From positions 1-36,170 of the forward strand of contig JAFRNH010000021.1 of the NCBI GenBank assembly GCA_017430235.1: 36,170 nt of DNA, written 5' to 3'. Shown in pieces: positions 1-36,170 of the stretch. The notes beneath the pieces were generated by a model that did no database searches, was not told where the DNA came from, and saw nothing but the letters and a program-made list of their open reading frames with translations. Numbering within the stretch: the stretch's first letter is position 1; every line of letters starts with the position of its first letter. The translations under genes were made by a program, and so were the position numbers. Origin of the DNA: Paludibacteraceae bacterium. GTDB lineage: Bacteria; Bacteroidota; Bacteroidia; Bacteroidales; Paludibacteraceae.

Positions 1-2010
1 CCTCACGGATTTCACCTTGTCTATTGCGATAAGAAAAAGAGCGGTAATCACACCAACTTTCGAATCAAATCAGATGGCGAAAGTGAATTATACCTCTTCG
101 ATGCCAACAATCAGATTGCCGATCATGTGAAGATTCCTTCCATGCTTGCACCTGATGTCTCCTACGGAAGAATAGGTGAAAAAACTAAGAGTTGGCACTT
201 TTTAATGCATTCTACTCCTCTACGAGCAAACGATACTGCCTTTAGTGATAGTCTTTTGGGCAATCCTAAATTTTCAACAAAAGGTGGACTCTTCAAGCAA
301 CCTTTCTACTTAAAAATTCAGCCTGACAAGAGGGCTCCGCAGGGAACGATCATACGATATACAACGAATGGTAGTGAACCCGACGAAACCAGTCCGATGG
401 TCCCCGACTCCATTCGCATCGACAAGACCACCATCATCAGAGCCAAACAATTTGCCGATGGATGGCACTCTCCTATCTCAAAAACACATTCGTACATTTT
501 CCATGATAGAGAGATTACACTTCCAGTCATCTCTCTTGTATCCGACAGTCTTCTGCTTTACGACACAACAAAAAGCAGGGAAGGCGTATTATCATTCGAC
601 TACAGTGAAGAATGGTCGGCCGCATTTCGTCGACCCTGCAATGTGGAATATTTTCCCAAAGCAGACTCCACCAGTGTCATCAATCAGATGTCCGAATTCC
701 GCGTGGGTGGCAATGGTTCTCGTTTCACACCCTTAAAATCACTGAATCTCTATGCGAGCAAAAGGTTCTCCAAAAAAGAGTTTGATTACCCATTTTGGAA
801 AGAGAAACCCACTGTCAGACATAATTCATCCATTCAATTAAGGAATAGTGGACAGGATTGTATGTACACGCACGTCAGGGATGCAGTCTGTCAGCACACA
901 TTCTGTCCGTATGTCAATCTGGATTACTGTGCATCTCAGCCATGCATTTGCTACATCAACGGGAAATATTATGGTGTGTTGAACATTCGAGAAAGGAGCA
1001 ATGATGATTTTGTGAAAGCCAATCATCACCCGCAAAAGAAATTTGATCAGATTAGCAATTGGAAGATCATTCATGCAGGCAATCGAAACGAGTTTGATCG
1101 CTTAGTAGCACTATACAATGCAGAACCTGTCAACTACGACTCGCTTTACCAACTTATTCAGATGGAGGAATATATCAACCTTCAGATCTTGAATTACATC
1201 CATATGAACGTAGATTTCCCAGGCAATAACAGTATACTTTGGAAAGAGCAAGACAGTACGGGTGCCCAATGGAAATGGATAGCCAAAGATTTGGACTATG
1301 GATTAGGTTATGCATACAGAGACTGGGTCTACAAGAGAAGCTATCTACATCATGCGTTACGAAAGGAACCGTTTACTGAAATGTGGTCGAACAAAGAGTA
1401 CCAAGTGAAGTTATTTCAAGTAATGATGAACAACGAGAAGTTCAAGGATGAATTTATCGATCGAACCACCATTTACCTAGGTGATTTCTATACAGCAGAG
1501 AGGATTTGTACGGAGATTGATAGCTTCGTTGGTCTCATCAAATATGAGTACCCTTATATGAGAGAGCATTACCCGAATCTTCCTGTGCCCAATCATAGTT
1601 GGGAAACAGAGATTTTGAAAACCAAAGAGTGGATTAAAGGAAGAGTGGATTATTTACCCTACGACATGCAGCAGTTCTTTCAGTTAGGAGACACTTTGTC
1701 TGTCACCTTTCAATGTCAGCCACAAATTCAAAGGAGATTCAAGATGAATGAGATACCACTTGTCACGCAATCCTTCAAAGGAAAATATTACCAAAATAGA
1801 GAATTGAGATTCTCCATAGAAGGAAGCAAAGGTATTTGGGAGATAGAGAGGCAATATGGAGACAGTGTAGTTACGGAGCGGAAGGAAGATACAGAGGCGA
1901 TTGTGCTAACAGCGGAAGAAGGAGTAAAGAGAGTGAATGTCAGATTCATTCAAGAAACGGGACATCGAGAAAAAGGGAAAGCAGAGAGAAAAAAACGTTC
2001 CCGCAAATAA
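1..2010 (+). CDS. CotH kinase family surface protein, 5' end cut by window
   Basis: The reading frame is open from base 1, so the N-terminus lies outside the window; the GTG at 127 is only the first start-like codon. The first 60 or so visible residues look like the end of a lamin-tail domain (FDANNQIADHVKI). A chitobiase/hexosaminidase C-terminal-like module follows (IIRYTTNGSEPDETSP, then TTIIRAKQF). Next comes a CotH-type kinase-like fold with FRVGGNGSRF, SLNLYASKRF, a YGVLNIRERS strand and an acidic WIAKDLDYGLGY motif that may bind metal or nucleotide. CotH proteins are atypical protein kinases first known from spore coats; in Bacteroidota they are usually exported. The C-terminus is strongly basic (about 20 residues rich in K, R and E). 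Kinase activity is inferred from family only. Confidence 0.85.
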   Translation, partial: PHGFHLVYCDKKKSGNHTNFRIKSDGESELYLFDANNQIADHVKIPSMLAPDVSYGRIGEKTKSWHFLMHSTPLRANDTAFSDSLLGNPKFSTKGGLFKQPFYLKIQPDKRAPQGTIIRYTTNGSEPDETSPMVPDSIRIDKTTIIRAKQFADGWHSPISKTHSYIFHDREITLPVISLVSDSLLLYDTTKSREGVLSFDYSEEWSAAFRRPCNVEYFPKADSTSVINQMSEFRVGGNGSRFTPLKSLNLYASKRFSKKEFDYPFWKEKPTVRHNSSIQLRNSGQDCMYTHVRDAVCQHTFCPYVNLDYCASQPCICYINGKYYGVLNIRERSNDDFVKANHHPQKKFDQISNWKIIHAGNRNEFDRLVALYNAEPVNYDSLYQLIQMEEYINLQILNYIHMNVDFPGNNSILWKEQDSTGAQWKWIAKDLDYGLGYAYRDWVYKRSYLHHALRKEPFTEMWSNKEYQVKLFQVMMNNEKFKDEFIDRTTIYLGDFYTAERICTEIDSFVGLIKYEYPYMREHYPNLPVPNHSWETEILKTKEWIKGRVDYLPYDMQQFFQLGDTLSVTFQCQPQIQRRFKMNEIPLVTQSFKGKYYQNRELRFSIEGSKGIWEIERQYGDSVVTERKEDTEAIVLTAEEGVKRVNVRFIQETGHREKGKAERKKRSRK

Positions 2011-2046
2011 ACAAAAAACACGTAACTCAATTAGGAAAAAAAATTA

Positions 2047-2054
2047 TAACTTTG
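2047..2054 (+). promoter_or_regulatory. Probable -7 promoter box of the 2-oxoacid oxidoreductase operon
   Basis: TAACTTTG matches the Bacteroides -7 consensus TAnnTTTG and lies about 35 nt before the ferredoxin start. No convincing TTTG -33 element is seen at the usual distance, so the call rests on the -7 box and its position. Confidence 0.55.
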
Positions 2055-2089
2055 CAGACAATTTATATCGATATTAAAAAAAAGTAAAT

Positions 2090-2317
2090 ATGGCTAAAAT
2101 CAAAGGTGCTGTTGTTGTAAACAAAGATCGTTGCAAGGGCTGTCAGTTGTGCGTTGTTGCATGTCCTGCCAATGTATTAGCGATGTCCAAGCAAGTGAAT
2201 GCGAAAGGTTACAATTACGCCATCATGGCAAATGAAGATGCGTGCGTAGGTTGCGCAAGTTGTGGTATTGTATGTCCAGACGGATGTATTTCAGTGTATA
2301 AAACGAAAATAGATTAA
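2090..2317 (+). CDS. korD: 2-oxoacid:ferredoxin oxidoreductase, delta (ferredoxin-like) subunit
   Basis: A 75-residue ferredoxin-type protein with two 4Fe-4S motifs: CKGCQLCVVACP (Cys15, 18, 21, 25) and CVGCASCGIVCP (Cys52, 55, 58, 62). It would carry electrons from the thiamine-diphosphate site of the complex to ferredoxin in the cytoplasm. It is the first gene of a tight four-gene operon, with 6 nt to the next start. The order delta-alpha-beta-gamma is usual in Bacteroidales. The substrate (2-oxoglutarate or branched-chain 2-oxoacids) cannot be read from the sequence, so kor and vor names are both possible. Confidence 0.9.
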   Translation: MAKIKGAVVVNKDRCKGCQLCVVACPANVLAMSKQVNAKGYNYAIMANEDACVGCASCGIVCPDGCISVYKTKID

Positions 2318-2323
2318 GATAAG

Positions 2324-3403
2324 ATGAGCGAAGAAGTAAAGTTAATGAAAGGTAACGAAGCGATCGCCCATGCAGCTATTCGTTGTGGGTGCGATGGTTA
2401 TTTTGGTTACCCTATCACTCCGCAGTCTGAGGTGATGGAGACGTTAATGGAAGTAGAGCCTTGGAAGACGACAGGAATGGTAGTATTGCAAGCAGAAAGT
2501 GAAGTTTCATCCATCAACATGGTGTATGGTGGAGCTGCCACAGGTAAAAAAGTAATGACATCCTCTTCAAGTCCGGGAGTATCCTTGATGCAAGAGGGTA
2601 TCTCTTATTTGGCAGGAGCCGAGTTGCCAGCCTTGATTGTCAACGTGATGCGTGGAGGTCCAGGATTAGGTACAATTCAGCCAAGTCAGTCAGATTATTT
2701 TCAAACCACGAAAGGTGGAGGACATGGAGATTATCGACTAATCGCATTAGCGCCAGCTTCTGTGCAAGAGATGGCAGACTTTGTAGGTCTTGCATTTGAC
2801 TTAGCATTTAAATATAGAAATCCAGCTATCATATTGGCAGATGGAGTTATTGGACAGATGATGGAGAAGGTAGTTCTTCCAGATTTCAAGCCAAGACGTA
2901 CCGACGAAGAGGTTGAGAAGCAATGTCCATGGGCTGCTACCGGAAGAAAGATGTCCCGTAAGAACAACATCATCACATCATTGGAGTTGAAGCCAGAGGT
3001 AATGGAGCAAAACAATCTTCGTTTCCAAGCCAAATACAAACAGATTGAAGAGAACGAAGTACGTTACGAAGAGATTCTATGCGACGATGCAGAGTATCTA
3101 TTGGTCGCATTCGGATGTTCTGCACGTATCTGTCAGAAAGCATGTGAGATAGCACGTGCAGAAGGAATCAAGTTAGGCCTACTCCGTCCAATCACACTAT
3201 GGCCATTCCCAACGAAAGCGATTGCAGGCTATGCTAACAAAGTAAAAGCCATGTTATCTGTTGAGTTGAACGCAGGTCAGATGGTTGAAGATGTACGTTT
3301 GGCTGTCAACGGAAAAGTTCCAGTAGAGCATTACGGACGTTTAGGTGGTATCGTATTCACACCAGACGAGATTGTCAATGCAGTGAAGACCAAATTAATG
3401 TAA
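2324..3403 (+). CDS. korA: 2-oxoacid:ferredoxin oxidoreductase, alpha subunit (KorA/VorB type)
   Basis: This 359-residue protein begins with the pyrimidine-binding domain of the 2-oxoacid:ferredoxin oxidoreductase family (MKGNEAIAHAAIRCGCDGYF, then GYPITPQSE). A transketolase C-terminal-like domain II follows (YLLVAFGCSARICQKAC, LGLLRPITLWPFP). With the beta subunit it decarboxylates a 2-oxoacid with CoA to give acyl-CoA and reduced ferredoxin; run in reverse it fixes CO2. Length is normal for the separate alpha subunit. The same protein is often annotated as 3-methyl-2-oxobutanoate dehydrogenase VorB, so substrate specificity is uncertain. It sits between the ferredoxin subunit and the beta subunit, with 22 nt to the latter. 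Confidence 0.92.
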   Translation: MSEEVKLMKGNEAIAHAAIRCGCDGYFGYPITPQSEVMETLMEVEPWKTTGMVVLQAESEVSSINMVYGGAATGKKVMTSSSSPGVSLMQEGISYLAGAELPALIVNVMRGGPGLGTIQPSQSDYFQTTKGGGHGDYRLIALAPASVQEMADFVGLAFDLAFKYRNPAIILADGVIGQMMEKVVLPDFKPRRTDEEVEKQCPWAATGRKMSRKNNIITSLELKPEVMEQNNLRFQAKYKQIEENEVRYEEILCDDAEYLLVAFGCSARICQKACEIARAEGIKLGLLRPITLWPFPTKAIAGYANKVKAMLSVELNAGQMVEDVRLAVNGKVPVEHYGRLGGIVFTPDEIVNAVKTKLM

Positions 3404-3425
3404 TTTCACTTAATCGGAAAAGAAA

Positions 3426-4202
3426 ATGGCATTAGAAGATATAATAAAACCCGAGAATCTGGTATATAAGAAACCAGATATCATGAATGACAATCCAATG
3501 CACTACTGCCCAGGATGCAGTCACGGTGTCGTTCATAAATTAGTTGCAGAAGTAATTGAAGAGATGGGCTTAGTAGAAGATACCATTGGTGTAACCCCTG
3601 TAGGTTGTGCAGTATTTGCATACAACTACATCGACATCGATTGGGAAGAGGCAGCACACGGTCGTGCGCCAGCTTTGGCTACAGCCATCAAACGTCTTCG
3701 TCCTAACAAACTCGTCTTCACTTATCAAGGTGATGGAGACTTAGCTGCCATTGGTACAGCAGAGACCATCCACGCTTGCAACAGAGGTGAGAGCATCGCT
3801 ATCATCTTCATCAACAACGGTATCTACGGTATGACAGGAGGTCAGATGGCACCAACTACCATTGAAGGTATGAAAACAGCCACTTGTCCTTACGGTCGTG
3901 ACTATAAACTGAATGGTTACCCACTGAAAATCACCAACCAATTGAAAGATTTGGAAGGAATCCGCTATGTGACTCGTCAGAGTGTGCAAACAGCAGCTGC
4001 TGTTCGTAAAGCTAAGAAAGCAATACGCAAAGCATTCGAAAACTGCATGGACGGTAAAGGTGGTGCAAGCGTCGTAGAGGTAGTCTCTACATGCTCATCT
4101 GGATGGAAACTATCACCAGAGAAAGCCAATAAATGGATGGAGGAAAACATGTTCCCTGAATATCCACTCGGAGATTTAATTGACAAAGACGCTAACAAAT
4201 AA
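3426..4202 (+). CDS. korB: 2-oxoacid:ferredoxin oxidoreductase, beta (thiamine diphosphate) subunit
   Basis: The 258-residue protein has the TPP/Mg-binding signature YQGDGDLAAIGTAETIHACN followed by the second half FINNGIYGMTGGQ. The N-terminal CPGCSHG and the GCAVF cysteine suit this subunit class. It forms the catalytic core with the alpha subunit encoded just upstream. A conserved LSPEKANKWMEENMFPEYPL tail is also seen. The gene is 11 nt from the gamma subunit gene, consistent with co-transcription. The enzyme class is firm; the preferred 2-oxoacid is not determined. Confidence 0.92.
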   Translation: MALEDIIKPENLVYKKPDIMNDNPMHYCPGCSHGVVHKLVAEVIEEMGLVEDTIGVTPVGCAVFAYNYIDIDWEEAAHGRAPALATAIKRLRPNKLVFTYQGDGDLAAIGTAETIHACNRGESIAIIFINNGIYGMTGGQMAPTTIEGMKTATCPYGRDYKLNGYPLKITNQLKDLEGIRYVTRQSVQTAAAVRKAKKAIRKAFENCMDGKGGASVVEVVSTCSSGWKLSPEKANKWMEENMFPEYPLGDLIDKDANK

Positions 4203-4213
4203 AATCAGAAGAT

Positions 4214-4750
4214 ATGAAAGAAGAAATCATCATAGCTGGATTCGGAGGACAAGGAGTTCTCTCTATGGGTAAGATTCTTGCTTACTCTGGTTTGATGCAA
4301 GGCAAGGAAGTTACTTGGATGCCTGCATACGGTCCTGAACAACGTGGTGGTACTGCCAACGTAACCGTTATCTTAAGTGACGAGAAAATCAGTTCCCCTA
4401 TTTTAAACTCTTACGACACGGCTATCATCTTGAACCAACAATCATTGGACAAGTTTGAAAAGTCTGTTAAGCCTGGTGGAACATTGATCTACGATCCATA
4501 CGGAATCACTACAGAACCAACCAGAACAGATATCAACATCCACAAAATCAATGCAATGGATGCCTGCATCGAAATGAATGCAGCTAAATCCTTCAACATG
4601 ATTCTATTAGGTGGATTCTTGAAAATCAGACCTATCGTAGAGTTGGAAAATGTATTGAAAGGTTTGAAGAAAACCCTTCCTGAACGTCACCACCACCTCA
4701 TTCCAATGAATGAGGCTGCCTTGAAAAAAGGAATGGAGATTATTAAGTAA
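4214..4750 (+). CDS. korC: 2-oxoacid:ferredoxin oxidoreductase, gamma subunit
   Basis: The 178-residue protein carries the gamma-domain signature IIIAGFGGQGVLSMGKILAY near its start and GPEQRGGTANVTV, both diagnostic for the gamma subunit of pyruvate/ketoisovalerate/2-oxoglutarate ferredoxin oxidoreductases. It helps bind CoA and completes the four-subunit complex. It is the last gene of the operon, and a perfect hairpin terminator begins 20 nt after the stop codon. Confidence 0.92.
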   Translation: MKEEIIIAGFGGQGVLSMGKILAYSGLMQGKEVTWMPAYGPEQRGGTANVTVILSDEKISSPILNSYDTAIILNQQSLDKFEKSVKPGGTLIYDPYGITTEPTRTDINIHKINAMDACIEMNAAKSFNMILLGGFLKIRPIVELENVLKGLKKTLPERHHHLIPMNEAALKKGMEIIK

Positions 4751-4770
4751 ATAATAATTTATTCTAATGA

Positions 4771-4810
4771 ATAGGAGATGTTTTCAAGGAAAACATCTCC
4801 TATATTTTTT
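4771..4810 (+). terminator. Rho-independent terminator of the kor operon
   Basis: A perfect 14-bp stem (4771-4784 with 4790-4803) encloses a CAAGG loop and is followed by six T at 4805-4810. Confidence 0.93.
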
Positions 4811-4837
4811 CATCAACTAATATAATAATACGTTCTC

Positions 4838-5608
4838 ATGATAAACACACACGTCATCATCGGAGAGTATTTAACCTTAAAAGAAACTTGGCAAGCCCTC
4901 CTCAGCAGAAAAGACATTTATTATCAATCGAAAAAGAAATGGTTTCTATCAACCTTAGGAATTCTATTACCTATAACCTCACTATCAGGAATAATACTCT
5001 TTATAGTACTTTGCATTATGAACCACTCAACCCCTCAGACTTCTTCTCATTCTTGGGAAGAAACCATACTCATAAGTTTTCTCTGTCCAACAATCATCAT
5101 TCCACCAACATTAATCGGGACATATATTCAATCATTCGTAACGATTCGAAAAATGTCACAAACGCTCTCAGACTTTGTGAATAAATGGTTCTCAAAAGAC
5201 ACCAAATTAATAGTCCAACCCATTTCTCTGAATTACTTTATCAAAACAGCAGACAATTGGGAGATTGAGATTGCCTTAATAAAAGCAAATGCAAATGGCT
5301 TCAAAGAATCACATATCATAACAGCCATATACATTCTTCCTTTTGACAAATTTGAAAAAATGGCAAAAACAATCAAAGAATGGTACGAATACTGTCACAT
5401 GAAAAAGAGTTGTCAAAACCTATATCTCGAAAGGAATATAGCTTATGCACTTTTCTCTATTGATGAAAACGTCCAAGAGAATGTTTTAGAAACGATTGAC
5501 CAGATGAAATATCTAATACAAAGGTTCAACATACCTACCCAAAGAATGATCTACGACGACATTGACCAAGACAAAGCAAAGACGATGATGCAAACGCAAC
5601 AATCTTAA
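4838..5608 (+). CDS. Unknown membrane protein with two N-terminal TM helices
   Basis: I do not recognise this 256-residue protein. After about 35 basic, soluble residues there are two hydrophobic segments, roughly residues 37-62 (WFLSTLGILLPITSLSGIIL onwards) and 80-102 (ILISFLCPTIIIPPTLIGTY). About 150 mostly hydrophilic residues follow, with a likely cytoplasmic domain (KAMKEWYEY-like helices, then NVQENVLETIDQMKYLIQRF) and a Gln/Thr-rich end. The gene stands alone after the kor terminator, and no promoter box could be assigned. Its base composition is more A+T-rich than the kor genes. No function is proposed. Confidence 0.6.
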   Translation: MINTHVIIGEYLTLKETWQALLSRKDIYYQSKKKWFLSTLGILLPITSLSGIILFIVLCIMNHSTPQTSSHSWEETILISFLCPTIIIPPTLIGTYIQSFVTIRKMSQTLSDFVNKWFSKDTKLIVQPISLNYFIKTADNWEIEIALIKANANGFKESHIITAIYILPFDKFEKMAKTIKEWYEYCHMKKSCQNLYLERNIAYALFSIDENVQENVLETIDQMKYLIQRFNIPTQRMIYDDIDQDKAKTMMQTQQS

Positions 5609-5660
5609 TAACACACTGTGACTTCTCGGATCTTCCTCACGAAGAAATAATACTTTTGTG

Positions 5661-5686
5661 TGTAGAGACGCAATATTTTGCGTTTT
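5661..5686. repeat. Degenerate copy of the GTAGAGACGC dispersed palindrome
   Basis: GTAGAGACGCAATATTTTGCG followed by a T-run shares its first ten bases with the palindromes at 5720, 6787, 16587 and 17990; the far arm is truncated after GCGT. Confidence 0.6.
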
Positions 5687-5719
5687 TTCCCCTATTTCAT
5701 CCTGCAGACATTCCCCATT

Positions 5720-5747
5720 GTAGAGACGCACGGCCGTGCGTCTCTAC
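5720..5747. repeat. 28-bp perfect palindrome, dispersed repeat family
   Basis: Two 14-base arms (GTAGAGACGCACGG and its exact complement) abut with no loop. Related copies lie at 16587-16614, 17990-18017 and, with an A/T-rich centre, at 6787-6812. The sequence after it (GGTAACCGAC) is also shared with the 16587 copy (GGTGACCGAT), so the repeat unit extends beyond the palindrome. Confidence 0.85.
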
Positions 5748-5778
5748 GGTAACCGACAGACTTTCTGTTTTTTTGTTA

Positions 5779-6708
5779 TCAACATTCATATCTGAAATCA
5801 GTGACAGGCACACCATTATTATCAAGAATATCTATAAATTCATCCAACACCTCTGATTTCAAATTCGATTCTTTTATAATAATCCGTCTATAATCGGGTG
5901 TTATATAACAAAAAGCAGTACCTGTGTATCCATTATGAATATTCATGAGAGATATATTACTGGTAATGATATCATTAAGGTTCGCTGTTATCACTTTACG
6001 GGATGGAAATCTGTATTTGAAACGAATCTCCTTACCTTCCACTTCAATTGTCAAACAGTTTCGCAAGTCATCATATATAAAACTAATACTACAATAAAGA
6101 CAAGTTAAAGAGAGAACAAGTAAAATTATAAATCCCAATGACAAAACTTCTAATCGGAAAGTCAATAATAGCAGGGCAAGCCCCACAAAAAATATTATTA
6201 TGTTTATTTTAAACGACAAAGGAGAAGAAAGCGAAGTAAACGGATTATCAATCGCAGAATCTCTAGGCACAAAGTTCGTGTTTGTAATTTCTGCAAATCT
6301 GGCTCTTAGTTCATGTGGATTTTTGTAAAATTTTTCATAGAATATATATTCCTCATCCGCCTTTGTCCTTATTGAAAAGCCATTCGTCACACCGTTCAAA
6401 ATCCATTTTGAAATAGGGAAACTATCTGTCAATTGAAATTCGCAGACATCATCGATTGAGACACGTTTGCTTTTTACTAAATAGTCAAGGATAATCTCTG
6501 TGTTAGTTATCGTGACAGATGGAATGGTTTTATAATATTTCAGTATCAATCTAACAATTAGACATATCGGTATTATTAGCCATAAAAAAAATATCAGATC
6601 TTTATCAAGCAAAAGAAAAAGAAGGACTGCAAATAAAAAGATTTCCAAAAAAAGAAGAACTCCAATGCATACATAAAAACGTACTGTTCGTTTTGATTTT
6701 ATATTCAT
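5779..6708 (-). CDS. Unknown membrane protein, two TM pairs with soluble domains
   Basis: I do not recognise this protein. The start at 6708 (MNIKSKRTVRF, 309 residues) is preferred to the one at 6759, because a promoter at 6725-6754 lies between them. A basic N-terminus leads into two TM helices (about residues 11-33 and 36-52: FYVCIGVLLFLEIFLFAVLL, LIFFLWLIIPICLIVRLIL). A roughly 110-residue beta-rich stretch with VTITNTEIILDYLVKSKRVS follows, then a second TM pair (INIIIFFVGLALLLLTFRL, LGFIILLVLSLTCLYCSISF), then a second similar beta-rich domain (CLTIEVEGKEIRFKYRFPSR). The TM-pair plus beta-domain pattern occurs twice and recalls bacterial PH-like membrane proteins; this is only a resemblance. 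Confidence 0.6.
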   Translation of the reverse strand: MNIKSKRTVRFYVCIGVLLFLEIFLFAVLLFLLLDKDLIFFLWLIIPICLIVRLILKYYKTIPSVTITNTEIILDYLVKSKRVSIDDVCEFQLTDSFPISKWILNGVTNGFSIRTKADEEYIFYEKFYKNPHELRARFAEITNTNFVPRDSAIDNPFTSLSSPLSFKINIIIFFVGLALLLLTFRLEVLSLGFIILLVLSLTCLYCSISFIYDDLRNCLTIEVEGKEIRFKYRFPSRKVITANLNDIITSNISLMNIHNGYTGTAFCYITPDYRRIIIKESNLKSEVLDEFIDILDNNGVPVTDFRYEC

Positions 6709-6724
6709 ATCATTTGTTTTTTCA

Positions 6725-6754
6725 CAAAAGTAATAATTTATTTCAAATATCAAA
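6725..6754 (-). promoter_or_regulatory. Bacteroides-type promoter for the membrane protein at 5779
   Basis: On the minus strand TTTG (6751-6754) and TACTTTTG (6725-6732) are 18 nt apart, matching TTTG/TAnnTTTG. Transcription would start near 6718, ten bases before the chosen ATG. Confidence 0.6.
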
Positions 6755-6786
6755 TCCACACATTACAAAAGACTCTTATAAAAAAA

Positions 6787-6812
6787 TAGAGACGCAAAAT
6801 TTTGCATCTCTA
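6787..6812. repeat. Palindrome of the TAGAGACGC dispersed family
   Basis: TAGAGACGCAAAA is followed by its near-complement (one mismatched pair). It lies between divergent genes. The outer arms match the family at 5720, 16587 and 17990 while the centre differs. Confidence 0.7.
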
Positions 6813-6868
6813 CAATAGTATGATTTTCTAATTGTTGCAAAAACAGATATTGATTTCCGTTTTTTTTA

Positions 6869-6876
6869 TAAATTTG
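6869..6876 (+). promoter_or_regulatory. Probable -7 promoter box
   Basis: TAAATTTG fits TAnnTTTG and lies 45 nt before the start of the protein at 6922. A -33 TTTG is not evident. Confidence 0.45.
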
Positions 6877-6921
6877 CAAAGATTCATTGAATTTATTTAA
6901 ACTAAAAAACAAATTGAATAT

Positions 6922-7629
6922 ATGAAGCTTGAAGGTGGAATATTGGGAGTTGTATTCTCTCTAGTAACGTCTCTTATTAAAGGTTTAGGGGCTAAAGCAG
7001 TTGGTATTATTGTTAAAGGACTAATTTTGGGTGTTGTTGTTGCATTGGTATTGACCCCTCTTATTTTTGCATGGGGTGAATTTAGCAAATTAAGATTTTT
7101 TATTTCCATTTTGTTCTTTTTTGCTGTTATTGCTGGGGTTGTTGCATATTATGTCTTGCACAGGGCTCCTGAAATTATCGACCCTTCTATCGACCAAACA
7201 ATTGACTCTAATTACGATTACATTCAAAGTAAGGTAGGTATCATTTCAGAAAAGGCAGAACCTTCTGCACTCTTTAGCTCATCTAAGGAATTTATCTTGG
7301 GCAAGCTCGGATTCTTATCACCTCTTTTGTCAGGTTTGACATACGAACAATTCTCAAAATATGCTAATACAGCAGCTCAATTGGGATCTAATGTGTCGGG
7401 TGCTGTTAATAGTACTTATTCTTATTTGAACAAGTTGCAGGATAGTAAGGACGATCCAAAGGCTTATCTGATCAATTTCCTTTCTCCTATCAAATCGTTA
7501 TATAGAATTCCTATCAACGACATAAAAGGCAAAATCAGACTGGCACTTATCCTTGTTCCCGTTGTTTGCTTGGGATTTCGTATTTGGCAGAATTATGATA
7601 TTGTCGGTTTTGTAAAGGGTTTATTTTAA
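6922..7629 (+). CDS. Unknown membrane protein, 235 residues
   Basis: I do not recognise this protein. It opens with a glycine-rich amphipathic stretch (GGILGVVFSLVTSLIKGLGA), then two hydrophobic helices (about residues 30-50, LILGVVVALVLTPLIFAWGE, and 56-77, FFISILFFFAVIAGVVAYYV). About 120 polar residues follow (with DSKDDPKAYLINFLSPIKSL), then a last hydrophobic helix near residues 207-218 (LALILVPVVCLGFRIW). It has its own -7 promoter box and a strong terminator, so it is probably a single-gene unit. No enzymatic motif is visible. Confidence 0.6.
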   Translation: MKLEGGILGVVFSLVTSLIKGLGAKAVGIIVKGLILGVVVALVLTPLIFAWGEFSKLRFFISILFFFAVIAGVVAYYVLHRAPEIIDPSIDQTIDSNYDYIQSKVGIISEKAEPSALFSSSKEFILGKLGFLSPLLSGLTYEQFSKYANTAAQLGSNVSGAVNSTYSYLNKLQDSKDDPKAYLINFLSPIKSLYRIPINDIKGKIRLALILVPVVCLGFRIWQNYDIVGFVKGLF

Positions 7630-7676
7630 CGGAATCTTGAGGACAAAGATATTTTGACAGTATAGTTGTATCAAAC

Positions 7677-7716
7677 AACGAAGGGTGCGATTCTGAGAAT
7701 CACACCCTTCGTTTTT
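7677..7716. terminator. Bidirectional terminator between a + gene and metE
   Basis: A 16-bp stem (7677-7692 with 7698-7713, one mismatch) has a CTGAG loop. Five T follow on the plus strand and A/T-rich sequence on the minus strand. It lies between two convergent genes. Confidence 0.85.
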
Positions 7717-7769
7717 ATTCTGTTTGCAACATGACAGGTGAATCAATTCACCGCATATACAAATTTCAT

Positions 7770-10121
7770 CTATTTCCTTAACAACACAGCAGCCTTCACC
7801 ATGTTGATCAGAGAGAGACGTGTTTCATCCCAACCTCTTGTCTTCAAACCACAATCCGGGTTGACCCAAAGGCGCTCGGCTGGTATCAGTTTCTTTGCCT
7901 TCTCCATCAGATTAACAATCTCCTCGACAGATGGAACACGCGCAGAGTGGATATCATATACACCCGGACCAATCTCATTTGGATATTCAAACTCATGGAA
8001 GACATCCAAAAGTTCCATTTGTGAACGTGAGCACTCAATCGTAATCACATCGGCATCCATATCTGCAATCTCACGAATGATATCGTTAAACTCCGAATAA
8101 CACATGTGCGTGTGAATCTGCGTGGCATCAGATACGCAAGAAGAAGAGATTCGGAAACTACTAACCGCCCATTTCAAATATTCATTCCATTTTGCATGAC
8201 GCAATGGCAATGCCTCTCTGATGGCAGGCTCATCAATCTGTATGATGGCAATACCTGCCTTTTCAAGGTCAGACACCTCATCTCTGATAGCCAATGCTAT
8301 CTGCTTACATGTCTCTGACAGAGGTTGATCATTTCTGACAAACGACCACTTCAAAATGGTGACAGGACCCGTCAACATTCCTTTAACATGCTTCTTCGTC
8401 AGACTCTGAGCATAACTACTCCATTCTACTGTCATTGGGAACGGACGACTCACATCACCAAAGATAACGGGTGGTTTCACACAACGGGAACCATAACTTT
8501 GAACCCAACCATTCTGAGTGAACGCAAATCCAGCTAACTGCTCACCGAAATACTCCACCATATCATTGCGTTCAAACTCACCATGAACCAAGCAATCAAG
8601 ACCGATCTCCTCTTGCCATTCTATACAATCTTTGATAGCTTTTTGCAAATTAGCCTTGTATTCTGCATCCGACATCTCTCCCTTCTTATGCAAGGAGCGC
8701 CATGCTCTAACCTCCTTTGTTTGTGGGAATGAACCGATGGTTGTAGTCGGATAAAGAGGCAAGTTTAGTCTTTTATGTTGAAGAAGGGCACGTTTGCTGT
8801 ATTCAGAGACTCTTCTTTCATCCTCTGGTTTCAATTCTGACAATCTCTTTTTCACATTCTGGTTGTGAATAAGGGAAGAGAATTTTCTAGCAGATAACGC
8901 ACTCTTATTGTCCTCTAAACTGGCAACCGCCTTCGCTTCAGGATGAGCACTTGCCAACTCTGCCACCACCTCAAGTTCATTTACTTTCTGCCATGCAAAG
9001 GCAAGCCATGATTTCACTTCCGATGGCAAACTATTCTCATTAGTCTCCTGTGTTAAATCACATGGCGCATGCAAGAAGGAACAAGAAGCACCCAGAATCA
9101 CACGATCTGCACCCAATGCAGCAACCGCTTTCTTCACAATATTGGCTGAGTTCTCCAAATCGTTGATCCAAATATTACGTCCCTCTACCAATCCCAAAGA
9201 GAGCACCTTATTTGCAGGCAATTTCTTTAACAAAGCATCTATCTGCTTCTCATCACTAACAAGGTCTACATGCAACGCATAACTAGGCAGAGAAACAGCC
9301 AAATCTAAATTGTCGCCCAATCCTTCAAAATAAGTAGTGATGATTGTTTTAAGAGTTGTATTCTCTGCTATTTTCTTATAAACTTCTTTATAAGCATTAG
9401 CCGTTTTCTCCGTTATATCCAATGCAAGATAAGGCTCATCAATCTGAATGAACTCTGCCCCACCCTTCTCCAACGATTGCAACAACTCAATGTAAGCAGG
9501 CAACAGATTGGACAACAAATCTAAGTTTTCATCTCGATTGGTATGTTTGTGAGAACCGCCACAGCCACATGTGCAAGCAGACTCCTCACTATGTTGATGC
9601 TCGAATTTACCAAGCAACAAATAGGAAATAGGTCCAAGTACTACAGGTTTAGTCTTATAACCAAGTGACAATGCTTCGTTAAACTCCTGAAGAGGTTTGT
9701 TATAGAACAAACTAAACTGTTGATTCTTAGCAAACTCAGGTACTATATAGTGATAGTTTGTATCAAACCACCTGGTCATCTCCATTGCAATCACATCCTG
9801 ACCCTCTTTCTGAATGCCATGAGCCATGGCAAAATAGAGGTTTGTGATGTCGTTCTTAAGTCCGTTATATCTTGAAGGAATAACACCTAAGGTTAACGAC
9901 AAGTCAAGCACATGATCGTAGTAAGAGAAATCATTAGACGGAATCAGAGAAACCCCAGCGTCAGATAGTCTCTTCCAATTATAACTCTTAATAGTCTTGC
10001 CACACGACTTCAAATCGGACTCGGAAATTTTGCCCGACCAAAAACTTTCAAGGGCTTTTTTCAACTCTCTGTTTTGACCCATTCTGGGAAGCCCCAACAC
10101 ATTTGTCTTGATTTGTTTCAT
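7770..10121 (-). CDS. metE: Cobalamin-independent methionine synthase
   Basis: This 783-residue enzyme transfers a methyl group from 5-methyltetrahydropteroyl-polyglutamate to homocysteine in the cytoplasm, the last step of methionine synthesis. Both homologous halves are present, beginning VLGLPRMGQNRELKKALE and, at about residue 460, TTTIGSFPQTKEVRAWR. The four zinc ligands are intact: His672, Cys674 (HTHMCYSEF), Glu696 (TIECSRS) and Cys757 (NPDCGLKTR), each displaced by 31 from the E. coli numbering (641, 643, 665, 726). Much of that displacement is a Cys/His-rich insert at residues 174-198. The gene has its own promoter. No cobalamin riboswitch is recognised upstream. Confidence 0.97.
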   Translation of the reverse strand: MKQIKTNVLGLPRMGQNRELKKALESFWSGKISESDLKSCGKTIKSYNWKRLSDAGVSLIPSNDFSYYDHVLDLSLTLGVIPSRYNGLKNDITNLYFAMAHGIQKEGQDVIAMEMTRWFDTNYHYIVPEFAKNQQFSLFYNKPLQEFNEALSLGYKTKPVVLGPISYLLLGKFEHQHSEESACTCGCGGSHKHTNRDENLDLLSNLLPAYIELLQSLEKGGAEFIQIDEPYLALDITEKTANAYKEVYKKIAENTTLKTIITTYFEGLGDNLDLAVSLPSYALHVDLVSDEKQIDALLKKLPANKVLSLGLVEGRNIWINDLENSANIVKKAVAALGADRVILGASCSFLHAPCDLTQETNENSLPSEVKSWLAFAWQKVNELEVVAELASAHPEAKAVASLEDNKSALSARKFSSLIHNQNVKKRLSELKPEDERRVSEYSKRALLQHKRLNLPLYPTTTIGSFPQTKEVRAWRSLHKKGEMSDAEYKANLQKAIKDCIEWQEEIGLDCLVHGEFERNDMVEYFGEQLAGFAFTQNGWVQSYGSRCVKPPVIFGDVSRPFPMTVEWSSYAQSLTKKHVKGMLTGPVTILKWSFVRNDQPLSETCKQIALAIRDEVSDLEKAGIAIIQIDEPAIREALPLRHAKWNEYLKWAVSSFRISSSCVSDATQIHTHMCYSEFNDIIREIADMDADVITIECSRSQMELLDVFHEFEYPNEIGPGVYDIHSARVPSVEEIVNLMEKAKKLIPAERLWVNPDCGLKTRGWDETRLSLINMVKAAVLLRK
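9528..9602 (-). other. Cys/His-rich insert within MetE
   Basis: Residues 174-198 read EHQHSEESACTCGCGGSHKH and a few more polar residues: three Cys in CTCGC and four His within about 20 residues, bounded by conserved LLLGKF and LLSNLLPAYIELLQ. E. coli MetE, from memory, has only a short KVKGEQFD turn here. The composition suggests a metal-binding loop; that is inference. Confidence 0.75.
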
Positions 10122-10152
10122 ATCTATTATTTACAATATTATTTTTTTCTTG

Positions 10153-10184
10153 CAAATATAGACTGAACGCAATTAGCAGACAAA
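10153..10184 (-). promoter_or_regulatory. metE promoter
   Basis: On the minus strand TTTG (10181-10184) and TATATTTG (10153-10160) are separated by 20 nt, a full match to the Bacteroides promoter pattern. Transcription should start near 10146, about 25 nt before the ATG. Confidence 0.8.
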
Positions 10185-10348
10185 TATTCTAACAAATTCA
10201 AACAAATTCACCAAACAAGACCATACAAAAGAGTCAAAACAAAACAATATTCTAAAATACAAGTAAAATTTAGAATAAAATTTCACACAAAGACCACTTT
10301 AACAATTCACAAACCTATCAAACTAGTAGGGTTACAAGAAAAAAAGCA

Positions 10349-11281
10349 TTAATCTTTCTCTTTTTTCTCCATTGAACGATTAGGATTGATATTGATAAGA
10401 GGTGTGTCACGAGAGCACAACCATGCTCCGATAGCCATCAAAACCAGACCAATCCAATATACTTTAGGTGGTATTTGTTGAAAGATCAGCAATGAGAGAC
10501 CCGTCGCAATAAAAGGAGAAATGGCATAATATGCACTGGTACGAGCAGCACCCAAATAGCGTTGTGCGTAGATATCCACATAGACACTCATACCGTATGA
10601 AATCAGTCCCACCACCAAGGCTGCCACCACCATCCATACAGATTCGATTGTCTCCCCCATATAAAAGCCAACGCCCAAAGCAATAGTACCAGAGAAAAGA
10701 CCTTTCAGTAAAACAATCTGTAGAGGATCCTTATCAGATATCATCTTCGTACAGTTATTATCCAATCCCCAACAGAAAGCGGAAAGGACAACAAGAAGGG
10801 AACCATTCGAGAAACGGAAACTATCCATATCTTCGAAAGAGAGGACACAACACGAGACTGTCACGAAGAGAATGCCCACCCACAAACGTCGGCTGATTTT
10901 TTCTTTAAAAAAGAGCAAGGCGAGCAGAGCCGTCACAACCACCTCAAAATTGCTTAGTAGTGAAGCGTTTTCTGCTGTTGTCATCTTCAAGCCCATCATC
11001 AAACAGACAGGGGAAATCACATCCAGGAGGATCATGGCCACTATGTAGGGCCACTCCTTCTCTTCCAGACTCTTCTCGAGTCCGATACGTCCATGCAACA
11101 TACGCATTCCGCCCACCATCAACATAGCCAAAGCAGAACCGATGTAAAGGAACCCAGCCATCAGAATAGGTGGCATGTGTTCCAAGACAATTTTTGAAAA
11201 CGGAGCATTTATCGCATATAGGACAGCGGCTAACACCGCAAAAAAGATTCCTTTACGAATAGGGTTTTTCTTCGCAGACAT
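10349..11281 (-). CDS. EamA/DMT-family transporter
   Basis: This 310-residue protein is almost entirely hydrophobic, with about ten predicted TM helices arranged as two EamA repeats. The first starts at FFAVLAAVLYAINAPFSKIV; the second starts near SNGSLLVVLSAFCWGLDNNC and ends AISPFIATGLSLLIFQQIPP. The repeats carry the usual WGxxx/NAPF-type helix 1 features and TTAENASLLSNFEVVVTALL in helices 3-4. The family exports or imports small metabolites across the inner membrane; the substrate cannot be deduced. The start codon directly abuts the stop codon of the DUF2461 gene upstream, suggesting translational coupling. The C-terminal tail is basic and cytoplasmic. Confidence 0.88.
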   Translation of the reverse strand: MSAKKNPIRKGIFFAVLAAVLYAINAPFSKIVLEHMPPILMAGFLYIGSALAMLMVGGMRMLHGRIGLEKSLEEKEWPYIVAMILLDVISPVCLMMGLKMTTAENASLLSNFEVVVTALLALLFFKEKISRRLWVGILFVTVSCCVLSFEDMDSFRFSNGSLLVVLSAFCWGLDNNCTKMISDKDPLQIVLLKGLFSGTIALGVGFYMGETIESVWMVVAALVVGLISYGMSVYVDIYAQRYLGAARTSAYYAISPFIATGLSLLIFQQIPPKVYWIGLVLMAIGAWLCSRDTPLININPNRSMEKKEKD

Positions 11282-11962
11282 CTAATCTTCCTCCTTGGTG
11301 TAATCTATCACTTGATTTAAATAAGCAACGAATGGTTGATTTCTCTTGAAGATATCCAGTAGATGTTCCAACAAGTGCTCATCGCAAACAAAAGAATCAT
11401 CCAACGGTTTATCCAAACAATATGTCTTTAGACGCCAATAATCTTTATAAGGGAAGTCAGCCAAATCTTTCGGCACTTTCTTTAAGGCATCGGTATAATC
11501 CAAGCGAAGTCCGTCCTTTGCTGCAGTCTGTATATACTTATCAAATCTTTTTCCATCATCTTGCAAATCCTCACGAACGATTTCCACCACTTTCTTATCA
11601 TAGCAATAATGACCGATGGCGACCATACTCTCATCAGGATAACCTGTACCACCCACAGAGAGGTGGAAATAGTAGCCGGCATGTCCTGATTTCTTACCAC
11701 CGGGAGCGATAAAAACGCCGAAATGTGTTTTATAGGGAGACTTATCCGCAGAGAACCGAATATCACGATTAATACGATAAGTACAGTCTTTCAACTCCAA
11801 ACCTTCCGTGCTCTTATCAAACTGAGCCACACCAGCTATCAGTTTCATAGCGAATTGTCCGAATTGATCACGCGCTGCCTCATACTCTTTTCGATGAGCA
11901 TGAAACCATTCTGTATGATTGTTTTTTTGCAATTCACGCAAAAATTTGATTATCTCTTTCAT
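11282..11962 (-). CDS. DUF2461 family protein
   Basis: The 226-residue protein matches the DUF2461/TIGR02453 pattern: FLRELQKNNHTEWFHAHRKE at the N-terminus, then CTYRINRDIRFSADKSPYKT, FGVFIAPGGKKSGHAGYYFH and a C-terminal YKDYWRLKTYCLDKPL. The family is widespread and soluble; its biochemical role is not known to me. It is the first gene of a two-gene unit with the EamA transporter, with no base between the two coding regions. Confidence 0.88.
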   Translation of the reverse strand: MKEIIKFLRELQKNNHTEWFHAHRKEYEAARDQFGQFAMKLIAGVAQFDKSTEGLELKDCTYRINRDIRFSADKSPYKTHFGVFIAPGGKKSGHAGYYFHLSVGGTGYPDESMVAIGHYCYDKKVVEIVREDLQDDGKRFDKYIQTAAKDGLRLDYTDALKKVPKDLADFPYKDYWRLKTYCLDKPLDDSFVCDEHLLEHLLDIFKRNQPFVAYLNQVIDYTKEED

Positions 11963-12008
11963 AAAAAAAATTTTTTAGGTGGGTTACTTTTTTTCAACGA
12001 TGAAACAT

Positions 12009-13562
12009 TCACAATGATTGTATCACCCACTCCACAATATTACGATCTTCAGTGCTGAGATTCACTCCTATCTTCACCCTCTTTTTATCTGGGGCTGATA
12101 TTTTCTTGTCATATCTCTTCTCATCTATCTGAGCCAATGCCTCCTTGGCAGACAAGTTTCGTTTGCACTCTATGATGTAGGCACATTTCTCTGTTTCAAA
12201 GAAAATATCGATTCGTCCACCCAGAACAGGGCGTTCCAACGTTACTTCATGTCCCGTTGAGCGTATCATCAGATAGATCATATTGCGAAAATGAAGTTCT
12301 ATCATATCGGGCTCCTTGTTTTCAAACGGTATTTGCCCCATAATCATCTGTATCTGAGTCATAAAACCTTCAACATCGTCTGCCTCGATCATATCTCTCA
12401 AGTTCTTTATATCTCCATCTAATTCACTTCTGTCCCTTCCAGAAAATTCCTTCATTAAGTATCTGACAAAACCATCCTTCACCTCTTCATTAGGGAATCC
12501 GAGATGGTAATATTCTCTGCCATCAAAGTCTTTGATGGTCAAATAACCACTCTGATAGAGGGCAGCCGTAAGGTTGTCTTCATCATTACCGAACGACGAC
12601 ATACTCTCTGCCGTGGCATTAATTCCATCCTCCAACTTGGAAAGCTCGAATATGTTTTTCTTCAACATCAGAGCCAAGAAACTCGGTGTGCCGGTAGCGA
12701 ACCATTTATTTTCCAATATCTTAGATTTCAACGAACCCAACAAACTATATGGATTATAAACGCTCTCGCCATTAATAGAGAAACGGTAACCATTGAATTT
12801 GCGTTTCAGACGGAGATACAACTCATCTTTACCCACACTCAGTTTATCCGCAAAAGCCTGCACTTCATCATCAAAGTACAAATGCAACTCATTTTCCGTG
12901 ATGCCACAGACTGTGCTATAAACATCACTCATAGAAATATCCCTCGGATTGTTGGCCGCACTGAAAATGCCCAATTTGCCATAACGGGTAACACCCGTCA
13001 GAAATGCAAAGCGTATGTATTTATCCGCCTTCTTCAATATACCATAGAGACCTTGTAGCGTAACTCTGTTTCGCTCCTTCAACTCAAGGTTGTCCATAAC
13101 ATCCGTCAGTGGCTTGTCATACTCATCTATCAAGATTGCAGCTTTCTGTCCCGTCTTCTCGTAGGCTCTACGCACCACACCTGCAAAACGAAGTCCGAAC
13201 GTCGTCTCACTCTCTCGCTTGCCATACAGTTCTTCTTGTTCCACAAGAAAATCGTTTATCACTGAATTCAGCGTATTCTCTTCCACGTATGGGTCGCCCG
13301 AAAAATCCAAATGGAATATGGGATGTTCCGTCCACTCATTCTCCAATTGCTCTATTGCAAGGCCTTTGAAAAGATCCTTTCTGCCCTGGAAATAGGACTC
13401 CAGCGTGGTGGTCAGCAGACTTTTTCCGAAACGACGAGGGCGACTGATGAAATAGTATTTCCCAGTCTGGATTAACTGATACACAAGTGCCGTCTTATCA
13501 ACGTAAACATAGTCTCCGCTGATAACCTCTTCAAATGTCTGTATGCCAATTGGATATTTCAT
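12009..13562 (-). CDS. AAA-ATPase-like / PD-(D/E)XK nuclease-fold protein
   Basis: A 517-residue protein of the family usually annotated as 'ATP-binding protein' (PF09820 plus PF08011). The ATPase domain starts KYPIGIQTFEEVISGDYVYV and has a Walker A-like FISRPRRFGKSLLTTTLE and Walker B ILIDEYDKPL. The C-terminal quarter holds the nuclease-like core GGRIDIFFETEKCAYIIECK (D...ExK arrangement). These genes occur in many copies in Bacteroidota; the role is uncertain and may relate to mobile-element biology. The start at 13562 is chosen because homologues begin at M-KYPIG; a start at 13610 downstream of the same promoter would add 16 residues. It is one of two AAA-type genes in the window with this general domain plan. 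Confidence 0.85.
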   Translation of the reverse strand: MKYPIGIQTFEEVISGDYVYVDKTALVYQLIQTGKYYFISRPRRFGKSLLTTTLESYFQGRKDLFKGLAIEQLENEWTEHPIFHLDFSGDPYVEENTLNSVINDFLVEQEELYGKRESETTFGLRFAGVVRRAYEKTGQKAAILIDEYDKPLTDVMDNLELKERNRVTLQGLYGILKKADKYIRFAFLTGVTRYGKLGIFSAANNPRDISMSDVYSTVCGITENELHLYFDDEVQAFADKLSVGKDELYLRLKRKFNGYRFSINGESVYNPYSLLGSLKSKILENKWFATGTPSFLALMLKKNIFELSKLEDGINATAESMSSFGNDEDNLTAALYQSGYLTIKDFDGREYYHLGFPNEEVKDGFVRYLMKEFSGRDRSELDGDIKNLRDMIEADDVEGFMTQIQMIMGQIPFENKEPDMIELHFRNMIYLMIRSTGHEVTLERPVLGGRIDIFFETEKCAYIIECKRNLSAKEALAQIDEKRYDKKISAPDKKRVKIGVNLSTEDRNIVEWVIQSL

Positions 13563-13638
13563 ATCAGTTTTATTGGTTTTGCACATCTCCATTTTGAAGG
13601 TGCGATACATACGCTGCCTTTGGAGAATGGTACATTTG

Positions 13639-13670
13639 CAAAGATAATAAAATTAGATACGTTTCGCAAA
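13639..13670 (-). promoter_or_regulatory. Promoter of the AAA-ATPase-like gene at 12009
   Basis: TTTG (13667-13670) and TATCTTTG (13639-13646) on the minus strand are 20 nt apart, a full Bacteroides promoter match. Confidence 0.75.
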
Positions 13671-13747
13671 ACAGGTCTGTTTTTTTTGCCATTAGGACGT
13701 CGCGTGTGGCGTCCGTTACATCATGCGTGCGATTTCTTTCATCGAAC

Positions 13748-13765
13748 AATAATCCATGGATTATT
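13748..13765. repeat. 18-bp perfect palindrome
   Basis: AATAATCC-ATGGATTATT reads the same on both strands with no loop and no T-run. It lies downstream of the lipoprotein gene and upstream of the AAA-ATPase promoter. It could be a protein-binding site; nothing else supports a role. Confidence 0.5.
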
Positions 13766-13809
13766 CCGAACATGGCACACCGAATCCATTGTAACTCTCC
13801 TTTATTATT

Positions 13810-14514
13810 TTAATAATAAGAAATTTCTCTCGTCTCTATACGATACTCTCTTTCCTCTTTCTCAATATTCTTTCCGTCCTGAGAATACTTATTAACAGTG
13901 GTTACACGACGTTTTGTCCAGTTACCCAAACTGTCTCGTTCCACAATATTGAAATATTCCATGACATCTGTATAAAGATATTCGCCTTCTCCCATAGAGG
14001 GTTCAACAGTGGAAACACACTCTAAATCATTGTCATACGTGAAACTCTTTTTCTTTTGACATTCTAGTCCATTGGAAATCAGAGAATCTAACATTCCTTG
14101 TTCATTATAAACATACCCTTCGGAAATATAAATTCCAAAGTCTTCCACATAGACTTCCTTCTTTGTGATTTGTCCATTATCGTTGCGGGAAAGTCTGATT
14201 TTTTCCTTCGTATCGAAAGTAAGAACACCTTTTTGATCGAATGTATATGTCTTATCCATCCATTCTACATGTTCAAGCTTGCCATTCCATGTAGAGTCAC
14301 AATTGGTTGTCTGAACAGACAATTTGGAAACGTTGCCACGCACATCCATAAATTGGCGGTCGGGAGAGGTAAATGAAGGTAGTTTCTTCTCTACCACTAC
14401 CGTATCTTCAGGAAGCTCCTTACTCAATGTATCTGAACGTTGCTCTTGATTTGTGTTCGAACCACCGCAAGCACATAATACAACCGTTGCTAGAATGAGA
14501 ATTTCTTTTTTCAT
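13810..14514 (-). CDS. Small lipoprotein of unknown function
   Basis: This 234-residue protein starts MKKEILILATVVLCACGGSN, a clear lipoprotein signal: lipobox LCAC with the lipidated Cys followed by GGSN. The mature part is hydrophilic and has short imperfect repeats built around 'Y.Y+..G.L.S....C..KKSFTYD' (VLTFDTKEKIRLSRNDNGQI, EGYVYNEQGMLDSLISNGLE), reminiscent of tandem beta-hairpin repeats in other Bacteroidales lipoproteins. The start at 14514 is chosen because the upstream extension to 14589 would run into nadE and lack a signal. The ATG lies 2 nt after the nadE stop, so it is probably co-transcribed with nadE. Function unknown. Confidence 0.8.
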   Translation of the reverse strand: MKKEILILATVVLCACGGSNTNQEQRSDTLSKELPEDTVVVEKKLPSFTSPDRQFMDVRGNVSKLSVQTTNCDSTWNGKLEHVEWMDKTYTFDQKGVLTFDTKEKIRLSRNDNGQITKKEVYVEDFGIYISEGYVYNEQGMLDSLISNGLECQKKKSFTYDNDLECVSTVEPSMGEGEYLYTDVMEYFNIVERDSLGNWTKRRVTTVNKYSQDGKNIEKEEREYRIETREISYY

Positions 14515-14516
14515 GA

Positions 14517-16433
14517 TTATATATTTTTTGTTAAACGTTCCACCTCTTCTATCCATATTTTGCTGGATGCATCGCTTGGCATTCTCCAATCACCTCGTGG
14601 TGAGAGGTTGACACTACCCACCTTCGGACCATCTGGCATACAGCTTCTCTTAAACTGTTGTGCAAAGAAACGCCAATAGAACGTGCGCATCCACTTCAAT
14701 ATCGTCGCATTATCATATTTACCTTCAAACGCCTTGCGTGCCATAAAGTAAATCTTTGTAGGTGACAAACCGAAACGAAGGGTGTAGTAGATGAAGAAAT
14801 CATGTAGTTCGTAAGGTCCCACCAAATCTTCTGTCTTTTGTGCAATCTCTCCTTTATCGTCCGCAGGAAGAAGTTCCGGACTGACGGGTGTGTCGCAGAC
14901 ATCCAACAACGTCTCCTTTGCAGCCTCATCCATCTCATAAAGAGCCGCATATTTCACTAAGTATCTCACCAATGTCTTCGGAATCGATGTATTAACAGCA
15001 TACATACTCATGTGGTCGCCGTTGTAGGTTGCCCAACCCAACACCAACTCAGACAAGTCGCCCGTTCCAACCACCAATCCTCCGATCTTATTGGCATAAT
15101 CCATCAAGATCTGTGTTCTCTCACGTGCCTGCGTGTTCTCATAGGTAACATCAAGGACGGAAAGGTCATGATCAAGATCTTTCAAGTGTTGCAAGCAAGC
15201 TGGCTTAATGTCTACCTCCTTGATAGAGATACCCAGACTCTTCATCATATTGAGTGAATTGTGATAGGTACGACCGGTGGTACCAAAACCAGGCATTGTG
15301 ATGCCAACAATGTTTTTACGCGGAAGACCTAGTTTGTCGAATGTCTTCACCATCACAAGCAGTGCGAGTGTAGAGTCGAGACCTCCGCTAATGCCCACAA
15401 CCGCCTTTTGGATGCCAGTGTGATACAAGCGGGTTGCCAGTCCCCCCACTTGAATGGAAAAGATCTCATTGCAACGAGTCTTCATCTCGTCCTCTGGCGG
15501 AACGAACGGATGAGGTGCGAATGTGCGAGTCACATCCGATGGATTGGCATATATCTCGATTGAATCAAGGTGCGTGATTTCAATCTCGTTTTTCTTGTTA
15601 GGATTCTGATTACCGATGATGAAAGCGGAGTTGCGCAAACGATCCGCCTGCAATCGCTGTACGTCAATATCAGCAATGGTGAGCTGTTCTTTGAATGAGA
15701 ATCGTTCCGACGTAGCCAACAGACTACCGTTTTCAGTGAGGATGGCAGTGCCAGAGAAAACAAGGTCGGTGCTGCTCTCTCCGAACCCAGAGCCCGTATA
15801 GATGTAGGCACACACATTCGTGGCAGACTTCTGCTTCACCAATTGACGGCGGTAAGCCTCCTTGCCAATCAGTTCGTCACTGGCAGAGAGGTTGAAGATA
15901 ATCTCCGCACCCGCCAGACAGAGCTCGTCACTTGGGGATGCAGGCATCCATAAGTCTTCGCAGATCTCAATGCCGAATCTTAGTCCATCGACCTCAAAGA
16001 TCTGTCTCTTCTCACCGAATCCAGGTGTGAACCAACGTTTCTCGTAAAACTCATTATTGCTTGGCAAGTATTGTTTATCCACCTCTGTATGGAAGAATTG
16101 GTCGCCCGTACCAGCCACGAAAGCCGCATTATAAAGTTTACCCTCACGATAGTAGGGCGCCCCTACAATGGCATAGAGTCCATGCCTGCGAGCCGCCTCA
16201 TTTATTCTAAGGAGCTGTCTTTGCGTCTCTTCAATCAAAGTGCGTTGATAAAAGAGGTCGGAACAAGTATAACCCGTAAGACAAAGTTCTGGGAAACATA
16301 CAACTTTAACATTCTCTTGTGCTGCTTTTTCTATCAGCGATATGATTCTATCGGCATTCACTTTAGGATTAGCTATCTCCACCACTGGGATAGCACTGGC
16401 AACGCGGACGAATCCTACTTCTTTATTTTCCAT
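14517..16433 (-). CDS. nadE: Glutamine-dependent NAD(+) synthetase
   Basis: The 638-residue enzyme makes NAD from nicotinate adenine dinucleotide, ATP and glutamine. The N-terminal nitrilase-type amidase domain has its catalytic triad Glu49 (FPELCLTGY), Lys120 (EVDKQYLP) and Cys158 (GIEICEDLW). The C-terminal synthetase domain has the pyrophosphatase P-loop GISGGLDSTLALLVM and later VGTGDLSELVLGWATYNGDH. An ammonia tunnel joining the two sites is known in this family. The end IEEVERLTKNI overlaps no other gene. Length fits the glutamine-dependent form. A lipoprotein gene follows after 2 nt. Confidence 0.97.
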   Translation of the reverse strand: MENKEVGFVRVASAIPVVEIANPKVNADRIISLIEKAAQENVKVVCFPELCLTGYTCSDLFYQRTLIEETQRQLLRINEAARRHGLYAIVGAPYYREGKLYNAAFVAGTGDQFFHTEVDKQYLPSNNEFYEKRWFTPGFGEKRQIFEVDGLRFGIEICEDLWMPASPSDELCLAGAEIIFNLSASDELIGKEAYRRQLVKQKSATNVCAYIYTGSGFGESSTDLVFSGTAILTENGSLLATSERFSFKEQLTIADIDVQRLQADRLRNSAFIIGNQNPNKKNEIEITHLDSIEIYANPSDVTRTFAPHPFVPPEDEMKTRCNEIFSIQVGGLATRLYHTGIQKAVVGISGGLDSTLALLVMVKTFDKLGLPRKNIVGITMPGFGTTGRTYHNSLNMMKSLGISIKEVDIKPACLQHLKDLDHDLSVLDVTYENTQARERTQILMDYANKIGGLVVGTGDLSELVLGWATYNGDHMSMYAVNTSIPKTLVRYLVKYAALYEMDEAAKETLLDVCDTPVSPELLPADDKGEIAQKTEDLVGPYELHDFFIYYTLRFGLSPTKIYFMARKAFEGKYDNATILKWMRTFYWRFFAQQFKRSCMPDGPKVGSVNLSPRGDWRMPSDASSKIWIEEVERLTKNI

Positions 16434-16586
16434 ATTGTATTAATTAAGTTATTCATTTTCAAGAAAAAAGGAATGCGTAATTCCCTTACCAATAATCAAG
16501 GCAATTTACAAAAAATCGAGAATATAGCATTACTAAATCAACTTTATTTTCATCAAATGTATTTTGTAGAAATGTAACATTTTTTT

Positions 16587-16614
16587 GTAGAGATGCACGG
16601 ACGTGTGTCTCTAT
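16587..16614. repeat. Dispersed 28-bp palindrome, imperfect copy
   Basis: GTAGAGATGCACGG is followed by ACGTGTGTCTCTAT. It belongs to the same family as 5720-5747 and 17990-18017, and the following bases GGTGACCGA are also shared with the 5720 copy. It lies between nadE and the 33-bp tandem repeat. Confidence 0.75.
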
Positions 16615-16647
16615 GGTGACCGATTAACAAACGACTTAAAAAAAGGC

Positions 16648-16769
16648 ACAACTGAAAGAATTTACATTAATTCGTTCAATACAACTGAATGAATTTACGT
16701 TAATTCGTTCAATACAACTGAATGAATTTACATTAATTCATTCAATAAGACTGAAAGAATTTACATTTT
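16648..16769 (+). repeat. 33-bp tandem repeat, about 3.7 copies, upstream of an ATPase gene
   Basis: Three full 33-bp units (16648-16680, 16681-16713, 16714-16746) and a partial fourth (from 16747) differ at one to three positions. Each starts ACAACTGAA and contains an inverted repeat, GAATGAATT...AATTCATTC, centred on TACATT. The last unit ends a few bases before the -33 element of the promoter at 16773-16803. Regular 33-bp spacing (about three helical turns) of a dyad suits repeated operator sites. Function is inferred. Confidence 0.9.
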
Positions 16770-16772
16770 TAG

Positions 16773-16803
16773 TTGGATTATCCACTTATAAATTTTACAT
16801 TTG
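16773..16803 (+). promoter_or_regulatory. Promoter of the DUF4143-type ATPase gene
   Basis: TTG (16773-16775) and TACATTTG (16796-16803) are 20 nt apart, close to the Bacteroides consensus, and the start codon follows 28 nt later. Confidence 0.7.
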
Positions 16804-16831
16804 CAGGGTAAATCGGATCAAAAAAAAAGAT

Positions 16832-17971
16832 ATGGCAATAGAAAGAACACTAAAACACCAGATAGCAGCAAGAATCAAGCCACAAAAAGTGATGCTAATA
16901 TTTGGGGCTCGGCGTGTTGGAAAGACGCTGCTGCTACACGAGATCCTTGACGAGTTCAAGGGGAAGAAACTTCTATTGAATGGAGAAAGCGCCGACACGA
17001 CACGTATGATCGCTGACAAATCCATAAGCAACTACAAACGTTTATTTGCGGGAATAGACTTGTTGGCGATCGACGAGGCGCAACACATCCCCGACATTGG
17101 GATGAAACTAAAATTAATGGTTGATGAAATACCAGGCTTGGCGATTATAGCAACGGGGTCCTCCTCGTTTGACCTTCAGAATCAAGCGGGGGAGCCATTA
17201 GTTGGACGATGCACACGTTTTTTCCTGACTCCATTTTCTTTCAAAGAGTTGAGCGACCATAATTCAGTATTTGAGACCATATCGAACATAGACAGTCATT
17301 TAATATACGGATGCTATCCGGAATTAATCAGCATAGAGTCATCGGAAGAGCAAGCTCGTTATCTTACGGAGATTGTGGACTCCTATCTATTAAGGGACAT
17401 TCTCGCCGTCGATGGAATAAAGAATGCACAGAAGATGCACGATCTGTTGCGATTGATAGCATATCAAGTCGGCAGTGAAGTATCCATTGATGAACTGGGC
17501 AAGCAGTTGGGCATTAGCCGCAACACAACAGAGCGTTATCTCGATCTGTTGCAGAAAGTGTTCGTATTGTACCGTTTGGGAGGATATTCCAATAATCTAC
17601 GTAAAGAGGTCACCAAATCATCCAAATGGTATTTCCAAGACAACGGCATCCGCAACGCCGTGTTGAATGATTTTCGTCCATTCGCCGACAGATCGAGCGA
17701 AGAGAGAGGCGCATTGTGGGAAAATTTCATCATCAGTGAACGGATGAAGATGAAACACAATAGCTTAGCGAGCACCAACATGTTTTTCTGGCGAACATAC
17801 GATCAGCAAGAGATAGACCTGATAGAAGAGAATAACAATAACCTTACCGCATTCGAAATGAAAGCCGGGAAGAAGAACCCTAAGGCTCCCAAAGCGTTTG
17901 CGGACGCATATCCCAATGCGAAATTCAACGTGGTGAACAAGGAGAATTTCTGGGAGTATTTGGGGGTGTAG
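16832..17971 (+). CDS. AAA+ ATPase with C-terminal DUF4143 domain
   Basis: The 379-residue protein has Walker A at residues 25-32 (GARRVGKT), Walker B LLAIDEAQHI and sensor-like IIATGSSSFDLQ. A winged-helix segment follows (ISIDELGKQLGISRNTTERY-like, from EVSIDELGKQL), then DUF4143 with a nuclease-like core FFWRTYDQQEIDLIEE and AFEMKAGKK. Such proteins are common and variable in Bacteroidota; their job is unclear, with proposals including defence and nucleoid- or toxin-related roles. The gene stands alone, with a 33-bp iterated array before its promoter and a palindromic repeat 19 bp after its stop, as expected for a mobile or self-regulated cassette. The winged helix could bind the upstream repeats, which is inference. 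Confidence 0.88.
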   Translation: MAIERTLKHQIAARIKPQKVMLIFGARRVGKTLLLHEILDEFKGKKLLLNGESADTTRMIADKSISNYKRLFAGIDLLAIDEAQHIPDIGMKLKLMVDEIPGLAIIATGSSSFDLQNQAGEPLVGRCTRFFLTPFSFKELSDHNSVFETISNIDSHLIYGCYPELISIESSEEQARYLTEIVDSYLLRDILAVDGIKNAQKMHDLLRLIAYQVGSEVSIDELGKQLGISRNTTERYLDLLQKVFVLYRLGGYSNNLRKEVTKSSKWYFQDNGIRNAVLNDFRPFADRSSEERGALWENFIISERMKMKHNSLASTNMFFWRTYDQQEIDLIEENNNNLTAFEMKAGKKNPKAPKAFADAYPNAKFNVVNKENFWEYLGV

Positions 17972-17989
17972 AATCTATTTATCGTGATC

Positions 17990-18017
17990 GTAGAGACGCA
18001 CGACCGTGCGTCTCTAT
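17990..18017. repeat. Dispersed 28-bp palindrome, near-perfect copy
   Basis: GTAGAGACGCACGA is followed by CCGTGCGTCTCTAT. It follows the DUF4143 gene and, together with the copy at 16587, brackets it. Confidence 0.8.
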
Positions 18018-18071
18018 CTCATCACCGAGTCTCTTGCTCTCCCTAAATTTTCACGATGCGGTTCTCCTCAA

Positions 18072-19430
18072 TCAGATAATATCAATCTGTGAAATCAAAT
18101 CAATCTCTCCATTTGTAAACTCGAATGCCAGGCCATCATCAGTAGTTGGACATTCACAAAGCCATGCAATCCTTCCATTGGTCTTGATAAACAACTCTGT
18201 GAACTCTAGCAATCCTTTCACAACGTTTTCTCTATTAACATTTTCTCGTTTCAAATAGTCTGGTATATCTATGTATTCCATGAAATTATCATATCCTTCC
18301 AGATAGTAATCCAACGTGATATCCTTGATTTCCTCCCATTGAGTTGCATTTAGTTTCAAAAACTTCTTATATGACTCTCTTTGTTTGTCACTCACGGGAT
18401 CGTCATAGGTACGAATTGTGACAGGCATTGTATATACACTTCCTGCCAACCTTACCACTTCAATTTTTTCCCAACCTGCATATCCACGGAACAACAAGCC
18501 ACACACCTCATCTATCATCTTTTCTTGTTTGTCATATTCCTTCAATTGATAACTCTGCAACAAATGGATTTTCTTTTCAGAAAGGAGCACTCCTATTTTG
18601 GATTTGTTCCATGCAGTATAACATATCCAACCATAGTTTCCTTTTTTATCGATATATAATGTTTTAGGCAAAGCTGTTTGCACATTGATTTTCGGTCCTA
18701 TTGCCAACATCGCCTCTACCTGCTGAGGGTCTCCGACATAAGCAGTAAGCATCATCTTTGAAAATTCACGGAAGTATTCATTCTCTTTCTGCAAATACTC
18801 CATATATGCCTTCTGTTGTGCAGAAGTGATTCCTTCCTCAATGCCACCCTCCAACTCGATCTCTAGATTCTCTAGTTCTCCGAAGAAATGGTGTTGTTTC
18901 AAGCCTGTCCAACTTTTATCTCCATTATGGACTAGAAGGCCCAATAATGGGTCGTTGAGTTTATGGAGATTCTCAAGTTGAGTTCTTGATATCACCCTCG
19001 GTTCCGATTCTGACAATAGAACAGCCAATCCATTATCTTTATCCCAACAGCAGCCAAAAGCATATCCAAAACTACCATCTCTACAGATAAAAAGATACCA
19101 TATTGACATCATATCGTATAGGAGTTCTTCCGTTATGTTATCTTTATGATGTTCTTCATCCATAGTTACCTTTTTCTCAATTTCTTGAAAAAACCAATTA
19201 TAGTAATTCATAATCAATTGAGGAACACTACTTTTATAAGTATTTGCATTTTGCAAATACTTATTATAGGCATTTCTTTGTACGTCAAGGACTCCTTCTT
19301 TGTCGTCATCTTGAACAACGAGAATTAGATTTCCTTTGGAATTAAAAAGTGGGGCATCCATACGTCTGCACCATGCATTATTATAATACTTTAATGTACC
19401 TAAAATTTCATCTGATATTAACTCTTCCAT
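18072..19430 (-). CDS. Candidate immunity protein 2, three-domain repeat
   Basis: This 452-residue soluble protein is paralogous to the one at 19696: both start with DEILG and share GVLDVQRNAYNKYL/GILDVQRKAFQTYM, LFICRDGSFG, LHKLNDPLLGLLVH and YGWICYT. Internally the same domain occurs three times, at about residues 1-150, 180-310 and 330-452. Each copy runs from an 'EG(I/V)..xQ+.AY..YL' helix through a 'LL.YY' helix to a strand '(I).+G..GW.C.....+A+'. It may belong to a DUF6985-like family, an assignment from memory. The start at 19430 is chosen by alignment with the paralogue. It lies 4 nt after a displaced toxin tip, the usual place for a cognate immunity gene. Immunity function is inferred from context. 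Confidence 0.75.
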   Translation of the reverse strand: MEELISDEILGTLKYYNNAWCRRMDAPLFNSKGNLILVVQDDDKEGVLDVQRNAYNKYLQNANTYKSSVPQLIMNYYNWFFQEIEKKVTMDEEHHKDNITEELLYDMMSIWYLFICRDGSFGYAFGCCWDKDNGLAVLLSESEPRVISRTQLENLHKLNDPLLGLLVHNGDKSWTGLKQHHFFGELENLEIELEGGIEEGITSAQQKAYMEYLQKENEYFREFSKMMLTAYVGDPQQVEAMLAIGPKINVQTALPKTLYIDKKGNYGWICYTAWNKSKIGVLLSEKKIHLLQSYQLKEYDKQEKMIDEVCGLLFRGYAGWEKIEVVRLAGSVYTMPVTIRTYDDPVSDKQRESYKKFLKLNATQWEEIKDITLDYYLEGYDNFMEYIDIPDYLKRENVNRENVVKGLLEFTELFIKTNGRIAWLCECPTTDDGLAFEFTNGEIDLISQIDII

Positions 19431-19434
19431 TATT

Positions 19435-19629
19435 TTAAATATTGTCAAATTTATTATTGTCGCTTTCAGAAGAAATAGGAACTGTTTGCGGAGCATTCGA
19501 TTGACCACCGAACACCTCCATACCCAATTTATTTTCTTCACTGACACCACCCTTATGAGCAGCGTTTGAATGAAGGATGGATGGGATTTTCATCATGGTT
19601 TGGCAATCTGGACACGGGTTTACACCCAT
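19435..19629 (-). pseudogene. Orphan or degraded toxin C-terminal module
   Basis: The 64-residue frame has CQTMMKIPSILHSNAAHKGG, which aligns with GRTLMKVPTVIHQNVPHNGG near the end of the toxin at 21061-22002; both His residues keep the same spacing. The WHE motif that precedes it in the full toxin is absent and is replaced by CPDC. In the same frame the sequence is open only back to a stop near 19695, so there is no room for a delivery domain. This is typical of an orphan toxin tip left by recombination, sitting next to its own immunity gene at 18072. It might instead be a small expressed protein. Confidence 0.65.
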
Positions 19630-19695
19630 GCCTATGATATGCCGTCCGTTCCGGACTCGTGGAGGAGAGACAAAAGATTGTTGCAGAGTGAAAGA

Positions 19696-21045
19696 CTAAG
19701 AATACATGAAAGAAGACATTGGAATAATCACATTTACATTTCCGTCGACCCATTCTATGGCCATTCCATTCTCCTCTGTCGGCGACTCACAGTTCCATGC
19801 CAATCTGCCCTCTTCAATAATAAGCAAATGGTCGAAAGACAATATTCTTATCACCTTGTCACGTGTGATGTGATCTTTGTCCATTGGCTCTGGTATTTCA
19901 ACATAATCCTCGAATGAATCATAATAATGCAAATAATAGTCGAGCAACTCCGTTTTCAGTTTTTCTATATAATTGGAAAGATTCGACATGTAATCTTGGT
20001 AGATGGCTCGTTGCTCATCGGTAATGTCATTTTCGTATGTGGAGACGGACACTGGTGACGTTTGAAGGTCTTCCTTCATTCGGAACACATCAAGTTTTCT
20101 CCATGTTGAGAATTCTCTAAACATTGTACCAAAAACCTTGTCGTATATTTTCTCTGCCGAAGAATATCCCCTTAACTCATGAGGATACATCCAACTATGA
20201 ATCTCTGCGGACAGATGCAGGGCAAGATAACTTTTATCCCATGAGGTATAACATATCCATCCATAATTACCCTCTCGATCGATGAAGAGCACCTTTGGCA
20301 ATGCTGTTGCAACCACAACTTTATATTCAGATTCCAGCATGGTATCAGCAAGTTTTTCATCCCTCACATAGGCGGTTAGCAACTTCTTGTTCATGTCGGC
20401 AAAATAAGACTCTTTTTTCTGCAGATAATCCGAATAGGCCTTCTGCTGTGCTGGTGTTATACCCTCTTCCGCACTTCCCTCCAACTCTATCTCCAAATTT
20501 TCAGGTGCATCAAAGAAACTGTTCTGTTCCAAACCCTTCCAAGCCTTTTCTCCATCATGGACTAAAAGACCAAATGTTGGGTCGTTGAGTTTGTGGAGGT
20601 GACGAAGCTGATCTCGTGTAATAACACGAGGTCCCTGTTCGGAAAAAAGAACGGCAATATCTTCATCGCTCCAACAACTTGCTATTATCCATCCGAAACT
20701 ACCATCCCTACAGATAAAAAGAAAATTCACATCACACATTGCAAATAACGCTTCCTCATTGATAGTGTCTTTTTGATCACTATCCTCTAACTCTACAACC
20801 CTATCTATCTCTTCAAAATTCCACTTGTAATAATCAAGAATGTAATTTGGTGCATCTTTGATGTATCGCTCCTCATTCTCCATATATGTCTGAAATGCTT
20901 TCCTTTGTACGTCGAGAATTCCTTCCTGATTCTCATCTTGCACTAAAACTCTCATCTCTATTTCACTTCCGTAAAGTGACTTATTTAGACTCTTCACCCA
21001 TACGTACTTGTTGAATTCTAATTCACCTAAAATTTCATCTTTCAT
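19696..21045 (-). CDS. Candidate immunity protein 1, three-domain repeat
   Basis: A 449-residue soluble acidic protein, with no signal peptide or TM helix. It is made of three diverged copies of one domain: the first spans GILDVQRKAFQTYM to FICRDGSFGW and LFSEQGPRVITRDQL; the second GITPAQQKAYSDYLQKK to FIDREGNYGWICYTSWDKSY; the third ITDEQRAIYQDYMSN to EEGRLAWNCESPTEENGMAI. It lies 15 nt downstream of the HNH/ENDO VII toxin in the same direction, the classic toxin-immunity order. It is a paralogue of the protein at 18072. An immunity role by binding the toxin is inferred from position; I know of no characterised homologue. Confidence 0.78.
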   Translation of the reverse strand: MKDEILGELEFNKYVWVKSLNKSLYGSEIEMRVLVQDENQEGILDVQRKAFQTYMENEERYIKDAPNYILDYYKWNFEEIDRVVELEDSDQKDTINEEALFAMCDVNFLFICRDGSFGWIIASCWSDEDIAVLFSEQGPRVITRDQLRHLHKLNDPTFGLLVHDGEKAWKGLEQNSFFDAPENLEIELEGSAEEGITPAQQKAYSDYLQKKESYFADMNKKLLTAYVRDEKLADTMLESEYKVVVATALPKVLFIDREGNYGWICYTSWDKSYLALHLSAEIHSWMYPHELRGYSSAEKIYDKVFGTMFREFSTWRKLDVFRMKEDLQTSPVSVSTYENDITDEQRAIYQDYMSNLSNYIEKLKTELLDYYLHYYDSFEDYVEIPEPMDKDHITRDKVIRILSFDHLLIIEEGRLAWNCESPTEENGMAIEWVDGNVNVIIPMSSFMYS

Positions 21046-21060
21046 ATCTATCTGATTATA

Positions 21061-22002
21061 TTATATTTTTGATTCATTTTTACCGCCCTTACCATGTTTA
21101 TTCCGAACTTTATTACTCAAAATAACATCAGTATTAGAGTCAAATGTTGAAACACCTTCCCTTTTTACTGCGTTCACACCACCATTGTGAGGAACGTTTT
21201 GATGGATGACGGTGGGGACTTTCATTAAGGTGCGACCATCCTCACTCTCATGCCAAGTTAGTTTGTTTTTTTTCATGTACTTTCGTACCTTCGATGGGGT
21301 ATATTTTTTAGGATCACCTTTTTTTTGCGAATACATTCTTTCTGCAACGAAAAAATTAAACGTTCTATCAGAAGAATATATATCCAATGTAATTGGTTCT
21401 CCATAAACATATTCACTAAGATCCACATTCAGATCAGGAGGGTTACCACCAAACGGAAATCCCTTAAATGGGTCTGGATCAGGGAGAGGGGCCTTTCCTT
21501 TTGCATTTCTATATTCATTAACATTCATTATAGCATTCTTCAAAATATCATTCCAACATTGTGTATTATCTTTTGGATAACCTGGGATAGCCTTCTCAGA
21601 AGTACCTGGCTTCCAGTAATAACAATCCTTACCTTTGCACCAAGTTCCATCATCCTCAGGTTTTGAGTTCTTATTTTTAGGAATCCATTCATATGTTCCA
21701 TCATCCTTCTCTTCCCATTTTCCTTCGCCTGGAGTTCTTGGTGCTGCTGATGCACTAACATTTAATGTTTTATCATCAGTTTTTTCGCTTCCATCTACGT
21801 AAAGTATGAAATCTCCATCTTTAACGCCAATTTTACTATAACTAACTCCTAATTCTTTTAATTTTTTGCACAATTCGTCCAGTCCGAATCCTAACGGAAG
21901 TCCCCCATTATCACCATAATACTTAATAATTATTGTTGACATCCGATTACATTCATATCCCCTTACTGATTTTAGTTTTGCTGCAGCATCAATTAATTCC
22001 AT
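21061..22002 (-). CDS. Polymorphic toxin, HNH/ENDO VII-type nuclease (WHE variant)
   Basis: The 313-residue protein has no signal peptide. The N-terminal ~110 residues are unfamiliar; a middle part is rich in W, K, D and G (GKWEEKDDGTYEWIPK, GTWCKGKDCYYWKPGTSEKA) with a proline-rich linker (APLPDPDPFKGFPFGG). The C-terminus carries LTWHESEDGRTLMKVPTVIH and PHNGG, with Trp250-His251, His267 and His272, like the WHH/LHH group of HNH/ENDO VII toxins that cut DNA in rival cells; here the second catalytic His is Glu252. It lies 6 nt after a PAAR-like spike protein and 15 nt before an immunity candidate, so delivery by a contractile (type VI or similar) system is likely. Secretion machinery itself is not in the window. 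An internal start at 21942 is also possible. Confidence 0.8.
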   Translation of the reverse strand: MELIDAAAKLKSVRGYECNRMSTIIIKYYGDNGGLPLGFGLDELCKKLKELGVSYSKIGVKDGDFILYVDGSEKTDDKTLNVSASAAPRTPGEGKWEEKDDGTYEWIPKNKNSKPEDDGTWCKGKDCYYWKPGTSEKAIPGYPKDNTQCWNDILKNAIMNVNEYRNAKGKAPLPDPDPFKGFPFGGNPPDLNVDLSEYVYGEPITLDIYSSDRTFNFFVAERMYSQKKGDPKKYTPSKVRKYMKKNKLTWHESEDGRTLMKVPTVIHQNVPHNGGVNAVKREGVSTFDSNTDVILSNKVRNKHGKGGKNESKI

Positions 22003-22008
22003 ACAATA

Positions 22009-22677
22009 TCAATTATTCAAATTAATATTTCTAGCGATTGCTTTTCCATCTCCTCCAACACGAGTTTGAACGGTTATGTTTTTCCCTTTTTTAGAAGGTA
22101 TTGTAAACGTCACCATGTCGCCTGGTACAGCACCTTCTGTTTCTGCTACCAACGTTACAATTCCATCTTCTGGCACTTCATCGACTTGACATCCGTTGGA
22201 ATCCCAAAACTCTAAGGTTTTGATGATTGGTGTGATGTCGTCCTCTGGTTCCTCTTCGTTCGTGGCCATGGGGTTCATGTCCGACTGATGGGTTGCCACA
22301 TTGGGCGCATTGACAGCAGGCATGGTGGGCACTGGTATCTGCCCTGTGGTTTGAAATGATATGCACATCGGACAACCTAATGCACAGGTTCCTTTACTGT
22401 TCTTGGTCAGCGGATTAGAAATTCGGTTGACATACATACCTGTATATACATTATCCCATTTCGTAATCATCGCCACACAGGGCTTGGGCATGTTAGGCAC
22501 CATGTTGCAAGTACCAAAAGCTGGCGATGGAAAGGCTGGTCCTAACGTCATACTCGTGGCGGCCAACTTGCCGTTGAAATAGACGTTCATATTGTCTAGG
22601 ATATTATTCAGCATGGACGGTGCCACACCGAATTGGCATGTTGCCATCGCTCCTTTTACTATAAATTCCTCTTCCAT
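22009..22677 (-). CDS. PAAR-like (DUF4280) spike-tip protein
   Basis: The 222-residue protein begins GAMATCQFGVAPSMLNN and continues with SMTLGPAFPSPAFGTCNMVP, TKWDNVYTGMYVNRISNPLT and CALGCPMCISFQTTGQ, the arrangement of DUF4280 PAAR-like proteins (several Cys, Pro- and Gly-rich turns). These sit on the tip of contractile injection spikes and carry effectors. After about residue 130 there is an acidic linker (NEEEPEDDITP) and an immunoglobulin-like domain (VTLVAETEGAVPGDMVTFTI). It is coupled to the upstream gene (2 nt apart) and the toxin downstream (6 nt). Confidence 0.85.
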   Translation of the reverse strand: MEEEFIVKGAMATCQFGVAPSMLNNILDNMNVYFNGKLAATSMTLGPAFPSPAFGTCNMVPNMPKPCVAMITKWDNVYTGMYVNRISNPLTKNSKGTCALGCPMCISFQTTGQIPVPTMPAVNAPNVATHQSDMNPMATNEEEPEDDITPIIKTLEFWDSNGCQVDEVPEDGIVTLVAETEGAVPGDMVTFTIPSKKGKNITVQTRVGGDGKAIARNINLNN

Positions 22678-22679
22678 CT

Positions 22680-23405
22680 CTATATCCTTTTAATGGTTAT
22701 CTCTTTGGTGAAGTAGCCTGTGTCCGTCTCCTCTACCCTCGCCCATAACTTGATCTCATTGGGCAATCCATCCTTGTCTCGATACAATTGCAACTTTGCA
22801 TGTCCTCCTAACAAACGTCCACTCCCTTCATCATTCACCTGATACGTGTCGTAACAGACACCTCCCTTTTCATCATAGCTCTTCCCTTGAAAAGTGAATA
22901 TAGACAATCTGGCTCGCAATGGGAAATCACGTACCACCACCTGCTGGTCGGTCTGCCCCTCCCTCCAAAAGAAAAGCCGATAAAACATATTCTCCTTAAG
23001 CGTGCGATAAAACTTCTCCTCCGTCTTCAGCGCCAACGCATAACGATTGGACTCTTTCTCTATCCAATAGTTATTATAATAATCAACAAGCCTCTGTCGC
23101 TCATCTTTCCAATGTTGTTTCACTCCCTCAAAATCATCTACGGCCATGAAATCACCTTGCTCCGACACCGAAAGATTGATGGGATATAACGCTTTGCCAA
23201 ACTCCAAAACAATGGCTGCCCAATCTTCGGGAGTCTTACCATCAAAGGTCTCGTCTGTCGAACCCTTCATCGTAAAAGAGAAGTCTTGCTTCTCCTGCTG
23301 AGCATAGATATGCTCCACCTTATGAAAGGAACTTGTGTTACCATTGGCAAAGGTTACCACAGAAGTAAAATCATACGAAGTCTCTATTCCTTGAAAATTA
23401 TACAT
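22680..23405 (-). CDS. Uncharacterised protein of the PAAR-toxin operon
   Basis: The 241-residue soluble protein, with YNFQGIETSYDFTSVVTFAN at the N-terminus, is beta-rich at both ends with a helical middle (GVKQHWKDERQRLVDYYNNY). I do not recognise a family. It is the first gene of the effector operon, 2 nt before the PAAR-like gene, which points to a role as adaptor or chaperone for loading that spike. The C-terminus (KLWARVEETDTGYFTKEITI) resembles a beta-sandwich. No promoter match was found upstream in the minus direction. Confidence 0.65.
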   Translation of the reverse strand: MYNFQGIETSYDFTSVVTFANGNTSSFHKVEHIYAQQEKQDFSFTMKGSTDETFDGKTPEDWAAIVLEFGKALYPINLSVSEQGDFMAVDDFEGVKQHWKDERQRLVDYYNNYWIEKESNRYALALKTEEKFYRTLKENMFYRLFFWREGQTDQQVVVRDFPLRARLSIFTFQGKSYDEKGGVCYDTYQVNDEGSGRLLGGHAKLQLYRDKDGLPNEIKLWARVEETDTGYFTKEITIKRI

Positions 23406-23692
23406 GTTTTAATTAAAATAACACATTTTTATTACAACATCTCGTCCCTATTTAGAAGAAAGATGCACATCGTTAAGTTAAATCGTTCTGCCAATAGATA
23501 CCCGACTACCTACTTGTTGTTCATCACTATTTATTACTAAATTTCCACTAAATAGTTTCTTTCTTGTGACTTTATACAGCACACAGCTACACGAATTCTA
23601 CCTGATTTAGTTGTTTTTAAGGAAAACAACGTTTCAGAATTTAATTTCCTAAAATTAATAATAATTTTTCAATTAATACAAATTATTTATCT
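23406..23692. other. Intergenic region upstream of the effector operon
   Basis: 287 A+T-rich bases between the effector operon start and the WG-protein remnant. They contain an 8-bp stem with a 5-base loop (23610-23630, GTTGTTTT..AAAACAAC) without a T-run. No promoter box, RNA gene or coding sequence is convincing. Confidence 0.4.
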
Positions 23693-23843
23693 TTATTTTA
23701 TTCCCTCTCCTTCGTCATTCAAGAAATACCATCTGTTATTGAACTTCACCAATAAAAGTTCGTCTGAGAAGGAATCTACCAGTTGGAACTCTTTTTCTAT
23801 GAGTTTGTTTGTTTCTGTATTTTTTATTTTATAGAGGGTTTTT
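23693..23843 (-). pseudogene. Out-of-frame 3' end of the WG-repeat protein
   Basis: Just past the stop of the WG protein, the +1 frame encodes TLYKIKNTETNKLIEKEFQL, then VDSFSDELLLVKFNNRWYFL and a stop at 23693-23695. FNNRWYFLNDEG looks like one more WG-type unit. Removing one base from the A5 tract (plus-strand T5 at 23839-23843) joins the frames into a 518-residue protein. Confidence 0.7.
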
Positions 23844-25250
23844 ACGAGAAGTAGAATCATACTCTTCTCTGCGCATAAATTTCAAATTTAATTCATTATC
23901 TCTTCTAGATGTGGTGACATAATAATCAATAAGCGGCATGTATTTAAAATCGTATTTTGGCAAATCCGACACTTTTATCAATCCTGCTTCCAGATAGCGA
24001 AATAGAGAACAAATTCCAATACACTCTGGAACCCATGCAGTATCTCCCGTAGCAACATCAATAAAAATTTCAAGTCCATTTTGTATACTTGATGCAGTTT
24101 GTATAACGACTACCTTTTCTCCAAAGTTATCATACTTGAGTTCTACTGGCTCTTTTATAATGGCATTGCCTTTTGCATCCTCATATATCCAAGACGATAT
24201 TCCCTCTTTAATAACAAGTCTAAATCGATTCTGACCCAAAGCTATAGATTCCACCTCTTTTCCATCCAAGGTGTACAATTTTATTTTTTTTGCCGACTCT
24301 GGTATTTTTACGTCTAAATCTTTTTCTAATTCTTTTATTAGTGAAGTATCATTACCTGCACCTTCGTAGAAAACATATTTCCCATATACTGTTGGAACAC
24401 TATATAAGTTGTCTACTAAGACCTTTTTTTTATAAATAGAAGATGTTATAGGGTATACACAAAGTCCCACATCTCCTTCACGCCAGACACAATTAGTAAG
24501 CAACACTGTGCCGTCAACATATTCCATAATTGAGTTGTCGCTTATGAAAGGATAGACTTCTTTGAAATCTATGTCAACAATTCCATACTTATTGTTTTTT
24601 TTCATCACAAAGCACCCTTCTGTTGCTCGACACATTCTACTTTCATAGCTAGAACTATAAATAGAAGCTTCTTGAAAATTTTTTTTCTTCAATTCTTCTT
24701 CTCCAACATAATATTTCTTCCCCTTCTTAGTGAAAGAAAGTAATTTCCCTGAATTATAATTCACCACTGGCCAATCATTATCCATAGTAAAGAGAAGCTT
24801 CCCGAATTCAAAGCAATAGGTAATAGTCTTACCTGGCTCAGTTTCAATTTGCACAATATCTAACGATTTATATCCAGGAAATTTATTAATCCCCCTGAAA
24901 GGTTCTTGGGGGACTTGGAGAATTCTTTTCACTTTTCCTTCTGGCACCAATCGATTGCCCATGCTGTCGATAACACCCACCGACTCATCACACCATAATC
25001 CATTTCTGAAATATCTTCTTTTATAAGCTATATTTTCATATTGTAATGGAATAACCACATCGCCAGACTTATTGATGAATCCAGCCTTATTGTCTTTTAT
25101 TACAAGGGCTCTGTTTCCACTAAAGCTTCCCACATAATCATACCCCTTGATTTTCTCGTTCAAAGACTCTGTTTGTTCTTTTGTCAGTGAAGCCGATGAA
25201 ACCACGGACATTACTGATAGTGCGAATAATGTGATAATAAGTTTTTTCAT
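23829..25250 (-). CDS. Exported WG-repeat protein, probably truncated
   Basis: The 473-residue protein has a signal peptide (MKKLIITLFALSVMSVVSSA) and WG-like repeat units, seen as VIKDNKAGFINKSGDVVIPL, FVMKKNNKYGIVDIDFKEVY and a later IKEGISSWIYEDAKGNAIIK. WG repeats form beta-propeller or ribbon-like surface or periplasmic proteins; their partners are usually unknown. The coding frame ends TSRKNPL; the adjacent frame continues the homologous-looking sequence for about 45 residues, so a single-base shift at 23839-23843 is likely. One of the two promoter-hairpin elements (25328-25388) lies 77 nt before its ATG and points toward it. Confidence 0.8.
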   Translation of the reverse strand: MKKLIITLFALSVMSVVSSASLTKEQTESLNEKIKGYDYVGSFSGNRALVIKDNKAGFINKSGDVVIPLQYENIAYKRRYFRNGLWCDESVGVIDSMGNRLVPEGKVKRILQVPQEPFRGINKFPGYKSLDIVQIETEPGKTITYCFEFGKLLFTMDNDWPVVNYNSGKLLSFTKKGKKYYVGEEELKKKNFQEASIYSSSYESRMCRATEGCFVMKKNNKYGIVDIDFKEVYPFISDNSIMEYVDGTVLLTNCVWREGDVGLCVYPITSSIYKKKVLVDNLYSVPTVYGKYVFYEGAGNDTSLIKELEKDLDVKIPESAKKIKLYTLDGKEVESIALGQNRFRLVIKEGISSWIYEDAKGNAIIKEPVELKYDNFGEKVVVIQTASSIQNGLEIFIDVATGDTAWVPECIGICSLFRYLEAGLIKVSDLPKYDFKYMPLIDYYVTTSRRDNELNLKFMRREEYDSTSRKNPL

Positions 25251-25327
25251 ATACTATTTATATAGGTGGTGTCTATAATTTTTTTAGCAAAATTTCGAAA
25301 CCCAAATCTTATATTCTGTTCGTTATT

Positions 25328-25388
25328 AAAAACTCGAAGACCGCTCGGGTGCGCTGTGCAATGGGAAGCGTGAGCGGTCATATTGAGT
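25328..25388 (-). ncRNA. Candidate structured RNA, copy A
   Basis: 61 bases identical to 26368-26428 but for position 25358. Read on the minus strand: ACTC, five bases, GACCGCTC, 25 bases, GAGCGGTC, three bases, GAGT, then five T. Within the 25 bases CGCT pairs with AGCG around an 11-base loop. This gives a three-part hairpin ending in a terminator-like T-run. The copy lies between the abi stop and the WG-protein start. Existence of the RNA is inferred, not shown. Confidence 0.55.
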
Positions 25389-25389
25389 A

Positions 25390-25420
25390 TAAATTTATTG
25401 TTTTTTTTCGTTATAACAAA
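25390..25420 (-). promoter_or_regulatory. Promoter-like sequence of RNA copy A
   Basis: On the minus strand TTTG (25417-25420) and TAAATTTA (25390-25397) are 19 nt apart. The last base of the -7 box departs from TAnnTTTG, so it should be weaker than the promoter of copy B. Confidence 0.5.
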
Positions 25421-25431
25421 ATAAAAATTCT

Positions 25432-26349
25432 TCATTTCCATACAGGTAATGTTTCCCAATCAGGGGGAAATCCCATCTCTTTTAATGAAAGGAGACGATT
25501 AGGCTGATTGAGTAATTGAATCAGATTTGTCTTAAAAGAGTTATCGGGACTAATTATATCAACAATATACTTTATGGCAGAGAGCATTGCAAACAATTTG
25601 TTATTTCTAATTTTAGCAATCTTTTTGCGGGGGATAAATGCAGAGGTTGTATTGTATGGCAATTTGATTTGAACAAGAAATCGTCGATTCCATATTCTAC
25701 TATGATGAGCGCAACAATTTCGCAAATTGTTAAATGCGTGTAACCAATTGGCAAAGATCTTTTCATCACCGATACCAAACTGATTTGCAATACTACGTTT
25801 CTCCACACTTGGAATTAGTTCCTTATATAATCGGCTAAGTACACCAAAAGAAACGACTTCCAAAGTCATCCAAGAAGGAGGCATTAACGGAGTGTCGTAT
25901 TTTTGCCTATAATGTTTGATAAAATCTTCATCACTTCTATCAACATCAGACTTAATATCACTTATTATTTTCTGAAACTTGATAGGAGACTTATAGATAT
26001 TCTCGTTTTCATACCACAATGCGTCATTTTTAGAAAGAGAATAATAAAGCGAGAGTTTTGTACGTACCGCAACTTCTATTTTTTCAATCTCGCTGAATAC
26101 CAAGGAGCGTAATCGCTTATCAAACACATACAAATCAATAACATCCATGAAATCGATGTCATCCCTAACAAATTCATGATCGGCGTTATCCATGTTATTT
26201 TGAAACGGATACGTAAATGCACGTAGTCTATAATAACTTATGTTCTGTAAATATTTAGTAGACAAACTCTTATTACAGAAACGCAATCCTCGTTTCTCAA
26301 GCTTGGAAATTTGCTCTTCAACAGATAAAGGTAGTTTAGTGTATTGCAT
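25432..26349 (-). CDS. Abi_2 family (AbiD/AbiF) HEPN protein
   Basis: A 305-residue protein with the Abi_2 (PF07751) layout: LSVEEQISKLEKRGLRF near the start, YYRLRAFTYPF, then LYVFDKRLRSLVFSEIEKIE with VRTKLS, MPPSWMTLEVVSFGVLSRLY, and the conserved NNLRNCCAHHSRIWNR. Arg210 and His215 form an RX4H motif of HEPN ribonucleases. Family members include lactococcal abortive-infection proteins, which act after phage entry; cleavage of RNA is the likely activity, but this is inference for this copy. The ATG follows structured-RNA copy B by about 19 nt and the stop precedes the promoter of copy A. The gene is A+T-rich compared with ddh and gdhA next to it, as expected for an acquired defence gene. 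Confidence 0.88.
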   Translation of the reverse strand: MQYTKLPLSVEEQISKLEKRGLRFCNKSLSTKYLQNISYYRLRAFTYPFQNNMDNADHEFVRDDIDFMDVIDLYVFDKRLRSLVFSEIEKIEVAVRTKLSLYYSLSKNDALWYENENIYKSPIKFQKIISDIKSDVDRSDEDFIKHYRQKYDTPLMPPSWMTLEVVSFGVLSRLYKELIPSVEKRSIANQFGIGDEKIFANWLHAFNNLRNCCAHHSRIWNRRFLVQIKLPYNTTSAFIPRKKIAKIRNNKLFAMLSAIKYIVDIISPDNSFKTNLIQLLNQPNRLLSLKEMGFPPDWETLPVWK

Positions 26350-26367
26350 AAAACAAAATATAGATAG

Positions 26368-26428
26368 AAAAACTCGAAGACCGCTCGGGTGCGCTGTTCA
26401 ATGGGAAGCGTGAGCGGTCATATTGAGT
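26368..26428 (-). ncRNA. Candidate structured RNA, copy B, upstream of abi
   Basis: Same element as 25328-25388. The predicted RNA is about 55-60 nt, with outer stem ACTC/GAGT, main stem GACCGCTC/GAGCGGTC, inner stem CGCT/AGCG, an apical loop with CCCATTG, and a T5 tail. It starts right after a well-formed promoter and ends about 19 nt before the abi start, so it could be a terminated small RNA with partial read-through into abi. The single difference between copies falls in the loop, keeping the stems intact. Confidence 0.6.
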
Positions 26429-26429
26429 G

Positions 26430-26459
26430 CAAAGTTATTGCTTTTTTTTAATAAACAAA
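26430..26459 (-). promoter_or_regulatory. Promoter of RNA copy B and abi
   Basis: TTTG (26456-26459) and TAACTTTG (26430-26437) on the minus strand are 18 nt apart, a good Bacteroides promoter. Transcription would start at the 5' edge of the hairpin. Confidence 0.75.
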
Positions 26460-26691
26460 ATATTTATTCAAATTATTTGATATTTTTTCAGGAAAGGGAT
26501 TTTGTCTTTTAATCACAAAAATGAATTTAACCTCGATTTATGTCAGCAAGTAGCAAAAAACAGACTTAGAATTGGGGAAATTTCGATTTGAATGTTTTCA
26601 GAATCCTCGTTTTCCTTTATGAGCCATTAACATACACTTCTGCAATTCCCCATGTACAAATTAAGCTACTGTGTCGATGGAGCATAATAAA
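26460..26691. other. Intergenic region with no gene seen
   Basis: About 230 bases between the abi promoter and the ddh terminator. They are A+T-rich; I see no RNA gene, coding sequence or repeat. Confidence 0.4.
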
Positions 26692-26723
26692 AAAAAGCCC
26701 CCTGCCAAAGCAGGAGGCTTTAA
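26692..26723 (-). terminator. Terminator of ddh
   Basis: On the minus strand AAAGCCTCCTGC pairs with GCAGGGGGCTTT (one mismatch) around TTTG and is followed by eight T. Confidence 0.88.
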
Positions 26724-26741
26724 ACATCTACTGTGTATTTA

Positions 26742-27638
26742 TTATACCAAACTCTTAATCAACGTTTCTTTGTCGCCAGCCAACAAATCCATAGGAGCGA
26801 TTTCTGGCAAAGCATAGCAACCTGGACGTTGTTTTACAACTGCACGTGCGCAAGAAGTCAAGACTTGAGCAGTAAGTGCAGGGTTGTTGATGTGCATACG
26901 GAATTCGAACAATTGGTTTTGAGTCTTACCAGAGACACCTTTGCGTTCGATCAATACACCGTGACCCATATCTTTGCAGTCGTCCACGCTATTAACAGGG
27001 ATAACGTGCAACTCATCATGAGCGAAGTAGTCATCAGCCTTCAATTCAGCATAGACTTGTTCTGCGGTATAACCTGGTTCCAACTCTACATAGACCATAC
27101 GGCTGTGAATGCTTTGACCCTTAGGGATAGTCATAGAAAGAGCGTTTTTAACACCCTTCTTTCCACGAGCCACTACAGAGTGACCCATACTCATACCAGG
27201 ACCGAAGTTTGTGTAAGTCAATCCCTTTGGAGCCATAGCCATCAACAAGGTACGAACAACAGAGTCTGTACCTGGATCCCAACCTGCAGAAATGATAGCT
27301 GCCACATTATGTTGTTTAGCAACCGCATCCAATGATTGGTGAAGTTCCCATACTTGTCCGTGGATATCGAAACTATCTACCGTATAGATACCTTTTTCCA
27401 AAATAGATTTTGCCACCTCAGGAATGTTTCTAGTTGGTGTGCAAAGGATGGCAACATCCACCTTGCCCAACTCATCGATATTTGCGACCACCTTCACGTC
27501 AGCCAATTCAGCTGGTTTGTTAGATGGATCACGACGAACAACGCCCGCCAATTCCATATCAGGTGCTGCTTGAATTGCCTCAACGCTGAAACGGCCTATA
27601 TTACCATAGCCGACAACAGCAACTCTTAATTTTCCCAT
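26742..27638 (-). CDS. ddh: meso-diaminopimelate dehydrogenase
   Basis: A 298-residue NADPH-dependent enzyme that makes meso-diaminopimelate from tetrahydrodipicolinate and ammonia in one step, for lysine and peptidoglycan. The Rossmann motif VAVVGYGNIGRFSVEAIQ is at the N-terminus, then GVVRRDPS, AILCTPTRNIPE, TVDSFDIHGQVWELHQSLDA and the substrate-pocket sequence ISAGWDPGTDSVVRTLLMAM, all diagnostic. The start at 27638 (MGKLRVAV) is chosen because the longer form from 27686 would begin inside the terminator of gdhA. It lies downstream of gdhA in the same direction but separated by a terminator. Confidence 0.96.
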   Translation of the reverse strand: MGKLRVAVVGYGNIGRFSVEAIQAAPDMELAGVVRRDPSNKPAELADVKVVANIDELGKVDVAILCTPTRNIPEVAKSILEKGIYTVDSFDIHGQVWELHQSLDAVAKQHNVAAIISAGWDPGTDSVVRTLLMAMAPKGLTYTNFGPGMSMGHSVVARGKKGVKNALSMTIPKGQSIHSRMVYVELEPGYTAEQVYAELKADDYFAHDELHVIPVNSVDDCKDMGHGVLIERKGVSGKTQNQLFEFRMHINNPALTAQVLTSCARAVVKQRPGCYALPEIAPMDLLAGDKETLIKSLV

Positions 27639-27663
27639 TGTATTAATTTTTTGTGATTTAATA

Positions 27664-27699
27664 AAAAATCCCCGAGGCGAAAACACGACGGGGATTTTT
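27664..27699 (-). terminator. Terminator of gdhA
   Basis: AAAAATCCCCG (27664-27674) and CGGGGATTTTT (27689-27699) form a perfect 11-bp stem with a T-run on the minus strand. The stem is symmetrical, so it could act in both directions. Confidence 0.9.
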
Positions 27700-27714
27700 A
27701 TCTATCGTATAGAA

Positions 27715-29070
27715 TTATACCAAACCTTGAGCAAGCATAGCGTCAGCTACCTTAACGAAGCCAGCGATGTTAGCACCCTTAACGTAGTTAACAGTACCAT
27801 CAGCCTCTTTACCATACTTAACGCAGTTGTCGTGGATATTCTTCGTGATACCTTTCAACTTGTTGTCAACTTCCTCAGCAGTCCAAGAGATACGACCAGA
27901 GTTTTGGCACATCTCCAAACCTGAAGTAGCAACACCACCAGCGTTAGAAGCTTTACCTGGAGAGTAAAGGATCTTAGCAGCGATGAATGCGTTAACAGCT
28001 TCGATAGTAGAAGGCATGTTAGCACCCTCAGCAACTACCTTAACACCCTTAGCAAGAAGTGCTTTAGCATCATCACCATCAAGCTCGTTTTGAGTTGCAC
28101 ATGGCATAGCTACATCAAGAGACTTGATGTCAGCGATTTGCCAAGGACGTTGGTTCTCATAATATTTAGCAGATGGATATTTAGCTGCGTATTCTTTGAT
28201 ACGACCACGTTTTACGTTCTTCAATTCGAAGATGAAATCCAATTTCTCTTTAGAGATTCCGTCTGGATCGTAGATAGAACCGTTAGAGTCAGATACTGTA
28301 AGAACCTTAGCACCTAATTGAGTACATTTCTCAACTGCATATTGAGCAACGTTACCAGAACCAGAGATAGCAACAGTTTTACCTTTCAAAGTATCACCCT
28401 TAGTCTCCAACATATATTGTGCGAAGTAAGTTGTTCCGTAACCAGTAGCCTCAGGACGGATCAAAGATCCACCGAATGAAAGACCCTTACCAGTCAAAAC
28501 ACCTACGAATTCGTTTCTCAATCTCTTATATTGACCGAACATGAAACCAACCTCACGTGCACCAGTTCCTATATCACCAGCAGGAACGTCAGTGTCAGCA
28601 CCAATGTGACGGAACAACTCAGTCATGAAGCTTTGGCAGAAACGCATAACTTCATTGTCTGATTTACCCTTAGGATCGAAGTCAGATCCACCTTTACCAC
28701 CACCCATTGGAAGAGTAGTCAATGAGTTCTTCAAAACTTGCTCAAAAGCCAAGAATTTCAAAAGACCCAAATTTACAGAAGGGTGCAAACGGATACCTCC
28801 TTTGTAAGGACCGATAGCACTGTTCATTTGTACACGGAAACCACGGTTGATTTGGAACTCTCCTTTATCGTCAATCCAAGGAACACGGAAGATGATTACT
28901 CTCTCTGGCTCACACATTCTTTCAAGAATCTTAGCCTCTTTGTACTTAGGATTAGCCTCGATGAATGGCATCAATGACTCTACTACCTCCTGAACTGCTT
29001 GGTGGAATGGTGCCTCGCCTGGATTCTTAGCGATCACCTTGTCCATGAATTCTTTTACTTTTGCATCCAT
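27715..29070 (-). CDS. gdhA: NADP-type glutamate dehydrogenase
   Basis: A 451-residue hexameric-type enzyme that aminates 2-oxoglutarate to glutamate. The active-site region KNSLTTLPMGGGKGGSDFDP and the catalytic Asp-containing DVPAGDIGTGAREVGFMFGQ are present, followed by the nucleotide-binding VAISGSGNVAQYAVEK and an NPG/GANMPST segment (VVAEGANMPSTIEAV). The length suits the class I bacterial form; NADP preference is by family similarity. It has a long upstream region with a promoter box and its own terminator. The neighbouring ddh also assimilates ammonia. Confidence 0.97.
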   Translation of the reverse strand: MDAKVKEFMDKVIAKNPGEAPFHQAVQEVVESLMPFIEANPKYKEAKILERMCEPERVIIFRVPWIDDKGEFQINRGFRVQMNSAIGPYKGGIRLHPSVNLGLLKFLAFEQVLKNSLTTLPMGGGKGGSDFDPKGKSDNEVMRFCQSFMTELFRHIGADTDVPAGDIGTGAREVGFMFGQYKRLRNEFVGVLTGKGLSFGGSLIRPEATGYGTTYFAQYMLETKGDTLKGKTVAISGSGNVAQYAVEKCTQLGAKVLTVSDSNGSIYDPDGISKEKLDFIFELKNVKRGRIKEYAAKYPSAKYYENQRPWQIADIKSLDVAMPCATQNELDGDDAKALLAKGVKVVAEGANMPSTIEAVNAFIAAKILYSPGKASNAGGVATSGLEMCQNSGRISWTAEEVDNKLKGITKNIHDNCVKYGKEADGTVNYVKGANIAGFVKVADAMLAQGLV

Positions 29071-29427
29071 TTTGAATTCTATTTTAAATTAAATTACTAG
29101 TATTATTTTTTCTATATTAGAAACTCACGTTATTATAATCTTACCTCACGTTTTATTCAAAAACAATGCAAATATACAAACTTATTCACTTACATAAAAA
29201 GTTTTTTTTCAGTTTTTTTAAGCAAAAAGTTTATTTTTCAAAATTTAATAAAAATTTTTGTCACAGAATACCTTTAAAAAAAATCATTTTGTCACTTCTC
29301 ACCCCTCTTACTGGTTGTATTCTCCTCTACCCTCTTATAAACTGACACCCAATCGCCCTTTTTTAAGCGATTTTCTTCTTTTTCCCCTCTTTCTCTTACT
29401 TTATATCAGATGTATATTTATGCAATA
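29071..29427. other. Intergenic region upstream of gdhA
   Basis: 357 A+T-rich bases. Apart from the gdhA -7 box at 29169 I see only a weak stem (AATCGC/GCGATT, near 29352-29372) after the phosphatase gene. No RNA gene was recognised. Confidence 0.4.
29169..29176 (-). promoter_or_regulatory. Probable -7 box of gdhA
   Basis: TATATTTG on the minus strand matches the consensus. It gives a leader of about 90 nt before the gdhA ATG. The -33 element is not clear. Confidence 0.5.
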
Positions 29428-29913
29428 TTATGCATAAACTGTGCGTACCAAATATTGATACAAGCCTTCACAGGTGTCTTCCAACAAATCCATCACTCTC
29501 TCAAACCCTTCATTTCCACCATAATAGGGATCGGGCACACTCGTGGCCTCCGAATGTATGGCATACTCCGTCATCTTATGAATCTTACTCTCCTGCTCAA
29601 TCGTGGCTGCTCGCTCCCTCAAATCATCCACATTGGAATCATCCATACCGATAATGATATCAAACTGCTCAAAGTCATACCCCTTCACTGGTCTGGATAT
29701 GGAGGTTACATCATAACCTCGCTGAGCTGCGAAATAACGCATCCTGGCATCTGCTGGCTCCCCTTGATGATAACTAAGTATGCCTGCTGAATCTACATAG
29801 AACCGTTCATCGTTATGCTTCTTTAAAACAGACTTCATCACGGCCTCCGCTGCTGCCGAACGACAGATATTTCCCAGACATACAAACAATATGTTATACT
29901 TCTTTTGCTCCAT
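29428..29913 (-). CDS. Low-molecular-weight protein-tyrosine phosphatase
   Basis: The 161-residue protein begins MEQKKYNILFVCLGNICRSA, with the phosphatase P-loop CX5R(S) (CLGNICRS) and later the general acid motif DPYYGG. These enzymes remove phosphate from tyrosine on proteins, often capsule or polysaccharide-export kinases. A possible upstream start at 29937 adds eight residues (MKTHKEEQ); the start at 29913 is preferred because family members begin just before the ILFVCLGN strand. Either start overlaps the 3' end of the helicase gene (stop at 29894), so the two are translationally linked. Confidence 0.9.
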   Translation of the reverse strand: MEQKKYNILFVCLGNICRSAAAEAVMKSVLKKHNDERFYVDSAGILSYHQGEPADARMRYFAAQRGYDVTSISRPVKGYDFEQFDIIIGMDDSNVDDLRERAATIEQESKIHKMTEYAIHSEATSVPDPYYGGNEGFERVMDLLEDTCEGLYQYLVRTVYA

Positions 29914-31312
29914 CTGCTCTTCTTTGTGTGTTTTCACCAGTTCCTCTTTTCTTATTTCTATAGAATGGCTTCCTTCGTCTTTGCGAAGTGGCTCTCTTCT
30001 CCTCTCCTTCTCGTCTTCCTGCTTCCTTAGACTCGTTCTCTACGCGTCTCGTCTTCTCACTTCCCTCTTTCTCATTTCTTGGTGAATGGGATGCGGGACG
30101 TGCACTCTTATGACGATGATTTCCTCCTCTTCCTCTGCGATTTCCTCTTCCCTTGGGTTGTGGTGCATAGAGCGGTCCATCACCCAACTCCTCTGGCATA
30201 GACAACTTATCGATCACCTTATCCAAGAAGCGTTCCACCTTATAGAATCGATCTTGATCTTCTTCCGATATAAAGGTGATTCCTCTACCTTTACGATTGG
30301 CACGTGCTGTACGTCCGATTCTGTGTATATAATCCTCCACATCTCGTGGCACATCATAGTTAATCACCAACTCAATATCATCAATATCAATACCTCTTGA
30401 AACGATATCAGTGGCAACAAGCACCTTCACCTTTCCATTCTTGAAATCCAACAAAGCGGCATCTCGCTCCTCTTGTTCCAAATCTGAATGGATCTCCGCC
30501 ACCTGTACTCCTTGTCGACGTAGCTGACGTGTCATCTCCTTCACCTTCAGTTTGGAAGAGGAAAAGACAATGGTTTTCAACGTCTCATCTTTCTTCAATA
30601 TGGAAGTAAGCAAACGTAACTTCTGCGCTTCATAACAGACATAGGCTCCTTGTTCAATGCCATCGGCTGGTTTGGAGATGGCTATATTCACCATAGCGGG
30701 CTCATGCAGGATGGTCTCTGCCAACTTACGTATTTTAGGCGGCATTGTAGCCGAAAACATGATGGTCTGTCGCTTCTCTGGCAACTTCTTAACAATCTGA
30801 ATTATATCATCATAAAAACCCATATCCAACATGCGGTCGGCTTCATCTAAAACGAAATAACTCACCTTCGAGAAGTCTACATTATCTAATGAAATATGTG
30901 AAATCAATCGTCCTGGTGTGGCAATCACGAAATCAGCCCCCATCTTCAATGCTCTCTTCTGCTGATCCCATGCTCCTGCATCATTTCCACCATATACAGC
31001 CACAGAGCTAACCGACAAGAAATATGAAAAGCCTTCCAACTGCTGATCAATCTGCTGCGCCAACTCACGTGTGGGGGCCATAATAATGGCATTCACTGCA
31101 TCTTCATCATGCTTGTCCGTCAACATCTTATTCAACAACGGCAACAGGTAGGCAGCCGTCTTTCCTGTACCCGTCTGAGCACATGCTATAATATCCTTAC
31201 CATCTAAAATCAAAGGGATTGCCTGTTCTTGCACAGGTGTCATATCTTGAAAATTCATTGCAGAAAGTCCTTCCATCAGACTTTGCTCTAAATTCAAATC
31301 ATCAAATTTCAT
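29894..31312 (-). CDS. DEAD-box RNA helicase, RhlE-like
   Basis: A 472-residue protein with all core motifs: Q motif (MNFQDMTPVQEQAIP), AQTGTGKT, PTRELAQQ, TPGRL, DEAD (VLDEADRMLDMGF), SAT, and HRIGRTARANRKGRG. The last ~100 residues are very basic (Arg, Gly, Lys-rich, with GRGNRRGRGGNHRHKSAR), as in Bacteroidota RhlE-type helicases, and probably bind RNA. Roles include ribosome assembly and RNA decay. A -7 promoter box lies about 190 nt upstream, beyond a REP array, so the mRNA may carry a long structured leader. Confidence 0.93.
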   Translation of the reverse strand: MKFDDLNLEQSLMEGLSAMNFQDMTPVQEQAIPLILDGKDIIACAQTGTGKTAAYLLPLLNKMLTDKHDEDAVNAIIMAPTRELAQQIDQQLEGFSYFLSVSSVAVYGGNDAGAWDQQKRALKMGADFVIATPGRLISHISLDNVDFSKVSYFVLDEADRMLDMGFYDDIIQIVKKLPEKRQTIMFSATMPPKIRKLAETILHEPAMVNIAISKPADGIEQGAYVCYEAQKLRLLTSILKKDETLKTIVFSSSKLKVKEMTRQLRRQGVQVAEIHSDLEQEERDAALLDFKNGKVKVLVATDIVSRGIDIDDIELVINYDVPRDVEDYIHRIGRTARANRKGRGITFISEEDQDRFYKVERFLDKVIDKLSMPEELGDGPLYAPQPKGRGNRRGRGGNHRHKSARPASHSPRNEKEGSEKTRRVENESKEAGRREGEEKRATSQRRRKPFYRNKKRGTGENTQRRADGAKEV

Positions 31313-31344
31313 GTTTTTTACCTATTATTTCTTTGTTTAATGTT

Positions 31345-31450
31345 GGCGAATGCAATTCGCCAATACTGGAATGAGGCGAATGCAATTCGCCGATAGGATG
31401 CGAGGCGAATGCAATTCGCCGATACGGAATGGGGGCGAATTATATATGCC
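31345..31450. repeat. REP-like array: four palindromes at 30-bp period
   Basis: GGCGAATGCAATTCGCC occurs exactly at 31345-31361, 31375-31391 and 31404-31420, with a degenerate copy at 31434-31450 (GGCGAATTATATATGCC). Each copy is an inverted repeat. Spacers of 12-13 bases are similar (ATACTGGAATG, ATAGGATGCG, ATACGGAATGG), so the whole is a tandem array. Confidence 0.9.
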
Positions 31451-31499
31451 AACACATGGTATGGGCATTCACACGCATATGAAATTCAACCATGCGGTG

Positions 31500-31507
31500 C
31501 AAAATTA
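31500..31507 (-). promoter_or_regulatory. Probable -7 box of the helicase gene
   Basis: TAATTTTG on the minus strand matches TAnnTTTG. It lies between the priA stop and the REP array, so transcripts to the helicase would include the array. No good -33 element was found. Confidence 0.45.
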
Positions 31508-31527
31508 CGAAAAATATTGGAAGAAAA

Positions 31528-33984
31528 CTACATCGGATCTACATCGACATTGACAACAACATTTTTGTAGGCCTTCTGTGCCAATAATTCATTCGTCAAT
31601 TCTTTCAGCAGTTCTTTTGCTCTATCGAAGGATGCTTGAGCTTCCACCTTCAACATGATTTTTTTCAGGTAATATGTCTGAATACGAGAAACCAACGGTT
31701 TATCTGGTCCATAGACTCTATCGCCAAAGACCTTTCTCATGCCATCGGCAAGGCAATTGGAGGCTCCTTCCAATACGCGTGGGTCTTTCGACTTCAAATA
31801 GACAAATATCAGTCGATAGTAAGGTGGATATTTATATTCATAACGTTCTATCATCTGCTGATGGAACATTCCCTGATAATCATTCTGCCGAACCATTTGC
31901 ACAACGGGATGGTCGGGGGCTCCCGTTTGAAGCACTACAATGCCTCGATTGTTTTTCCTACCTGCACGTCCTGCCACCTGCGAAAACATCTGGAAGGAAC
32001 GCTCGAACGAACGGAAATCAGGGAAGTTCAAGGTAGAATCGGCATTCATAATTCCTACCAAGCGAACTCGTTCAAAGTCCAATCCTTTGGAAATCATCTG
32101 CGTTCCAACTAGTATATCAATTTCTCCTTGTTCAAATTGGGAGATGATTCCTTCGTAGCTTTTACGTGATTTGGCAACATCCAAATCCAGACGTGCCACC
32201 TTCGCCTCTGGGAAGAGTTGTTCCACCTCATCTTCAATCTGCTCGGTACCCAAACCTACGGGCGATAAGGTGGGGTTACCACATGCCGGACAGGTATAGG
32301 GAACGGGTATTGAATAGCCACAATAGTGGCAGACCAACTGATTGGTATTCTTATGATACGACAAACTGATATCACAGTTCATGCAACGTGGTGCGGCAGA
32401 ACAGGTGCGACACTCCATATAGGGGGAATAGCCTCGTCTGTTCTGAAACAGGATGATTTGCTCCTTTCGTTCCAAAGCCTTTCTCATTTGCGAAAGCAAC
32501 AACGGAGTGAAATGCATCACCATCTCCTTCTTGCGCCTTGCCTCCTTAACGTCCGCCACAAGGATCTCTGGCATCTCAATGCCTTCGTAGCGCTCCATCA
32601 ACTCCACAAAGCCATACTTTCCTTTCTGTGCATTCGTATAGGATTCGATAGAGGGGGTTGCCGACCCCAACAAAACGTTTCCATGCATGATATGTCCTAA
32701 AACAATAGCGGCATTACCTGCATGATAGCGCGGAGCTGGATCAAATTGCTTATAGGAGTTTTCATGCTCCTCATCCACAATCACCAATCCTAAATCTTTG
32801 AATGGCAAGAAGACGGATGAACGGACACCTAAGATTACCTTCACATCTGAATGGTCGTCTAACAGTCGCTTCCACACCTCCACTCGCTCTGCATCGGAGA
32901 ACTTCGAATGGTAGACCAGCAAGCTGTTTCCTAACACGCGACGTAATCGATTGGTAATCTGAGTGGTTAGAGCAATCTCTGGCAATAGGAACAACACCTG
33001 CTTTCCTTGCTCCATCATGTGTTGTATCAAGTGAAGATAGATCTCCGTTTTTCCTGATGATGTGACACCATGCAACAGAACGGTTTGTTTCTCTGTAAAC
33101 TGTTGCAAAATACTTTCATACACCCGTTGTTGAACTTCTGATAATGGGGAGAGGGGGTTCACCTCATTCACCTTAGCATTCAATCGTCCGACCTCTTTCT
33201 TATATACTTCAAGCACACCCTTCTTTTCAAGTGTGCTAAGAGCAGAGGTAGAATCGCATCGTTTCAGCAATTCTCTTTTGGAAACCTCCTGCAAATCTCG
33301 TTTCTGAAGGAACTGCGAAAGTTGCAGATAGGTCATTATCATCTGTTCCTGCTTAGGATATTTAGCAAGCGTATCGATAAGGGAGGAGAGTTGCTCCTCT
33401 TTATGATAGAATTCAGAAAGACGCACAAAGAAATCCATTTTAGGTTTATACTTCTCTTCAATGGATTCCGTAATCTCAACCGCACCCATTTCCATCATAC
33501 GTTTTACGAGAGGCAAGACATTCTTCATATCCATTGCCTTGTTCAGTTCGCTAATGGGAACCGACTTCTTACCCAACAAGTCCAACAAGAGTTGTTCTCT
33601 ATCCTTCAATGGCGAAGAGGCCTCAAAATCAGGTACGGCAGATATAATCGTTTCACTCTCCATCTTAAGTCCGGACGGCAGCGCTGCCTTGAAGACTTCA
33701 CCCAACGTACATTGATAGTACTTGGCAATCCACTCCCATAGTTTCAGTTGTTGTGGACGAACAATGCTTTGAGAGTCCAGAAGGGCAATCACCTCTTTCA
33801 CCTCAAAGCCCTCTGGCTCTGTAAAATGAACGTTATAGATCAGCGCCGTATAGAATTTACTTTTCTGAAACGGCACAATCACACGTGCACCCACCTTAGC
33901 TTCCGACTGTAGTTCTTCTGGCATTCTATACGTATAGGTATTTGCCAAAGCCAATGGTAATATGACGTCGATGTACATTTGCAT
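31528..33984 (-). CDS. priA: Primosomal protein N' (replication restart helicase)
   Basis: The 818-residue protein restarts stalled replication forks as a 3'-5' DNA helicase. It has the N-terminal DNA-binding domain (VILPLALANTYTYRMPEELQ), helicase motifs GVTSSGKTEIYL and VDEEHENSYKQ, and SATPSIESY. A zinc-binding cluster with eight Cys follows (CRTCSAAPRCMNC, CHYCG, CPACGNP), then motif VI-like SQVAGRAGR. Length and order are standard. The short gap after glyS holds a terminator, so priA is probably transcribed separately. Confidence 0.97.
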   Translation of the reverse strand: MQMYIDVILPLALANTYTYRMPEELQSEAKVGARVIVPFQKSKFYTALIYNVHFTEPEGFEVKEVIALLDSQSIVRPQQLKLWEWIAKYYQCTLGEVFKAALPSGLKMESETIISAVPDFEASSPLKDREQLLLDLLGKKSVPISELNKAMDMKNVLPLVKRMMEMGAVEITESIEEKYKPKMDFFVRLSEFYHKEEQLSSLIDTLAKYPKQEQMIMTYLQLSQFLQKRDLQEVSKRELLKRCDSTSALSTLEKKGVLEVYKKEVGRLNAKVNEVNPLSPLSEVQQRVYESILQQFTEKQTVLLHGVTSSGKTEIYLHLIQHMMEQGKQVLFLLPEIALTTQITNRLRRVLGNSLLVYHSKFSDAERVEVWKRLLDDHSDVKVILGVRSSVFLPFKDLGLVIVDEEHENSYKQFDPAPRYHAGNAAIVLGHIMHGNVLLGSATPSIESYTNAQKGKYGFVELMERYEGIEMPEILVADVKEARRKKEMVMHFTPLLLSQMRKALERKEQIILFQNRRGYSPYMECRTCSAAPRCMNCDISLSYHKNTNQLVCHYCGYSIPVPYTCPACGNPTLSPVGLGTEQIEDEVEQLFPEAKVARLDLDVAKSRKSYEGIISQFEQGEIDILVGTQMISKGLDFERVRLVGIMNADSTLNFPDFRSFERSFQMFSQVAGRAGRKNNRGIVVLQTGAPDHPVVQMVRQNDYQGMFHQQMIERYEYKYPPYYRLIFVYLKSKDPRVLEGASNCLADGMRKVFGDRVYGPDKPLVSRIQTYYLKKIMLKVEAQASFDRAKELLKELTNELLAQKAYKNVVVNVDVDPM

Positions 33985-34024
33985 GAGGGAAACGTTCGAT
34001 GATGGATTGATATGTTTTAAATTT

Positions 34025-34060
34025 TAAAAAAGAGGACCCAGCTATAGCAGAGTCCTCTTT
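34025..34060 (-). terminator. Terminator of glyS
   Basis: On the minus strand AAAGAGGACTCTGC pairs with GCTGGGTCCTCTTT (one G-T and one T-T pair) around TATA, with a T-run after it. It lies between glyS and priA. Confidence 0.85.
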
Positions 34061-34082
34061 GCTTTATTGGTTTTGGTTTGGA

Positions 34083-35629
34083 TTAACCAACAATCTTCTT
34101 ATATAGATTACGCATATTGACCGCATCACCAATAATCTTATGTAGATCTTCGATTTTCACACGGTCTTGCTCCATTGTGTCACGATAACGCAATGTTACA
34201 GTGTTATCGGTCAAAGTCTGATGATCGACAGTCACACAGAAAGGTGTTCCGATAGCATCTTGACGACGATAACGTTTTCCGATGGTATCTTTCTCCTCAT
34301 AAGCGCACTTGTAATCGAACTTCAACTCGTTCATGATTTCAGCTGCCTTCTCAGGGAGACCATCTTTCTTCAACAATGGAAGGATAGCACACTTAACAGG
34401 AGCTAATGCAGGAGGCAAAGTCAAGACAACACGTTTGTCGCCACCTTCAAGAGCCTCTTCCTTGTAAGAGCCAGCCATAACAGAGAGGAACATACGGTCC
34501 ACACCGATGGAAGTCTCGATAACATAAGGAATGTAAGATTTGTTCTCTTCTGGATCAAAGTATTCCAATTTCTTCTTAGAGAACTCACCATGACGAGACA
34601 AATCCCAGTTGGTACGAGAGTGAATACCCTCAACCTCTTTGAATCCGAATGGCATTTGGAATTCGATATCAGTAGCTGCATTAGCATAGTGAGCCAACTT
34701 ATCATGGTCGTGGAAACGATATTTCTGGTCGCCCAAGCCTAATGACTTATGCCATTTCATACGGAACTCTTTCCAGTGCTTGAACCACTCCATTTCCGTA
34801 CCTGGTTTGCAGAAGAACTGCATCTCCATTTGCTCGAACTCACGCATACGGAAGATAAACTGACGAGCAACGATCTCATTACGGAAAGCCTTACCAATCT
34901 GAGCGATACCAAAAGGAATTTTCATACGACCCGTTTTTTGCACGTTCAAGAAGTTAGTAAAGATACCCTGACAAGTCTCAGGACGAAGATAGATGGTAGT
35001 AGTGCTATCTGCAGTAGAACCAACCTCTGTCTTAAACATCAAGTTAAATTGCTTAACATCTGTCCAGTTCTTTGTTCCACTAATAGGACATACGATATCC
35101 TCATCCAAGATGATCTGTTTCAGTTCATCCAAATTATTATCGTTCAATGCTTTTGCAAAACGAGCATGAAGAGCGTCACGTTTCTCAATGTGTTCCAACA
35201 CACGAGGGTTGGTGCTTTTAAACTTCTCCTCATCAAAGGCGTCTCCAAACTTCTTGGCAGCTTTTCCACCTCTTTGTTAATCTTGTCATCATACTTGGCA
35301 ATCTGATCTTCAATCAACACATCAGCACGATAACGTTTCTTTGAATCACGGTTGTCAATCAACGGATCATTGAACGCATCTACGTGTCCGGAAGCCTTCC
35401 ATGTAGTAGGGTCCATGAAAATTGCCGCATCAATTCCGACAATATTCTGGTGCAACAGTGTCATACTATCCCACCAAAATTTCTTAATATTATTCTTCAA
35501 CTCGACACCATTCTGACCATAGTCATATACAGCGCCTAAACCACCATAGATCTCACTTGAAGGGAATACAAAACCATACTCTTTACAGTGAGACACTAAC
35601 TGTTTAAAAACATCTTCTTGAGAAGCCAT
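34083..35629 (-). pseudogene. glyS: Glycyl-tRNA synthetase with a single-base frameshift
   Basis: The gene encodes a class II alpha2-type glycyl-tRNA synthetase in two pieces. The N-terminal piece starts [20 protein letters not shown] and reads correctly to KINKEVEK. It then changes frame; the other frame resumes [35 protein letters not shown] and continues to the normal end (KIIGDAVNMRNLYKKIVG). Motif 2-like FRNEIVARQFIFRMREFEQM and motif 3-like ETSIGVDRMFLSVMAGS are intact. Adding one base to the T4 run at 35262-35265 restores a 515-residue protein. The gene is essential, so a sequencing error in a homopolymer is more likely than a true loss. Confidence 0.93.
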
Positions 35630-35686
35630 ATCTATTTTTATATTATTTATTTATTTTCTTTGTTTTAGCTATTGCCAAATCGAGCG

Positions 35687-35694
35687 CAAAATTA
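35687..35694 (-). promoter_or_regulatory. Probable -7 box of glyS
   Basis: TAATTTTG on the minus strand, 57 nt before the ATG, fits TAnnTTTG; no clear -33 match. Confidence 0.5.
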
Positions 35695-35733
35695 GTTTTT
35701 TTTCTCATAAAACATAATTTATGTACGGAAGGA

Positions 35734-36170
35734 TTATTTTACAATCACTTTATTCGTCTTCTCTTGCCCGTTCACCAAAAATCTGACCACATAAACACCT
35801 TGTTTGCATGGCAGAGAAAGGATGGATCTCTTCTCCTTTGTCATGCGATGCACGCATACGCCATTCACGTCATACACGCATATATCCATGCTGTTTTCCG
35901 CCAGATTATAGATCTTTATGTTGTTTCGTTCACCAAAGACATAAGACATGGCATCCACATTCTGCTCTGTCACCTCCGATTCCTCTCCTGTTGCATTATA
36001 TGTGTATGGGAATGCCAACACACGCCATTCGCGATGGGCATTCTCGCCTGTTACGCCCGCTTCCCAAACACCCACACTTGTGCCCGATGCGGTATTAACA
36101 CCTTCCAAATCAAACAACTTACCATTTGAGGCAGATATCACTTTGAAACAACAATCATCCAACGCCTCAA
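35734..36170 (-). CDS. C-terminal part of a type IX-secreted, ricin-type lectin-like protein
   Basis: The frame is open to the window edge, so the N-terminus is missing; the TTG at 36162 is not a credible start. The visible ~145 residues begin with a ricin-B-lectin-like unit (FKVISASNGKLFDLEGVNTA, SGTSVGVWEAGVTGENAHRE, WRVL). They end in a type A T9SS sorting domain (IKIYNLAENSMDICVYDVNG, then LPCKQGVYVVRFLVNGQEKT and KVIVK). Such tails send proteins through the PorSS to the cell surface. Enzymatic domains, if any, lie outside the window. Confidence 0.8.
   Translation of the reverse strand, partial: EALDDCCFKVISASNGKLFDLEGVNTASGTSVGVWEAGVTGENAHREWRVLAFPYTYNATGEESEVTEQNVDAMSYVFGERNNIKIYNLAENSMDICVYDVNGVCVHRMTKEKRSILSLPCKQGVYVVRFLVNGQEKTNKVIVK

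What the first reader, a model, noticed from the sequence alone, without database searches (positions are those of the whole stretch)
25328..26459. Abi_2/AbiF-type HEPN gene flanked by two copies of a promoter-driven structured-RNA element
Seen: a 305-residue Abi_2 protein with an RX4H HEPN motif (Arg210/His215) lies between two 61-bp elements on the same strand, identical but for one base, exactly 1040 bp apart. Each is preceded by a Bacteroides-type promoter and folds as nested stems (ACTC/GAGT, GACCGCTC/GAGCGGTC, CGCT/AGCG) ending in T5. Known: structured RNAs next to abiF genes have been reported, and AbiF-ncRNA pairs have been described as RNA toxin-antitoxins related to the origin of Cas13. 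Inferred: the RNAs restrain, or are sensed by, this HEPN nuclease. Two RNA copies around one gene appears unusual.
Basis: partly seen in the sequence, partly recalled or inferred. Interest (0 to 1): 0.88.

Follow-up and report, generated by a model that had tools for sequence, protein, structure and literature searches.

The report
Bacterial toxin flanked by two antitoxin-like RNAs
A bacterial self-poisoning gene of the family that gave rise to Cas13 sits between two copies of the small folded RNA that probably keeps it silent, and relatives of that RNA turn up alone in other bacteria and in bacterial viruses, where they might disarm such toxins.

Summary
An intact Abi_2/AbiF HEPN gene (26349-25432, minus strand) lies between two copies of a structured RNA on the same strand, 1040 bp apart. 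The RNA is real: 64 aligned copies covary strongly, and 57 of 64 carry a TAnnTTTG box at a fixed place. In 42 of 42 cases with a full-length-like Abi_2 match (downstream copies apart) the match lies 10-131 nt after the RNA on the same strand. Rfam's abiF model (RF03085) misses the window RNA but hits RNAs of more distant relatives, so this is a divergent sister of the abiF antitoxin RNA. Likeliest mechanism, as in AbiF-Cd and PbAbiF: the RNA binds and blocks the HEPN RNase, and its terminator limits toxin mRNA. The second copy is kept at one locus in three related species (2 of 58 positions vary, 63 of 127 in its flanks). RNA-toxin-RNA recurs at two further loci. RNAs without a full-length toxin are common in bacteria (38 of 83, half with toxin pieces) and prevail in viral contigs (19 of 23; 117 of 120). 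Named phages include T7-like and T4-like ones. Boldest reading: phages carry abiF RNAs as decoy antitoxins. No expression or function was tested.

The parts
25432..26349 (-). abi_2/abiF gene, 305 aa HEPN toxin candidate
   Evidence: Pfam Abi_2 2.2e-56; PDB 8vz6 (PbAbiF) 4e-53
25702..25722 (-). HEPN motif R210-N-C-C-A-H215-H216
   Evidence: R210, N211, H215, H216 invariant in 19 aligned sequences; R210/H215 are also the PbAbiF residues named in PMC12373285
26368..26429 (-). RNA copy 1 (upstream), ends in T5, 18 nt before the start codon
26430..26459 (-). promoter region of copy 1: TAACTTTG box and upstream TTTG
   Evidence: sequence; box at a fixed distance in 57 of 64 aligned copies
25328..25389 (-). 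RNA copy 2 (downstream of the gene)
   Evidence: core conserved in three genomes
25390..25420 (-). promoter region of copy 2; box one base off consensus in this genome (TAAATTTA)
25478..26449 (-). tract nearly identical to genome G003 (4 mismatches) in a more diverged neighbourhood: copy 1 plus most of the gene, not copy 2

Best explanation
A toxin-antitoxin module of the AbiF kind with a divergent abiF RNA. Copy 1 is transcribed from its own promoter and mostly stops at its terminator; rare read-through makes toxin mRNA (inferred from the layout: 18 nt between T5 and ATG). The free RNA binds the HEPN dimer and blocks its RNase (inferred from the tested relatives). Copy 2 is a second antitoxin gene, not linked to toxin read-through; it probably remained when a tandem copy of the module lost its toxin, and selection has kept its core. 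Copy 1 with most of the toxin gene was recently exchanged between two lineages, while copy 2 was not part of the exchanged tract.
For: Homology: Abi_2; PbAbiF structure 8vz6 at 4e-53 with R210/H215 in register. In AbiF-Cd the RNA RCd22 neutralises the toxin in cis and in trans and binds it (PMC12373285; abstract and four sections read). RNA: 86 cells changed on both sides against 31.8 after shuffling, 2-35 with partners slid. Placement: in 42 of 42 cases with a full-length-like Abi_2 match, the three downstream copies apart, the match starts +10..+131 nt after the RNA hit on the same strand. Promoter box in 57 of 64 against 5 of 366 control windows. Link to RF03085: it hits 11 loci of relatives, and R1 finds the RF03085 hits L012 and L034, which were not in its alignment. 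Copy 2: 2 of 58 positions vary among three genomes against 63 of 127 in the flanks (Fisher 4e-11); G000 against G003 alone 2 of 58 against 19 of 127 (p 0.024). Tandem origin: G429 C32 holds RNA, toxin, RNA, 32-codon toxin remnant, RNA; G408 C71 holds RNA, toxin, RNA. Exchange tract.
Against: No expression, binding or toxicity was tested. RF03085 gives no match in the window, not even at E 10 over 25250-26600. The promoter box of copy 2 is off consensus in this genome. RNAalifold alone on A4 found only the inner stem, and A4 was fitted to the model. No toxin remnant is seen after copy 2 (by eye), so the tandem origin rests on other loci. The 3' flank of copy 2 in G002 may not be homologous, which inflates the three-way contrast. 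Gene conversion between the copies could also keep the core of copy 2 alike. 20 of 65 Abi_2 matches showed no upstream RNA in the R1 and RF03085 searches, though at least one of these (G000 C103) has a weak R1 match (21.8 bits).
Confidence: 0.75

Rival explanations
1. Copy 2 is decaying debris of a duplication, not expressed, and only copy 1 works.
For: Promoter box off consensus and one loop change in this genome; 9 of 38 RNAs with a broken or missing toxin lack an exact box, against 3 of 45 with a toxin (p 0.057).
Against: The core is kept in three genomes while its flanks diverge; the box is exact in two of them.
Confidence: 0.3
2. The two copies are ends of a mobile element or dispersed repeats, and their function is recombination, not RNA.
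For: Direct repeats in the same orientation flank exactly one gene; a tract with copy 1 and the gene was recently exchanged.
Against: Only two copies in the genome; stems covary and a promoter box is kept; the exchange tract does not end in copy 2; no R1 or blastn match within the held stretch (about 1.5 kb, one only about 550 nt) beside the DAPDH gene in the 13 other genomes of the genus.
Confidence: 0.05
3. Copy 2 is a leader that regulates the gene downstream of it.
For: It ends 77 nt before a WG-repeat gene here, and its match ends 12 nt before the first start codon of a DUF218 ORF in G002.
Against: The downstream genes are unrelated; five homologues of the WG gene printed show no such RNA in the 200 nt upstream.
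Confidence: 0.07
4. The RNA is a guide or sensor that activates the HEPN protein, in the manner of Cas13.
For: AbiF is described as ancestral to Cas13 (PMC12373285 Discussion; PMC12737573 passages).
Against: There is no variable spacer-like part; the loop is conserved; the characterised relatives use the RNA as an inhibitor.
Confidence: 0.05

Closest known systems
AbiF-Cd / RCd22 of Clostridioides difficile prophages (PMC12373285)
   Same: Abi_2 HEPN protein with RNxxxH; structured RNA directly upstream with own promoter and terminator; co-transcription by read-through there, inferred here
   Different: RCd22 holds two abiF motifs in one transcript upstream; here single-motif RNAs sit on either side of the gene, and RF03085 does not find them
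PbAbiF-AbiFr (PDB 8vz6)
   Same: Bacteroidota AbiF with R210/H215; one RNA per monomer according to PMC12373285 and PMC12737573 (the original paper was not read)
   Different: Distant: E 4e-53 to the window protein, against 2.3e-141 to L013 of the same genus, whose RNA is of the RF03085 type
Rfam RF03085 abiF RNA
   Same: Hairpin with a conserved inner helix, upstream of Abi_2 genes
   Different: The window RNA has a longer loop (CUUCCCAU..GAACAGCG) and gives no match
Racrs, solitary CRISPR-repeat RNAs of phages (PMC10651486, passages)
   Same: Solitary phage-borne copies of a defence RNA without its protein, proposed here for abiF RNAs
   Different: A Racr was shown to inhibit CRISPR-Cas; inhibition of AbiF by phage copies is untested

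Membership tests
AbiF (Abi_2) toxin | Abi_2 domain over the Pfam cut-off | tested here: met
   191.5 bits against 25.6
AbiF (Abi_2) toxin | HEPN motif RNxxxH | tested here: met
   R210, N211, H215
AbiF (Abi_2) toxin | RNase activity and toxicity | not testable with these tools
   reported for relatives only (PMC12373285)
abiF RNA, Rfam RF03085 | Score over the gathering threshold | tested here: not met
   no match in the window
abiF-like RNA (broad sense) | Covarying hairpin directly upstream of Abi_2 genes | tested here: met
Type III toxin-antitoxin | RNA antitoxin neutralises the protein by direct binding | not testable with these tools
   shown for AbiF-Cd (PMC12373285)
Type III toxin-antitoxin | Tandem antitoxin repeats upstream of the toxin | tested here: not met
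   single motifs on either side of the gene

The most novel reading that the evidence does not exclude
abiF RNAs lead a life of their own as toxin-free antitoxin genes. In bacteria they are kept beside or after lost toxins. In phages, among them T7-like, T4-like and mycobacterial ones, they are decoy antitoxins that disarm the host's AbiF during infection: the toxin-antitoxin counterpart of the RNA anti-CRISPRs, aimed at the ancestor of Cas13.
Probability: 0.5. Interest if true: 0.85.

Novelty: new variant of a known kind. Interest (0 to 1): 0.66.

Why it matters
It extends the abiF antitoxin RNAs by a divergent type that Rfam misses, shows that an antitoxin RNA gene can outlast or outnumber its toxin, and points to a simple test of whether phages carry RNA inhibitors against the toxin family from which Cas13 arose.

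Tried and rejected
Dispersed-repeat (REP) reading: rejected, two copies only in the genome. Empty site beside DAPDH in the genus: the 13 other genomes showed no RNA there, but their sequence after DAPDH is unrelated to the window's and one stretch is short, so insertion or loss could not be read at this locus. G408 against G446 as an RNA-for-module exchange: the blocks are rearranged and duplicated, not a clean empty site, and assembly error is possible. RNAalifold on A4: inner stem only. Rfam 'evalue' scan of the locus: only weak matches, mostly snoRNA families, far below their cut-offs. BLAST of two window-type viral RNAs beside tRNA genes against named phages: no match. Eight literature searches listed nothing on toxin-less phage abiF RNAs beyond the cyanophage paper PMC9964418; PMC12373285 deals with toxin-bearing prophages.

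Full report
The observation. Two direct repeats, 25328-25408 and 26368-26448, flank an ORF of 305 aa on the minus strand. The first 60 nt or so differ by one base; the similarity runs on into the promoter region. They are the only two matches in the held genome. The ORF is Abi_2. The one solved structure that phmmer found is PbAbiF, 8vz6, E 4e-53; R210/H215 of the window protein fall in register with R210/H215 of PbAbiF, whose double mutant is reported inactive (PMC12373285, Discussion). Both elements fold better than shuffled sequence.

The RNA is real. A covariance model (R1) was built from 15 rows: both window copies, three copies from two related genomes, and ten RNAs of other relatives. 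It found 40 hits in 34 of 295 genomes of the order and 46 hits in 33 of 200 genomes of the family (both with filters that lose weak matches); 83 hits are distinct. On 64 aligned matches (62 distinct, the window's two included), 86 cells change on both sides and keep the pair, against 31.8 after shuffling and 2-35 with the partner slid. RNAalifold on the same alignment predicted only the inner stem, and the alignment is fitted to the model, so the support rests on the named structure with its controls. A TAnnTTTG box, the Bacteroidota -7 element as I recall it, begins 19-21 nt before a fixed stem position in 57 of 64 rows, against 5 of 366 control windows.

It belongs with Abi_2. In 42 of 42 cases with a full-length-like Abi_2 match (over 250 model columns on one ORF; some carry frameshifts), the three downstream copies apart, the match starts 10-131 nt after the RNA hit on the same strand. 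One locus outside that count, L032, has the RNA downstream on the opposite strand, which argues for action in trans. In 200 family genomes, 45 of the 65 Abi_2 matches above 120 bits (13 weaker of 78 rows dropped) have an R1 or RF03085 RNA upstream; 20 have none reported. Of these 20, two start near a contig end, and G000 C103 does have a weak R1 match (21.8 bits).

Relation to Rfam abiF. RF03085 does not match the window, but it matches 11 loci of relatives; in one of them, L006, the RNA hit is an extra one farther upstream. R1 matches RF03085 RNAs that were not in its alignment (L012, L034); L030 matches both but was in R1. I call the window RNA abiF-like, a sister of RF03085, not a member. 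L013, from the same genus, has an RF03085 RNA and a protein much nearer to PbAbiF (2.3e-141).

The second copy. RNA on both sides was seen for 5 of 65 Abi_2 matches: G000, G002 and G003 at the same DAPDH locus, and G408 C71 and G429 C32 with RF03085-type RNAs. In G429 the second RNA is followed by a 32-codon toxin remnant and then a third RNA, which shows how tandem modules can decay to RNA-toxin-RNA. Among G000, G002 and G003 copy 2 varies at 2 of 58 positions and its flanks at 63 of 127; for G000 against G003 alone it is 2 of 58 against 19 of 127, p 0.024. What follows copy 2 is a WG-repeat gene in G000 and G003 and a DUF218 gene in G002, so the 3' flank of G002 may not be homologous. In G002 the toxin gene appears frameshifted while both RNAs look intact. 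Between G000 and G003 the stretch 26449-25478 has 4 mismatches; copy 2 and the rest up to the stop codon (25328-25432) have 8, the DAPDH side is 89% identical, and the intergenic stretch before copy 1 barely aligns. So copy 1 with most of the toxin gene was recently exchanged, without copy 2.

RNAs without toxins. Of the 83 hits, 45 adjoin a full-length-like toxin (three of these are the downstream copies), 14 adjoin pieces and 24 nothing by HMM. Of the 24, five have short Abi remnants right after the RNA (L072, L073, L128, L139, L147; tblastn E 2e-4 to 0.2, so some are weak), and L106 lies at a contig end. Above 43 bits the numbers are 39, 13 and 16 of 68; hits below that may include false ones. 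Exact promoter boxes: 42 of 45, 14 of 14 and 15 of 24. In G372 the RNA is followed by a YoeB-type toxin gene where G388 has Abi_2.

Viruses. Patterns of the window-type core in IMG/VR gave 23 loci (12 + 11). Four have the toxin (L191 cut by the end of the stretch); 19 do not in the held stretch, 15 of them with at least 900 nt downstream. They are not all independent: L189 and L200 look alike, as do L194, L195, L196, L198 and L199, where the RNA lies inside or at the held end of a cluster of tRNA genes. An RF03085-type core gave 120 loci (the scan stopped at its limit): 2 with toxin, 1 with part of one, 100 without and with at least 900 nt downstream, 17 without and with less (one search had examined 80 of them). 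In 79 of 105 distinct flank pairs at least five base pairs can form, against 14% with shuffled partners. Toxins elsewhere on these contigs were not sought. Among named phages (two BLAST searches, 4 and 68 records, some weak), I fetched six: Rfam confirms RF03085 in Acinetobacter phage Acj61, Aeromonas phage T7-Ah, Roseobacter phage CRP-143, Salicola phage CGphi29 and Mycobacterium phage Thibault, but not at the gathering score in Arthrobacter phage Mimi. No Abi_2 was found in the whole of T7-Ah or in the held stretches of the other five. In some mycobacteriophage records the match overlaps a hypothetical ORF. In T7-Ah the RNA follows a CTATAGGGA element (six in the genome, 0.12 expected), which looks like a phage RNA polymerase promoter (recalled resemblance). 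Phages that carry an AbiF-like protein are, by first word of name, of Streptococcus, Clostridioides, Lactococcus, Listeria, Enterococcus, Erysipelothrix, Lactobacillus and Staphylococcus or unnamed, not the named solo-RNA genera. An abiF RNA in cyanophage S-CREM1, and three phage genomes in Rfam, are in print (PMC9964418, passages). PMC10651486 (passages) says that some phages mimic antitoxin RNAs. I found no paper that proposes phage abiF RNAs as anti-AbiF (the library lacks most subscription papers, and Zilberzwige-Tal et al. was not read).

Mechanism. Shown here: structure, placement, promoter box, conservation, loss of toxins with the RNA kept. Taken from relatives: RNA-protein binding, neutralisation, read-through control (PMC12373285). 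Inferred: copy 2 adds antitoxin without adding toxin; phage copies act as decoys.

Noticed in passing
L194-L199, L209, L212-L331; named phages: abiF-type RNAs stand without a neighbouring toxin in many viral contigs and in named phages, some of them beside tRNA genes; possible RNA inhibitors of AbiF.
   Followed up: partly
L217:7820-8128: In a viral contig an RF03085 RNA lies a few nt before a permuted tmRNA gene.
   Followed up: no
G000:C103:1461-2342 (L020) and G000:C17:21828-21864 (L178): The same genome has a second Abi_2 gene with a longer-looped RNA, and a solitary RF03085 RNA without a toxin nearby.
   Followed up: partly
L148, L149, L040 (G372, G388, G034): Imperfect direct repeats of about 160 bp recur around small genes at this locus, a YoeB-type toxin among them, like exchangeable cassettes.
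   Followed up: no
window 21061-22677: A WHH/Colicin-DNase type nuclease gene beside a DUF4280 gene: looks like an interbacterial toxin cluster.
   Followed up: no
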